From Anthracocystis setariae (lineage: Eukaryota > Basidiomycota > Ustilaginomycetes > Ustilaginales > Ustilaginaceae), in NCBI GenBank assembly GCA_928724745.1, contig CAKMXJ010000012.1:186001-250000 (forward strand): DNA of 64,000 nucleotides. Direction: 5' to 3'. The translations under genes were made by a program, and so were the position numbers. How positions within the stretch are numbered: the stretch's first letter is position 1; the number at the start of each line of letters is the position of its first letter. Shown here in pieces: positions 1 through 64,000 of this stretch. Below the pieces are notes generated by a model. It ran no database searches, was not told the origin of the DNA, and saw only the letters and a program-made list of their open reading frames with translations.

Positions 1-1009
1 ACGTTATCTTTGTTGTTATTCCAAAGATCCACGTCGGGTTTCGTACGCTCACGTCGTCTTCGCAGAGGTAGGAAGCTTGAACGATAAATACTATAAGTAC
101 TTTGATGACTACTCGACGAGTTGTCGGAGAGAAGGTATGGTAAGAGTAAATTGGGGAAAGATTCGATACATTCCGAAGACACTAAACGAGTCATGACAAA
201 GAGGCGTTTATATACATGTTGAGTCCACGATGATGCTTCCTTGTGTTCGCACTGAACGTTCCTTGATGGATGTTATGGTGTCTATAGCGTGGTCCCTTTA
301 CTTGGTCGTTGACACCAGTCTTTCGCTGTGGGGTCTACCTTCTGGCCATATTGAGGGGGAATCCGCGCTTTCTATTCGAGTACGCATCCGGAAACATTAA
401 ACCCCGACCGCGGGTTTTGAGACGATGTTTCGGACCTCCTGTCTTGAATCGTGTGTCTTGGGAACGTGTGTGAGTTTCGGTTGGTTTTGTGAATACTCCG
501 TGGTTGTCCAAATCCGGTAAATAAAACGCAAACCCGCATGCGTGTTACAAAACCCGACGGCGGGTTTATTGTCGAAGGGTGAAATGCTCCAAGTGTGAGA
601 CGACAAAATGGAACCCGTGTTCCAACAGGGGCCCTCAGCTGTGGAGGGTTGTTGGAGTTCGGGGCTCTAACCCTAGGCCGTGCTGCCCGTGTGAACGAAA
701 CACCAGAGAGCGGCCAACTCTCCTGGGATACGGGGGCCCTTGTCGGAAAAGGGTTGCCGTCTCACTGTCAGGACGTGCACCTGATCAGTGAGTGTTTTTA
801 ACGCCCGGGATCAATTCAGGTGCTGCGACAGGCAAGCCGTAGCCGCAGAAGAGCCTCGTCAGCGAGTAACTGCGAGTATGGAGCCGGTGTTGGGCCAGCG
901 GAGATGACTAGGGGCCAACCGAAGGAGAAGGGATCGTGAAGACGTTGAGGGGAAGAGGTCGCGGCGGCGAAATGCGCGGCGGCGACGAGAAGACGATGTC
1001 GAGCTGCGC
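1..1009. other. gene-free left flank of the Copia element
   Basis: No protein family is recognisable on either strand, and the open frames are short and of low quality. Two short perfect hairpins with AAACCC/GGGTTT stems lie at 399-417 and 550-567. The last bases form the left copy of the Copia target duplication. The sequence picks up again at 9304 on the other side of the element, so 1-1009 and 9304 onward were contiguous before the insertion. Confidence 0.6.
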
Positions 1010-1014
1010 GGTGG
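1010..1014. repeat. left 5-bp target-site duplication (GGTGG)
   Basis: GGTGG directly abuts the outer end of the left LTR. The same five bases abut the outer end of the right LTR at 9299-9303. A 5 bp duplication is the usual length for Copia integrases, so this fixes the element ends. Confidence 0.9.
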
Positions 1015-1729
1015 TATTGGAAGTCGACTGCGTCAAGGGGCGACCTTGACGGTAGGCAGCCAGGTACGATGAGTCTATCGTCTGCCAAAGATACTATAAC
1101 AAGTAGCTAAGTCGCTATAGACCTCACACTGGTGGATGGGCGTATAGGGCTGGCTCTGTTGTTATGTCAGGCCAGTTAGATCCGTAACCAAGAGTGGGCG
1201 GTGACGTTAGGCAGCAGGCACGAAGGGGAGAGACCTATGTCGATACAACAGTAACGACGTCGGTAAGGATCTGTAAGTAGCAGGCGTTATGATACGGAGA
1301 AGTTGGTAATGAATCGATTAAGGGATCATCAACTGTGCGCTCGAAGTACGCCCTATAAATACACTTAGTCCCCTACACCGTTGTTGCCCGTAGCGGTGTA
1401 GGGAACCCCATAGCGTCGACGTTAGTGACAAGATTCTACGCTAAGTGTAAACAACAGTTGATCATCAACATAAACAACGATGTTGACAATAACATGACCC
1501 GACGAGTAACATCCCGGTCAGAGATGTGATGAGGCACCATGTCAACGTCACGTGGGAACGCACAGTGCCAGCATTGGCATTGGCACGCGCATAGTTTCCC
1601 CGCTGCCGAGTCCCGAGGAATTGTATTGTCGGCAACTATGTCGGAATATCACCGCCCTAGTTATGGACATACCGACGTCTGTAGTGTCACATCGATAGCT
1701 GACGCAGCAGGTGACCATATATTTCAACA
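1015..1729 (-). repeat. 3' LTR of the Copia element
   Basis: 715 bp, matching 8584-9298 at a constant offset of 7569 with no mismatch seen. It contains TATAAATA at about 1364-1371 and, next to it, a perfect 10 bp inverted repeat (1371-1380 with 1394-1403). A 78-codon open frame inside it is not conserved with anything I recognise and is not called. Confidence 0.95.
1371..1403. repeat. 10-bp perfect hairpin inside the LTR
   Basis: CCCTACACCG at 1371-1380 pairs with CGGTGTAGGG at 1394-1403 around a 13 nt loop. The same structure is in the other LTR at 8940-8972. It sits directly beside an AT-rich TATAAATA stretch, so it may mark the transcription start, the poly(A) region or a terminator of the element. 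That role is inferred; only the base pairing is seen. Confidence 0.6.
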
Positions 1730-1730
1730 G

Positions 1731-1738
1731 TCCCCTTC
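1731..1738 (-). other. polypurine tract (plus-strand primer) of the Copia element
   Basis: In sense orientation GAAGGGGA lies one base upstream of the first base of the 3' LTR. This is where LTR retrotransposons keep the RNase H-resistant purine tract that primes plus-strand DNA synthesis. The call rests on position and composition. Confidence 0.6.
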
Positions 1739-2118
1739 ATCTGCTAAGTCATTGAGGCCATCGACCATGATATGAGACATATACAAACCTCACACGCATA
1801 GCTGTGTTTAAGTGATCGCACTTGAATTTGCTAGAGAGCAAGCGATCAGGGAACTTGAAGAGACTACTATAGACACTAGCGCCAGCGCTAAGTTACTACA
1901 GTGAGCGGAAGGACCGGAACGAGACATCGAGAACTACCTGAATGAAGTTGAGACCTATTGCGCCGAAAGGGAAAGAGGCCGTTAATAGAACGGCGATGAC
2001 ATGAAAGTCATCAGCGACGATGAGGAAACAACTACATACAAGGGAGTTATTGGCCTAAGGCCCAAGGGAAACGGATCGGGGAAAGGAAAAGGGAAAATAC
2101 TACAGCTAGCTGCAGTGA

Positions 2119-3279
2119 TTATCGCGACAAGCTACCCACGTACTCGTCGTCGTCATCGTCATAAAGATGGATGAGGTGTTCATCATCCTCGTCGGAGCTA
2201 TTTTCGCCTTCCGTTTCCTCTGCCTCCTCTTCTTCGTCGTTATCGGCGACGGGAGTTGGGTTACGAGGACGGCGAGGACGAGGGAAGCTAGCGGAGGGAC
2301 GAGCAGGCGACGGCGACATAGGAGTGGTGGGAGCGGCGGCGAGTTGTCGGTTGTTGGAAGGAGCAGCTCCAGACGCGGTACCTTCAGCGGTAGGACGAGG
2401 TCGACGTGGAGCAGAACGACGAGGACGGCGATGAGGGAGCAGAGCGTCGGCAACATTACCACCAGTAAGAATGTCCGGCATGTCAATGTTGAGCAGGGAC
2501 GAGAGCAAGTTGATGTCCACGATAGCTGCATCGAATTCCAGCTGGCGAGTAAGTCCGTTCACGTGCATCCGCAGTCGAGCCAATGCATTAGCGATGGCGA
2601 CACGGTCCTGCCGTCCACGCGTCTTGCGGTGGTTGTCGCCGATCAAGGTACAGGACTTGCCATGTCTGTGGCACAGATCACAGCTGTCCGTACGTTGCTT
2701 GCCAGTCATATTGAAACCAGTGCCCGTAGTACAGATGACGCCCTTCTTCATGCAATAATCGCATCCAGGCAACTTGACCCAATATCCTTGTCGAATCACT
2801 TCTTGTTCATCGGAAGGGAAATCGGCAAGGGTTTCCCGCTGATTGGTAGTCCCTGCAGGCAGCGGGAACGCAAAGCGTCTGCGCTTGCCCGGCGTTTCAG
2901 GGGAAGCGGTACGCCCTTGGCGACGACTGGAGGACGATGCATTAACAGGGGGAGTGGAAGCCTGACCAGGGATTTGGTCTTCGGCAGGGATTGGCTCACC
3001 ACGAACGATCGATCTCGTATAAGGAGTACCACCCCTCAAGCGGCGCTGTGAGGGGGGCGGGGGAGATGGCGTTCGGACGTCAGCTAAGTCGATTACTTCA
3101 GGCGGAGCGCTCTCACGTGCTTTTCCTGCACGGGTAAGTGCAGGGCGAGAGCTGGAGGCGGCTGCCGACGTCGGGGGAGCGCTTGAAGATGGGGCGGAGT
3201 TACGGGAAGCGGAATTAGTGCTGGACTTAGTCTTGCCGTTGTTGTTCCCTTTGCCGCGACCGCGGCCTCGTTTAGGCAT
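2119..3279 (-). CDS. accessory ORF of the Copia element, Zn2Cys6-like, unknown function
   Basis: This 386-residue protein starts at an ATG, lies 662 bp downstream of the gag-pol stop on the same strand, and is inside the LTRs, the position of an env-like or accessory gene. The first 40 residues are basic and RG/K-rich. Residues about 170-215 hold six cysteines in two C-x2-C-x6-C halves (CDYCMKKGVIC and CDLCHRHGKSC) separated by 16 residues, the spacing pattern of fungal Zn2Cys6 DNA-binding domains with a longer loop. A predicted helical segment follows. The C-terminus is strongly acidic (runs of E and D). No transmembrane segment or signal peptide is visible, so it is not an envelope. It could bind DNA, RNA or chromatin. 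Expression would need a subgenomic or spliced RNA, or an internal promoter. Its real function is unknown. Confidence 0.7.
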   Translation of the reverse strand: MPKRGRGRGKGNNNGKTKSSTNSASRNSAPSSSAPPTSAAASSSRPALTRAGKARESAPPEVIDLADVRTPSPPPPSQRRLRGGTPYTRSIVRGEPIPAEDQIPGQASTPPVNASSSSRRQGRTASPETPGKRRRFAFPLPAGTTNQRETLADFPSDEQEVIRQGYWVKLPGCDYCMKKGVICTTGTGFNMTGKQRTDSCDLCHRHGKSCTLIGDNHRKTRGRQDRVAIANALARLRMHVNGLTRQLEFDAAIVDINLLSSLLNIDMPDILTGGNVADALLPHRRPRRSAPRRPRPTAEGTASGAAPSNNRQLAAAPTTPMSPSPARPSASFPRPRRPRNPTPVADNDEEEEAEETEGENSSDEDDEHLIHLYDDDDDEYVGSLSR

Positions 3280-3941
3280 GGCGAAATAAAAGCAATTGAT
3301 GCGAAAACTAGTAAAACGGCGGAGGGAATCTTGGAGATACAGCGGTAAGTGCGCTTATGCACCGTGACGGAATTGACGACGTAGGCGATGACTTGCAGCA
3401 ACCGGGAGGAGGAATAATCGCGTGAATCCGACCGAGGGAATGGACCGTGGGAGGAAGAGAACACCAGCTCCTAGTCGAGGAGACTGGTGACCGAGGGGAA
3501 AGGTGGCTTGAGACCACGAGGCGTCGGACAATGAATAGTAGCGAATGAACGTAGGCGTTATTGAACGCGCGAGGAAGGGAATAGGAAGGCCGATGCTTGA
3601 TGACAGTCACCGACAGCTACAAACGTAGTGCCGGGTCGGTTGTAGGGTAGTTGAGGAGGGACGGGAAGAGAGTGGCGGCGGTTGTTGAAAACGAGTAGAC
3701 CCTGCGTCGGCTAGCTCGCGCTGAATCGGGAATTCGAGAATTATCGCGCGATAATAATTTTAGCGGCGATGTTATGTTGTTCCAGTGACGCTATATGTAC
3801 TAACGACGTTGTTAAGTCGGTTGCGTTTACGCGACACGTCGGATTAGGAATTTTGACGTGATAATTAGTGATTTTCACGCTACCCATTACTGTTAGGTCG
3901 GGAATAAATTGCGCGTCACGTCAATTTGAATTTCGGCGCGT

Positions 3942-6900
3942 TTAGTTTGCACGCGCCTCGGAAGTCGGCATATCGATTCTGCCGATACCGAGTAGTTGTC
4001 GGTGGGTTTGAACTTTAGACCGATCGAGGGCTTTGGTAAAGCAGTCTGCAGCTTGTTCCGCTGTCGGTACGTACGTAGCGACAACTGTACCCTTCGTTTG
4101 CTGCTCTCTGACAAAATGATATTTGATGTCAATGTGCTTGTTCCTTTGGTGGTCCTTTGGATCCTTTGAGAGGTATATAGCTGCCTGATTATCAACCATT
4201 AACGGTGTCGGTAGCTTGATAACGAAGCCCAATTCGGCCAGCAGGCGTCTGGTCCACACAATTTCCTTGCATCCTTCAGCCATTGCAACGTATTCTGCGA
4301 AGCAAGTGGATGTTGCAACGAGTGTTTGACGTTTTGAAAACCAACTGTAAGGCATGCCGAGAACGGTATTAGCTAGCCCTGTTGTTGATCTCCTAGTCAC
4401 TGTGTCACCACCGAAATCTGCATCTGAAAAGGTGTAAATCTTGGGACCCCAGTCTTCCGACATGGGAGATTTGATACCTTTGTCGGTAAAGGTGAGACCG
4501 TGATCTGCAGTGCCTTTCAGATATCGCAGCAAGTGCTTAGCTGCAACCATAGCATCCTTGGTGGGGGATGCCAGGTGTCTGCTTAGCTTGCTTACTGCAA
4601 ATGCTATATCGGGCCGTGTGCAGGTCGCTATATATAGGATTGATCCCACAATAGTTCGGTAGGTGGAGTGATCGTCTTCGTTGAGCTTATCGCCGCCGGT
4701 AAGGTCCTTACCGTCAGCGGGAGTGTGCACTGTGTTTGCCTGGGATAGGCCGAATCGGTCAATCAATCGGAGGATGTTGGCTGTTTGGGACAGGTGGATC
4801 ATGCCGTTGTCGTGTTTCACTTGGATTCCTAGGATGAACGACACCGGGTCGCCTCCAGTCATCTTGAACTTGGAGCGTAGTGTTTCAATGATTCGTTCTG
4901 CTTGTCTCTTGTCCTTGCAGAAGATGAGGACATCATCTACGTATAGGGAAAGCAATACCGGTGGAGCGTTGTCGTTAACGATGTAGTATAGTGCTGTATC
5001 GTAGTTGCTCCTCGTGAAACCTATATCGATCAAGGTACTGTCGGCCTTCTGGTACCATGCTCTTCCTGACTGTTTCAGGCCATATAGGGCCTTATTTAGT
5101 CGACAAACACGACCAAGTGAGATGCCTTCCGACGTCGCCATGCTGTCTGGAAGAGGGGGAGGTCTCATATAGAGGTCTTTGTCAACTGTACCGTTCAGGT
5201 AGGCTGTGACGACGTCTAGTTGGTAGATCTGCATCTTGCACTGGAGGGCAATGATCATTAACATCCTGAGCGTAGCGATCTTAACGACAGGGGCAAAGGT
5301 CTCTTCATAGTCGATACCATGAATTTGAGTGAAACCTTGTGCTACCAATCTCGCCTTGTACTTATCGATGGAGCCATCACCTTTACGTTTGACCTTGAAA
5401 ACCCAACGACAGCCAATGATATGGGCGTCGTTTGGAGGGGTGACTACGGTCCAGGTGTTGTTTTCCTTATGCGAATCGAGCTCCTTTTGGATTGCTTCTT
5501 GCCACTTGGGCCAGTCCGGTCGTCGTTGAGCCTGTTTTATATGTAGGGGCTCGTCGTCAGTTGTCGGTATGGCAATGCCTTTGTCTGCACAGGCTGCCTC
5601 AGTGAATTCCTGCCCCCCCTCCTCTGCAACCGTAGTGTAAGCCATTCCGGCCATTTCTGCAGCTGTAGGTAAGGGAGGAGTGGAGATACCCTGAGCACGC
5701 TCCTCGTCTGTAAGGAGAGGATAGCCTGTGTAATAAGGGTCATTGTTAACAGATGACGTGGTGTCGATGCCGTCCGAGGCAATTTCATCTTGTGGGGAGT
5801 CGAGTGCGAGTGGCTCGGAAGTGCGAGTGGCCACAGGCTGGTGGACATTGGCCTGTGGTTCTTGGCTTGGCGATGACGTCGCGTTGCCGACGTCGGTAGT
5901 AGCTGCATCCGTAGGGATGGGCCTGTCGTTGAAGGGGAAGGATTTTTCGTCGAAGGTAGCATGATGAGCAGACATTATAGTGTTGTGGTTTGTCTGAAAC
6001 AGCTTGAATGCCTTAGAGCCTTCGGTAACTCCAATGTAGACTGCGGGAATAGCTCTGTCGCTTAATTTATCGCGATTTGCTGCTGGGATGTGTGCCCAGG
6101 CCTTGCATCCAAATACCTTGACCTTGGAGAGGTCGGGATCTTGGTTGAAGAGTCTCTTGTACGGTGAGATCATGCCAATGGCCTTACTTGGAAGACGATT
6201 GTTAAGGTACACTGCATAGAGAGCTGCTTCACCCCATAGGTAACGGGGTGCAGAGCTGTGGATGAGCATAGCTCGAACTTGATTAAAGATGGTCAAGTTC
6301 AAGCGTTCAGCAACGCCATTCTGTTCGGGGGTGTACGGTGACGACGTCTGGTGGATGATACCTGCGTCGGCAAGGGACTTGGCGAAGGGCCGATTACAAT
6401 ACTCGCTACCATGATCGGTGCGGAAGCGTTTTATCTTCTTTCCGGTCTGAGTCTCCATGAGGGTCTTGTAGTTCTGGAAATGGGAAAGCGCTTCCGACTT
6501 CTGTATCATCAAGTAGATGACGGAGAATCGAGTATAGTCATCTGTGAAGGAGATGAGGTATCGGTGTCCTTCGGGAGTAACGTCAGGTAGCTTACCGACG
6601 ACGTCAGAGTGCACTAATTCCAGTGGCTCCGTTGTACGAGTCGTCCGAGTAGGGAACGGTTGTTTGTGGGACTTGGCGACCTCGCAGGAGTTGCATTTAC
6701 CAATGGGGACGCCTTTACTGAATTCGGGAATGAGCTGGGCCATTCCTTTCATCCTAGCGTCCCCTGGATGACCTAAACGATCATGCCATAGGCTTGCAGA
6801 TGTCGTTGTGACTCCGGCAAATTCGAGTTTAGGTTGGACGAGGTACGTAAGCATCCCATTCGTAGTTGTTCCTTTGAAGACGATTTTACCACCTTGGCGA

Positions 6901-8579
6901 GCTGTGAGCGTATTCTTGAAGATGCTGATCTGTGCAGTCTTGGCGACCAAGTTAAGGGACATAAGATTGGCGGCATATGTCGGTACGTATAAAACATTGT
7001 GGAGGATGAGGGTATGCGTTTTCCCGTTACCGAGATCGGCAAGTACCTTAACGGTCCCCTTGCCCTCTGTCTTTACGTGATCACGACTGCCGCTCAGCAG
7101 AGGAGGGAACTCCTCAAGGCTGAGATCTGTAAAGAGATCACGATTGATACAAACGTGAACAGTGGACGCGGAATCGATAATCCATTGCGTCTCAATGCCG
7201 TAACCGCTGTCGGTAGTGGACAAAGCGATGTCGGCAATGGCAAGGCCGGTGAAGAAGGAGGATTGTGACTTCTTGTCGGAGGGTTGTGCTGCTTTATCCT
7301 TAGCCAAGGTAGGGCAATCAGGTCTATAATGACCCTTTTCATGGCAATGATGGCAGGACACTTCCAACAAGGGACGGCGTGGTTTGATCCCTTTGTTGGT
7401 CTTGCCGCGTCTGTTGTTGCGTTGACGCTTATCTGGAGATGATGAAGATGTCGACTTGTGTCTCCATTTGCCGTTACGATTCTTGGCAGATTTGGAGCTG
7501 GAATCATCCGTCTTGGTGTCGGTCAGGAACGCGGAAGTGTTCTGCCGAGGTCGGGCAGCTAAACCAAAGGTATGTAACCCCTGTCTTATTTCCTCGGCCT
7601 TGAGTTGGTCAAGGTAGCTGTCGTACTCAATCTTCTCGTCCAAGGGGGTCCCTTGGAAGTTGAACGTCCTAACGGTACCGTCAGGGTCCATAGAGGTGAA
7701 GGTTTGTACATCCCGACGTCGTCTGTAACTTTCCTCGAGCTGACTTCGAACGGTGTGGTATTCCGATCGGAGACCCTTCATTAAGACGGTGAAGCGCTTA
7801 TTCCAGCTGACTTCAATGCCTCCAAGCTTAAGTTGTTCAACTAGCTTGGTGATTCGTGTGTTATAGGCGGAGATAGTAGTCTTGTCTTGCTTAATGCTAT
7901 TGAGCTGTGTTTCGAACTCTTCAATCTTGTATCGTAGCTTAGCGCTAAACGACTTCTCCAGATGCTTCCATATTCCGTTAGCCGTTTCATGGTGGTTTAC
8001 CATGGTTGCGATTTCGAGTGACATGCTCGACAGTAGGATACCGCGAGCGATAAGGTTGTAACGACGCCAGTCTCGATACTCGTCAGTACCGGGAGCAGGT
8101 ATAGGCGTTTCTGTCATGATGGCATCATAGATGTCTGGGCCCTTTTGCATTAGAGTTGTGATGCAGGTGGCACGCCATTTGAAATAGTCGACAGAGTCGT
8201 CAAGGTCCGGGAGTTTTTGCCCGTTGGAGAGAAGCTGCGTAGCGAAATCGGAAGTAACCTTAGACATGTTGACAGATCTGTAAGGTTGTAACGGAGTTGA
8301 TACCGTGCGTACCGACGAAGGTAGGGGCTCTTGAATAGGAACTTCGCTGTCTTGTACAGCGGAAACGATGTTTTGTGTTGCAGATGAGGCTTCGCTGGTC
8401 ACTACAGCGGGAACAGTGTTTTCGTTATTGCGAACTGTATGGTCTCTCGAGCGTCGCGATTGTGCGGATCGAGGAGGTACTGGGTCTCCGACGTCTGGAA
8501 TCGAAAGAAGAGATCTTACTGGATTGTTTCTTGTGTTGTAGCGTCGGTATTCTCCCAGTCGTGAAGCCGTTGGGCTCAT
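3942..8579 (-). CDS. Copia Gag-Pol polyprotein
   Basis: This uninterrupted frame of 1545 residues has no frameshift between gag and pol. In order: Gag; a CCHC zinc knuckle (CHHCHEKGHYRPDC, C-x2-C-x4-H-x4-C, about residue 410); an aspartic protease with the IDSAST active-site motif; an integrase with an HHCC zinc-binding part (HDRLGH ... CNSCEVAK) and a DDE core; a reverse transcriptase with QLDVVTAYLNG and the YVDD catalytic box; and RNase H (FSDADFGGD, DNQAAIYLS). This order is diagnostic of Ty1/Copia. No stop or frame break is seen, so the protein may be active. The ATG lies inside the primer-binding site, five bases from the 5' LTR, so the mRNA leader is almost entirely LTR-derived. Confidence 0.95.
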   Translation of the reverse strand: MSPTASRLGEYRRYNTRNNPVRSLLSIPDVGDPVPPRSAQSRRSRDHTVRNNENTVPAVVTSEASSATQNIVSAVQDSEVPIQEPLPSSVRTVSTPLQPYRSVNMSKVTSDFATQLLSNGQKLPDLDDSVDYFKWRATCITTLMQKGPDIYDAIMTETPIPAPGTDEYRDWRRYNLIARGILLSSMSLEIATMVNHHETANGIWKHLEKSFSAKLRYKIEEFETQLNSIKQDKTTISAYNTRITKLVEQLKLGGIEVSWNKRFTVLMKGLRSEYHTVRSQLEESYRRRRDVQTFTSMDPDGTVRTFNFQGTPLDEKIEYDSYLDQLKAEEIRQGLHTFGLAARPRQNTSAFLTDTKTDDSSSKSAKNRNGKWRHKSTSSSSPDKRQRNNRRGKTNKGIKPRRPLLEVSCHHCHEKGHYRPDCPTLAKDKAAQPSDKKSQSSFFTGLAIADIALSTTDSGYGIETQWIIDSASTVHVCINRDLFTDLSLEEFPPLLSGSRDHVKTEGKGTVKVLADLGNGKTHTLILHNVLYVPTYAANLMSLNLVAKTAQISIFKNTLTARQGGKIVFKGTTTNGMLTYLVQPKLEFAGVTTTSASLWHDRLGHPGDARMKGMAQLIPEFSKGVPIGKCNSCEVAKSHKQPFPTRTTRTTEPLELVHSDVVGKLPDVTPEGHRYLISFTDDYTRFSVIYLMIQKSEALSHFQNYKTLMETQTGKKIKRFRTDHGSEYCNRPFAKSLADAGIIHQTSSPYTPEQNGVAERLNLTIFNQVRAMLIHSSAPRYLWGEAALYAVYLNNRLPSKAIGMISPYKRLFNQDPDLSKVKVFGCKAWAHIPAANRDKLSDRAIPAVYIGVTEGSKAFKLFQTNHNTIMSAHHATFDEKSFPFNDRPIPTDAATTDVGNATSSPSQEPQANVHQPVATRTSEPLALDSPQDEIASDGIDTTSSVNNDPYYTGYPLLTDEERAQGISTPPLPTAAEMAGMAYTTVAEEGGQEFTEAACADKGIAIPTTDDEPLHIKQAQRRPDWPKWQEAIQKELDSHKENNTWTVVTPPNDAHIIGCRWVFKVKRKGDGSIDKYKARLVAQGFTQIHGIDYEETFAPVVKIATLRMLMIIALQCKMQIYQLDVVTAYLNGTVDKDLYMRPPPLPDSMATSEGISLGRVCRLNKALYGLKQSGRAWYQKADSTLIDIGFTRSNYDTALYYIVNDNAPPVLLSLYVDDVLIFCKDKRQAERIIETLRSKFKMTGGDPVSFILGIQVKHDNGMIHLSQTANILRLIDRFGLSQANTVHTPADGKDLTGGDKLNEDDHSTYRTIVGSILYIATCTRPDIAFAVSKLSRHLASPTKDAMVAAKHLLRYLKGTADHGLTFTDKGIKSPMSEDWGPKIYTFSDADFGGDTVTRRSTTGLANTVLGMPYSWFSKRQTLVATSTCFAEYVAMAEGCKEIVWTRRLLAELGFVIKLPTPLMVDNQAAIYLSKDPKDHQRNKHIDIKYHFVREQQTKGTVVATYVPTAEQAADCFTKALDRSKVQTHRQLLGIGRIDMPTSEARAN

Positions 8580-8583
8580 AACC
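8572..8583 (-). other. primer-binding site, complementary to the tRNA-iMet anticodon arm
   Basis: Sense GGTTATGAGCCC directly follows the 5' LTR. Its complement, GGGCTCATAACC, is the anticodon stem-loop (CAU anticodon) of initiator methionine tRNA, not the tRNA 3' end. Drosophila copia is known to prime from a half-tRNA cut in the initiator tRNA anticodon arm, and this site fits the same mode. The gag-pol start codon (8579-8577) lies within it. Confidence 0.85.
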
Positions 8584-9298
8584 TATTGGAAGTCGACTGC
8601 GTCAAGGGGCGACCTTGACGGTAGGCAGCCAGGTACGATGAGTCTATCGTCTGCCAAAGATACTATAACAAGTAGCTAAGTCGCTATAGACCTCACACTG
8701 GTGGATGGGCGTATAGGGCTGGCTCTGTTGTTATGTCAGGCCAGTTAGATCCGTAACCAAGAGTGGGCGGTGACGTTAGGCAGCAGGCACGAAGGGGAGA
8801 GACCTATGTCGATACAACAGTAACGACGTCGGTAAGGATCTGTAAGTAGCAGGCGTTATGATACGGAGAAGTTGGTAATGAATCGATTAAGGGATCATCA
8901 ACTGTGCGCTCGAAGTACGCCCTATAAATACACTTAGTCCCCTACACCGTTGTTGCCCGTAGCGGTGTAGGGAACCCCATAGCGTCGACGTTAGTGACAA
9001 GATTCTACGCTAAGTGTAAACAACAGTTGATCATCAACATAAACAACGATGTTGACAATAACATGACCCGACGAGTAACATCCCGGTCAGAGATGTGATG
9101 AGGCACCATGTCAACGTCACGTGGGAACGCACAGTGCCAGCATTGGCATTGGCACGCGCATAGTTTCCCCGCTGCCGAGTCCCGAGGAATTGTATTGTCG
9201 GCAACTATGTCGGAATATCACCGCCCTAGTTATGGACATACCGACGTCTGTAGTGTCACATCGATAGCTGACGCAGCAGGTGACCATATATTTCAACA
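8584..9298 (-). repeat. 5' LTR of the Copia element
   Basis: 715 bp, apparently identical to 1015-1729. In sense orientation it opens with TGTTGAAATATA and closes with TTCCAATA immediately before the primer-binding site. It should carry the element's promoter; TATTTATA is present in sense at about 8940-8933. Confidence 0.95.
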
Positions 9299-9303
9299 GG
9301 TGG
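9299..9303. repeat. right 5-bp target-site duplication (GGTGG)
   Basis: Matches 1010-1014 and abuts the TGTT terminus of the element. Confidence 0.9.
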
Positions 9304-10743
9304 CCTGCGGCGGACGACGAGGCGGCGGGGCGGCGGTGATGGCCGAGAGCGACCGAGAGCGAGAGGAGAGGACGAGGAGCGGCCAAGGTGAACCGAGGAA
9401 AGTCTTGGGGGCGGAGAAGGGGAGAAGTCGAGAGGTTGAATGCGCTGAATGCGCGAGGACGAGGTTGGAGGAGGGGAGGACGAGGTCAACGGGGGAAGAG
9501 AAGAGGGAACGAAAAGGGAACCGAGGAATGTCGTCTTTTAAGAGGCGAGTCGAGCCGGGCCTGCCCCCGTTTGAGAGACGCACGGACGAGGAGTGTGGCG
9601 CTCGTCGTGCGGGTGAGATCGGCGTGTTCGCTGGCACGGCTGAATGCGGCGTCTGGTGTAAACACCGCACTTGCGGGAGAAGGAAGGGAAATCGAGGAAT
9701 GTCGTCCTGTACGAGGCGAGTCGAACTAGGCCTGCCCCCGGGTTGAAAAGGCGCACGGACGAGGAATGTGGCGCCCGTCGTGCGGGTGAGATCGGCGTGT
9801 TTGCTGGCGTGGCTGAATGCGTCGTATGGGGTAACACCTCACTCGCGTCGGGGTTGGCGGTCCAGGCGAAGCAACGGATGGCGAGCAACGACGAGATGTG
9901 TCCTGCTAAGTCAAGACGGTCGAATGAGGTCGAAGTGTGTCTAGAGAACGGTGCGAGGTGTCGAGAACAAGGCACTCGAAGAGACAAAGGTGCTGGTTGT
10001 GCGTGAAGTGAAAAGGCGGTGCAGAACGATGAGAGGGCGTCCGCGGCGACTGGAGCAGACGGAACGTTGTGCGGATGGATCCCGAGACGATCCGGAAGGT
10101 GAGGATGAAGCAAAGATGGGCGTACCACTCTTGTCACCATGTCATGCCGGTGGCACAGACGAGATGAGATAATGAGCAGATGGTGGTTCCATTCCAAGAG
10201 AGAGCGAGGCGGAGTGGACAAGGTAAGCTTGTCCACTCGCGCGAGAGAATTCTAACGAGGCAAAATAGCGAATATCGCGACAGCTCTCCAGTGAAGACAG
10301 CTTTGGCAACGGTCTGCCGTGGGATGCTTTGAAAGCGTGATGAAGGAAGCTTGGAGAGAGGGAGCGGAAGAGGTCGTGTGCAAAGCGTGCGCGAGATACG
10401 AAACCCTTTTTTTTTTTATCGCCTCGCTGAACCCTGCGTTTGGGCCGCTGCAGAGTTGGCAAATACGATTGATTAGCAGCGTTGCTTAGTTACAGCTGCG
10501 CTTTCATCGCAGCCGCCACCGTCGTGATCCGTCGTCACCTTTCAGCTTTCGCACTTGTACGGACGGCCACAGCATCCCAGTCATTGTACCAACACGGAGC
10601 AACACTAGTCGAACTGGTTCCACCATACGAACGAGCGCAGAATTTCATCGCAACCTAACTTTTCTCGACGACCGACCTCACCCCATTCTCCATCCCAGGC
10701 TCGAAGCGTCACACATCGCAGCACCAAGATCAACTGAGGCAAC
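9304..10743. other. gene-free stretch right of the Copia element
   Basis: GC- and purine-rich DNA with several weak open frames on both strands and no recognisable protein. It contains the 171 bp tandem repeat at 9512-9850 and a T10 run near 10407. The last few hundred bases are probably the promoter and leader of the DUF1748 gene at 10744. Confidence 0.5.
9512..9850. repeat. two diverged tandem copies, 171-bp period
   Basis: The marker CGAGGAATGTCGTC occurs at 9522 and 9693. Long stretches after it match, for example GTGCGGGTGAGATCGGCGTG in both copies. The copies differ at scattered positions, so the duplication is not recent. No coding function is apparent. Confidence 0.8.
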
Positions 10744-11043
10744 ATGTTTGGGCGCATCTTTCATCTTCTGGTGGACGCCATGCTAGTGAGCGTGGCGCTA
10801 TCTGGCATCAAGCGCAGCACCGGACTTACGCCCGCCGTATCGCGCATGCCCAACAAGGATCTGCGCAACTTGATGCGAATCTACTTGGAGGCAGGAGAAT
10901 GGGTAAGGCCGTTCACTACGCTGGCGCTTTGACGACCCGATAACTGACCACAGCTTGCGATTGACTTGAATTTGCCTCAACAGATCATGGACTTCTCGGT
11001 CGTCATCTTGGGTCGATCGAGCTCGTTCGAGCGGGTCCGCTGA
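10744..11043 (+). CDS. DUF1748 family small protein
   Basis: Two exons, 10744-10902 and 10984-11043, encode 72 residues. The 81 bp intron runs from GTAAGG to CAACAG and joins EAGEW to IMDFSVVILGRSSSFERVR. The protein starts MFGRIFHLLVDAMLVS and contains the IKRSTGLTP block typical of the fungal DUF1748 family. Family members are about 70-80 residues; the yeast member is a small mitochondrial membrane-associated protein. A hydrophobic segment covers about residues 4-21. Without splicing the frame would end after 62 residues and lose the conserved GRSS..ER tail, which supports the intron. The molecular role is not established. Confidence 0.85.
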
Positions 11044-12192
11044 GTTATCTACTCTCCTTAGGGTTCGCACCGCCCGCAGATACCCGCAGCAGCTTTCCAC
11101 TCTGATCTGTGCCGAATGCTTTTCTACCAGCTTGATGGTCGATCTGTACTATATCTGCCGATCTCTTGGCCACAACCGATGCGCTCTTCTGCTCAGAAAG
11201 CCATCTCCACCGCTGGAGTTGACTGAGTATGCTCTATGAGGCCCTGAGGACACAAGCAAACCCTCTGTGTGCATCGTCAAAACAGCTGAGCTATGCCGCA
11301 TGTTGTTCAAGGAAAGAGCATCTGGAATCGTGGGTGCACGATGATGGGCGGCGGGAGGGTTTAGATGTTAGAGTCTAGTTTGCTTCGAGACGTTTCGGGC
11401 TGAGGCCGGCTTTGCATTTTGTCGCTGCAGCAGCAACGTGTGGGTAAACGTGGCCGAGCCAGGTCACTGCTGCTTAGGCGCAGCCCATGCACCTTGCGTG
11501 TGGCTGCTACACAGAGACGATGGTCTCCTTGCTTGCAAGCAGACTCCCTCCACTAAAGCGAACGGGTCGGAGGACCACATCTTGGGTGTGGGTGGAGACC
11601 AGCGGCAGCAAACATCTTCCGCCAACACGAGCTTATTGGCTGAGGTCGTTCGTCTACCTTGTGATGCTGACCAGACATGCACCTCAGGTATGCTTAGCGT
11701 CTTGCCGCTTCAGTCAACTTGACGCCGAAAGCTCTATGTTGCCATGCAGGGGAGGATGAGCAAAGCGCCTCAGCTCTCCACTCGACTCGATCAATTGCCC
11801 AAGTCGTACATTCTCGCAGGATCGGCACCCCCGAATTTTAGGCATTGGCTCGATGCAAGATGCAGACCCTACCTTTGCATTCCCTTTTCGCAGCCTATGG
11901 CTTCAGTGTGAATTCACGATTCAACCTATGGATCTGGTAGCAGCCCAGTATTGCACACCACATACAGCTTCTTGCGACTGATCCAGAGACCGAGGTAGCG
12001 AAGAGGTGCGAGCTTCAACTCCAGCGTCGCTTCAACTGGGAGCAGAGCGGAGATGAAAAGATTACGGTGTTTGCCAAACCGGAAAGTGGATTCGGTATCC
12101 GTGCGAATGCATCTCGAGGAAAAGCACGAGGCAAGCCAAAAGAAAAGTGGGATGAAAAGCCGAATCGAGATTTACTCTACCAAAATGCAAAC

Positions 12193-12238
12193 TGCTGCAC
12201 GGTACTGTACTGTACGGTACGGTACGGTACAGTGCAGT
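12193..12238. repeat. GTACT/GTACG pentamer block framed by CTGCAC/GTGCAG
   Basis: Several overlapping TGTAC and GGTAC units form a near-palindrome whose ends are CTGCAC and GTGCAG. Related blocks recur at about 20375-20405 and 20560-20585. Function unknown. Confidence 0.6.
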
Positions 12239-12915
12239 TTAGCAGTTGGTTCACAGCCTGAAGATCAAGACTTGGAGAAACTCAAACGTGCAGCGCTCGC
12301 AACTCCGATCAGCCAACACCCAAGCGCGCACACAAACGAACGCACACATACGAACGCGCCAGAGCACAGCTTAGCACAGCACAGTACACGGGCAAAGGGG
12401 ACAAACGAGGGATGTGGTGGTGAGTCTATCATATGCGGCAGCTGAATACGAGCCAAGCTGGGTCTGCCAACCAGGCTTGGGGGCGTTTGTCAAAGCTGTT
12501 AGGCTCTCCCATGCCTGCCTCACGCTTGCTGCAGGCTGCAAGCGACTAGCGATGCGACGTCAAGGCCACCTGTAACACGAGCTCACTCTGCGTCTCTTCT
12601 GACTGATTTTGAACGAAACATTGAAATTTACGCGTTTTTGCCTGTCTGCCTGGCTGCATTTGTTGCTTGGCTGGATCGCCGCCCACCGGCCGCCGCCAAG
12701 CGAGCTCGAGAGTGCAAACGCGGCAAACTGATCTGTCTGTCTGTCTGTCTGTCAATTTTTGTTTCAGACTTCGCTTGTCGCCTCGCCCCCAAATGTGTCG
12801 GTGCCTGCCGCTTTCTGCGCCAGCACCAGTACCAGCGGCAAGCAGCAACCTCGCACCTCGCACCGCGCACCGACGAAACCAAATTGACAATTCTAAGACC
12901 GATGCGCGGCCGCTG

Positions 12916-12917
<2 letters not shown>

Positions 12918-12951
<34 letters not shown>

Positions 12952-12960
12952 TCTCTCTTT
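12918..12960. repeat. (CT)n microsatellite
   Basis: About 40 bp of nearly pure CT dinucleotides in the leader region of the kinase gene. Confidence 0.9.
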
Positions 12961-13434
12961 GCCTCTCCCTCTCACTCTCATTCTCGCCCTTTGCTCTTCC
13001 CAAGTGCCACCCACTCGATCCTGCGCTCGCCTTTCCCCACTTGCATCCTGTAGCAACACTTATTCCGTTGGCGCACTCTGCTCCATTGGGTCGTCGTCGT
13101 GATCTTCTTCATCGTCACCTCCTCCCTCATCCTCCTCATCCTCACCCTGCTGCACAAACGCAGCGGCACCAGCATTCGCCACTCCACAGCCTCATGCATT
13201 CGTAGATTTGGTTCTCGACGAGGCACTGTCACCGAGCACTTTTGCTTAAAGAACATCACATCGATCTCGGCCGCTTAGCGAATTCCCCGCTTGCTCTGAT
13301 CATCTCAACCAAGCCGATCGAAACTATCGAAACGACTTTCTTCGCTAGTCCCGAGTGACTTGACATACTCACGTCGAACTCTGCATCGGTCTGTGGCCGG
13401 TGCCGTAGTGCCATCGCTCGTCGCATCTTCGATA

Positions 13435-15654
13435 ATGAACACCATGCAAACCACCCCCGTCCACGAGACTGGCAGCGCCTACGCCACACCCGCGACACAC
13501 TCTACTTCCAGCTTTGCCAGCGGCTCCAACACACCTTCTCAGCAAGCACGTCTGAATGGTCAAGCTCCCGGAATTGCCGAATCGCCTGCGCCACATGCCT
13601 CGCGTCCGCTTCATGCACAACAAAGCAACCTCAACGGCGCCAAGGACAAGAAGTGGAAGAACATGTTCAAGTTTGGCTCCATTGGCAGGAAAGCCAGTGG
13701 TGGCGCCGCTGGCACCTCTTCCACCGAACGTAACGGTCAAACCGACTCCGCTGGGTCGAGCGTCAAGAACGGCGATTACTTCGAGCAGAATCAGCTCTCT
13801 GGCTCGCTTGCCGGCTCTTCCAGCTTCCAGCCCATGAACGGTAGCACCGTCGTCACCGATCCCAGCTCCTTCTCCAACGACAGCTACTCTTCCGAAGATC
13901 GCAATGCCTCTGGCTCCATTGGCGATGCCATGACCGCTTCCGCCTTCGGCAAGCTGCAACCTCCAGCTGAGCTGAGCGATGCTGACTCTTCGCACCAAGG
14001 CTTTGCCTCGCGTCTCATGAGGCGTGTGTCCAGTGCACCCGACGCCAACAAGATGTTCAAGAATGGTCAGCACGCCGCGGTCAAAGCTGCCGACGCTGCG
14101 CCAACCATCAAAAATGGCTTCCTCTCTCCGGAAGGCTCCAACGGCCAGCATGCCCAATTTGGGTCCGAAGGTGGCGGTCCCGGCACCCCGGTCAACGATC
14201 TAGCAAATGCAATCTACTTCTCCAACTCTCCCGTCCGCATGGATTCCAATGCCACTTCTTTCAGCTACAAGGACTTCGAGAAGGGCAGGTCCGTCAGCGC
14301 CAAAGGATCCTCCACGCCCAAGTCCGGCCGCATCACCTTCCCTGGTACCGGACGCTCCAAAGGCTCCAATGGCAAGGACAAGAAGTCGCAACTTCCACCA
14401 CCAAGCACCTCGGCTAACTTGGCAGCTCTGGCCAACACCAACGGCGCCAATCGTGGCCCCGGCAGCTTCCGACGCACCTACTCGAGCAACAGCATCAAGG
14501 TGAAAGAAGTTGAGGTCGGCCCCAACAGCTTCAGCAAGGTCAAGATGCTCGGCAAGGGTGACGTCGGCAAAGTCTACTTGGTACGCGAAAAGAAGACCGA
14601 CAAGCTCTATGCCATGAAGGTGTTGTCGAAGAAGGAGATGATCAAGCGAAACAAGATCAAGCGAGTCATGGCTGAACAAGAGATCTTGGCCGCATCGAAC
14701 CACCCCTTCATCGTGACCCTCTACCATTCGTTCCAGTCCGAAGACTACCTGTATCTGTGCATGGAGTACTGCATGGGAGGTGAATTCTTCCGCGCTCTTC
14801 AGACGCGTCCAGGCAAGTGTTTGCCCGAGGAGGACGCCAAGTTCTACGCTGCCGAGGTCATCGCCGCATTGGAGTACCTGCATCTCATGGGTTTCATTTA
14901 CCGTGATCTCAAGCCCGAGAACATCTTGCTGCATCAAAGCGGACACGTCATGCTTTCTGATTTCGACCTTTCCGCACGTGCCACTCAGCGCGGTGGTGCT
15001 CCCGCCATGATTCGACAGGCTACGCCCAACTCTGCTCCGCTCGTCGACACCCGAAGCTGCATTGCCGATCTGCGAACCAACTCCTTCGTCGGTACCGAAG
15101 AGTACATCGCGCCCGAAGTCATCAAAGGGTGCGGACACACTTCTGCGGTCGACTGGTGGACCCTCGGCATCCTCATTTACGAGATGATCTTTGCGACCAC
15201 CCCTTTCAAGGGCAGTACCAGGAACGAGACCTTCTCCAACGTGCTGCGCAACGAGGTGCAGTTCCCCGACTCGATACCGATTTCCTCCTTTGGCAAGTCG
15301 CTGATTCGCAAACTTCTCATCAAGGACGAGCTGAAGCGTATGGGCAGCCAGAGTGGCGCCAGCGAAGTCAAACAGCACAAGTGGTTCAGCAACATCTCTT
15401 GGGGCCTGCTCAGGAACAGCACGCCGCCGATCGTGCCTGCTTACTCGAACGGGATCGATGCAGTCAACTTCCGAAACGTCAGGGAGAGTAGAAGTCTGAA
15501 TCTCGATGACCAAGGGAGCAAGGCCAAGGCCAAACCCACCGAGATCAAGGCCGTTGCTGGGCAGAAGAATGTTGGCGATGAGGAGGGCGATGCGGTCGTA
15601 GCCAACCCTTTCAGTGGATTCTCGTCCGTAACGCTGAAGCACGACGACTACTGA
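13435..15654 (+). CDS. FPK1: AGC-family Ser/Thr kinase, Fpk1/Kin82/NRC-2 type
   Basis: Encodes 739 residues in one exon. I chose the ATG at 13435 (MNTMQTTP): the frame is open further upstream but offers only a TTG. The N-terminal half (about 1-360) is a Ser/Gly/Asn-rich disordered tail. The kinase domain starts near residue 365 with GKGDVGKV; the catalytic Lys is about 395 (YAMKVL), the catalytic Asp about 491 in YRDLKPEN, and the metal-binding motif is DFD (about 509) rather than DFG. A long insert separates it from [14 protein letters not shown] plus this insert is diagnostic of the fungal Fpk1/NRC-2 group, related to plant AGC-VIII kinases. Yeast Fpk1/2 phosphorylate the lipid flippases Dnf1/2, and Neurospora NRC-2 affects development. 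The C-terminal tail carries an NPFSGFSS motif like an AGC hydrophobic motif. Function is inferred from the family. Confidence 0.92.
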
Positions 15655-16255
15655 GCTGTCGCATTCCGAGATTCTTTCCATGGTCACTTCATTCCTGCAT
15701 CTCTCGTCCCGTCCGCATCCTCATTCGCATCGATCCACTTGTCACGACAATACGATGAAATCTTTCACGCATGCAGTCATTCCTTCCGTATTGAATTCGA
15801 TTCCATTGCCTACATGACCATCCTGATCCACGTCGTGTACTTGTCGCTTTGGATTTCGCCAATCTTGCCGTGTTGCCGCGGTGTCTCGTACCTTTCTGTG
15901 TGGTTGACCTTGGAGCGGCTATGGATTTTCAGCAGAATTTTGTGGCAACATTTTCGCCGCAATTTCAAGTGGGCGGAAATGAGGGTGTTTGCTCGCACGG
16001 GGCACTAAGAAAAGTCACAGCTGCGGTTGCCAATAATGCCACAATGCACTTGCATCATCTTGACTGCATCCGACCATGCTTGGCTCTTTTCTTTGATATA
16101 TCTTGACCTGAGTCCGCCCGACTAGCACATCCGTGTCCCGACATTCAAAGACATCCGCATCTTACCCAAAGCGCAACAGCAGCACTGTCTGTGACCATAT
16201 CACATTCCTCCACCACATCCCCCGCGCTCGATCTGAATCCCAAGCAACGTTCAGC
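15655..16255. other. intergenic region between kinase and TRS20 genes
   Basis: About 600 bp that should hold the 3' UTR of the kinase gene and the promoter of TRS20. No gene or distinct element is seen. Confidence 0.5.
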
Positions 16256-16956
16256 ATGTCATACTACCTTACATTAATAGGCACACGGGACAACCCGCTG
16301 TACGAGACCGAGATTACGCCCAAGACGGCATCGTCGTCGAATGCATCCATATCGAACACGCTATTTTCGTCGTCCTCAGCTCCCACCCCCACATCTGCGA
16401 CGTCACCAAACCCGCCCGACGTATCCACTGGCGGTAGCAGCATGTTCGGCGGTCTCCTCTCACGCATCCCCACCGCCGTCACCTCCACCACTTCACCCAC
16501 CTCGACAACACCAGCTCAGTCCGCAGCGGCTAGACGCAAGCAGCGGTACGAACTCCAACTGATCGCGCACTCAGCTTTGGACACCATCGAAGACGCCCAG
16601 ATCTCATCCGCCTATCTGTACCTCAAGTCGATAGACAGGATTCAAGAGTATACCACCAGTGCATTTCTGCTGCCAGGAGGCGTCAAGATGGTGCTGCTGC
16701 ACGAGCATCGGCATGAGGATGGGATCAAGTCGTTCTTCTTGGAGATCTGGGAGGCTTTTCTAAAGGTAACGTACACACACACACACACACACACACTCCG
16801 CACTCGCTCCTATGCTGCAACGATAGTTTTCTGACAACCCCATGATCGACACGGTATCAACAGGTCTCGATGAATCCGTTCCAGGACGCTAATGCACCAA
16901 TAGACAATCCAGCCTTCGACGCGCGCGTTCGTGCAGCAGCCAGGAAGTTCTTGTAA
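16256..16956 (+). CDS. TRS20: TRAPP complex subunit Trs20 / sedlin (TRAPPC2)
   Basis: Two exons, 16256-16765 and 16864-16956, encode 200 residues. The 98 bp intron (GTAACG...CAACAG) contains a (CA)n run. The start MSYYLTLIGTRDNPLYE matches the sedlin N-terminus. RYELQLIAHSALDTIED, YLKSIDRIQEYTTSAFLLPGG, MVLLHEHRHEDGIKSFF and, after splicing, VSMNPFQDANAPI match conserved sedlin blocks. Sedlin is a longin-fold subunit of the TRAPP tethering/Rab-GEF complexes in ER-Golgi and Golgi traffic. It is usually about 140 residues. The extra length here is a Ser/Thr/Pro-rich insertion at about residues 22-98, between the first beta strands, probably a disordered surface loop. Confidence 0.93.
16773..16796. 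repeat. (CA)n microsatellite inside the TRS20 intron
   Basis: About 24 bp of CA repeats a few bases after the 5' splice site. Confidence 0.9.
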
Positions 16957-17209
16957 TTCATACCCTCAAAACCAAGACGTCACGGTATCGTGCTCAAACT
17001 TGCGACGAGGTAAACACAAACCGTGACTTTGCTGGAGATACTTTCGTATTCAGACGAACCAAATGAAGGATGGAAAAAAACAAAGGTGACCAAGTGAACA
17101 GGTGCGCGGTGACGAAACAATGCTGTAGTGTTACATGCTAACTATACAAGGAGCTGGCTGTGAGAAGACGCAGACAGACAGGTATGAGGGTGGAGGGGGG
17201 GATGCGACT

Positions 17210-18360
17210 TTATTGGTGCACCCATTGACTGGTCATGTTGTGGACGAGGACGGGAGCGCCTGCATCGAGTTTGATACGGGGTAACTGATCCGAGCTGGAT
17301 GCGTACAGCGAGTTGGCGCCGCTACGCATCACGCTCGGTTGCTGCTGGTGCGGATGAAGGTTGAGGTGCCTTGACCTTGATTCGGAAGGGCTGAGGAAAG
17401 ATGGCGAGCGTGGGGTTGATACTGAGATGGAAGAAGCGCAAGAGGTGAGTGGCGAGACGCTCTCTTTGACATCATGTTCACTGGCACTGCTCCTCGAGCT
17501 GGACCCGGATGGCGAAGACAAAGGGTAGGGGTGGTTGTCGTACTCGGAAAGACCGAGCGCATTACCCGTAGCCACGGAAGGTTCGGACGACTTTTGATTC
17601 TTCTGAAGAGGTGCCAGACGTGGTGCCGTCTGCCAGTCGTTCGAGTCGGCAGGCGGAGCAACGCCAAGCGATTCGAGCTTGCGATGCAGCTCAGTACGCT
17701 GCTCGATGAGACGACGGATCATCTCTTCCAAGTTCTGCACCTCCCCACGGTGCTCCTCGTCTTGACGACGGAGCTGAGACAATTCATTCTCAAGCTATGT
17801 AGCAGCAACAAAAGGGCAAGTTGGAACAAAGCGTTAGCGAACTGCATCACAAGCCGAGCCAACTACGACCGATGGTGAGGGGATGACATGCTTACCTTGA
17901 AGATGTGCTCCTCCTTGCGGTCCCTCAATCTGCGCTGAGCGTTGCGGTTCTGCTCTCTACGACGAGCCTTCTGAACCAGCTTGGCAGCAGCCCGAGCTTC
18001 CTCGCTCGGATACATCTTTTGACGCGTGTGCTTCTTGATGGGGAGATGCGAGGTGTAGAGGTTGTCGAACGCGTGCATGCGCATGTGCGCATCGCTGTGC
18101 GACGCGGCGTAGGCCTCGTAGCCTCCACGCTGGGAAGACGCAGCAGCAGCAGCAGCAGCAGTAGCAGCAGCGGAAGCGCTCAAGGGATCGAACGACATCC
18201 TGGCATCAGAGTGATACGAAGGCGTGGGCAGATACGCTTGATGCTGAAAGCGGTGTGGCGAGGCAGCCTGGTGATACGACGGTAGCGACGCTGCATAGTG
18301 TGCTGGTGCGGCTCCTGCCATAGGAGCCCAAGCCATATTTGTCTGTGAAACGGCAGCCAT
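17210..18360 (-). CDS. bZIP transcription factor
   Basis: Two exons, 18360-17896 and 17794-17210, encode 349 residues. The 101 bp intron (GTAAGC...ACATAG, phase 0) falls exactly between the basic region and the zipper. The basic region (about 133-155) reads RRREQNRNAQRRLRDRKEEH, with the N-x2-A-Q-R-x2-R-x-R pattern of AP-1/Pap1-like fungal factors. The zipper follows from LENELSQLRRQ with heptad leucines (one replaced by His). The N-terminal half is Ala/Tyr/His-rich with a poly-Ala run encoded by GCx/CAG-type repeats, and the C-terminal part is Ser/Pro-rich. It should be nuclear. There is no obvious C-terminal cysteine-rich domain as in Yap1, so a redox role is not supported. I start at the first ATG in frame; upstream only TTG is available. 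Confidence 0.88.
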
Positions 18361-19004
18361 GTCGATTGATGGAACAAGTTCGTTAGCGTACGAGGGGGAG
18401 GGGTGGGGTGTCAAAGTCGAGGGGCGAGAGCTAGTCTGCAAGGGTCGTAATCTATATAGTTCTTGTTATCAACACGACGTGTTGGTAGGCTTGTTTGGAC
18501 AGGGATGAATGAGGCGTGATTAAGATTACACAGCCAAAACGCTTTCGAGCTAGGCACACACACACACGTCGCTCCTCAGGCGCCCAAGCGAACCAGAACA
18601 GAAGCGTCATCAGGTCTCGGACAAATGTCAAGCAGAGACAGAACACTTGGAGGGTGCAACCCAGAAAATAGGCAACGGTGGCGGGATGGAGCACCGAAGC
18701 TACGTCTCCTAGACGGTGGATCATGACTCGGAGAATCAACGGACGGCACGCCCGTGGCTTAACTGTGTTTCCCAATTCCCCTGCCAGCGGCGAGGGTGGG
18801 TGAAGTACGAGCGAGCTGGAACGCACCGATGGGCACTAGGAACGATCCATCAAGCCAAAACTGACAGGGCTGGTGCTCTTTACGCGACACCAACACTGTT
18901 GAAGAGTAGGGCCAGAAACTGGCACCGAAAGCCCGAAAGGGTACCGAGAGGCAATGCATGGGATTTTTGCTGGGTGCCGAAAAAAGAAAAACACCACCAA
19001 CTGG

Positions 19005-19030
19005 GGTGTGTATGTGTGTGTGTGTGTGTG
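19005..19030. repeat. (TG)n microsatellite
   Basis: About 26 bp of TG dinucleotides with one interruption. Confidence 0.85.
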
Positions 19031-20109
19031 CTGGTTCCGCGGCAAATGCGGTAATCACGAACACATGGGCGCCTTCAACGAGGGTCCTGAGCCCTTACCT
19101 TTGACGTTTGACCCTTGTTGACCAATCCCATTTGCGATGATAAAGTTGGGTGAGACTGAGCATTTCACCCATAGCCGAGTCGGAGGGGGGAACAGAGAGC
19201 CAAGCATAGGAAATCCCATTTGGAAGCAGCCGAAGCATCTCATAAAGGGTTCAGTAAGCCTCATGCGCAGCGAGATACCGAGGCAAAGCCAAGATGGACA
19301 CAGAGGATCTCAATAACCATGGCGATATGCCGACGCTTTGGCTTGCTGATCGCTGTCTTGGGTTGAGAAGCAGCAGCGATATGCGACTGTGGTCAACGTG
19401 AGGATAGGAGAGGACATATGATACGTGGGTTAGCGATGGAGGGCAATTTACAGTGCTCGCATGGGAAAGCAAATCTGGATCGTTACATTGAGCTACCGCT
19501 TCGCATACGTTGTTCAATCTCGGTCAGGTTGAGCCTAATTGACCAAAGCCCCCACCCTGACAGCTTAAGCGCTGGAAGCAAGCTGTTTTGGCTCGGTTAG
19601 GTCGAAAAACATCGGTGGTACGATGAGGCGGGCAACGGGCAGGGTCGAGGACCAGAAGCAGCTAAAGCAACCCTCGCCATTCTCTTCAAAGAGCATAGAG
19701 TGAAATTTGTGGCGTTTGCATAGCTGAAAAGCTAATTGGAGGGCGATGGATTCAAGCGGAGACGGAATCTCAGTCTTGCTGTGGTGAAGAACTGGAACTG
19801 TCGATGACAGGCGACATGCTGGACGGACGGCAATTCACGGCGGAAGAGAGAGAGAGAGGGAGCGAACAAAGGTGAGGTGCAGTGTACCGTAGCCTTGTTC
19901 GCTTGTTGTTAATTGGCAGCAGAGGCCGTTAGAACTTAGCAGACGGGTTCTCATCGAAAAAGGCCTTCATGGGACGTCGGCAGCTGAACGTGGCGATCGC
20001 GAAGCACCTGAAACATTTGCAACTGCCAAAATACAAATCCCAAAGCGACGACGATCAATATCCGGCAGTGGTCCCTGACTGTACTTACCTTAATCATCTT
20101 GTAATCCGC

Positions 20110-20680
20110 TGGTGCGATCCCTTCCTACTGCACTGTACAGTTGGCTGTTGCCCGAAATGGTTTGTCTCAATTCGTTCTTGGACCCGTGTTGATGTTGGAG
20201 TTCTATTCGACTCAAGCCACTCTGACATGTGGCGCACCACTCGTATCACAGTACTGTATCATACCCGGCTGGGCTCTAGAGGTCACGCAAAACAATCGAA
20301 CCGAGAACCCTACTGTGTTCAGCGTATCTCATCATATACATCTTTGCGCGTCCCGAGAGCCCATTCTGGCTGTACCGTACTGTACTGTATTTCTCTGTAC
20401 AGAACCGTACTCTGCAGACGAGGCAGACGTCGGGGCGTCTGGTGTTGCCGCTTGCCGCTTGTGTATGCTGGCGTTAGTGGGGTGCGTGTGGCGTTGGGCA
20501 GCGAATCGTAGCTGAGCTCGACGACGCATCAATTGCTTTTGGCTGGAGCAACTGCACAGCGCAGTGCAGTACAGTACAGTACAGAAGCGCGTTGATGCGT
20601 ATGCTGGCTAACCTCAGGCTGCCAGGAAGCGTTGGCGACACTGTGTCGTAGATTGCACTGCACAGTGCGTTTGGTGAGGT
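20110..20680. repeat. cluster of CTGTAC/GTAC and TGCACTG motifs
   Basis: Repeated words include TGTACCGTACTGTACTGTA near 20378, CTGTACAG near 20396, and CAGTACAGTACAGTACAG near 20565, with CTGCAC/GTGCAG words around them. The same vocabulary occurs at 12193-12238. The units are short, imperfect and partly palindromic. Function unknown. Confidence 0.55.
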
Positions 20681-23366
20681 GCAGTGGAAGAGCAAGTAGG
20701 CGTGCAGTCAGGTAATCAAGGGTTGGCCCCGCTCAGGCTTTGGGCAATGTAGTCGTTCCATGCAGACGATGCTCTCACATTTGTATCGAGATTTGCATGG
20801 CGGGTCTCGAATTTGTGATCGGAGTTGACTTGGCACGCCGAATTGCCGGTGGTTTCCATATTGGACAGCTGAATACCTCTGATGATTTTGGACACTTGAC
20901 AGTTTTTAATGTAGACCCTTATCGGCTCCCGCTTCGAGTCCCGCTCTCAGATGCAGCAAACATGCACGTACTCCGAGGGCAACACCGCCCATCCCCTCAC
21001 ATATCACTCTGCTGGATCTGGACACGTTTTCGATCATCCCAGCCTGCACAGGTAGAGTATGAGCAGCTAGGGATATGCGAATGCGCCTTGGGCATGACGA
21101 GTGCAAGAAATTGATGTGGTTATGCCGTTAAGGGGGTGTGTTTGTCTTTTAGCATCCATCCTGAACATGATGGAGTTCAAGCCAGGCGAGGCGGATGATG
21201 GAGGTACTGAAAGCGCCCGAGTCGGATCTGGCAACCGAGCCCGACGATTTCAAACTCATTCAGTCCCGCTTTCGGACAAGGAATGCGAGTAGTATGGCGA
21301 CCTCGGTACAGAACGCGCGCAGGTCGGAGTCGACCACCATGTTCGGTGTGCTGGTTTACCACAACTTTACAATACTCGAGTTTGTGACCAGAGCGCCACT
21401 TTGTAAACCTGGTTCCATACATATCAAGCATCGTTCGCTAACCTCTGTGGTTACGCCCGGCGCGTCCTCGCGATGTTCGACGAAGCAGCAGATTTGGCGG
21501 TTGCCACCCAACTAAATAAGATTCAATATGGACGGGATCTTAATTTGACACCTGCAGCATCTTACCTACAGTACTCGAATGCCTCACGATAGGCGATTCT
21601 GTACACGACAACACGTTCAGAACGAGTTCGTTGGCCCCATTGGTTCCAAGCGATGGCGGGTCTTGCTAGGCGATGGAAACTTCGAGAGTCAGATCTGCAT
21701 TTGTCTTAGCGAGAGGACCCTGGGCCAATCAGCTTCTGCGACCCTCGCCGGTGAATTCGGATTGCGCTTGTTGCGCTGCAAACACAGGCGCTAGATCGTG
21801 CCATTGCGTAGGATCTTTGCGTCTCGTCTCGTCGGTGCGCGCTTTGGATTTGGCAGACGACGCGATCACAGACGCAGTCCGTTCGATCGATTGCCTGCTA
21901 CAATTCAGAATCTACCCGCTTGCGGCTATGTGCGCGCGTCTAGGTCCGCAATGGCGTGCGTCCTTGCTTGCTGGCAATCCGGCATGCACTGGATGGATAA
22001 GCCTCGAGCCGGTACCGACCGAACAGCTCATATCGTCTATGGTGTGAACACCTCCTTCGTTGCAAGCTCAGTCTGTTGATGGTGCCGAGAATGGATGGGA
22101 ATATCCGGTCGGGCAGTCAGCTGCTGTAAACTTTTAGTCAGATCAACTGAGACAACTCGGACGTCAAGGTGAGTGAGACACCCATCCATCAAGCTGTCAA
22201 AGCGCGACCGAGGCCGAATACTGTAATGCCAAACTTGGACGACGAGTTTTTTTTTTTTCAGTTTGGTGGGTTTTCTTATTTTGGCAGGACCCTGGGCCGC
22301 GATCATCCGTGTCTTAGTCACGACGTGTCGATCATAGCTTGCTTACTGTCGTGTGTATCTTCAGCAATAACATGGGCTACGTAGACCCAAGTCTCAGCTT
22401 AGGGTTGGTAAACATGCTTACCCTTTTCAGCTTGACGGCAACGTTGGATTTCGTGACTGTGCAAACAAACGGTTTGCGTCCGCTCTCATCTTGGGTTTTC
22501 GTCGCCCGAAGTACTGGTCAAACTCTGCTGATCAGGAGGTCTCGGATTAATCATTCAAGCTTACGGTTTGGCAGATCTCCACCCCCCTGTCTTCGTGGTC
22601 CCTGATGTCAGCAGGTGCCTGTCTTGTTCCTGATCCACGCGCTTGGGTTTCCTTCCTCCCAGCTGTGTCAAACCAGACTACGTTCCAAAGAATGAGTTGC
22701 AAAACAACCTCACCTGTCCCCAACGGAAACTGTACAGTAAACGTGTCTCCTATCGAGTCAGTAAACAACGTGACTTGGCAGTCTTGGTCACAACCCTTCC
22801 ACAAAGGCAGATGCCGGAACAAATCGGGAATACGACAAAAAAAAACCCCCCCCCCCACACACCAACCATACTCCCCCCCCTTGAAACGTTCAGCATCAAG
22901 CCACCATTACCCACGTTCTCCACCCAAACCCATTCCAGCATGGGCAGTGGGGGGAAACCACCAACCCTGGCCCCGGCAACCGAAAGCGAGAACGCCACCA
23001 CTATACTCTACCCCCATCCAACGTGGGTCCTGGCCTGGTTTCTAACTACGCTTTCCGTAGGTAATCCTCACCAACCCGCCTGCGGAATTATCCCTCTGCC
23101 CGCCCGAAACCACCACCTTCTCAACCTCTACCAACCCCGTCTGTAGCTTAACACGCTTTCAAATCCGCACTCAACACCTCAACCAGCAGACATCGTCAGA
23201 AGAAGAAAACATGATTGTTACATCACGGTGCTCTACACATGGGAATCATTGCAACTGAATTCATGCTATCTACAGACCTTGCAGGCTGTGCCCACCCTAT
23301 TCCCACCCTCCCCCCCCGAGACTCTCGGTCTTGTCAAGGGCGGTTTGCAGGCTGACAGCTCGTCAC

Positions 23367-25423
23367 TCAGTTGGTGGTGGCGGCGGCAGCAGCAGCGGCG
23401 TCAGTGACGCTGAGCTTGGCAACATCTGGAAGCTCCTCTGGGTTGGTGATGAGCTTGGTCACCTTGCCGATAGCAACCGTACGTCCCTCGTCACGCAGCG
23501 TGAAACGACCAAGCTGAGGGTAGTCCTTGAATCTTTCCACGCAGATCGGCCCTGCCAGCTCGACCAGAGCGATGATCTTCATCCCCTTCTTGGCGAATTG
23601 AGGTCCACGTCGACTCTTCTTGCCCGTCTTCTTGTCGTAGTAGTGCAACAGAGCCGCCAAGTTGGCCTCTTGCGACACAGTGTGGCAGTGCACCACCGCA
23701 CTGTACCCAGCGCAGATGATGTTGCGGTGCTCGAGGATCGCAAGCTGAGCCTCAAAGTGCGTTGCGACGTGCACCGGGTTTCGAGGGTCCGACAGCACGT
23801 GACCCACGCTGACTTCTTCGTGATCGACACCCTTCAACTTGACACGGATGTTGTCACCAGAGATGGCTGCTGGCACCTCCTCCTCCTGCTCGTTGAAGAT
23901 GGCCACCGCCTCGACCGACACCTTGTTGGGCATCAGCAGAAGGCTGTCACCCTTCTTGATCTTACCAGCTTCGAGCTTGCCAACAACGACGGTACCCATG
24001 TCGTTGTACTTTTCCGAGATCGGCATCTTGAGCGGCGCCTGGATCTTTCGGTCGCCGAGCTCGAGGTTGTCGAGGAACTCGAGCAGCGAAGGGCCATCGT
24101 ACCAGCTGCACACGCTCTTGGGTACGCGGTCCTTGAGGTTCTGTCCGGCGAAGGCAGAGACCGGGATGTAGGTGATATCGGTCTTGGGGTTGAAACCAGC
24201 CGATCGCAAGAAGGGAGTGAGCTTGGACTGGATCTCGTCGTAACGAGACTGCTGCCACTGCACTGTCGGCTCATCCATCTTGTTGACCACGACGATCAGA
24301 CGCTGGACACCCGCGGTCTTGACCAGCACGGCGTGTTCACGAGTCTGTCCACCTCGCTCGAAACCCGTCTCGAACTCTCCCTTACGTGCCGAAATGACGA
24401 GGACGGCAACGTCGGCTTGAGCGGCACCGCTGATCATGCTGGGAACGAACGACTTGTGGCCAGGCGCATCCAGGATGGTGTAGCGGCGCTTGCCCGTCTC
24501 AAAGTAGGCACGTCCGACCTCGACGGTCTTACCCTTTTCGCGCTCCTGCTGTGTCGAATCGAGCGCCCACGAGAGATACCACGACTCTCGACCGGCCTCC
24601 TTGGCTTCACGCTCGTACTTTTCCATCGTTCGCTTGTCCACCATGCCGGTGAGGTAGAGCAGGTTGCCACCCATGGTCGACTTGCCGGCATCGACGTGAC
24701 CTATAAAGACAATGTTGAGATGCGACTTGAGCTCGTCACTCTTGTCGCCGAAAAGGTCTTTGAGCGTCTCCTCATCCGTCATCTTGGTAGCCTCGGCGAG
24801 AATCTGGTCGGCATTGGTTGTGGATCGCTCGGTAGCGACAGGCTTGGACGAAAGCGAAGCCACCTTGGCTTCAGACTTGGGCTCGGCAGCTGGTGCTGGC
24901 GATTCGGCGCGAGACGAGGGTGCAGATGTGGTGGCGGGGGGTTCGGTAGCCTTGACCGCGGCGACGGCGGCGGCGGGTGCAGGGTCGGCCTTTTCAGCCT
25001 CAGGCTTCTTGGCGGCGCTGGCACCGCCGATCGAGATGCTGACGGGCTTGCGCGGAGCTTCAGCCTTGTCAGCGTTGGAAGCAGCGGCGGGCTTGGCGCC
25101 TCCACCGATCGAGATGCTTACAGGCTTTCGTGGTGCTTCCGACTTGTCGGCGGCGGCAGCGGCGCCAGCAGCAGCAGGCTTGGCTCCGCCTCCAATCGAG
25201 ATGCTGACGGGCTTTCGAGGAGCGGCATCGGCGGCAGGCTGAGCGGGACGGGCTGGCGACTGAGCGGAACCGGAGGCAGCGGGTCGAGGAGGAAGTGCAT
25301 TGAAACCCTTCTGAGCAAATTGGTTGGAGAAGCCCTGCTGGTTGAAGCCCTGCTGAGCATAGCCGCCACCATAGGGCTGCTGCTGATATTGTTGATACTG
25401 ATTCTGGAAGCCACCGTTGAAGC

Positions 25424-25460
<37 letters not shown>

Positions 25461-25613
25461 ACCAAAGCCCTGCTGGTAGTAACCGCCCTGCTGACCGTAA
25501 GGGAAACCACCCTGTTGCTGGCCTTGCTGACCCTGCTGCTGCTGCTGCCCGCCAGGCACAAAGCCGGAGGCGTTGGGGTTGAAGCCGCCGAAGCTGGGAG
25601 CGTTAGGGTTCAT
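23367..25613 (-). CDS. SUP35: translation termination factor eRF3 (SUP35)
   Basis: 748 residues in one exon with an ATG start. The N-terminus MNPNAPSFGGFNPNASGFVPG contains a PAM2-like motif (FNPNASGFVP), which in eRF3 binds the MLLE domain of poly(A)-binding protein. A Q/G/Y-rich prion-like stretch with a pure Q run follows (to about residue 105). Three near-exact copies of a RKPVSISIGG unit lie at about 130-205. The GTPase core starts near residue 300 with GHVDAGKST, followed by DAPGHKSF and NKMDEP, then two beta-barrel domains like EF-Tu/EF-1alpha to the C-terminus. eRF3 binds eRF1 and uses GTP to drive peptide release at stop codons. The head/middle/core layout matches yeast Sup35. A long frame open on the opposite strand is a composition shadow. 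Confidence 0.95.
25424..25461. repeat. (CTG)n run coding the SUP35 poly-Q tract
   Basis: About 12 consecutive CTG triplets on the plus strand (CAG in the gene) encode uninterrupted glutamines in the prion-like region. Such a tract is prone to length change. Confidence 0.9.
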
Positions 25614-26411
25614 CTCGGAAACGTCTAAGCTATCGATGGAGACAAGGTCGTGAAGATGAAGAAGAAACGTCCGATTCGAATCGTGAGCCGTGTTCGTCTA
25701 GCTGAGCTGACGAGAAAAGTGCGACCGTGTCCTTTGCAGCGAAAGAGGAGGGCCTTGATGATGATGGAGGATAGCAACGCAGAAGGAGAGCGTTGGCTGG
25801 TGCTGGAAATTCAAGCGATGCGATGCGATGCGTCGATGATGCACCATCACAGAGACCTTTTCGGCTCTTCCAATTTTTTTTTTTTTTTGGAAATTTGACT
25901 GAGCCAGGCAGGTCACGGCACTTCTCTAAGCCAAGCCACTCGTAAGTGTGCGTATCGTCTGAGCACGGATCGCGGGCTGCACTTTCTTCTGGCAGCAGCA
26001 GCACAGCATTTTCGAAAAATTTTCTCAGCAAAAGAGTCTCATGATGATGATGGCTCCAACTCACGGCCGAATCGATAAAGATCTAACAGAAGCCAGCACA
26101 TGATTTCCCCAACGCCACGCTGGAGGAAGAACAGTTTAGAGAGAGAGAGAGAGAGAGTCAATTGACCACTGCATGCACAGTGCGGGACGTTTGGGCCACT
26201 TCAGCCTAACCCTCCCGTCTTTGACGTTGTTTCCATTCGATGTTCTTCTCGATCTCACCTGCCTCATCTTAACCCCATCTTCGTGCTTTCGTCGCTGCGA
26301 ATCCTGCCTCTGCTTGGATCGACTATAGATACCGGTCAAATTCCACAACGCTTCTTCCACCCGCTACAGCTTCCTTGACGTGGATCAAGGTGCACTTGAA
26401 TCGCCCAAGTC
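25614..26411. promoter_or_regulatory. divergent promoter region SUP35 / OST2
   Basis: 798 bp between the two start codons, which point away from each other. It contains a T14 run near 25875 and a (GA)n run near 26139-26157. No gene is seen inside. Confidence 0.5.
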
Positions 26412-27020
26412 ATGCCGCCCAAAGGTTCCAAGGCGCCGTCGGCAGCCGCATCTTCCAAAACTCGCACCTCGTCGAAACCATCAGCACCATCCACATCGCC
26501 TTTGACAACACTCTACAACTCATACATCGAAAACACACCAAAGCGGCTCAAGCTCATTGATGCCTTCCTCGTCTTCTTGATGATTTCGGGCATCATCCAG
26601 TTTGCATACTGTGCCCTGATCACCAATTTCCCCTTCAACTCTTTCGTCGCCGGGTAGGTATTCGCCAGACTCCTTCGAACGATGTGCATGACCTTTTCTC
26701 TAATGCGGAGATGGACCAGAGCACTGACGAACAACGTTTGCAATTCATTCCTATGCACAGCTTTGCCTCAACCGTGGGCCAGTTCGTCCTTGCAGCATCG
26801 CTTCGCATTCAAGCCAACCCAGAGAACAGCAAGACCTTCCCCAAGGTCTCGCCAGAAAGGTAAGTTCAACATCAAGAGTCTGGCACTGGTTCGAGAAAGC
26901 CGCTCTCAGCTGACCACCAACCCGGCCTCTGATCTGACTCTCGAACACTACAGGGCTTTCGGCGACTTCCTGTTCGGCTCGGTCATACTTCACTTTTTCG
27001 TCTTCAACTTCTTGGGCTAG
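26412..27020 (+). CDS. OST2: oligosaccharyltransferase subunit DAD1/Ost2
   Basis: Three exons, 26412-26653, 26761-26859 and 26954-27020, encode 135 residues. Introns are GTAGGT...CACAG (107 bp) and GTAAGT...CTACAG (94 bp). Splicing restores the conserved run FNSFVAG-FASTVGQFVLAAS, then LRIQANPEN, VSPERAFGDFLFGSVILHFFVFNFLG, which matches DAD1 to its very C-terminus. The first 30 residues are a Ser/Pro/Lys-rich extension, then YIENTPKRLKLIDAFLVF and three membrane segments. DAD1/Ost2 is a small essential subunit of the ER oligosaccharyltransferase complex that N-glycosylates nascent proteins. The call is firm and the splice sites are canonical. Confidence 0.95.
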
Positions 27021-27226
27021 CTTGTTTTGGAATGCCCGTTGGGATTCATGGATCTATGGCTGTCCGTGCCTCCTTTTCAGCCGCCTCAGAACCACGCAGA
27101 GCAGGAGGATGGCATCGGGAAATTGCATTGCTGTGGTTGCTAGTACGAAGAGATTGACACGAGACGATTGACCGAATGAGGGGCGCAGCTACCAAAGATC
27201 GAGCACGAAAGCATGTCGAGAACCGA

Positions 27227-28177
27227 TCACCAGTCCTTTGCGATCTGTGCAGCAGAGTTGTACGAAAGAGGCGTGTGAGTCAGTAAAGGGAGGATGCAGG
27301 CCGCTTCGGCGTGGATGTGGAATGCTTGCTTACCTTGAAAGCCCATTCCCAGTCGGCAAAGACATTGTTGTCATCGTCAACTACACGGCTCCGCACGCTG
27401 TAATTGCCACGCGCCATCATTCCGCTAGGTGCTTCGCTAGAGGCAAAGGTCTTCTCGTAAGGCTCGGCACGCGGTCCGTACGAACCGATCATCTCCTCCA
27501 TCTTGTCGACTGCAATCGTAAATGCGTGGGATGGAGGCAATCAGGGTCAATACCTGATGCGAGGCGTGCCAAGAGCCTCGTGCAGCACGACCAAATCTAC
27601 TCACCTTTGATGCCGGCTCGCTTGACCACCTGAACGTACTTGAGACCCGACAGAATATCGCTACCAACGGCAAAGCGGATCTTGACGCTGTACTCGACAC
27701 CTTCTTTGACGGTGAGTGGATTCTGCTTGAATTGTGCAAGCTGCTCTTTGGATTGCTGCAGGTTGATCGAGATGCTGCCGCCTGGTGCCGAGTTCGAGAC
27801 AAGCGAGAGGCTGTGCAAGGAGAGCTGCGGTACGCGACAGTTACAACAATGCGTCAGCACAGGAGAAAGCACAATAGAATGGTAGTTGAGGGCCGAAAGC
27901 TTACCTTGGGAGCGTTCGGGTCGACGGCACCTGTGGCGGCACCCAGACCCAAGCTGGCCTTCCACCTTGCTAGCGACTCATCTTCAGCATCGAGTTGCGA
28001 GTACTCGGCGAGCGATTTCTTCTCACCAACCTTGTAACCAGCCGTGGCTGCAAAGAACAAAAGGGTAAGACGTCTGCATCAGAACAGCGTCGGGCGCTCC
28101 GCTTGCTGACACTGCATCTACCTACCTGTGGTTGCCAGCTCATCATCCGCAATGGTCGGGTCCTGGGCGTGCGACAT
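27227..28177 (-). CDS. RDI1: Rho GDP-dissociation inhibitor
   Basis: Five exons (28177-28126, 28047-27905, 27824-27605, 27509-27334, 27244-27227) encode 202 residues; all four introns are GT-AG, 79-95 bp. The N-terminal regulatory arm has KKSLAEYSQLDAEDESLARWKASLG, the usual Rho-GDI signature. The immunoglobulin-like fold follows, with FKQNPLTVKEGVEYSVKIRFAVG, LKYVQVVKRAGIKVDK, MIGSYGPRAEPYEKTF, PSGMMARGNYSVRSRVVDDD and a final WEWAFKIAKDW. The length matches the family (about 200). Rho-GDI extracts prenylated Rho GTPases from membranes and keeps them GDP-bound in the cytosol. The last coding exon is only 18 nt and encodes IAKDW plus the stop. It is the most intron-rich gene in the window. 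Confidence 0.95.
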
Positions 28178-29035
28178 GATAATGGAAGGGGTGACGAAAC
28201 GGTTTGTCTATGGTGTATGTGGGCGTCGTCGACGACTGTGTGGGGGAGGAGTGGATTGAGTGTCTGCTTTCACCTGAAAAGGTGCACATGTCCAAAGGCC
28301 ACTCACTTGGCTGTGCTTGCATCGCAGGGGCCATCCCTTTCTCCGAATTCCAATCTGCGAATTCGCCTTTACGGTGTGCAGCCCAAGTCGGTACGGTACC
28401 GTACGTGGCATTGCATGCATGCGAGCTGCACGCACAACGCCCTAGTCCGAAGTCTTGTTAAGCCGAAGCCCCTATGATACTGACTACGCCTGCATGTCTG
28501 GCTGAAAGCTACTCTTCCCAATAGAAGGTGAACATAACGCGATCCACCACTCCATGTACCTCATTGACATTGAACTGCGTCCGATGGCAGGCTTTCACGC
28601 TGTCAAGTTGGCAGTTTCTAGACCAACACTTGACCGCCGAAACGCAGACGTGACGCGCAATTTCGGCCAGATTATTTCTTCCTTTTTAGACTGTGAGGTT
28701 AGGCTAGCAACTAACATCCGTCGTCCAATTTATTTCGGCCAGAACTCGCCGAGCTTCGGATGGGACGAAAGGAGACAAGATGGAATTGTGACTTGGACGT
28801 GATTCGTTGCCCAACCCTCATCCACCTCATCCACCCATTGCGTCTGGCCTCATCGAACCCCACCAGTTGGAGCTACTGCAGGTCCACAAAGCCTCGCACA
28901 ACCGTCTGCAAGGTCCTACACACACTGGCTAGCGTCGCTTTCCATTCTTGAAGAACGATGGCTAGGTAGCTGTGACTGCGTCGGAATCGCTTGGAAACCG
29001 CAACTGCTCCTCGGCAGTTCACAAGGCCTCTCACC
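28178..29035. promoter_or_regulatory. divergent promoter region Rho-GDI / fusion gene
   Basis: 858 bp between divergent start codons. A GGTACGGTACCGTAC block lies near 28390. No gene is seen. Confidence 0.45.
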
Positions 29036-32000
29036 ATGAGCTGGTCCAAGGCAGGTGCCAAGGCTTCGGTAAGCCTCGTCCGGAAGGTTGCGCTCGATGC
29101 GTCCTATCCCAGTGGCGTGATACAACGGTACTCGCTGCCTCGCAACCTATTCTACCATCCGCGTCGGTCGAGACTTTTGATTCCAACCCAGAGACTCAGC
29201 ATCTCGACATCATCCGTATCCGCAGCAGCCACCGAATCGAGAGCCAAATCTGCAAATGGGACCACGGCAGCGGCAGCGTCCAAATCTAATGCGACTCCTT
29301 CTGTGCGGGTCAAGGATACCAGGACTTCCGCATTATCCAGCGCCATCGCCGAGGGCTCCTCACGTACTCCTGAGCCAGACACCGTCCTCAAGGTAGATGA
29401 ACAGCTTCAAAGCAGCAGAAAAGTGTCACGCACCACCGCAGAAGCATCTCAGCCATCCGCATCCCAAAAACAGCAGCAGCAGGAATCTCCCGAGGCCCCT
29501 CAGCAGCAAGGTCAACACGGTCAGCAGACGCTCAACAGCGGCCCTGCCACCCACGAGGATCTGCTCAAACAGCGCTTCTTCCATGCGCAGGAGCAGAACA
29601 AAAGGGTCTACTCGGGACTAACACCGCCCACCAATCAAGCTGCAAATCTCTATCCTTCCTTTACCACTCCTCAAGGTGACGGTGTGATCCCACCAGAAGG
29701 TGGTGTCGGCTCTTCTTCCAACGCTTCCAGTTCCGCATCGACCTCTTCGGGCACTGGTCAGCAAGGTACAAGCCTCAACGCCTCTTCGCCAGATGCATTT
29801 TCCGACGGCGCGCAGACGACGTTCGCTGGTACTGAGCGCGCAGACATCGAACTAGATGCTCGATCGCACCGTCCCGCTTCGTCCCAATCGATCCAGAGCC
29901 TTGAAGTACCCTTCGACACCCATGGATTCGTCAAGCGACTCGAAGCCGGAGGCTGGGTCTCGAATGCAGCCAAAGCACAGCGTCTTTCCCCTACCACCAA
30001 GTCCGGCAAAGCCAAACAACCTCAGTCTGAAGCGAGCGCGCAACAAGTCTCGTTGCACATCGCTCGCCGTCACGACCCAGCCGAGGCCATGATGGAAGGC
30101 GTTCGCCACCTCGTCACGCATCGTGGACGCCAACTCGCACACGCCTGCCTTAACAAAAGCGACGTCGAGAATCAAGCTTACCTGTTCAAAGCTGCTCTCT
30201 CCGAGATCCGCACCGAAGTCCAAGTGCGAGCAAGAAACGACGCGGCTGGCCTGCGCAGCATCACCACTCTCCTCCAGCGTGAGGTGGACGCCTTGGAACA
30301 GAAGATGAAAGAGGACATCGAGAGACTCAAGCATGATATTCAGGTGGATATGAACAATCGCAAGGCCGAATCCAAGGAAGAGCAAAACAACCTCGAGCAG
30401 GAGATCCAGGATCTGAACAACAGGTTCACCATCAGTCTTTCCGATCTTAAGACCGAGATCGAGCAGAACGTCAAGTGGGATGCCACCAGGAGGAGCTTGC
30501 TACTCGTCTTTGGTATCGCCGCGATCGTTGCTGCTAACCTTGCCATCGCCGACTATTTGACCAGGGACGATGAGGCGGCCAAGGCAGCAGCAAACAAGGA
30601 GGGCATCCCTGCAGGTCACCCGCCTGCATCTGCAAACGCCGGCGCTCCAGCATCGCTGGGGTGGGCTACCGAGGGTCGCATCTTGTCGGTGGTGCCCATC
30701 ATGCTCATGAAGCCGAACGGTCGCATGGCAGCAACAAGCCATCGCATCATCCACCAGCTTCGTCGTCAGTTTTCGAACAACATTCCTGCTGTCGCAACTG
30801 CGGGTCTTCACACCGTGTCGGTCGCGCACCGAATGCAACCTCACCCGGCAACCGCAGCTTCAACAATGGCCGTGCCCGCTAGGCGACGTTTCGGTTCCTC
30901 AGCCATTGCCAAGAACCAGTCGGCTCAACTCCACGTACCCGACTCCGATGTGGTTATCGAGCTTCATTCGGACGGCATCTCGATCCGGTCCCCGAAGCTT
31001 GGCTTGGAACCTTTCCGATTCGACCACGTCTGGCTCCGCGATGCTTGCCAAGCGCCCCAATCGGTCCACCCAAGCAACCGTCAGAAGCTCTTCCATACCA
31101 GTGACGTTCCTCTCGATGTCAACCTCCTAGATCCACGCCATCCTCCTACCATTGTAACCAGCGAAGGCGAGCCAGCGCTCCGACTGACGTTCGCCAAGGA
31201 GCATGCCGTAGTCAATGCCTTTACCGCCGCCTTCGGCCAAGTCAAACCCGCCGATGCACCGCATACCTCGGAGTTCCCCATCTCGTATCTGCTCCGCCAT
31301 GCCATCGACACGTTCTACGCGGACACGCACATGGATATCATGTCCGTCCCCGAGACTTGGGCTGCCAAGGACCTCACGCATTTCAAGACGGCCCCTTGGA
31401 CGCCCGACTCGCGTGTACCCGACAATGCCATGGAGGGTGCCCTTGCCCGTCCCGCGCGAATCCCGTGGGAGGCTATCCGACCCGAAGACGACTCGGACGC
31501 ACGCACAAAGGCGCTGTACGCTCTGACCGAGGCGGTCGTACGTGATGGCTTTGCTTTCGTCACTCGTCTCCCCACCGACAAGACTGCCACCGAAGCAGGT
31601 CCCGACTCGGCTCGACTTCGCGATCTGGCTGAAATCATGGGAGAGCTCCGCAACACCTTCTACGGTCTACTCTGGGATGTGCGATCCGTAGCAAATGCGC
31701 GCAACATCGCATATACAAACCTTGACTTGGGCTTGCACATGGATCTGCTCTACTTCCAGAACCCGCCTCGCTTCCAGTTCTTGCACATGCTCAGAAACAA
31801 GGTCCGCGGTGGAGCAAGTATCTTTGTCGACTCGTTCAAGGTCGCCGAGCGCATGTGGCAAGAAGATCGTCCCCTCTGGGAAGCCCTGACCAAGGTTCCT
31901 GTTGGGTTCTACTACATCAACGATGGCAGGCATTACCGCTTTACTCACCCGACGTTCGAGCTCGCTCACGACACCGAAGGCCATTCGGGTCCACCTCTGG

Positions 32001-33586
32001 CTGGTACAGCTATGCCCAGGTTGAGTGCCGTCAACTACTCGCCGCCATTCCAGTCGCCTCTGCCTCTCCACCCTACGAAGGAGTTGCAGACCAGGGAGCA
32101 GAGGGATCTGTTCTATCGTGCGCTCAAGCGATTTTCGGATCTGACGCTGGCGGAAGAATTCAGATACGAAAAGCAGATGGAAGAGGGAGAATGCGTCATC
32201 TTTGACAACCGCAGGGTGCTGCACTCGAGGAAAGGGTTTGAGTGGGATCAGGGCGAGAAGGGCGAGGTCAAGAGGTGGTTGAAGGGGTGCTATGTGGATG
32301 GAGATGCTATCTGGAGCTCGTACCGCACGCTCAGGACCAAGGTTCACGGACGCGCTCCGCTGGTGCCCGGTGGTCGTAGAGGTATCCACACAACCGCTGC
32401 ACCTGCTGGTTTTCAAGCTCGATCGTTCAGCACTAGTTCCGACAAGAAAGCGCTCGCAGCGACAGCGTCCTCCACCACTCACGGTCTCGACCCTTCCGGC
32501 TTCGCTCCTGTGTCCGACGACCCAACCGTGGTCGACCTGCGCTCGCTCTCTGGTCTGCGCTCTCGCGAAGCATCCACCACGTTTTCGTCCTACCGCCCGG
32601 TTGCGCCGCTTACCACCGCCACTCTGCCCAAGCTCTACAAGCAGCTGTCCAAGTCGCGTCTGACCTTCCTGGTCGTTTTGACGGGTATGGCGGGATACGC
32701 CCTGTGCCCGGCGGCGCTGACCGTTGCTGTTGCTTCACCGGTGACGACGCTTCTGGCGCTGACTGCGGGGATGACCATGTGCTCGGCTGCCGCCAATGCA
32801 TTGAACCAACTGGTCGAGGCTCCGTACGATGCACAGATGCCTCGAACGCGTCAACGCCCGCTCCCGTCGCGGTCTGTAACGCCGCTGCACGCATTCACGT
32901 TTGCAAGTTCGTCCGCCATTGCCGGCGTCAGTCTACTGGCTACCATGGTCAATCCGCTGACAGCCGCCCTGGGAGCGGCCAACATCGTGCTGTACTCGTT
33001 CACGTATACGCCGATGAAGCGGATGAGCATCGCCAACACGTGGGTCGGCGCGATCGTCGGTGCTCTCCCGCCGCTCATGGGCTGGGCGGCATGTACGGGT
33101 ACACTGACCCACAGCACCGACCTGGGCGGATGGTCACTAGCGGCACTGCTATTCGCTTGGCAGTTTCCTCACTTCAACTCGCTGGCACACACGCTTCGGG
33201 CCGAATATGCTAGAGGCGGCTATAGAATGATGGCGGTCACCAATCCGGCGCTGAACCGACGCGTTTCGCTCCGATACGCCGTAGCTCTGCTGCCAATCTG
33301 CACGTTGGCGATGCCATTGAGTGGAATCGTCAATCCAGTGTCGTATGCGCTGCTTAGCTCACCGCTGAATTTGTTCATGGCTCATGCAGCGTGGAAGTTC
33401 TACAGGGACAAGACGGTCAAGGCGGCGAGGTGGTGTTTTTGGGTCAGTCTGATTCATCTGCCTGCGGTGATGCTGTTGGCAATGGGGTGTAAGCCTGAGG
33501 TTTGGAATGCTGTGTACAGGTTTTTCGGCTGGAATCAGCAGCAGAACGAGGAGGAGGAGGAGGGGGTGAAGGGGGATGTTGTGTAA
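29036..33586 (+). CDS. COX10: triple mitochondrial fusion: Fmp32/MCUR1-like - gamma-butyrobetaine dioxygenase-like - COX10
   Basis: One open frame of 1516 residues starts at ATG 29036 (MSWSKAGAK). Part 1 (about 290-510) resembles DUF1640/Fmp32/MCUR1: FDTHGFVKRLEAGGW, NQAYLFKAALSEIRTEVQ, coiled coil, one TM. Part 2 (about 635-1100) is a TauD/GBBH-type 2-oxoglutarate Fe(II) dioxygenase with an N-terminal DUF971-like domain (VWLRDACQ); Fe ligands H901 and D903 (LHMDLLYF) and H1063 (VLHSRKGF). Part 3 (about 1195-1500) is COX10 haem A farnesyltransferase with the prenyl-diphosphate motif NQLVEAPYDAQMPRTRQRPLP and several TM segments. A presequence-like segment precedes each part, with cleavage-like sites at QRLSISTSS (about 52-60), RRRFGSS (616-622) and ARSFSTSS (about 1128-1135). 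Part 2 could start at an internal ATG (30725). Part 3 has no ATG of its own before its first TM. Unrecognised introns cannot be excluded, for example around residues 305-345. Confidence 0.75.
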   Translation: MSWSKAGAKASVSLVRKVALDASYPSGVIQRYSLPRNLFYHPRRSRLLIPTQRLSISTSSVSAAATESRAKSANGTTAAAASKSNATPSVRVKDTRTSALSSAIAEGSSRTPEPDTVLKVDEQLQSSRKVSRTTAEASQPSASQKQQQQESPEAPQQQGQHGQQTLNSGPATHEDLLKQRFFHAQEQNKRVYSGLTPPTNQAANLYPSFTTPQGDGVIPPEGGVGSSSNASSSASTSSGTGQQGTSLNASSPDAFSDGAQTTFAGTERADIELDARSHRPASSQSIQSLEVPFDTHGFVKRLEAGGWVSNAAKAQRLSPTTKSGKAKQPQSEASAQQVSLHIARRHDPAEAMMEGVRHLVTHRGRQLAHACLNKSDVENQAYLFKAALSEIRTEVQVRARNDAAGLRSITTLLQREVDALEQKMKEDIERLKHDIQVDMNNRKAESKEEQNNLEQEIQDLNNRFTISLSDLKTEIEQNVKWDATRRSLLLVFGIAAIVAANLAIADYLTRDDEAAKAAANKEGIPAGHPPASANAGAPASLGWATEGRILSVVPIMLMKPNGRMAATSHRIIHQLRRQFSNNIPAVATAGLHTVSVAHRMQPHPATAASTMAVPARRRFGSSAIAKNQSAQLHVPDSDVVIELHSDGISIRSPKLGLEPFRFDHVWLRDACQAPQSVHPSNRQKLFHTSDVPLDVNLLDPRHPPTIVTSEGEPALRLTFAKEHAVVNAFTAAFGQVKPADAPHTSEFPISYLLRHAIDTFYADTHMDIMSVPETWAAKDLTHFKTAPWTPDSRVPDNAMEGALARPARIPWEAIRPEDDSDARTKALYALTEAVVRDGFAFVTRLPTDKTATEAGPDSARLRDLAEIMGELRNTFYGLLWDVRSVANARNIAYTNLDLGLHMDLLYFQNPPRFQFLHMLRNKVRGGASIFVDSFKVAERMWQEDRPLWEALTKVPVGFYYINDGRHYRFTHPTFELAHDTEGHSGPPLAGTAMPRLSAVNYSPPFQSPLPLHPTKELQTREQRDLFYRALKRFSDLTLAEEFRYEKQMEEGECVIFDNRRVLHSRKGFEWDQGEKGEVKRWLKGCYVDGDAIWSSYRTLRTKVHGRAPLVPGGRRGIHTTAAPAGFQARSFSTSSDKKALAATASSTTHGLDPSGFAPVSDDPTVVDLRSLSGLRSREASTTFSSYRPVAPLTTATLPKLYKQLSKSRLTFLVVLTGMAGYALCPAALTVAVASPVTTLLALTAGMTMCSAAANALNQLVEAPYDAQMPRTRQRPLPSRSVTPLHAFTFASSSAIAGVSLLATMVNPLTAALGAANIVLYSFTYTPMKRMSIANTWVGAIVGALPPLMGWAACTGTLTHSTDLGGWSLAALLFAWQFPHFNSLAHTLRAEYARGGYRMMAVTNPALNRRVSLRYAVALLPICTLAMPLSGIVNPVSYALLSSPLNLFMAHAAWKFYRDKTVKAARWCFWVSLIHLPAVMLLAMGCKPEVWNAVYRFFGWNQQQNEEEEEGVKGDVV

Positions 33587-34340
33587 GCAGAGTTTCGAAT
33601 TAGAGTGGAATAGATACTCTGTACGCATGTGTGCGCTTTCATAACTTTGATGCTGTTTGAAACGAGGCAGTTGTGAGTTGTGGATGCTCGACGGTCTGGC
33701 TTTCGCGTCGTGCGGTGTGATCTGAAACCAGCTGCGGCGGGGCGGCTTACAGATGCGATGATTGCTGAACTCGTGCTGTACAGCATGTTTCATCTGACCG
33801 ACGATCATTGATTACTTTGAGAGGTACAGTCGACAAAGATTGTGAGATCCAACTACTTTGTTGATGGCGAGTGGGTTAATTTTCTCATCTCGTGCAGTTC
33901 AATGTGGGCACAAGATGTTTTAACTTAGCGTTCTTGTGTAGAATCCAGACGATCAGTTGATGGAAGTGGACGAACCAGTTTGCGAGATCCACTCCATCAC
34001 TATGCGCGCGCGAGAGAGAGAGAGATTGTCTTGTTGATGCTCTGTTGCATCCGATCCAAAGTGGCCACACGATGCAGTAGCGCATCCACTAACCAGAATG
34101 CAAGAGAGAGTCAAGCAGAGTTCGGAATATGATCAACCAGATGGGCGAGACTTTACCTGATTGACGTTGACGCATCATCACTATTTACTGTGGATTGCGA
34201 GCTACGAGCACGTAAACGCTCTGTGCCTATCCTCTTTCTTCCGGTTTGAGGTGGGCACAGGATGCAGTAGTAGCGTTCTTCTAGAACCCAGACTACGTCA
34301 TCGGCAACCGATTTGTGAGATACATATCACCATGTTGGCG

Positions 34341-34622
34341 TCGACGGATCAACACCATCCACTACCCATCTACAGTCCATCTACATTCATTTGACGGATC
34401 AACACCACTCACTGTCGATTTAGTGTCGATCTACAGTCCATCTCCTTTCATTTGACGGATCCTCATCTTCAAATGTCCATCTACTGTCCATCTACTGCGT
34501 ATTTTTTGTCCATCCACTGTCCATCTACATTCTTCGACGGATCAACACCATCTGCTGTCCATCTTTTGTCCATCTTTGTCCTTCTAATCCATTCAAATGT
34601 AGATGTACTGTCCATCCACATT
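34341..34622. repeat. degenerate minisatellite, TGTCCATCTAC and GACGGATCAACACC units
   Basis: The word GACGGATC recurs near 34343, 34394, 34453 and 34537, each followed by AACACCA or a variant. Between these, TGTCCATCTAC-like 10-12 bp units repeat many times. Spacing is irregular (51, 59, 84 bp), so it is an old or continuously reshuffled array. No coding role is seen. Confidence 0.75.
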
Positions 34623-37405
34623 CAATCACAAACTACTTCAACGTCGACTTACATGACCAACCCTTTCTCTCTGCATCAACCTTACTGTAACTTCTTCTGG
34701 CTCACCACAATACGTATCACATTGACAACCTACTTTTCCCACCAAAATTTCCCCTTCAAACTGGGCACCAGACCGACCAAAGTAGGCCTTTTAGGCCTGA
34801 CCAACTCTCTCGCCACCTTATCCAGCGCCTCTTCCTCGACCACCTTCCTTGTGCAAGTCGGAACATCTCTATGATGTTTCATTGCCAGCCAACCATTCGC
34901 CAAGGCTGCTGGGTTACGTTGGTAGAAATCATCCACCAGATGCACTGGCCCATCCTGATACGCTGTCTGGGATTGCGCTTGGTGCGTGTCACGCAAGATC
35001 CCATCCTTTCGTCGATGCACCAAATTGGAATGCATCGAGTGCTGGCCACTATCCCAACTCATCTGACCTTGTGACGACGCTACCGCATTGCAACCTTTTC
35101 TACCTTTCGCCTCTTCATGATCCAACGCAACGCAGGAAGAGTTCGCATTGCCTTTCCTCCCATCTTGGACCGTCGCCGGCATCACCACCATTCCCGTCCG
35201 CATAATCCCCAGCGTCATCCTGCCTGGCCTCATCCTGGCTGCTCTGCCAAGCTTGCTCTCACCCCTTCTCGAGTTTTCATCCACCGGTCGGTGACGAAAA
35301 GCCTTGCTTGATCGGTCGAGGTTCTGCAAATCAAGCGTCCGAGATCCCGGTGCAAGATTGACGGGATTGACCGAGTTTCGACGACGGTCTCTGCGGAGTG
35401 CCAGCACTACCAAGGAAGGAAGGAAGGTCGAATGTTAACGGAAAATCTGCATGACACAAAAGTTAGCAATGTAGCAAGTGTTGATGCTCACCTTGTTGCC
35501 GTTGGCAATCTGGACAGACGCAGTCCGAATCGTGCTCGACAGCCTCGTAGCATTGTTCCAAGACGAAACGACGGATACGCTCGTTGACATCCAGCGTACC
35601 AAGCGATTTGAGTGCCGCCCGCATATATGCGAATCCAAGTTACGCCGGTTCTTGGAAGCTTGTACACTGTAAATGGTAGTATCGTTTGAGAGCACGGGAA
35701 AGTAGAAGGGTGCTTGTTGGCGGGTCGCATCGGTCGACACTGTCGAGCATGCTTTTGAACAGAGTGCAAAGACGACTCGAATAATAAATGCGATTTTCAA
35801 GCCTTGGGCTCGATTTGACTTTTGGCAATGGACGAGGCTGGAATCGTCGCTAAGGATCGCTAGATGACGTCGTACAGCTTAGCTGTGCGGTTGGTCGTTA
35901 TTGGTCGGATCCGGTGCGATGGACCGCAACGTCATGGCTGTACGTGGGGTCAGACGAGAGGATCAAGAAAGCAGCAATGTGTTGGTTGATGCGCTGCCAC
36001 AATGTGGATGCAAAGACACGAGGCTAAGGAGACGGCGGGAGTGCTGACGGAGGGTGCCTCATTGGAGCAAGTTTACCAAGAAGGAAATCACTCGTCGATC
36101 ATGAGCGATTTCACTTGGCTAGGACTGCACCCTTCAGAGGCACTCGCAGCGCTTTTTTGACTTGTCTGAATCTAGCGCAGGTGTGTCTCAAAAGAGAGCG
36201 GCGAACCATGTAGACAGCGCGGTCCTTCACCGGAAAAGATGCCGTAGGCATGGTTACTCAAGCTTTACCAAGTTCGAAGTCAGACCAATGGCCCAAATCG
36301 AGTGCTAGAGCGCAACAGAACGTTTACGACATTGCTTAAGGAGCGAAAAGGCCAAGTTGTAGTGTTCGAGGATGATGGCCAAGCGCATACAGTCCAGGGT
36401 GTTGGGAATAAGCGATACGCAGGGTCGAATAAAAATGTGGTTACGCGGTGCTGTAGCGGACGAGCCGAGGCTGTCTGATATTGCGTTCGCGTGCTGATTG
36501 TGTCGACAACCACATGTTGATCGACGCATGATGATCGTGGTGCAATTCAGAGACGAGCCTTTTGACAGCCAGAAGCCAGAATCAAGAAGGAGACGCAAGA
36601 CCGCCAGATACTTGGATCTGACGATGACAGCGGGTGGAGATGTCAAGCATGGCTTGCACGTGCTTCGGATCGGCCAAGTGCAACGGTCAACAATACGGCG
36701 CTGTCAAGAGCACATGTCTGCAGGTCCAAGATCTGGCTGTCAACCCTTCGTTCATTAGAGCAATGATTCGGATGGCGCCGCTGCGACAGTGAGCTTCTCT
36801 GCGCGATGGACGTTTCAGGAGTTCTTTACGCTACGCTCGATCGAGGTCTATGTATCGAGGCACGGGATGCGCTCCTGCAGCTCTATCACACTTAATTGAT
36901 TCGGGTGGAGTTTGCTGATGACCAAGACAGCCTATGCCTGGGCCGCTTCTCGGACCCCGCAAGCCAAATCGATCGGACTGGGCTGGACTTGAAACTCATA
37001 AAAATTCTACGAGAACTGCAAATCCTCGGACGCATTCCCAACGTGACTTGTCTGCAGGTGTACGCAACGCACGAATCGGCAGTGAACGTCTGAGGTCGCA
37101 CCGGGCCGAACGAAACGGTATACAGTACAATGACAGCGTATTTGCATCTCAGACGAATTGTCACGCTGACTACCGTAACGACATTTAGAGATGGCTCCTG
37201 TCTTGGTCGGAAGGTAAAAAAGGTGTGAGGTTCTGTCAGCAGTCAGATGGTGTTTTTGATGACTCTCCTTACGATTGTAACGTCAGCAAACAGACTGGCG
37301 ATCAATCAGGTGCGCACCTCGAGAGCGCCCAGAGCAGTAGGATGGAAGATGCAGAATTGGTGGTTTAGTCTGAAATCCCTTGATGTTTTTTGGCCAAAAG
37401 CGGAC

Positions 37406-37433
37406 AAAAAAAAAAAAAAAAAAAAAAAAAAAA
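37406..37433. repeat. A28 homopolymer
   Basis: 28 consecutive A residues. No retroposed sequence or target duplication could be recognised around it, so it is recorded only as a homopolymer. Confidence 0.9.
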
Positions 37434-39778
37434 GGTCGAGCGAGACAAATTTCAGCCGTCGGCGGGGTAAATTTTGTTTTCTTTTTGTCTCAAAATGTGA
37501 TTGAGCCTGGCGTGGTGACAAGCTCCGCTCGATCGGCTGCGCACTAATTTGGAGAGTGTGTGTTTTCGTTAGCCGCAGTAAAGTGGTACCATCGGATCAC
37601 TTGCCGCCCAGCCGACATGTGAAACCAAAGCTTGCCCTGCCGTTGACATTGTGATGATGATGTCGCCGAGCCAACGTTGGGTCGTCGAGGATGGTACAGT
37701 AGAGAGCATCCGCGTCTCGGCTAGCACGCGAGCGAGACAGTGAAGCGAGTTGGAAGATCCGGAAGTGGCAATAATGGTGTGGGATGTTGGATCTCCATGC
37801 GGCGAGTTTTGTTAGTTAAGCGAGTATGAAGAGAGCCAGCCGAATGCTCGTTGGCATGGAAGAGGCGCTCAACACCGCGACCATGTGTACGTAAGTTTGT
37901 ATCGCACCGGTTGGCAGAGACGGTGTATTCTCTGACAGGATTTCTTTCACGCTACTCTACTCTTACAGTATCATAGACTCGAACCCGTTTGCTGCTGTGA
38001 ACAGAGAAGCACAGGGTGATGTTCAGCCTCTGCGGTCTGGTATTGAGCTGCGGGATGGTGCTCGCTTGAGCGGTTGTGCAGCGCAGTTGAATTTCTACTG
38101 TTCTATACTGAATTTCATGCCGACCCATTTTGCCGTTCCAGGAGAAAGAGAAAAGAGAAAGAAAAGGAAAAGCACCCAACCATTGGGAGCGACACTTGGC
38201 TTGGCTGGGTTTGCCTCCTCGCTCTTTGTGGGCAAATCGTATGGCGATTCAGAGCCGACCGCTGAGCTGCAAAAAGGAGGTTGATCTTGGCACCACATTG
38301 CTTCTGGTTACTCTGTTGACGGCTGCCAGCGTTTGGAATTGTAAAGTGGCAAGCATCCAGTCGCACTATATGGGTCAAAAGCCCATCTGAAACCAAAGAT
38401 AGCATGTATCACGAGCTGTTTGGAAAGCACAAGTCTACTAGCCAACAAGCCGGGTTCGCATCCAGAGCAGGCAGGTTAGGCAAGTTGATGAGCCCATCTT
38501 TTGATGTACGTGGCCCGCGCCAATTTAAGGGAGCGCATGTTCCAGACCTTGGCAAGCAGCAGTACAGAATAATAGCAGTGAATCCAGGCGCAGCGGATGT
38601 TGAATGCAAAGAAAGCGCGACACACAGCTGAAACAAATTTAATTTACAGCACAGTGACTCTGTTCAGCAAAAAGTAGTGTCGGTTGGGATTGGCCTCGGA
38701 AAGGCCGATCAAGTTGATTCTCTCCATCATTCAGCGCTGTCAGAAAGAAAGAACCCTTTAGCTTATCTGTCCCTGTCTGAGCGGGTCTGTCAAGTTGACG
38801 CTGCTGCTGCTGCATGGATCAACCGAACTCAATAATTTCCCACACCGCTGTTCCAATTTGGGCGTTTGCCATCCTCAAAGACCCAGGATCGCTTGACTTG
38901 AGCGCGTGACGGTCCCCACTTTGGCCTTTTGCATTACTACCGGCCGCATCCACCCATTCGTCTCGTCGCTCACACCTCCTCAACGCAAGTCATCCCTTCA
39001 CGTGCTCCGTGTAGACCTCTGCTGCCTGCTGCCTGCTGATCGTGCATGCTGCATTCCTGCTTTGAGCTTGCGCTTCTTGTGGTTTGACAGGCTTGCTTGT
39101 TCAGCCCATCTACGCTCTCTGACACTGCAACCGCCTCCTGTCACGCCCACCATCTCCCCAGCTTGGAGCCAAACTTGTGCTGCCGCTCCCTGCTCTGCTC
39201 GGCGGCTCACACTGTTTCATTATTTGTCTTTTCCTTCAGCCGCGCTGCTCCCACCTCGTCCGCTTCTCGCCTTTGGCTAGCTACCTCCTCGCCATTCATC
39301 GCCCTCGCTTCCGCCACCATAGTGCTGTTTGGTCTTCCGCATCCAGCGTCCAATCCGTACCATTCAAACACTATCCTGCATCTTGCCTCGCATTTGCCAA
39401 CTTCCACCTACCTCGCTCTTGCACCCTCCGTCACCGTATCGATTCGTCTGGTAGAGCGTTTCCTTCTGACTCGCTCTAGACCATCCTTTCCTTGTCGCCT
39501 CTTCGCCGTTCTCTTCTTTCCTCCGCTCCACTCCACTCTATCGCTATCGACTCGCCTTCGCTTGCGACCATCTTGTCCTCCGACTACCGCGTCTCGGATC
39601 AGCCTCTGCTTTGTCTGCACCTACCCGTGATCTTCGTCTTTCATTTGCAGCACTCTCTTTACTTCAACGCGACATGCTGGCCTGATCCGCACTTCCACGT
39701 CAACGTTCGAGCTTCCTCTGCGCTCTTGCCAACTCTCCTTCTTCGGCACGCTTCAGTCTCTCACCGCCCCAAAACACC

Positions 39779-42499
39779 ATGTCGAGCGTTGACATGCCCG
39801 CAGCCGTCACCGCACCGGGCGAGTTTGCCGCAAGTGCAACTCGCTTTGCGCAGCTCTTTCGCGCGCCCACAAAGCCTAGCGCGTTTCCCGACGCTATCCT
39901 TTCGGGACTTTCGTCCACCGATGTGGCCACGCAACAGGCCGCCATCGCCGCGCTACGTGCATACGTACGTCGATTGTTCTTTCTCCAACTTCCTTGGTCG
40001 TTGATGGTTGCCAACATCGTGACGGCCGCCATCATAGCTGCGCTCTTTGTTATAGGTATTCCCGTCCTTTTCCATCGCATCTATCACAACCGGCTTCAGA
40101 TCTTTCGGCTCGAAAGGCGCATGCAGGGATCCTACATTGTACCCAACGCCATCAACTGCTTCTTGCTCTTCGAAGGTGTCTATGGTGCTGCCACGATCGC
40201 ATTCAACTTTATCTTTTATCGACTCTACCACGACCGTGTCCAGGTTTGGGTCTACCTTTTCCAGCCCTTTCGATCTCTCATCTGGATCCCTCTCTACATT
40301 GGCGCCTTTTTGACGGGCTGGGGCAGCTTCTACACGGCTCCCGGTGCATTGGATAAGCCTACGGCTTCGCGCTTCAAGACCAGCGCCAAAGGTCATCTGC
40401 CGTGGCCCCTCATCGTCAACCTCAGCTGCCTTGGTACGCCGATCGCTCTGATCCTCTCGCTGGTTCCGCCGGTCACCCTGTCGGCGCGCAAGATGACGGA
40501 TGCCTTTAACAGCTACAAGCGATGGGATCAGAGTTTCCAGACTTTGTTGGATTCGATTCCCGCCGATACGATGGTCGATCCAGCCACGATCCAGGCTTTT
40601 CGCACTCAGGCTTACACCATCTTTACGACATGGACCAGGTCGTACTACTATGTCGACATTGCCTATGTTCTGTGGGGGTTTTGGGCGCTTCTGTTTCTGG
40701 TATTTTACGTTCCTGCGGGAGGCGTGCTCGTCTTTTTGCTGTATCGCCAGGTCCAGCGCCAAAAGCTGATCCTTGTCAGCTACGAGCGCAAACGCCAGGC
40801 TCAGCTGGCACAAGACGAGAAACCCATCCAAATCCACATTTTGACCTCGAATCAGCCGCACGCAGCAGCTCTTGGCTCGCGTGGAGGGGCGCCGCTGGAA
40901 GATATCCACAAAGATCGTGGAGCTTCCGATGTAAGTCAGCGTACTGGGCACAGCGGTGCTACTGCGTCGTTCAAGGGCGGTCAGGATGTTCTTGGCCTCG
41001 AATCGGCACTGAGGCAAGAACCGCCAGCGTCGCATCAAGTTCATGGCGCCGAGACGCCAGCATTCGTGTCGCAGACGGGCAACGTTGCGAGTCTGGCCGA
41101 ACTAGCAGAGCTTTCGGCCACGGCAGCGTCACCCAGCACTGCTTCACCGTCCATCACTCCCAAGTCGCCTTCGTTCTTTCGAAAATTGACCAAAACCGAC
41201 AGTTTGTCGGCCGCATCGCTGCGCAAGGTGGTGACGCCCATACGCATGCGAGCTTCGGTCTCGGGTGGACCCATGGCACGATACAAGTATCTGCGTCGCT
41301 GTCTGGTCAACTTGCTCATCCTGTATCTCGGCATTATTTCGGCGGCTTGCTTTTTCGGTGCCATCACCATCTACCTTGCCGCCGTAGAGTACGAGCATGC
41401 GCTTTCGGGGCCGGATGCCGTGGCGCGATCCATCACTGTGGCAGGCCACACCGCTGCTTGGGTTTCGGCTGTGTTTGGTGCGTTGACGATCGGATCGATC
41501 ATCTTTAGGAATTTTGACAACCCGCAGCCGGTGACGAGTCAGGCAAGCGGCGGCGATGCTGGCTTGCGTCGACGAGTCAATAAGAATGGGTCCAAGACGC
41601 TTGATTCGGGGCCTACGGCAGCTGATCCGGCGACGGAAACGAGGATAGTGGCGGCGCATGACAAGACCAGGACGCTGCCAGCGGTGCCAGAGAGCGTCGA
41701 TCTGGAAGCGTCGGTCATGTCGATGTCGCAATCCAAGCCTCGGATGGCAATCAACACGTCGATGCAGTTTGCGCTTGCACCGCAACCCGAGCGACCCGGA
41801 GGCTTTGTCATCCGTCCCGACGATCCGCTCGCATCGGGGATAACGACGGGGTGTGGTCCAGAGATGGAGGAAGCTTCGAGAGGCAGCGGCTACTACGAGA
41901 TGGCGAGTCGAGCCGAGGAGGGTGGAGGCAAGGGGCGGGCAATTTTGCGTCCTCCTGCGGCCGTGCGTGCATGGCTAGGTCGGGAGAGGGAGGCGACCAT
42001 GTCGATCCCACAAGATGTGACCGAGTCGTTTGGCCTCACCTCGCTGCCGATGGTGGGGGCGGCAGATGTGCGCTCAGCAGAAACGGGGGACGATGTTGTG
42101 GGTTATTGCAGAACGCATGACTCGACGCTGGCAGGGTATCCGTCGTTTGATGGTGAAGCGCTCAGGCATGCTCAACAGCGTTCGTCGGATCGGGCTACTT
42201 GGCGGCCGTCACCAACAACCGGGGCCAAGCGTGTCTCGCCTTGTTCACCCGTGCCCGAGCAACAGTCGAGGATGTGCGATAGTGTGGAACCCGAGACGCC
42301 AGCATCGAGGATTGCAAGAGAATGGTCTCTAAGTCAGTCGATCGACGCTTCGGGGGCTGAGACGCCAGCGTTGTATGCACAGACGGTCGATACGCCCCTG
42401 TCGCGATTGGACGAAATGGAAGGGTACAGAGATGGGGTGCCCTCGTCGCCACCTAGGCCAACGCGCGATATAAGGCGGTTGAGGATGAAGCCGAACTGA
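39779..42499 (+). CDS. seven-TM membrane protein of unknown function
   Basis: 906 residues in one exon from an ATG preceded by ACACC. Hydrophobic segments lie at about 72-97, 121-147, 157-182, 208-234, 290-324, then after a loop of about 180 residues at about 505-533 and 552-577. That gives seven predicted TM helices with a long fifth-sixth loop and a 330-residue C-terminal tail, a GPCR-like topology, although no receptor family motif is recognised. A basic segment (YHNRLQIFRLERRM) follows TM1 and RYKYLRRC precedes TM6. Loop and tail are Ser/Thr/Pro-rich. The tail repeats an ETPA motif (GAETPAF near 421, EPETPAS near 840, GAETPAL near 860) that could be proline-directed kinase sites. The family is probably fungal or basidiomycete-restricted. 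Function unknown. Confidence 0.8.
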   Translation: MSSVDMPAAVTAPGEFAASATRFAQLFRAPTKPSAFPDAILSGLSSTDVATQQAAIAALRAYVRRLFFLQLPWSLMVANIVTAAIIAALFVIGIPVLFHRIYHNRLQIFRLERRMQGSYIVPNAINCFLLFEGVYGAATIAFNFIFYRLYHDRVQVWVYLFQPFRSLIWIPLYIGAFLTGWGSFYTAPGALDKPTASRFKTSAKGHLPWPLIVNLSCLGTPIALILSLVPPVTLSARKMTDAFNSYKRWDQSFQTLLDSIPADTMVDPATIQAFRTQAYTIFTTWTRSYYYVDIAYVLWGFWALLFLVFYVPAGGVLVFLLYRQVQRQKLILVSYERKRQAQLAQDEKPIQIHILTSNQPHAAALGSRGGAPLEDIHKDRGASDVSQRTGHSGATASFKGGQDVLGLESALRQEPPASHQVHGAETPAFVSQTGNVASLAELAELSATAASPSTASPSITPKSPSFFRKLTKTDSLSAASLRKVVTPIRMRASVSGGPMARYKYLRRCLVNLLILYLGIISAACFFGAITIYLAAVEYEHALSGPDAVARSITVAGHTAAWVSAVFGALTIGSIIFRNFDNPQPVTSQASGGDAGLRRRVNKNGSKTLDSGPTAADPATETRIVAAHDKTRTLPAVPESVDLEASVMSMSQSKPRMAINTSMQFALAPQPERPGGFVIRPDDPLASGITTGCGPEMEEASRGSGYYEMASRAEEGGGKGRAILRPPAAVRAWLGREREATMSIPQDVTESFGLTSLPMVGAADVRSAETGDDVVGYCRTHDSTLAGYPSFDGEALRHAQQRSSDRATWRPSPTTGAKRVSPCSPVPEQQSRMCDSVEPETPASRIAREWSLSQSIDASGAETPALYAQTVDTPLSRLDEMEGYRDGVPSSPPRPTRDIRRLRMKPN

Positions 42500-42982
42500 A
42501 CCTCCGCCGAGGAACACACACACAAGGATTTTTGTTGAACTCTCATGGCATCTCATTTACATTACAGCTTGTACTATTTTGTTTCTTATTTGTCAAGGTA
42601 TTAGAGAGCGCGCAATAAGCAACTACATTCGTTAGCTCCAAATGTCCGTAAAGGCTAGTGAGTGTGGAAGGTGAAGATGTGCATGATGAGACACGGGCTA
42701 GGAGAAGATGGGGACGAGACTGGGTTAGCTCCGAGGGGATTGGTAGCGTGTATTAGTCAAAGGGAGGATCTCGTACAGTGGGTCGCGATCGGCACTTGAT
42801 TGCGCTGCGAATTGAAATGTGAGGAGCGGTTATCAGATCCGCGGACATGGATGTGTGCTCAGCCTTGCAAGATACAGTTGGTTGCGAGCTGGTGGAAGGA
42901 TGTTGGATAGGATTTTAAACCGACGGCAGCCGTGGACGGCCAACTGACTTGAAACTTTGATTTGTTGTGCGATTTGGTTTTT
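42500..42982. other. intergenic region left of the Ngaro element
   Basis: The 3' flank of the seven-TM gene, with no gene recognised. Before the insertion it continued directly into 48030 onward. Confidence 0.5.
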
Positions 42983-43162
42983 ATGCATCACGTGGTCGGA
43001 AAGAGGGCGTGCGCGTCTGGGCTGACCTATCGGCCGGCTACTCTTTCCTTCCACGTTTATCTTTATAGCTTTATCATTATCTCGTAGCTTCCTCTCCTCC
43101 ATCATCTTCATCACAGCCAAGCGTGCTCAATGCACCTCTTGGCTGTCTCTTTTCTCTGTTCT
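42983..43162 (+). repeat. split direct repeat A1
   Basis: 180 bp, matching 47689-47868 with one difference (T at 43131, C at 47837). It contains the likely element promoter and leader and ends 11 bp before the Gag start codon. Confidence 0.93.
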
Positions 43163-43173
43163 TCACTGACACC

Positions 43174-44457
43174 ATGGCCACTAACGAGAAGCACTGCCGT
43201 ACCTGCAAGCGCTCTCGACCACTCGCTCTCTTTGTCCATCAGCGCTTCCAACACCAAGTCACCACGGCGTGTTTGGACTGTAGACAGGGTCGCCGCACCC
43301 CTGCCACTCGAGCAGCGCAGCCATCGTCACCCACGACAGCATCACTCCAACCACCTGTCGCCCCAGCCCCTTTCACCACCACCCAGTCGCCCTCCTCCTC
43401 ACCTCCATCGGGCGTCCAGAACTCATCACCGACCCCTCAGCTAGCTCCACAATCCCAGGCCCCGATTGCTCTCCCGGCCCTCCCCACCACTCTGACTCCA
43501 CCGCCCCAACCGGTGCAACAAGAATTTGTTACTCGAGCAGACTTGGCCCCCTTTGTCACCAGAGACGACCTCACACTTTGCATCGGTGAGCTACGTCAAT
43601 TCTGGCAAGACGAATTAGCACCTCTGCTTCCTAACGCCACCGTTCCACCCCCAGCCCCCGCGACGACCGCTCCCCCACCGACCACTACCACGGTCTCGAC
43701 ACCGCCAACGATAGCTCCGGCCCTCCCAGCCCGCATTGGTGAGTTCAGACCCGCCGTCTCCTACCCCTGGATTCCCTCGGAACTGGTTGATCGAGTCCAC
43801 AACAACTTGCTCGGTGTCTACGAGCTTCCAAAGCTCGCTAACCCATCGTGGCCAGGGGCTGTCTCGCCGGCTCAGGACGAAACAGTAGTCATCGAGGGTG
43901 TCTCCGTCGTCAAGTCTTCGACCACTTCCTCATCAAACAAGCAATTCATCAAGGCCGTGCCCAACTTTGCCACCTTTGGCCGGCTCTGGATCGTATACCT
44001 CACGCTACGAGCATCGAGCTCTCGTGATTCCGACCTTCCAGTCAGCCTTGGACGGTTCTACCAGCACATCGCCGACCTCTCGGACGTCTTCCACTGGGAC
44101 AGAGTCGCTGGGTATGTCATTGCCGTGTGTACAACCCGTCTTGGCAGGGCCTCCTCCGCCGACTGGGCTCGTTTTGACACAGAGCTGCACGCCACCCACT
44201 TCCAAGGCGTTCAAGCTCGGTCGACCAACACCACCACCGGCACCTCGTCCGGCAAGCGATCAGCACCACGAGCCGACGACCCCCGACGCGACCAGTACTG
44301 CTTCTCCTGGAACAATGGCAGGTGCTCAGGTACTGAGCAACGACCCTGCATCAGGAAGCACGCCTGCTCGCACTGCGGCGCTGCCCATCAGGCCAAGTCC
44401 TGCAGCAAGTCCATTTCCACCACTGGTCAACCCAACAAGGTCGCCAAAAGCGATTAG
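43174..44457 (+). CDS. Ngaro/DIRS Gag-like protein
   Basis: 427 residues starting at ACCATGG (43174). The frame is open a little upstream but only with GTG. The N-terminus has two CxxC pairs ([10 protein letters not shown] ... CLDCRQGRR), a probable zinc-binding module. Residues about 40-190 are Pro/Thr/Ser-rich. The central domain ([30 protein letters not shown] and on) resembles capsid-like parts of DIRS/Ngaro ORF1. The C-terminus carries a cysteine/histidine cluster, [10 protein letters not shown] ... [19 protein letters not shown], typical of tyrosine-recombinase elements. Its last 347 bases overlap the RT frame. It probably packages element RNA. Confidence 0.82.
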
Positions 44458-46573
44458 TTTCCCTCGTGAGTCTACCTCGCTCAGCCGACAGCCTCCTCTC
44501 CCACTCGGCACGTCCCGATCAGCCTCAGCGGTCCCAGCATCCTGGCCGATCCCAGCGACCCCCTCTCCTCTCCCTCAGCCCTGTGGCGCCTCAGTTCGAG
44601 CGCAACGTCTCCTGGCCCCACCCAGTGGTCTCACATTGTCCTTTCCCCCTCAACCTTGTGGAGCCCCAGTTCGAGCGCAACGCCTCCTGGCTCCACCTAA
44701 TGGTCCAACATGGTCCTTATCGGCCCCAGCGGCACACGGGGTGTCCCGACCGATACCAGCGACTTTCTCTACTCTTCGACCTCTGCAGGTGCCGCCGGCT
44801 GACCTCGCATCTGCCATACTTACAACCCTGCAGACATCCACTCCACCGGCTCGCCCCAACACCACCATCACCGAGCCGCTTTTCAATATCACCGACTGTC
44901 CAGCACGCCACGGCTCCATGCAAGCCACCGTCGATCACTGGAGCCTGGCCCTTACCAACTACCCGGACCAGCACTTCGTTGATCAGCTCTTGGGCGCCAT
45001 CCGGCATGGCACCCGTTTGGGATACTCTGGTCCACTCCTCACCCACGGCCGATACCAGCGAGTTCACAATCTTCCTATGGACGATGCCGGACGCGCTCAT
45101 GTTCGGTCAGAGATCAAGACTCGCCTTCTCGAAGGGCGTATTGTCGAAGCGGACCCAAGTCAGTGTCTACTAGTTTGCTCTCCGGTGGGCACTGTGCCAA
45201 AACCGCGCTCAACGAAGCTCCGCACGATCCATCACCTGTCCCATCCCCGCAAGCCTCGCCCGGACCAGCTTCCCTCGGTCAACGCCGGTATCGCCAAGCA
45301 CTTCACCACCATCAAGTACGCTACACTGGCGCCCATCCTCTCCTACGTCCGGGAGAACCCTGGGTGCCGACTTTGGAAGAGCGACTTGACGGACGCTTTT
45401 CGGCACGTGGTGACATCCCAATCCGACGCTCGTCTCCTAGGATTCACCTTCGACGGCTACTACTTCATGGAGACTGGTCTCACGTTTGGCGGTCGAAGCG
45501 CTCCCTGGCTCTTCAACCTCTTTGCGGAGGCTTTGCACTGGATCGTTCAGTCCACAACGGACACCCCCGTCGAGCATTACCTCGATGACTTCTTCGGCGC
45601 AGTCCCAGCGTCGCAAGACTCAGGCCAGCCTCTCCACGCCCTCGCCCTAGCGTGCTCGGCCCTTGGTCTAAGTTTGGCACCCAGCAAAACCTCTTGGAAC
45701 GATACCAGGCTCGAGATCTTGGGTATTGAGGTGGACACGACCCAACAGAGTGTCGGCATCACCGATGAACGCCGTCAACGCATCCTGGAGGCGATCGACG
45801 CCCTGCTCAATCGCCAGTCTGCGCGTCTCATTGACTGGCAGCGCATAGCTGGCCTCCTTCAGTTTGTGTCTCAGGTTATTCCACACGGGAGGGCCTACCT
45901 CCGCCGCCTCTACGACGCTTCGAAGGCCGCCCACCGTCACCCCCTCTCTCTTCGCCGCATCTCCAGAGCCGCCACGGCAGAGCTGCGCTGGTGGCGCACC
46001 ACCCTGAAGTCTTGGTCAGGCTTGTCTCTCCTCCAACCGACACCACTGGTCGTGGAGCATGTTTGGACGGACGCCTCCAAGAGAGGGTACGGAGCTCACT
46101 GCGGACCAATGCTCTCTCCGGTCTCGGTCTTTTCCCGTGAGGTGCCACGCAGGCACAGGTCCAAGGACATCCGCTTCTTAGAAGCTCTTGCGGTTCTAGA
46201 GGCCCTGCGCGCTTTCTCTCCTCTCTGGCATGGGCCTCGCACAGTGGTCCTCTACATCGACAACACCAACGTCGAGCACGGCTTGCGTTCTGGCCGGTCA
46301 CGCGATCCCCTTACGCAGACGTTGCTTCGGGAGATTTTCGGCCTCTGTTTCCTTCGCCAGATCACCCTTCGACCAGTTCGTATTGCTTCTATTGATAACC
46401 ACCTTGCTGACCTACTCTCTCGACGCCGTTTCCGCATCATTCAGGCTCGTTTCCCTCGGGCACACCTTCTTCTCTTCCCTCCCACCTCCGGCCCCCCCCA
46501 AGTCCTTCATCGAAGCCACCGGCTGCTCCGCCACAGCAGCAGGCTACATCTGGCGGGGCTTGGCGGAATCTAG
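44111..46573 (+). CDS. Ngaro reverse transcriptase - RNase H
   Basis: The frame is open from 43898 to 46573. The first ATG is 44111, and a better-context ATG (ACAATGG) is at 44315, so the start is uncertain; a programmed frameshift from Gag is also possible. After a Pro/Ser-rich N-terminal part, RT begins around [20 protein letters not shown]. Motifs: [13 protein letters not shown] (motif A Asp), [14 protein letters not shown] (motif B), EHYLDDFFG (YxDD box). RNase H follows with [39 protein letters not shown] and [13 protein letters not shown], supplying the acidic catalytic residues. The sequence style matches DIRS-order elements. No internal stop is seen. The 3' end overlaps the recombinase frame by up to 344 bases. 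Confidence 0.88.
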
Positions 46574-47519
46574 TCGCCGCCGCGGTGCCGGCGTCCCAGA
46601 CCGGTACAGGTCCTTCGTCTATCGACACTTTGGCCCCGCGGCCGTCCCCTTCCCAGCAAGCGACCTCTTCCTCACCGAGTGGGTCTGCGACCTGGCGAAA
46701 ACACGGTCGTACCACAGCACCAAGCACGACCTTGACGCTCTCCGGTCCTGGCACGTTGATCTCGGCCTGCAGCTCGACGGTTTCACCCAAGGCCGCCTGG
46801 AGCGCGCCATCCGAGGCATTAAGCGCACCCACGGCCTCCGCCCAGCAGCTGCAAAACTTCCGATCACCCTCCCTCTCCTCCGTGCCGTCCTCGAGGAACT
46901 CCACCACACGCCGTCTCTTGGCGCATGGGATCGGCAAGTCTTGGCAGCCGCTTTCTCCGTCTCCTTCGCCTGCTTCCTTCGTTGCGGCGAGGTCACCTGG
47001 GATCAGTCGGCTCCACCACAGCTGCAAGTTGCCTCCGTCACATGGTACGAGGACTATGCCGTACTGCTCCTTCCTGCCTCCAAGACCGACCCCTTCCGCC
47101 TCGGCACTCCCTTGGTCATTCCAAAAGTCGGCGGCATCGAGTGTCCGTACCACGCCCTGCGCGTCATCTGCCCAGGCGTCCGCTGCCGCACCGACCCACT
47201 TTTTGGCCTCCAGGACGGCCGGCGGCCGCTCACGCGGTCCTTCTTCCTCCATCACCTCCGGCTGGCGCTATCGCGCCTGGGCCTCGACATCAAGCAATAC
47301 GCCGGCCACTCTTTCCGGCGTGGCGCAGCAACGTGGGCGGCATCGCAGGGTATCGATGCCGACACAATCAAGCTTCTCGGCCGCTGGACGTCCGACTGCT
47401 ATCGCCGGTACGTCGACAGGTCCGCCGCCGACCGTCGAACCCTCGTCGCCTCGTCCCTGTATGCCACGCGCCACGGCCCGCTCGTTCCCCCGATCTCTTG
47501 GCGCGATCCCGTCCTTTGA
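46230..47519 (+). CDS. Ngaro tyrosine recombinase
   Basis: 429 residues from ATG 46230. The first 90 or so overlap the RNase H frame and are of low complexity, so translation may start later (conserved sequence begins near [16 protein letters not shown]). An N-terminal SAM-like domain (YRSFVYRHF ... [17 protein letters not shown]) precedes the catalytic domain. Catalytic residues: Arg in FLRCGEV (about 251), H-x2-R in [12 protein letters not shown] (about 361-365), Trp in [10 protein letters not shown] and the nucleophile Tyr in RRYVD (about 394). These are the R..HxxR..W..Y residues of tyrosine recombinases. The enzyme should insert a circular DNA copy by site-specific-type recombination, which explains the missing integrase. 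It appears intact. Confidence 0.9.
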
Positions 47520-47585
47520 GCCTGGAGGAGCCTCTGGCCCCGGTGCGGTGAGCGCTTCTTGCTGCGCGGGCGCCACCTCTCTCCT

Positions 47586-47690
47586 GGCGGGCTGGGAGCC
47601 TCCTCTGAGCTCAAGGACCTCACTTCCTTGCCAGCAATCTAATCGCGTTAACTGTCTCACTTTTTCGTACGGTTGATAGGCAGACGGGAT
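47586..47690 (+). repeat. split direct repeat B1
   Basis: 105 bp, identical to 47925-48029. It ends in GACGGGAT, whose last two bases are shared with the start of A2. Confidence 0.93.
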
Positions 47691-47868
47691 GCATCACGTG
47701 GTCGGAAAGAGGGCGTGCGCGTCTGGGCTGACCTATCGGCCGGCTACTCTTTCCTTCCACGTTTATCTTTATAGCTTTATCATTATCTCGTAGCTTCCTC
47801 TCCTCCATCATCTTCATCACAGCCAAGCGTGCTCAACGCACCTCTTGGCTGTCTCTTTTCTCTGTTCT
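47689..47868 (+). repeat. split direct repeat A2
   Basis: 180 bp, matching A1 at offset 4706 with one mismatch. It abuts B1 directly, recreating the junction of the circular intermediate. Confidence 0.93.
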
Positions 47869-47924
47869 CCCGCCCTGTATTACCCTCCCTTGCCGCTCGT
47901 CCTGCGCTCAACCGGCCCCCTTCC

Positions 47925-48029
47925 GGCGGGCTGGGAGCCTCCTCTGAGCTCAAGGACCTCACTTCCTTGCCAGCAATCTAATCGCGTTAACTGTCTCACT
48001 TTTTCGTACGGTTGATAGGCAGACGGGAT
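47925..48029 (+). repeat. split direct repeat B2
   Basis: 105 bp, identical to B1. It forms the right end of the element, followed by CAGATAACTCG of the host. 56 bp of unique sequence separates it from A2. Confidence 0.93.
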
Positions 48030-48211
48030 CAGATAACTCGCATCGCGCTCCAACCGAGTCAAGTTTAAACCCGCTTTCGCCACTCGCTTTCTTCTTGTCA
48101 ACCCCCACTAGAGCCGCACCACTACTACTGACAACAACTTTCTTCCGCGGATACGCCTTGACCAACTTTGCATCACGACCGACTGAGCAATCGCCTTGCG
48201 CTGCTACATGC

Positions 48212-48218
48212 TATAAAA
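48212..48218 (+). promoter_or_regulatory. probable TATA box of the AIF-like gene
   Basis: TATAAAA lies 84 bp upstream of the ATG at 48296 and about 180 bp right of the Ngaro end, so the core promoter appears intact. Position and sequence only. Confidence 0.5.
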
Positions 48219-48295
48219 CACGCCTGGTCCGGTTCACGCTCTAGTTTCTTGCTCTCGTCTTCCTCCATCATCTGTTTCAACGCTACCATCACCAT

Positions 48296-49555
48296 ATGAG
48301 CATCGCAACCATGGCCAAGCAATCCACCATCGCCGTCGTCGGCGGTTCGTACGTCGGCATGCGTCTCGCCCAAGCGCTGATCCCTGTCCTCCCCGCTACG
48401 CACCGAGTCGTGGTGGTCGAGGCCAACTCGCATTTCCACCACCTCTTCACCTTCCCTCGCTTCGCCGTCCTCCATCGTGGCGGAGAGGAAAAGGCACTCA
48501 TCCCCTACACCCACGCACTCGATGGCCTCGGCACCAACGCTTCCATCCTCCACGCAAAAGCCCTGTCGATCCACACCCTCCCCGAAGATCCCACAAGAGG
48601 ATACCTCAAGCTCGACCGAACCTCGAACCAAGGTAAGGACACGCTCGAGTTTGACTACCTAGCAATTGCCACGGGAACGCAACTTCGTTCGCCATGGTCG
48701 TTGCCATCCATCGACCACGACGGCAGCGTCGCCAAGAGTAAAGCCGTCCAAACACTGCGAAGCTACCAGGATGATGTCAAGGATGCGCAGCACATCGTCA
48801 TTGTCGGTGGTGGTGCTGTCGGTGTCCAAGTCGCTTGCGATATTGCTGAGCTGTATCCTCGCTCGCAAACCGACAAAACCGTCACTGTGCTTCACAGTCG
48901 AGCGCATCTCATGAACAAGTTCCATCCGGATTTGCACGCCATCGTTTCGCAACGATTTGCTCAGCGAGGCGTAACTACCGTCTTGGCAAGTCGAGTCGTG
49001 ATCCCACCTTCGGGCGAATTTCCTCGCTTCCGACCTGGCCAGACCTTTGATGTGGAGCTGCAGAATGGCGACAAGGTCAAGGCGGATCTCGTGCTCATGT
49101 GTACGGGCCAAACGCCACGGTCCGACCTCCTCGCTTCACTGAGTCCATCCGCCATCACAAGCGATGGCTTCATCGACGTTTACCCGACCATGCAGATTCG
49201 ACCCTCCTCCTCGTCCTCCCCCTCCGCACTGGAACAGCACATCTTCGCCTTGGGCGATATCGCCAACAGCGGTGCGTCCAAAACCGTTCGCGCAGCATCC
49301 GCCCAAATCGACACAATCAAATCCAACCTCCTCGCCCTCATCAACAGCCACAACCCCACCACCCGTTTCCACCCAAGCCCATCCGCAATCCATCTAAGCC
49401 TCGGCGTATACGAAAGCATCAAATTCGCCAACCCCGCCACCGACTCCGATCCACCCATCAACAAAGGCATCCAATCCGACCTGCAAAAGGATATGAACAT
49501 CGAAGCCACCTGGTCAAAGTGGAACGTTCCCAAAGGTACTCCCTGGCACCTCTAA
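48296..49555 (+). CDS. AIF/FSP1-like FAD-dependent NAD(P)H oxidoreductase
   Basis: 419 residues, one exon. The ATG at 48296 is followed five codons later by a second ATG in stronger context (ACCATGG, 48311); either may be used. FAD-binding Rossmann motif AVVGGSYVGMRLA (about 13-25), then VVVEANSHFHHLF. A second nucleotide-binding motif, IVIVGGGAVGVQVACDIAE (about 165-183), is for NAD(P)H. DYLAIATGTQ and LVLMCTGQTPRSDLL are the usual ATG/GD-type boxes, and HIFALGDIANSG is the second FAD motif. The pattern matches the AIFM2/FSP1 (AMID) group and fungal Aif1-like proteins: single-domain pyridine nucleotide-disulphide oxidoreductases without the active-site cysteines. No clear mitochondrial presequence or TM is seen. 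Substrate unknown; quinone reduction is possible by family. Confidence 0.85.
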   Translation: MSIATMAKQSTIAVVGGSYVGMRLAQALIPVLPATHRVVVVEANSHFHHLFTFPRFAVLHRGGEEKALIPYTHALDGLGTNASILHAKALSIHTLPEDPTRGYLKLDRTSNQGKDTLEFDYLAIATGTQLRSPWSLPSIDHDGSVAKSKAVQTLRSYQDDVKDAQHIVIVGGGAVGVQVACDIAELYPRSQTDKTVTVLHSRAHLMNKFHPDLHAIVSQRFAQRGVTTVLASRVVIPPSGEFPRFRPGQTFDVELQNGDKVKADLVLMCTGQTPRSDLLASLSPSAITSDGFIDVYPTMQIRPSSSSSPSALEQHIFALGDIANSGASKTVRAASAQIDTIKSNLLALINSHNPTTRFHPSPSAIHLSLGVYESIKFANPATDSDPPINKGIQSDLQKDMNIEATWSKWNVPKGTPWHL

Positions 49556-49638
49556 ACCCCATTGGTTTGTACACACCTAGAGATCGCCATGACTAAAAAA
49601 TTTGAAATGTTGTGACGATTGCATCGATTCGAATGAGA

Positions 49639-50886
49639 TCAGGACTGAAGCTCAACGATCCACTGTTTGAACCGCTTGAGCCCAGCCAAAGTGTCCTTCT
49701 TCTCGTCATCGCCTTGGCATTGCTCGTCCACTTTGGAATTTTCCCAACTTCTAGCCTTGCCCACACTCGCCAACGCCAAATGCACCTGCCCTTGGAACAC
49801 CACCTGATCATCCAACTTGTCCAAACCAAACGCACTTGCGCCCACCTCCTCCCTCTGACTGGCTGCCCAATCCACGTAATCCACCACCTCATCCTGTTCC
49901 TCGTCCTCCTCCTCCTCTTCCTCTGCTGCATCCGCCGATACATTCCCCGAACCTTTACCTCCCAAACCCAACGCCTTCCTGATCCACCCCAACACGCCAC
50001 CACCCAACGGTCCACTGCCCGACCCACCCAGATCCGCATCAGCCACCTTGCCCAAACCTGCGATCTTGACATTCCCCCTCGACCGTTTCTGACCCAAACC
50101 CATATTCGCTCGACGTTGCCCGAGCTCGGTCTCCAACGTCGTCTTGCAGCGTGCCAGCAGCTGTGCACGTCGCTTTTCGTCCTTGGCCGCATCCGTGCCC
50201 GCAGCAGCGCCTCCGAGCAGGGGTGACAGATCGGCGCGCGTGAAGAGGATGAGCACCGAGGGGGGCGCGATCTTGGATGTGGCTCTGGCCCTTTGCCTGG
50301 CGAGCGTGGTGAGTGTGGCGTGCACGAGGTCCGCAACGTCGGTGATGGTGTCGCTATCGTTCCGCGCGTTGGTGCTGGCTTTGGAAGCCATGACAGCATC
50401 GACGCAGATCACCAATCCATCCGCACTGCCGAGATGTTCCTCCACCAACGGTCGCAGCCTCGGATGACCAGGCAGATCCACCAGCGTCACCGGTTTGAGA
50501 CCAGTGCCATCTTGGGTGAGCAGTCCAGTGTCGACGAGTCCCTGCGATGGTTTCTGACTCGGCAGAGTGGCAGGCGTGGTTCCATAGACCAGCGAAGAGA
50601 ACAGCGACGTCTTGCCCGTATCGCCGAGGCCGACGAGCACGACGGTGGTGGCACGACCCTGCGAGCGCTTGGTGGTAAACTGGTGATCTGAACCGGATGT
50701 TTCAGCGAGCAGAGGCGCATTGCGCTTCGAGGACGCCTTGGTAAGCGTGTAGGTGAACAGGACAGCGAGGAGCGTGGCAGGGACGATGACAAAGTATTGC
50801 GCAGGAATGCCCGAGTCCTTCAACGGTTGGGGCAGATGCGAAGCCACCACGTCGGGCCAGTCATTGACTGGTGCGACGAACGACAT
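49639..50886 (-). CDS. SRP102: signal recognition particle receptor subunit beta
   Basis: 415 residues from ATG 50886 (MSFVAPVNDWPD). The frame is open further upstream, but that part translates a GATT microsatellite and belongs to the leader. One TM anchor at about 30-50 (YFVIVPATLLAVLFTYTLT). GTPase motifs: G1 VLVGLGDTGKTS (about 82-92), G3 DLPGHPRLR, G4-like TRAD (LILFTRADLSPLLGG). These match SR-beta, a membrane-anchored Arf/Sar-like GTPase that recruits SR-alpha and SRP to the ER translocon. It is longer than most members (yeast about 244) because of a Gly-rich and acidic insert (GGSGSGPLGGG, then a poly-E run) before the C-terminal helix LAGLKRFKQWIVEL. Its stop is 83 bp from that of the convergent AIF-like gene. 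Confidence 0.9.
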   Translation of the reverse strand: MSFVAPVNDWPDVVASHLPQPLKDSGIPAQYFVIVPATLLAVLFTYTLTKASSKRNAPLLAETSGSDHQFTTKRSQGRATTVVLVGLGDTGKTSLFSSLVYGTTPATLPSQKPSQGLVDTGLLTQDGTGLKPVTLVDLPGHPRLRPLVEEHLGSADGLVICVDAVMASKASTNARNDSDTITDVADLVHATLTTLARQRARATSKIAPPSVLILFTRADLSPLLGGAAAGTDAAKDEKRRAQLLARCKTTLETELGQRRANMGLGQKRSRGNVKIAGLGKVADADLGGSGSGPLGGGVLGWIRKALGLGGKGSGNVSADAAEEEEEEDEEQDEVVDYVDWAASQREEVGASAFGLDKLDDQVVFQGQVHLALASVGKARSWENSKVDEQCQGDDEKKDTLAGLKRFKQWIVELQS

Positions 50887-51005
50887 TCTTGCAATATTGC
50901 CATGTGAGGTTGTTGCGCAAGGTGATAATGGTGGAGGTGTGCCGACAGCCGTGGAGGATGGAGAACGAGTGGAGTGGCCCGTCAGTCGGAATTCGGTGGA
51001 AAAGT

Positions 51006-51045
<40 letters not shown>

Positions 51046-51483
51046 TGATTTGTCAGCGCGAGTCAGCGAGTAGTGGATTGAGACGACAGATTGCAGTCGG
51101 AAATCATTGAGGGTCAGTCGATCACTGTTGTTAGCGCTTGCGAAATCGCAGGGACGCGTTGTTGAGTCGCTTGTTATATACTTTGGCCTCTGAGCACTGA
51201 GCACTGAGCACGGACTTTGCTTTTGCAGCTGCTCCACCTCAAAGATCAAATTTGACGACGCATCCTCATCCTCATCATCACCTTGTTCTTGTTCGTGCTG
51301 TTGGACTTGCTCAGCGACGCATCTCATCTTTCGCCTTTTTCTCGTCTTCACCTATCTCTTCGATCAAGGTGCCATCTGCCATTTTCAGCAACGACCGGCC
51401 ACGATCAGCTCCAACCCAACCCAACGCAGCTAGCCTCTCCCACGCAAAACTCTCGTTAACGCAAGGAGGCACGCTCCATCACC
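50887..51483. promoter_or_regulatory. divergent promoter region SRP102 / PRE5
   Basis: 597 bp between divergent starts. It contains a (GATT)n tetranucleotide array at 51006-51045 inside the probable SRP102 leader. Confidence 0.5.
51006..51045. repeat. (GATT)n microsatellite
   Basis: About 9 consecutive GATT units, then a GTTT variant. Confidence 0.9.
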
Positions 51484-52311
51484 ATGTTCCGCAACACGTA
51501 TGACAGTGACAACACCGTCTTCTCGCCACAAGGACGACTGCACCAGGTCGAATATGCGCTCGAAGCGGTCAAGCAAGGCTCCGCCGTTGTCGGGCTGCGC
51601 TCCAACACGCATGCGATCCTAGTCGCACTGAAACGAGCCCCATCGGAACTCGCGTCATACCAGAAGAAGATGCTGCGCATCGACAACCACATGGGCATTG
51701 GATTTGCCGGACTCACCTCGGACGCACGTGTGCTGTCGACGTACATGCGGCAACTGGCGCTCTCGTCTCGTCTGGTCTATTCGCGCGCTCTGCCCATCTC
51801 GCGCATGGTGGACTCGCTCGCCGATCGAGCACAGTACAACACCATGGACTACGGAAAACGTCCGTACGGTGTGGGCTTCCTCATCATCGGCGTCGATTCC
51901 ACAGGTCCGCATCTGTACGAATTCAGCCCCACCGCCAATTGCTTCGAGTACTACGCCATGTCGATCGGCGCGCGCTCGCAGTCGGCAAAGACCTACCTCG
52001 AACGCAACTACGACGACTTTGCCCAAGCTTCGCTCCACGATCTCGTCGTCCACGGCCTCTACGCCCTGCGCGACACCCTACCCCAGAATAAGGACCTCGA
52101 GCTAGATCAGGTCTCCGTAGCCGTCGTAGGCCCAGGCGCAGACGCTGACGTCAACAGTGCACACGCAAGAAGCGGCGAGAAGTTCAGAATCGTAGAAGGT
52201 GTCGACTTGAAACAGTACATCGACAGGTTGCAGCCAAGGAGTGTGCCAGGTGCACCAGCACCAGCACCAGCAGCGGAAGCCCAACAGCCAGATGCTCCCA
52301 TGGAGGACTAA
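51484..52311 (+). CDS. PRE5: 20S proteasome subunit alpha6 (Pre5/PSMA1)
   Basis: 275 residues, one exon, ATG in context TCACCATG. The N-terminus MFRNTYDSDNTVFSPQGRLHQVEYALEAVKQGSA is the proteasome alpha signature, and MFRN..YD identifies alpha6 (PSMA1). Other matches: HAILVALKRAPSEL, KKMLRIDNHMGIGFAGLTSDARVL, YGKRPYGVGFLIIG, FEYYAMSIGARSQSAKTYLERN. Alpha subunits form the outer gated rings of the 20S core and lack the catalytic Thr. The C-terminal 40 residues are Ala/Pro-rich and acidic at the end, longer than in animals. No introns. Confidence 0.96.
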   Translation: MFRNTYDSDNTVFSPQGRLHQVEYALEAVKQGSAVVGLRSNTHAILVALKRAPSELASYQKKMLRIDNHMGIGFAGLTSDARVLSTYMRQLALSSRLVYSRALPISRMVDSLADRAQYNTMDYGKRPYGVGFLIIGVDSTGPHLYEFSPTANCFEYYAMSIGARSQSAKTYLERNYDDFAQASLHDLVVHGLYALRDTLPQNKDLELDQVSVAVVGPGADADVNSAHARSGEKFRIVEGVDLKQYIDRLQPRSVPGAPAPAPAAEAQQPDAPMED

Positions 52312-52530
52312 CCCCGTTCTCTCCATTTGCATTTGTAGTAACTCTCACACACACCCGTTCCGTGCATTTCGTCACTCTAGTCGTTTCCTGTATACACGTC
52401 TGCCTGCACATAGGTTTATGTGAGAACCCTAACGAGTGGTGATGAATAGTATTGACCGGGCATAGCGTCCTCCAAAGCGAGAGAGACGAAGGATTGATAC
52501 GATACAAGCAAATAACAACCGAACGGGGGG

Positions 52531-53316
52531 TTAGAGCGAGTTGTTCTGTTTTTTGGCGGTTTCGGTCGCCCAGTAGGATTGACCGCCGATGAGGCCTAGG
52601 ATGCCGACGGCGGCGGCGGAGAGGAGACGACGGTCGGTGCGTTGGACGTGTTCCTTGTGGGTGTACGCGTAGATGCCGACACCACCGAGCAGGGCGACGT
52701 TAACAGCGGCAAGTGCGGGACCCCACTGCTTGGGATCGGACGAGAACGAGTTCCAGAAGCTCTCGAATTCCTTTTCGGCCTGGCCCGCCTTCTTCTTCAA
52801 CTTCTTGGCGCCCTCCTCGCCCTTCTTCCTCAGCACCTCGGCGTCCTTGCTCAGCTCCTTCTTGCCCTTGTCGAGGTACTCGCCTGCCTTCTTGCTGGCC
52901 TTGTCCGCCTCGGCGCGTACGTCCTTGCCCAGCTTTTGGGCCTCGGCTTTGGCATCCTTGCCGAGCTTCTCGGCGTCGTCCGCCACCTGCTTGCCCTTCT
53001 TCTGAGCATCGTCGGCGGCCTTGTTGGCCGTGTTTTTGGCCGAGTTGGCGGTTTTCTTGGCATCGTCTTCGAGCTGCTTTCGCTGCTCACGCGCCTTGGC
53101 GACGGCTTCTTCGTAGGCTTCTTGCGACTGCGTCTTGAGGTGCTCGAGATCGGTGTCGGAGGGGACGACGTTGATCTTGCCCGAGTCGACGTCGAGTGCG
53201 TTCGGGTTGACATTGGTGTGCGAAGGGTTGTGGCCTTCCAGGTAGCCCGGGTCGGGCTTGGGCTGTTGCGAAGGCGGAGGAGCGTTCTCCGCAGCGATAT
53301 CAGCGTACGACGACAT
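52531..53316 (-). CDS. OM14-like mitochondrial outer-membrane protein (probable)
   Basis: 261 residues from ATG 53316 (MSSYADIAAENAPPPSQQ). The upstream extension of the frame has no ATG. Residues about 65-190 are a long Lys/Ala/Glu/Asp-rich amphipathic coiled region with LEA-like 11-mer repeats (KKGKQVADDAEKLGKDAKAE). The C-terminal 70 residues hold two or three hydrophobic segments (WGPALAAVNVALLGGVGIYAY and LLSAAAVGILGLIGGQSYWA) joined by a basic loop with DRR. This layout resembles the fungal OM14 C-terminal domain, an outer-membrane protein that in yeast acts as a receptor for ribosome/NAC. The match is by pattern only, so the function is tentative. Confidence 0.6.
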   Translation of the reverse strand: MSSYADIAAENAPPPSQQPKPDPGYLEGHNPSHTNVNPNALDVDSGKINVVPSDTDLEHLKTQSQEAYEEAVAKAREQRKQLEDDAKKTANSAKNTANKAADDAQKKGKQVADDAEKLGKDAKAEAQKLGKDVRAEADKASKKAGEYLDKGKKELSKDAEVLRKKGEEGAKKLKKKAGQAEKEFESFWNSFSSDPKQWGPALAAVNVALLGGVGIYAYTHKEHVQRTDRRLLSAAAVGILGLIGGQSYWATETAKKQNNSL

Positions 53317-54170
53317 GGTTGGCGATGATGTAGTGGCTAGGTATGGAGCAAAATACGATGGAACAGAAAAGAATGCTAGAGTGAATGGATGGAAGGAAAG
53401 GTGGAAGAAGTGCAACTTGGATGTGGATGGAAGATAAGGGTAGACAGAGCTGTGGAAGGGGGGGGGGGGCGACGGATGACGATATCAGAGACAAGGCACA
53501 GCCCGTCGACAGTCATGGAAAGCATCCATCCAGCCCAGGGTCATTCATTTTCCACTGACAGGTTCGCTCCACCGAAAGAGCCCAAAAGCACAAACCACAT
53601 TACTGTATTATTGAATACAGCAACGACACTTTCTCTGTTGTGTCACTCTCGGAATGCGCAGCAGAAGCAGCCAACAGCGAACAGCCAACAGTCAACAGCA
53701 GCACAAGTGCGTCATTTGGCGCCTTGGGAATGCTCAACTCTTGGCCGCTCCATCGCCCATTTTTTTTTTCGGCGTTGCCGAAATTGCCAAATTTAGACAA
53801 AATGGGCCTTCAGAATGTGCTCGGCTCTTTCATCGGGCGGGCTGATACTGTATCGTACATCCATCGGGTTGAGTTGCGAGACGGTCGGCGATCGAGACCC
53901 TGAGCGTTAGAAGACTTTGGCAGCGTCGGCGGCTCAGTCGTGGATTCTGTCATCCTTTCACTTCCTACGTCGGTCGCATGCACATCTCTACCACAGCATC
54001 GAGTCAGACGCTCGCCATCTCGAGCTGCATCAACACAGGGGACACAAGCGGCTTTCTTCCCCTTACACCTGCACCCATGCACGCATAACCCGCTTCATAA
54101 AGGGTGAGCACATAGCCTCGTCATTCGTCACCGTCTAGCGAGAAGTCGACGCTCACGACAAACCATCATC
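53317..54170. promoter_or_regulatory. divergent promoter region OM14-like / SNU66
   Basis: 854 bp between divergent starts, with a G12 run near 53459 and a T10 run near 53760. No gene is seen. Confidence 0.45.
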
Positions 54171-56708
54171 ATGTCCGAGTTCCAAAAGGAAGAGCTCTCG
54201 CTCGAAGAGACCAACAAGCTTCGTATCTCGCTCGGTCTCAAACCGCTTGTCGCGGATGATGAGCCTGCTCCATCCAAACCAGCCGGCTCGAATGCCGATG
54301 CTCCTCCACCCAAGCTAGAGGGCGATGCGCTCGCCGCCAAAAACTTCCAGGACAAGCAAGAGGCGGAGCGCAGACAACGCCAAGACGTCGAGCTCAAACA
54401 ACGGCTAGCCAAAGCACAGGCGAAACGCGATGCTGCACGTCGACTCAAAGGCCCTACGCTAGCCGACCTGGATCCTGCCGAGGCTTCCACCTCGGCCTCG
54501 ACCAGCAAAGATACACTGCAGTGGCTGAAAGAGTCCAAGAAGCGCGCCAAGGAGCATGCTGCGCGTCGGGCCAAGGAGCTCGAAGAGCAGGAGGCGCGCG
54601 AACAAGCCGAGTATCGCGACTCGGATCTGGCCGGGCTCCGTGTGGTTCACAACGCAGATGAGTTCGGCGAGGGGGAGCAACGCATCCTTACGCTTCGAGA
54701 TGCGGATGTGCTGGATCAGGCCGACGACGAGCTCATGGATGCTGCGCTCGACCAGGCAGAACGCGACAAGAAGAACATCGAGCGCAAGAAGGGTGCCAAG
54801 GAGTATAACGGGTTGGACGACGACGACGACGAAGTGCTCACCGGTCGAAAACGCGGGGTTCTGTCCAAGTACGATGCAGACTTGTCTGACGCCGACCTTG
54901 TCTCTGGAGATGACGCTGGCTTCCGGCTCGGTGCAAGCGTCTCGGCAGCGGATCGCCGAGCAAAACTGCGAGCCGAAGCCGAACAAGAGGCTAGGCTCGC
55001 CAACAAGCAGCTTCTGTCACTCGACTATGCTAAAAATCAACAGGTGTCCGATTACCTGGAGGAGGGCGACATCGGGTTCAAGAAATCCAAGTCCAAGAAG
55101 CGAAAGAAGTCGACCAAGGTCAAGATCAGCTTGGAGGATGACGAGGAACCCACAGCTGCTGAACCGTCTATAGCGCCCGAGACCCAGCTGGAAGATGTGG
55201 AGATGGAGGACACAAAGATCGTCACCAAACCCTTACGGCGAGCACAGACGGACAACTTTGTCGACGATGACGAGCTGCAATCCTCGCTAGCCAAGGCGAG
55301 GCGACTCAAGGCGAAGAAGATGTTGAACAAGATGACGCCCGAGATGATTGCCAAGAACCTGGCCGCGCAGAAGGCAGCGGAAGAGGCGGTGCGAGGTGCG
55401 AACGGTGGCAATGGGACTAGTACGCCTTGGTTTCACAGTGGTATGGCGTCTGCCAATGGGACGAATGGGGGTTCGGGTGGTGGAGAAGCGGGGTTGACAT
55501 TCGACGAGACGAGCGAGTTTGTTCGCACCATCCGAGAGCGGCCGTTGGAGTCCGAGGCTCGAACGAGAGCTAGGACGGTCAAGCGGGAGTCCTTGACGCC
55601 TGCGCTCGAGGAAGACGTTCAGGTCAAACGGGAAGCGTCGTCGGCAGATGGGTGCATGCAGGAACTCGAAGCCGTCGCTGGCGAGATGCAAGATGGAGAT
55701 GGATCGCTTGGCACCAGTGTCAAAGAGGAACCGGAAGAAGGCGAAACGTTCGCTACGGTTGAGATGGACGAACCTGTTCCAGACGAAGCCGAGCCGGTGA
55801 TTGGACGTGGCATGGCGAGTACGCTCTCGTTCCTGCGCCAACAGGGCATGCTTCCTTCGAACCGAGACGCATCGCTGCACGAACGTGAGGAGCAGCAACG
55901 CAAATACGACGCATGGCTCGCTTCGCGTCGGTTGGAAGAGCAGCAGCGCTCAGCCGAGCGTGCGGCGTCGAAAGCGTCCGGAACGACGATCGATCAAACG
56001 TCGCGCGAAGCTGCCAACCGCCATCGCGAAATGGAAGAAGCCCGATTGGCGCAAGAACGGTTCAAGGAGTATAAGCCGGATGTGGAGATCAAGTACCACG
56101 ACGAGTTCGGACGCGATCTGAGCCAGAAGGAGGCGTGGAAGCATCTGTCGCACGTGTTCCATGGCAAGATGCCGGGGATCAAGAAGATGGAGAAGCGGCT
56201 GAAGAGGATCGAGGAGGAGAGGAAGAGGGAGAGGATGGCGGCGGGGGAGACGCCGACGGGGATGATGGGTGCGTTCCAGAAGAGGGGGGAGAGGACGGGA
56301 AAGGCTCATATGGTGTTGAGTGTGGGGAATAGGGCGAGTGCGCCGCAGGAGAATGATTTGTTGGATGGCAAGGGTTTAGGTGCGGCGGCGATTCAGCTCA
56401 ACAAGGTGGGAAGGAGGAAGGGGGAGGTAGAGGCAGAGGTGAAGAAGAGTGCGGTGATGGAGGTGGATGGGGGTGGGACGACGACAAGCAGGTCTGGTGG
56501 TGGAGGGTGGGCGAGGATCGGCAGTGCGACTCCAGGGCCTTCGACGAATGCAGCTACATCGGTGGTGGGAGGTGGCGGGTTTAAGCCGATCAATTCCACA
56601 TCGCAGAGTGGTGCGAGTTCCGAGCGAGGGACACCGGGGCCAGCGTCATCGGGGACGGGGTTCCGTCTGGCGTTTGGTGGCGTCAAGCGCAAAGCGGAAG
56701 ATCAATGA
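54171..56708 (+). CDS. SNU66: U4/U6.U5 tri-snRNP protein Snu66/SART1
   Basis: 845 residues, one exon, start MSEFQKEELSLEETNKLRISLGLKPL, the SART1-type N-terminus. Long charged helical regions follow (KDKQEAERRQRQ, KESKKRAKEHAARRAKELEEQ). The block GLRVVHNADEFGEGEQRILTLRDADVLD is a conserved SART1 signature. The acidic/basic middle is disordered. The C-terminal part has EYKPDVEIKYHDEFGRDLSQKEAWKHLSHVFHGKMPG, then a short TPTGMMGAFQKRGERTGKAHMVLS, which matches the family end. Snu66/SART1 joins the tri-snRNP and is needed for spliceosome activation. The last ~90 residues are Gly/Ser-rich. The 3' end converges on the cystinosin gene with 25 bp between stop codons. Confidence 0.94.
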   Translation: MSEFQKEELSLEETNKLRISLGLKPLVADDEPAPSKPAGSNADAPPPKLEGDALAAKNFQDKQEAERRQRQDVELKQRLAKAQAKRDAARRLKGPTLADLDPAEASTSASTSKDTLQWLKESKKRAKEHAARRAKELEEQEAREQAEYRDSDLAGLRVVHNADEFGEGEQRILTLRDADVLDQADDELMDAALDQAERDKKNIERKKGAKEYNGLDDDDDEVLTGRKRGVLSKYDADLSDADLVSGDDAGFRLGASVSAADRRAKLRAEAEQEARLANKQLLSLDYAKNQQVSDYLEEGDIGFKKSKSKKRKKSTKVKISLEDDEEPTAAEPSIAPETQLEDVEMEDTKIVTKPLRRAQTDNFVDDDELQSSLAKARRLKAKKMLNKMTPEMIAKNLAAQKAAEEAVRGANGGNGTSTPWFHSGMASANGTNGGSGGGEAGLTFDETSEFVRTIRERPLESEARTRARTVKRESLTPALEEDVQVKREASSADGCMQELEAVAGEMQDGDGSLGTSVKEEPEEGETFATVEMDEPVPDEAEPVIGRGMASTLSFLRQQGMLPSNRDASLHEREEQQRKYDAWLASRRLEEQQRSAERAASKASGTTIDQTSREAANRHREMEEARLAQERFKEYKPDVEIKYHDEFGRDLSQKEAWKHLSHVFHGKMPGIKKMEKRLKRIEEERKRERMAAGETPTGMMGAFQKRGERTGKAHMVLSVGNRASAPQENDLLDGKGLGAAAIQLNKVGRRKGEVEAEVKKSAVMEVDGGGTTTSRSGGGGWARIGSATPGPSTNAATSVVGGGGFKPINSTSQSGASSERGTPGPASSGTGFRLAFGGVKRKAEDQ

Positions 56709-56733
56709 TATTTCCTATAACGCAGTGCAGAAT

Positions 56734-57648
56734 CTATCCAAGTAATCTAGACTGCTCCGTCTGTGGATCCTCTTGGTTGTTGGCGGGGGAGGGGGAGGGG
56801 GAGGGGGAGGGGGAGGAGTTGACTGCGCCGTAGTTGCTGTTCTCTTGCGCTTGTTGGGTGCTTGGTTCAACTGCGCCGTACACGACGTAGTGTTGCCAGA
56901 TGAGCACGGCGTCGAAGGCGATACTGAGCAGACTCAAGCCTAGCTTGCCCCAATCGCCAAACACGCCCTGCCAGTCTCGCTGGATGCCAACCGCATCGAG
57001 AATGAGCTGTGCCAGCGAGAGGATGCCACCTGTAAGATCGAGGAGGATGTTATCGATCGAGAATCCGAGTGTGCTTTTCCTCTTAGCATTGAGATGAATC
57101 TGTGGGATGTACTTTGTCAGTGTCACGGCGAGCTTGACGGTTGAGGTGAAATTCACCACATCTAGCCAGGATACAAGCGCGTTCGAGATCCATTTGGCGC
57201 CGACGAGGAAGACGGTGAGCGTGAGGGTTAGGGTGAGTGCGAGTCGGACTGGACGGGAGAGGTGTTGTGAGGGTTTACGAAAGATGGCGTATTGTGTGAG
57301 GGTGATGAGGGCAAGCAGGGTGGCGTGGATGGAGAAGATCCAGTCGTTGAATTGGACCACATTGTCATGGCCTCCATGTCGCTTTCGATACGCGCGACGG
57401 ACGGGTTCGTAGAATAGCAGCAGTGAGTTGTAGACAAGGTAAGACGTGTGGCCAAGGGAGTTGAGTGCAACAAAGTCGCAGGAAAGTCCGACGGTGGAAC
57501 GGTGGAGTTGATTGTGGATCACTTGCGGATAGAACGAGGCTGACCAGGCCAGAGTGTAGGTCCAGCCCAAAAACGTGGATAGCCAGCCGAGGAGAGAGTG
57601 GTGATCAGTCAATGTAAGGCCCGCAACAGTGATCGGGATGGCAGGCAT
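56734..57648 (-). CDS. cystinosin-type lysosomal/vacuolar cystine transporter (PQ-loop)
   Basis: 304 residues from ATG 57648 (MPAIPITVAGLTL); upstream only TTG is in frame. Seven predicted TM helices and two PQ-loops: SFYPQVIHNQLHRSTVGLSCDFVALN near residue 40 and KYIPQIHLNAKRKSTLGFSIDNILLDLTGG near residue 190. The second is the most conserved cystinosin block. Cystinosin (yeast Ers1) exports cystine from the lysosome or vacuole by proton symport. The C-terminal tail is Ser/Pro-rich, its SPSPSPSP run coded by a GGGGGA minisatellite at 56784-56815, and ends in SRLLG. Overlapping 3' UTRs with SNU66 are almost certain. Confidence 0.92.
   Translation of the reverse strand: MPAIPITVAGLTLTDHHSLLGWLSTFLGWTYTLAWSASFYPQVIHNQLHRSTVGLSCDFVALNSLGHTSYLVYNSLLLFYEPVRRAYRKRHGGHDNVVQFNDWIFSIHATLLALITLTQYAIFRKPSQHLSRPVRLALTLTLTLTVFLVGAKWISNALVSWLDVVNFTSTVKLAVTLTKYIPQIHLNAKRKSTLGFSIDNILLDLTGGILSLAQLILDAVGIQRDWQGVFGDWGKLGLSLLSIAFDAVLIWQHYVVYGAVEPSTQQAQENSNYGAVNSSPSPSPSPSPANNQEDPQTEQSRLLG
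56784..56815. repeat. (GGGGGA)n minisatellite in cystinosin C-terminal codons
   Basis: Five GGGGGA units on the plus strand encode alternating Ser-Pro in the minus-strand gene. Confidence 0.85.
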
Positions 57649-58183
57649 CTTGATTCGCAAACCCCCTACCGTCTATACAGGGAAAGGTACGGATAGGATG
57701 ATGGAGAGAGAAGAATAAGCGCAAGGCAGTGTACCAATTGCTTATGTACTTTATGGATGTGGAGTAAAGCCGCGACAGAGAGAGAGAGAGAAAGAAAGAG
57801 CATCGGCAACTGAACTTTTTTCCAGTTGATGAGCCAAATGCATCCGTCAAGCACACGTCGGAAGAAATTCTCACTTTTTCATAGCCGGATAACGCCCATA
57901 CACCAAGGCATCAATCTTGCTTGGCCATGAGCTCGAAAGCCGCTCTTGTCAGTACGAAAACCTACACCGACACCGATAGAATACCGAATTGCAAGCTGCA
58001 CAGTCGAAAGCGATGCAGAATTGCTGTGATGAATGTTGAAAACGGAGTGGTAAAAGTACAATGAGAAAGATTGGAGCCCAAGCTGTGCAGCCTTGCTTTG
58101 CTTTGCTTTGCTTGCTTGTTTGAGTTGTTGGTGAGAGTGTCTCTAGTCCTGGCTGCATATGATTTGGCCAAATCGACGACGTA
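57649..58183. other. intergenic region between NIP7 3' end and cystinosin start
   Basis: 535 bp between two genes on the same strand. It contains a (GA)n run near 57776-57800 and TTTGC repeats near 58096-58115. No gene is seen. Confidence 0.5.
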
Positions 58184-58726
58184 TCAGAAGAGCGTATCCT
58201 CATCTCTCAAATACTCTCCCACATCCGCCTGATGGAAAACAATGATGCTGGTCGGATCCTGCTTCCTCGTATCCACCGTACTCCTCGCGGTCACGCCAAA
58301 TCCCAAGGGCGTATTGCTCATACTCAGCACCACGACACCTGCATGCTCGGGCGTATCGTCGGTGATCCTACCCAAATGCGCCTTGACCACATGGTTGCCA
58401 TACAAAAACGGCAGCTCGCCATTCGGCTTGATCCACACCTTGTACTTTGCATACTGCGCCACGTAGTCGAGCGCTGTGATGTGCAGACGGAACTTGCCGG
58501 TTTTGGAAAACTTGCCAAAGCACGTGCCGAGCGACATGAGGTTGGGGCGTGCAATCGAGATGGCGAGACGCATGGATGATTCCGAGACGTAGTAGACACG
58601 ATCGCGGTGGAGACGCAAGACGTGTGGATCGTCGGGTCGGTCGATGAGGTTGACGAGGTTCTTGCCAATGTAATTGGCGAGCTTCTCGAACAAAGTCTTG
58701 GTCTCGTCTTCGGTGAGCGGACGCAT
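58184..58726 (-). CDS. NIP7: 60S ribosome biogenesis factor Nip7
   Basis: 180 residues, the exact family length, from ATG 58726 ([21 protein letters not shown]). The N-terminal domain contains [56 protein letters not shown]. The C-terminal PUA domain has [49 protein letters not shown]. Nip7 is a nucleolar and cytoplasmic RNA-binding protein needed for 27S pre-rRNA processing and 60S assembly. No introns. It is divergently paired with UTP14, another ribosome-biogenesis gene. Confidence 0.97.
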
Positions 58727-59300
58727 GGTGGTGGTATTGGATCGTGCAAGGATGAGATCGAGTCCAAATGCGGTTCGAGTCAAACAAACGACGCCAAGAA
58801 GGAGAGCTGCGTCCGACCGTGAGTTTCGTGGAGGGTTGGATATGAATGACCGATTCCAAGCGATGTGAGATAGCAGCAGCGAGATGGTGGTGAGCAGAGA
58901 GTGTCCAAAGGTTGACAGCGACAGCGATAGCGACAAATGACAGAGTGAGTACAGTAAACTCTGACTGAGCGGCAACAGCGTTAAAAGCTCATTATTTGGT
59001 CTTTGAATTTCTCAAATCAAAAAAAAAAAAAAAGTTTGGACTCCACATCTGCCAAAAAAAAAGGAAAAAAAGAAAAAGAAAAAGAATCCAATACAAATCG
59101 GATGGTCTGGCAGGACCCTTTGACTACAAACGTTGTATTGGGCATTTTGGGTTCTGCTTTGAAAAGTGTGCGTCTGTCAACGACAAAATTTCACTGCTTT
59201 CAGACGGCACTGTGACTCTGTGGCAAGTCAACCTTCTCGCTCTTACTACTCACCACTCCCTCTCTCACCACACACACACACATCCACACATTACACCAAC
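58727..59300. promoter_or_regulatory. shared divergent promoter region NIP7 / UTP14
   Basis: 574 bp between the two start codons. It contains A-rich tracts at 59019-59033 and 59056-59082, poly(dA:dT) elements that commonly exclude nucleosomes at fungal ribosome-biogenesis promoters (inference), and a CA-rich leader just before the UTP14 ATG. Confidence 0.55.
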
Positions 59301-62300
59301 ATGGCGAGACAAGGTCGTGCCTCCAACCCATCCGATAGCGGTACGGGTGGTCGCAGTGCATCTCGTCGAGGCGCCAACAACTCCTCTGCCTCGGCTCCTT
59401 TCTCATCTTCCTCCTACTCTGGTGGCAACTCCAACAAGCAACGTCGTCCACGTCCTGCATCCAATGGTCCCAAAGGAATCCATGACGTGTATGACTTTGC
59501 TCACGCTTCCATAGCCGCTTCCTCCAAACACGGTAGGGGCGCACGTAGAGCACTCGCAGGAATCGACTCGGTCGACTACGCCCATCTCCCCTCCAAAGCC
59601 AAGGGCAAACAGCCCAGACCAACGAGAGGCGACGATCACGACGATGAAGACGAGCAAGATTCAGATGACAGCGACCACGCGCCTATCGGGCCCAAGGTGT
59701 TTGACTCGGAAGACGACTTGAACCACAGCATCGAGGGAACCGATGAAGAGCTCGATTCAGATGAGGCGTTCGGTCAAAGTGACGACGAAAAGTTCGACGG
59801 TTGGACTTTTGGCAAGGGCAAAAAGCAGAAATTTACCAAGGCCGATTCAGATGATCAAGACCAAGATGACCAGGACGATAACGATGACGATGACGATCAA
59901 GGGATGGTGGATCTTTCGCGAATGCTGGATTCTGCTGCCTCCTCCTCCTCCTCCTCCTCCTCCGAACCGCACTCGGATGATGAGCACCAAGACTCTGACG
60001 AGGACGCCGAAAACGACCAGAGCAGCTCCAAGCTTGCCCGTCACATCGAATCGTTTGCGGCTGGATCCAAGCGTCCCACCGCCGCATCAGCGTCCGTTGG
60101 CTCTGACAACGACGAACCCTCCTCGAAGCGCACCCGTCGCGTCCTCTCCGAACGCACCGAAGCGGTTCCCGAAACCGAGTTCGCCGCTTCCACCTCGTCC
60201 GCGCTTCGTCTCGAGGACTTCATGTCGCCGCTCTCGTCCAACATCGACTTTGCCGACGTGCGCAAATCCACCAAGCTGCTCGCCAACCCTTCGCGCTCCT
60301 CCACCTCTGCGCCCGTCGCCTCGAAAAGGGGTGGCGGTGCACTCTCCGCCCCGCTCCCCACCGTGATCCAAGAGCGTCTCGACCGCCAAGGTGCCTACTC
60401 CACCACGCGCGACGAAGTCCAAGGCTGGCAACCCACCATCAACCGTCTGCGCTCTGCCGAACACCTCTCGTTCCCACTGCAACCCGCCTCGAAAACCGCC
60501 GCGTCGACCTCGGGCCTCGTCGCCACATTCGTGCCCGACAACGCTATGGAATCCTCCATCGCGGCCATGCTCACCGAAGGCGGTCTGACCGAAGCCCAAC
60601 TCACGCAACAGGAGGATCTGGCGATGAACAAGCTCGATCCGGCCGAAGCGCGCGCACGGCGCGACGAGCTGCGCAGGATGCGAATGCTCCTGTTCCGCGC
60701 CGAGCAGAAGGCCAAGCGTGTCAGCAAGATCAAGAGCAAGGCGTATCGCAAGATCGCCCGCCGCGATAAGGAGAAGCTCAAGGCGCACGCGGCCGAGCTC
60801 GATTCCGACGTCGAGCAGGACGGCAGCGGTGGAGAGGCCGAGATGCAGCAACGGCTTAAAGCCGAACGCGACCGTGCCAGGGAACGTGCGACGTTGAAGC
60901 ATAGGAATACGTCCAAGTGGGCCAAGAATATTCTCGCCTCGCGACACGGCGATCATACGCATGAGGCGAGGTTGGAGGTCGAGGCTCAACTTCGTCGCGG
61001 GGCTGAGTTGCGCGCCAAGATCGACGCAGCCGAGGTAGGATCGGATGTGTCTTCGGATGAGCACTCGGAAGCGGAGGAGGGGGAGGATGTGGCGAGGGAT
61101 GCATTTGACGAGCTCGAGGCGCTGGAGCGCAGGGAGGAGGCAAAACGAAAGAAGGACGAGCAAGAGTTCGAACGTGTTGGCGGGAACAAGGGGGTGTACA
61201 GTATGAAGTTTATGAAGGATGCGCGCGAGAGGCAGTATGCTGCCATTCGGGGTGAGGTGGATGATTTCGTCACGCAGATGCACGATTTGGGTGCGCAGCA
61301 ACAGGAGGCGGTTAGTGATGACGAGGCGGAGGTGCTTGTTGTGCGCAAGGGGGCGGCAGCACACCAGGGGGTAGAGACGGGAAGCTCGATGTACGTTCAA
61401 GGGAACAAGGGGAGGGCTATGTACGGCGCTACCGCTGGTGCTACTCCTGCAAAGAGCAAGGCTGTGGACAGCGAGGATGCCTCCGCCACATTGAAATCGC
61501 AACGCGCTTCCGCCATCGCTGGGGGTGAGGAAGAGGGTGAGGGTGTCGAGGTGGGAGGCGAGGCAACGATCATCAAGACGACGCCCAAAGTGAAAAAGTC
61601 GGCCTTGTCCAAATCCACCCGTCCACCTGTTGCGGACAAAGCCGCCGCCGCCGCCAACGACGACAACGACGATGACGACGAGTCCAATCCTTGGTTGCAA
61701 GTGTCGTCGACGGGACAAACGTCGCGCATCTCACGCAAGAACAACCTCTCCTCGCTATCGACCTCGTCTTCCTCGGCGGCCGCCGCGGCGGCATCCAAGT
61801 CGGCACTTAAAGCGACGAAATCGTCTTCGAAATCCGCCACCTCGCTCGCCGCCCGACGCGATGATGAACGCGTTGATCTCGACCTCGATACGCACCTCCT
61901 GCACAACGACTCGGATTCGGATTCGGATTCGGATTCGGATGTGCAACCCGCTGTGGTTTCCTCCACCTCCACCTCTACGCGCGCCAAACCGCGGGCGGGA
62001 GTGGGGATGACGGCGCTGCAACAACGCGAGCTAGTCTCGGCGGCGTTCGCAGGTGATGACGTGGTCTCGTCGTTTGTCGCTGAAAAGGCCGGCGTTATCG
62101 AAGCGGATGAAGCGAAAGTTGTCGACACGCGTCTCCCCGGTTGGGGCTCCTGGACGGGAAAAGGCATCAAACAACCACCGCCGACTTGCTCTAGGTATCT
62201 TGAACGAACCCACGGCGTGGATAAGCAGAAACGCAAGGACGCCAATCTGACCAACGTGATCATCTCGGAAAAACGCGACAAGAAGTTGGATAAATTCCAA

Positions 62301-62468
62301 CTCACTTCGCTTCCGCATCCTTACACGAGTATGCAACAGTATCATGCCTCACTCAAGCAGCCGTTGGGGAAGGAGTGGAATACGCGTATCGAGACGCAGA
62401 GATTGAACATGCCACGGGTTATCAAGAAGCCTGGTAAAATCATCACTCCCGTCGTCAGGAAGTTCTGA
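59301..62468 (+). CDS. UTP14: U3 snoRNP / SSU processome protein Utp14
   Basis: 1055 residues, one exon. I chose ATG 59301 (CCAACATGG); the longer open frame upstream translates the leader. N-terminal Ser-rich tail, then KGIHDVYDFAHASIAASSK and an acidic region with poly-Ser and poly-Asp/Glu. Utp14 core: LPTVIQERLDRQGAYSTTRDEVQGWQPTINRLRSAEHLSFPL, KLDPAEARARRDELRRMRMLLFRAEQKAKRVSKIKSKAYRKI, RNTSKWAKNILASRHGDHTHEARLEVEAQLRRGAELRAKI and KFMKDARERQ. The C-terminus has LPGWGSWTGKGIKQ, NVIISEKRDKKLDKFQLTSLPHPYTSMQQYHASLKQPLGKEWNT and ends VIKKPGKIITPVVRKF. Utp14 activates the helicase Dhr1 during U3 release in 18S rRNA maturation. A GATTCG repeat at about 61913-61940 codes a DSDSDS run. Confidence 0.97.
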   Translation: MARQGRASNPSDSGTGGRSASRRGANNSSASAPFSSSSYSGGNSNKQRRPRPASNGPKGIHDVYDFAHASIAASSKHGRGARRALAGIDSVDYAHLPSKAKGKQPRPTRGDDHDDEDEQDSDDSDHAPIGPKVFDSEDDLNHSIEGTDEELDSDEAFGQSDDEKFDGWTFGKGKKQKFTKADSDDQDQDDQDDNDDDDDQGMVDLSRMLDSAASSSSSSSSEPHSDDEHQDSDEDAENDQSSSKLARHIESFAAGSKRPTAASASVGSDNDEPSSKRTRRVLSERTEAVPETEFAASTSSALRLEDFMSPLSSNIDFADVRKSTKLLANPSRSSTSAPVASKRGGGALSAPLPTVIQERLDRQGAYSTTRDEVQGWQPTINRLRSAEHLSFPLQPASKTAASTSGLVATFVPDNAMESSIAAMLTEGGLTEAQLTQQEDLAMNKLDPAEARARRDELRRMRMLLFRAEQKAKRVSKIKSKAYRKIARRDKEKLKAHAAELDSDVEQDGSGGEAEMQQRLKAERDRARERATLKHRNTSKWAKNILASRHGDHTHEARLEVEAQLRRGAELRAKIDAAEVGSDVSSDEHSEAEEGEDVARDAFDELEALERREEAKRKKDEQEFERVGGNKGVYSMKFMKDARERQYAAIRGEVDDFVTQMHDLGAQQQEAVSDDEAEVLVVRKGAAAHQGVETGSSMYVQGNKGRAMYGATAGATPAKSKAVDSEDASATLKSQRASAIAGGEEEGEGVEVGGEATIIKTTPKVKKSALSKSTRPPVADKAAAAANDDNDDDDESNPWLQVSSTGQTSRISRKNNLSSLSTSSSSAAAAAASKSALKATKSSSKSATSLAARRDDERVDLDLDTHLLHNDSDSDSDSDSDVQPAVVSSTSTSTRAKPRAGVGMTALQQRELVSAAFAGDDVVSSFVAEKAGVIEADEAKVVDTRLPGWGSWTGKGIKQPPPTCSRYLERTHGVDKQKRKDANLTNVIISEKRDKKLDKFQLTSLPHPYTSMQQYHASLKQPLGKEWNTRIETQRLNMPRVIKKPGKIITPVVRKF

Positions 62469-63256
62469 ACCCTTCCCGAAACCCCCGCAGAGAGAGAATG
62501 GAAAAAGTGTTGTTGCATCGCAGGAAAGACTCACACTACTACTACTTGTGAAAAACCAAAATGGTTGCAAAGTTTTTTTTTGACATTCAACGGCGACAAC
62601 CTTCTTGTTGTTGTTGTATTCACTTTTTTTTTTTTTTTTTTTTGTTGAGGAAGTCTGTTCGAGGCCATGAATAGCGGTGCAAGCAGACTGCCGGACTCTC
62701 ACGAGTGACAAAAATGGGCTTTGGCTTGAGTGCCTTAAACAAACAGTCCCCCCTTTGGCTTTAGCTGCTGCGACCTCAAGGACCGGCTGAAACTCGTGAA
62801 AAATCACTCTGACAGGAGCAAATGTGGAGACAATTACCTCCCACCCCGCCCGCCGTAACAAGGGGGGGGGGGGGTGGGATAAGTAAAGCGAGCGAGCTTT
62901 TTTTGGGGGCGAGTACAGCGATGGAGGAAGAGGAGGTAGGTTGTGAGGAAGTCTACATGGAGCGGAAAAGCACCTAATACGCTTACAGTCTCATGCAAGT
63001 CTATCGCACGGAGGCAATCCACAAACCGACTCCTCTTGCCTTTATTGTACGAAGAAGCCCAAGACTAGCGATACCAATGACAAGTGGGTAAGCCGCCTAA
63101 TTCGTTCAGATTCAACACTCCCGCTCACTTGCTCCAAAGAAAGAGTGTGAAATCGTTACACTGTAAAGGTGAGTTCAACGAGTGAATAATGCTGTATATG
63201 TGTGTGAGAGTTCAGCGATTGAACAAGGCTCTGTATATAGGTTAGAGAGAAAGAGT
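62469..63256. other. convergent intergenic region UTP14 / RhoGAP
   Basis: 788 bp between convergent stop codons, with T8 and T18 runs (62573-62642) and a G12 run near 62862. No gene is seen. Confidence 0.5.
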
Positions 63257-64000
63257 TCAGCGAGTAAGTAATTGAGGGATGGAGGAGACCGAATCGTTTC
63301 TACGTGTGCTGCTGGCGAAGAAGCGAGCGGAAGTATTGCTGGTAGGAGGCCTAGGGCGGTCAAGCGGCGATGCTGGAACCCCATTCCTCATAATTGTCGA
63401 AGAGGAGGAGGAGGAGGAGCGCGGTGGAGTTTGCGGACGTCGCAAGGTGGAATAGTACCGAGCAATTGGGGTGGAATCGTCCTTCGTCCTCCCCGCCTCC
63501 TCCTCTCTGGGCTTTGGACTGGTGAAATGACCTAACGACGTCGATGGCCTTTCATAAGGAGCGGCCACAGGGTCGACACCCATCATCATCGAACTGGCCC
63601 TCTTCCTAACCGTCCTCCCCCCCTTCTCTTCCTCGTCCTCCTCCTCCTCCTCCTCCGCAGACGAAAAGATCTCGCGCCTGCGTTCGATCAACACCTGCAA
63701 CACCGGCAAACTGATCGCCACACTGGGCGCCAACACCAACGCCAAATTCCTCACGGGCATCTTGGTCCTCCTTACCACCGCCTCATCCTCGACCAACCCA
63801 GCAAGATGGAAAACGATCTCGCGCAGTAGATACCATTCATACCTGCCAACCCGACCCACGATCTCCCTCAACCCCTTCGCATCCCCCGATGTGGCAATGG
63901 CGTCTTCCAACAACCCGGACACCCGATTCGAAATCAACGCATCCGGCAATGCCCGCAGGTACGCCTTGAACACACTGCACACCGAATGGATATCGAGCTC
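63257..64000 (-). CDS. RhoGAP-domain protein, 3' part (5' end outside window)
   Basis: The frame is open to the window edge; about 247 C-terminal residues are present. The visible start ELDIHSVCSVFKAYLRALPDALI is the RhoGAP helix with the LPxPL-like motif. WYLLREIVFHLAGLVEDEAVVRRTKMPVRNLALVLAPSVAI contains the conserved K-M-x3-NLA-x3-P block that contacts the GTPase. The arginine finger lies further upstream, out of the window. The tail is acidic (poly-E), then Ser/Pro/Arg-rich and disordered, ending SSIPQLLTR. It would stimulate GTP hydrolysis by a Rho-family GTPase; which one cannot be told. Confidence 0.85.
   Translation of the reverse strand, partial: ELDIHSVCSVFKAYLRALPDALISNRVSGLLEDAIATSGDAKGLREIVGRVGRYEWYLLREIVFHLAGLVEDEAVVRRTKMPVRNLALVLAPSVAISLPVLQVLIERRREIFSSAEEEEEEDEEEKGGRTVRKRASSMMMGVDPVAAPYERPSTSLGHFTSPKPREEEAGRTKDDSTPIARYYSTLRRPQTPPRSSSSSSSTIMRNGVPASPLDRPRPPTSNTSARFFASSTRRNDSVSSIPQLLTR

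What the first reader, a model, noticed from the sequence alone, without database searches (positions are those of the whole stretch)
29036..33586. Three mitochondrial proteins joined in one 1516-codon frame
Seen: a single frame without a stop runs through an Fmp32/MCUR1-like coiled-coil membrane protein, a gamma-butyrobetaine-type dioxygenase with all three Fe ligands, and a full COX10 with its prenyl-diphosphate motif. Known: each is normally a separate mitochondrial protein. A natural fusion would tie haem A synthesis, a carnitine-type dioxygenase and an inner-membrane assembly factor to one transcript. I do not know of a described case with this domain order.
Basis: partly seen in the sequence, partly recalled or inferred. 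Interest (0 to 1): 0.88.

Follow-up and report, generated by a model that had tools for sequence, protein, structure and literature searches.

The report
Three-in-one mitochondrial protein precursor gene
One unbroken 1,516-codon reading frame in this genome encodes three different mitochondrial-type proteins end to end, and it is likely translated as a single precursor that is predicted to be cut into separate proteins inside mitochondria at import-signal-like stretches between them; a second, two-protein frame of similar layout lies elsewhere in the same genome.

The parts
29036..33586 (+). single reading frame, 1516 codons plus stop: tandem precursor
   Evidence: one place at 100%, no stop inside
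29036..29233 (+). predicted N-terminal mitochondrial presequence, aa 1-66 (inferred; acid-free basic stretch aa 22-66)
   Evidence: coding score of this piece is neutral (0.00)
29912..30535 (+). CCDC90/Fmp32/MCUR1-like domain, aa 293-500
   Evidence: PF07798 162.8 bits, cut-off 33.5
30494..30550 (+). predicted membrane segment of the CCDC90-like part, aa 487-505
   Evidence: hydropathy 2.42
30674..30940 (+). linker 1: acid-free stretch aa 547-635 with 11 R/K, predicted internal presequence
   Evidence: helix aa 568-580 in a low-confidence part of the model
30701..30703 (+). first in-frame ATG of linker 1 (M556; further ones at 558, 564, 600, 611): possible relic or alternative start
30764..30775 (+). 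R577-Q-F|S580, predicted MPP site
30884..30895 (+). R617-R-F|G620, second possible MPP site, 8 residues before the dioxygenase fold
30917..32350 (+). GBBH-like Fe/2OG dioxygenase, aa 628-1105 (Fe ligands H901, D903, H1063)
32306..32440 (+). end of the dioxygenase and start of linker 2: acid-free stretch aa 1091-1135 with 7 R/K, predicted internal presequence; no ATG in it
32420..32431 (+). R1129-S-F|S1132, predicted MPP site
32633..33484 (+). COX10 (heme O synthase), aa 1200-1483
   Evidence: TIGR01473 258 bits, cut-off 210.3; single place over cut-off in the genome

Best explanation
The frame encodes a CCDC90/Fmp32-like membrane protein, a GBBH-like dioxygenase and COX10 in tandem, and it is likely translated as one precursor that the mitochondrial processing peptidase (MPP) is predicted to cut at presequence-like linkers into three separate proteins. 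Shown: the open frame, the three domains, coding-like linkers, an R-x-F|S motif in each linker, no in-frame ATG between M1048 in the dioxygenase and M1218 in the first membrane segment of COX10, and a second frame (MCU-COQ2) of similar layout. Inferred: the N-terminal signal starts import; MPP cuts in linker 1 (after F579 and/or F619) and in linker 2 (after F1131), giving pieces of about 62, 62 and 41 kDa; the CCDC90-like part stays in the inner membrane, the dioxygenase is a matrix enzyme, COX10 inserts in the inner membrane and makes heme O. As COX10 lacks a start codon of its own, its synthesis would be tied to that of the dioxygenase at least.
For: Three complete domains in one frame. Linkers score +0.16 and +0.20 bits per codon in frame; 613 coding windows average +0.13 (sd 0.10), 2824 noncoding windows -0.16 (sd 0.12). 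Linker GC 0.61 and 0.64 against 0.48 downstream of the stop. No strong-donor intron in the linkers. No ATG for COX10 and no other COX10 place over the cut-off. R.[FY]S occurs 4 times in 439 linker residues of the two tandem frames, and 2 times in 23,558 residues of 37 background frames beyond residue 60; expected 0.14 by composition or 0.04 by that rate, P of 4 or more 1.6e-5 or 7.8e-8. All three linkers of the two frames have it, within acid-free stretches of 20 or more residues with at least 3 R/K; 2 of 37 background frames have such an internal stretch. Second tandem frame MCU-COQ2. Tandem precursors cut by MPP are described: Arg5,6 (passages), Rsm22-Cox11 cleaved after import (passage).
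Against: No transcript, protein or relative was available. Linker borders and the motif were chosen after seeing the frames. The looser acid-free, Arg-rich filter is not specific: 12 of 37 background frames have one inside, and it misses the MCU-COQ2 linker. R.[FY]S also occurs at residue 190 of this frame, outside the linkers, and at residue 109 of the standalone CCDC90 paralog. The N-terminal 66 codons and COX10 itself score only 0.00 and +0.04 on codon usage. The CCDC90-like membrane segment in mid-chain is awkward: in yeast the N-terminal domain faces the matrix, so what follows would face the intermembrane space unless linker 1 is imported anew or the whole chain passes first.
Confidence: 0.68

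Rival explanations
1. A permanently joined three-domain protein works uncut in the inner membrane and holds the dioxygenase and COX10 next to the CCDC90-like part.
For: One frame, complete domains; no cleavage was observed, since none could be.
Against: Each linker carries a presequence-like stretch with an R-x-F|S motif, rare in background frames; linkers are modelled as disordered, pLDDT under 50 (weak because the linkers had no aligned relatives); the CCDC90 membrane segment would put the dioxygenase on the other side of the membrane from its own domain.
Confidence: 0.13
2. Two overlapping units: an upstream CCDC90 product and a separate dioxygenase-COX10 product started at an internal promoter and one of the ATGs at residues 556, 558 or 564.
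For: Five in-frame ATGs lie in linker 1, the first three just before the presequence-like stretch.
Against: There is no stop after the CCDC90 part, so the upstream product would still run on; the linker codons before M556 (aa 526-555) score as coding (+0.20). COX10 would still be joined to the dioxygenase.
Confidence: 0.12
3. Artefact: separate genes joined by sequencing error, or broken up by introns that the frame happens to read through.
For: No reads or relatives were available to exclude error. 23 codons of linker 1 (aa 513-640) and 10 of linker 2 are one base from a stop. Weak splice donors were not excluded.
Against: Two stops would have to be lost with the frame kept twice; no strong donor in the linkers; COX10 would have no start codon in frame; a second, unrelated tandem frame has a similar layout; linkers look coding.
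Confidence: 0.07

Closest known systems
Yeast Arg5,6 tandem precursor (Friedl et al. 2020, not held; seen through passages of PMC8847149 and PMC8835746)
   Same: Several mitochondrial proteins in one precursor; internal presequence-like stretch and MPP-type motif at the junction.
   Different: Arg5 and Arg6 are two enzymes of one pathway; here three parts with two internal junctions, two of them membrane proteins, and no shared pathway shown. Cleavage not tested here.
S. pombe Rsm22-Cox11 (passage of PMC12375894) and Etp1 (listed in a passage of PMC8847149; that it is Cox15-Yah1 is recalled)
   Same: A cytochrome c oxidase biogenesis factor joined in frame to another mitochondrial protein; Rsm22-Cox11 is cleaved after import.
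   Different: Other partners. In this genome Cox11, Rsm22 and Cox15 lie apart: Cox11 on C1 in exons of 443- and 81-codon frames, Rsm22 on C1 in a 1001-codon frame, Cox15 on C22 in a 593-codon frame.
MCU-COQ2 frame of the same genome (G000 C2, L016:2414-5413 minus)
   Same: Two unrelated mitochondrial proteins in one frame, the last a UbiA-type prenyltransferase; linker with two R-x-Y|S motifs and in-frame ATGs.
   Different: Two parts, not three; linker richer in acidic residues (32 D/E of 178).
Human gamma-butyrobetaine hydroxylase BBOX1 and bacterial TmpA (middle part only)
   Different: Two of three N-terminal zinc cysteines lost, Asn292 position is Ser, equivalog cut-offs of both missed.

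Membership tests
COX10 / heme O synthase | TIGR01473 over its curated cut-off, whole profile | tested here: met
   258 against 210.3 bits, profile 2-278 of 281
COX10 / heme O synthase | farnesylates heme B; needed for respiration | not testable with these tools
   needs yeast complementation or assay
CCDC90/Fmp32/MCUR1-like | PF07798 over its cut-off, followed by a membrane segment | tested here: met
   162.8 against 33.5 bits; membrane segment 487-505
Gamma-butyrobetaine hydroxylase | Fe triad His-Asp-His and 2OG Arg | tested here: met
   H901, D903, H1063, R1080; same letter in 71 of 71 bacterial rows
Gamma-butyrobetaine hydroxylase | aromatic cage and Asn191 (Asp in trimethyllysine hydroxylase) | tested here: met
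   Y876, W880, Y893, Y1086 and N890; Asn191/Asp231 from a passage of PMC7764450; the Y366 cage role and Y194 partly recalled
Gamma-butyrobetaine hydroxylase | Asn292, which binds the substrate carboxylate | tested here: not met
   S1002 at that column; column varies in bacteria too: A 32, N 21, G 8, H 7, S 3 of 71; role from passages of PMC12067446
Gamma-butyrobetaine hydroxylase | N-terminal zinc cysteines / GBBH-like_N domain; equivalog cut-off | tested here: not met
   C671 kept, A673 and S676 in place of Cys (zinc role recalled); no PF06155 hit, which the paralog L014 has; TIGR02409 186.9 against 414.75 bits
MPP-cut mitochondrial tandem precursor (Arg5,6 type) | two or more mitochondrial proteins in one frame | tested here: met
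MPP-cut mitochondrial tandem precursor (Arg5,6 type) | presequence-like stretch and MPP-type motif at each internal junction | tested here: inconclusive
   R-x-F|S in acid-free basic stretches at both junctions; no trained presequence predictor was available, and the looser filter is not specific
MPP-cut mitochondrial tandem precursor (Arg5,6 type) | cleavage by MPP in mitochondria | not testable with these tools
   needs import assay or N-terminal proteomics
Rsm22-Cox11 type fusion | Rsm22 and Cox11 in one frame | tested here: not met
   C1:234868-235974 minus and C1:317507-318083 plus, apart

The most novel reading that the evidence does not exclude
This fungus makes unrelated mitochondrial inner-membrane and matrix proteins as multi-part polyproteins cut by MPP: a three-part one (CCDC90 - GBBH-like dioxygenase - COX10) and a two-part one (MCU - COQ2). 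Heme O synthase and COQ2 are each made only as the tail of such a chain, behind a protein of the uniporter set (MCUR1-like, MCU), which ties heme A and ubiquinone supply to those partners and points to a working link between CCDC90 and cytochrome oxidase assembly.
Probability: 0.45. Interest if true: 0.75.

Novelty: new variant of a known kind. Interest (0 to 1): 0.58.

Why it matters
Tandem mitochondrial precursors are few and, as far as I recall, two-part. A three-part one with two internal cut sites, plus an unrelated second case in the same genome, would make this fungus a good system to ask how import copes with a membrane segment in mid-chain and why such fusions are kept. [quoted passage not shown] Co-synthesis with COX10 leans towards the first view and would predict a role near cytochrome oxidase for the middle dioxygenase too; this is inference.

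Tried and rejected
Fungal relatives: the protein database was off. A scan of viral contigs and the first scan of prokaryote genomes gave no relative; the second gave 73 bacterial dioxygenase relatives, used for alignment, model and tree only. Tree of the dioxygenase (73 rows: fused enzyme, its paralog and 71 bacterial rows): the fused enzyme is the longest branch (3.16) and its place is unresolved, so no origin is claimed. Loose acid-free, Arg-rich filter: not specific (12 of 37 background frames); dropped as evidence by itself. Helical moment: best 18-mer of linker 1 is 0.62, above the background 90th percentile of 0.56 per 60 residues; linker 2 (0.37) and MCU-COQ2 (0.35) are below the background mean of 0.44, so amphipathicity supports linker 1 only. 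Bacterial-type promoter and terminator scan of linker 1: none found, not meaningful for a fungus. AATAAA/ATTAAA/TATAAA motifs: none from 28501 to 34200, the true ends included, so uninformative. CCDC90 part against solved structures by sequence: none at E 0.1. Fusions known from S. pombe: not present as such; places of the family of cardiolipin synthase sit in frames of 287-503 codons, not examined further. Literature: ten searches in all; those aimed at these combinations were 10 (5 unrelated papers) and 11, 39, 68, 69 (no paper). The library holds open-licence papers only, so this is weak evidence of novelty. PMC12895284 was looked at in passages and not used; PMC4381221 was seen in listings only.

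Full report
Observation. The frame is as described: ATG 29036 to the stop ending at 33586, 1516 aa; the nearest upstream in-frame stop is at 28973. Pfam finds three families, each far above its cut-off: CCDC90-like 293-500, TauD 828-1086, UbiA 1224-1471. NCBIfam names the last part heme O synthase above its cut-off and over nearly the whole profile. The window holds no N.

Is it one gene? Codon usage learned from 37 long frames of the same genome (25,778 codons) was compared with that of 70,478 noncoding bases. Both linkers score like coding sequence in this frame (+0.16 and +0.20 bits per codon; coding windows average +0.13, noncoding -0.16) and below zero in the other two forward frames. Not every piece scores well: the first 66 codons score 0.00 and COX10, a certain coding region, only +0.04. 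Among noncoding windows, 80 of 7270 (115 codons) and 58 of 8158 (93 codons) were both open and as high as the linkers; some may be unrecognised exons. Linker GC is 0.61 and 0.64, against 0.48 downstream of the stop. A scan for introns with a strong donor (GTRNGT), a branch site and YAG from 28973 to 33700 found two candidates that share one donor, both inside COX10 and none in the linkers; weak donors were not excluded. There is no in-frame ATG between residue 1048, inside the dioxygenase, and residue 1218, inside the first predicted membrane segment of COX10, so in this frame COX10 cannot start intact at an ATG of its own. In the genome (21.47 Mb, 36 contigs) only this place passes the heme O synthase cut-off.

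Copies elsewhere. A standalone CCDC90-like frame of 324 aa on C10 ends right after its membrane segment. A standalone dioxygenase on C10 (568 aa) passes the cut-off of trimethyllysine dioxygenase (356.9 against 268.3 bits); the fused one shares 30% identity with it and is a different, diverged enzyme. The TauD model finds three further places, on C32, C18 and C4, not examined.

A second tandem frame. The only other place found by the heme O synthase model lies on C2 in a 1060-codon open frame; the ATG frame is 999 aa. Its first part is the mitochondrial calcium uniporter MCU (PF04678; closest solved chain 6dnf_A, 5.4e-66), its last part COQ2 (TIGR01474, 334.7 against 275.45 bits). It is the only MCU place found in the genome. 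Its linker reads as coding (+0.26). I had not looked for this pattern; it came out of the search for further COX10 copies.

What the linkers look like. Linker 1 holds 89 residues (547-635) without D or E and with 11 R/K; linker 2 begins in a 45-residue acid-free stretch (1091-1135) with 7 R/K. Each has R-x-F|S: RQFS at 577, RSFS at 1129; linker 1 also has RRFG at 617. An arginine at -2 or -3 is the MPP hallmark (passage of PMC8835746); trimming of the residue exposed after an R-3 cut is recalled. The MCU-COQ2 linker has two such motifs (RQYS at 599, RRYS at 625). In 37 background frames R.[FY]S occurs 2 times in 23,558 residues beyond residue 60, in the linkers 4 times in 439; P of 4 or more is 1.6e-5 from composition or 7.8e-8 from the background rate. 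Linker borders were set by domain hits and the motif chosen after seeing the frames, so these odds flatter the case. Against it: the motif also occurs once outside the linkers (residue 190) and at residue 109 of the standalone CCDC90 paralog; a looser acid-free, Arg-rich filter matches 12 of 37 background frames and misses the MCU-COQ2 linker; helical moment stands out only for linker 1 (0.62; linker 2 0.37, MCU-COQ2 0.35, background mean 0.44). With R.[FY]S inside an acid-free basic stretch, 2 of 37 background frames match, and three of three tandem linkers. In the AlphaFold2 model of residues 526-1199 (mean pLDDT 68.2) residues 526-627 and 1119-1199 have pLDDT under 50, with one helix at 568-580 that ends at the RQF|S site; these linkers had no aligned relatives, so the model says little there.

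Mechanism and topology. The most likely route is a tandem precursor: an import signal at the N-terminus, further signals in the linkers, MPP cutting at each. That is what is reported for Arg5,6; internal signals and MPP motifs were reported for Atp25, Etp1, Rsm22-Cox11 and others (passage of PMC8847149), and Rsm22-Cox11 is cleaved after import (passage of PMC12375894). The awkward point is the CCDC90 membrane segment (487-505) in mid-chain. In yeast the N-terminal domains of the homologs Put6 and Put7 face the matrix (section 7 of PMC7519068), so the chain after it would face the intermembrane space. Either linker 1 is taken up anew, or the whole chain passes first and the CCDC90 part inserts from the matrix side after the cut (inference). 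MCU has two predicted membrane segments, so the same problem does not arise for MCU-COQ2.

What was not possible. 

Verdict. The gene fusion is real at sequence level (about 0.9). The tandem-precursor mechanism is the best reading (0.68). The kind is known; the three-part make-up, the partners and the second case were not described in the papers I could search.

Noticed in passing
L016:2414-5413 minus strand (G000 C2, near 1570800-1572900): A 999-aa frame joins MCU and COQ2, with two R-x-Y|S motifs and in-frame ATGs in the linker: a second tandem mitochondrial precursor, not described in the papers searched.
   Followed up: partly
L118 (G000 C1, 234868-235974, minus strand): Rsm22 lies in a frame of at least 994 aa with a long low-complexity C-terminal tail; it is not joined to Cox11 in this genome.
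   Followed up: partly
window 23367-25613, minus strand: Translation-factor GTPase of the eRF3/Sup35 kind (EF-Tu type domains; the name is recalled) with a Q- and G-rich N-terminal region.
   Followed up: no
window 3942-8579, minus strand: 1545-aa frame that looks like an intact copia-type retrotransposon polyprotein (judged from the translation, no family search).
   Followed up: no
window 43123-47519, plus strand: Overlapping frames that look like a reverse transcriptase and a tyrosine recombinase, perhaps a DIRS-like element (judged from the translation, no family search).
   Followed up: no
L014 (G000 C10, about 100062-101765): Standalone trimethyllysine dioxygenase over its cut-off, while no place in the genome passes the GBBH cut-off: if carnitine is made, the last step has no clear gene, and the fused dioxygenase is the closest candidate.
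   Followed up: partly
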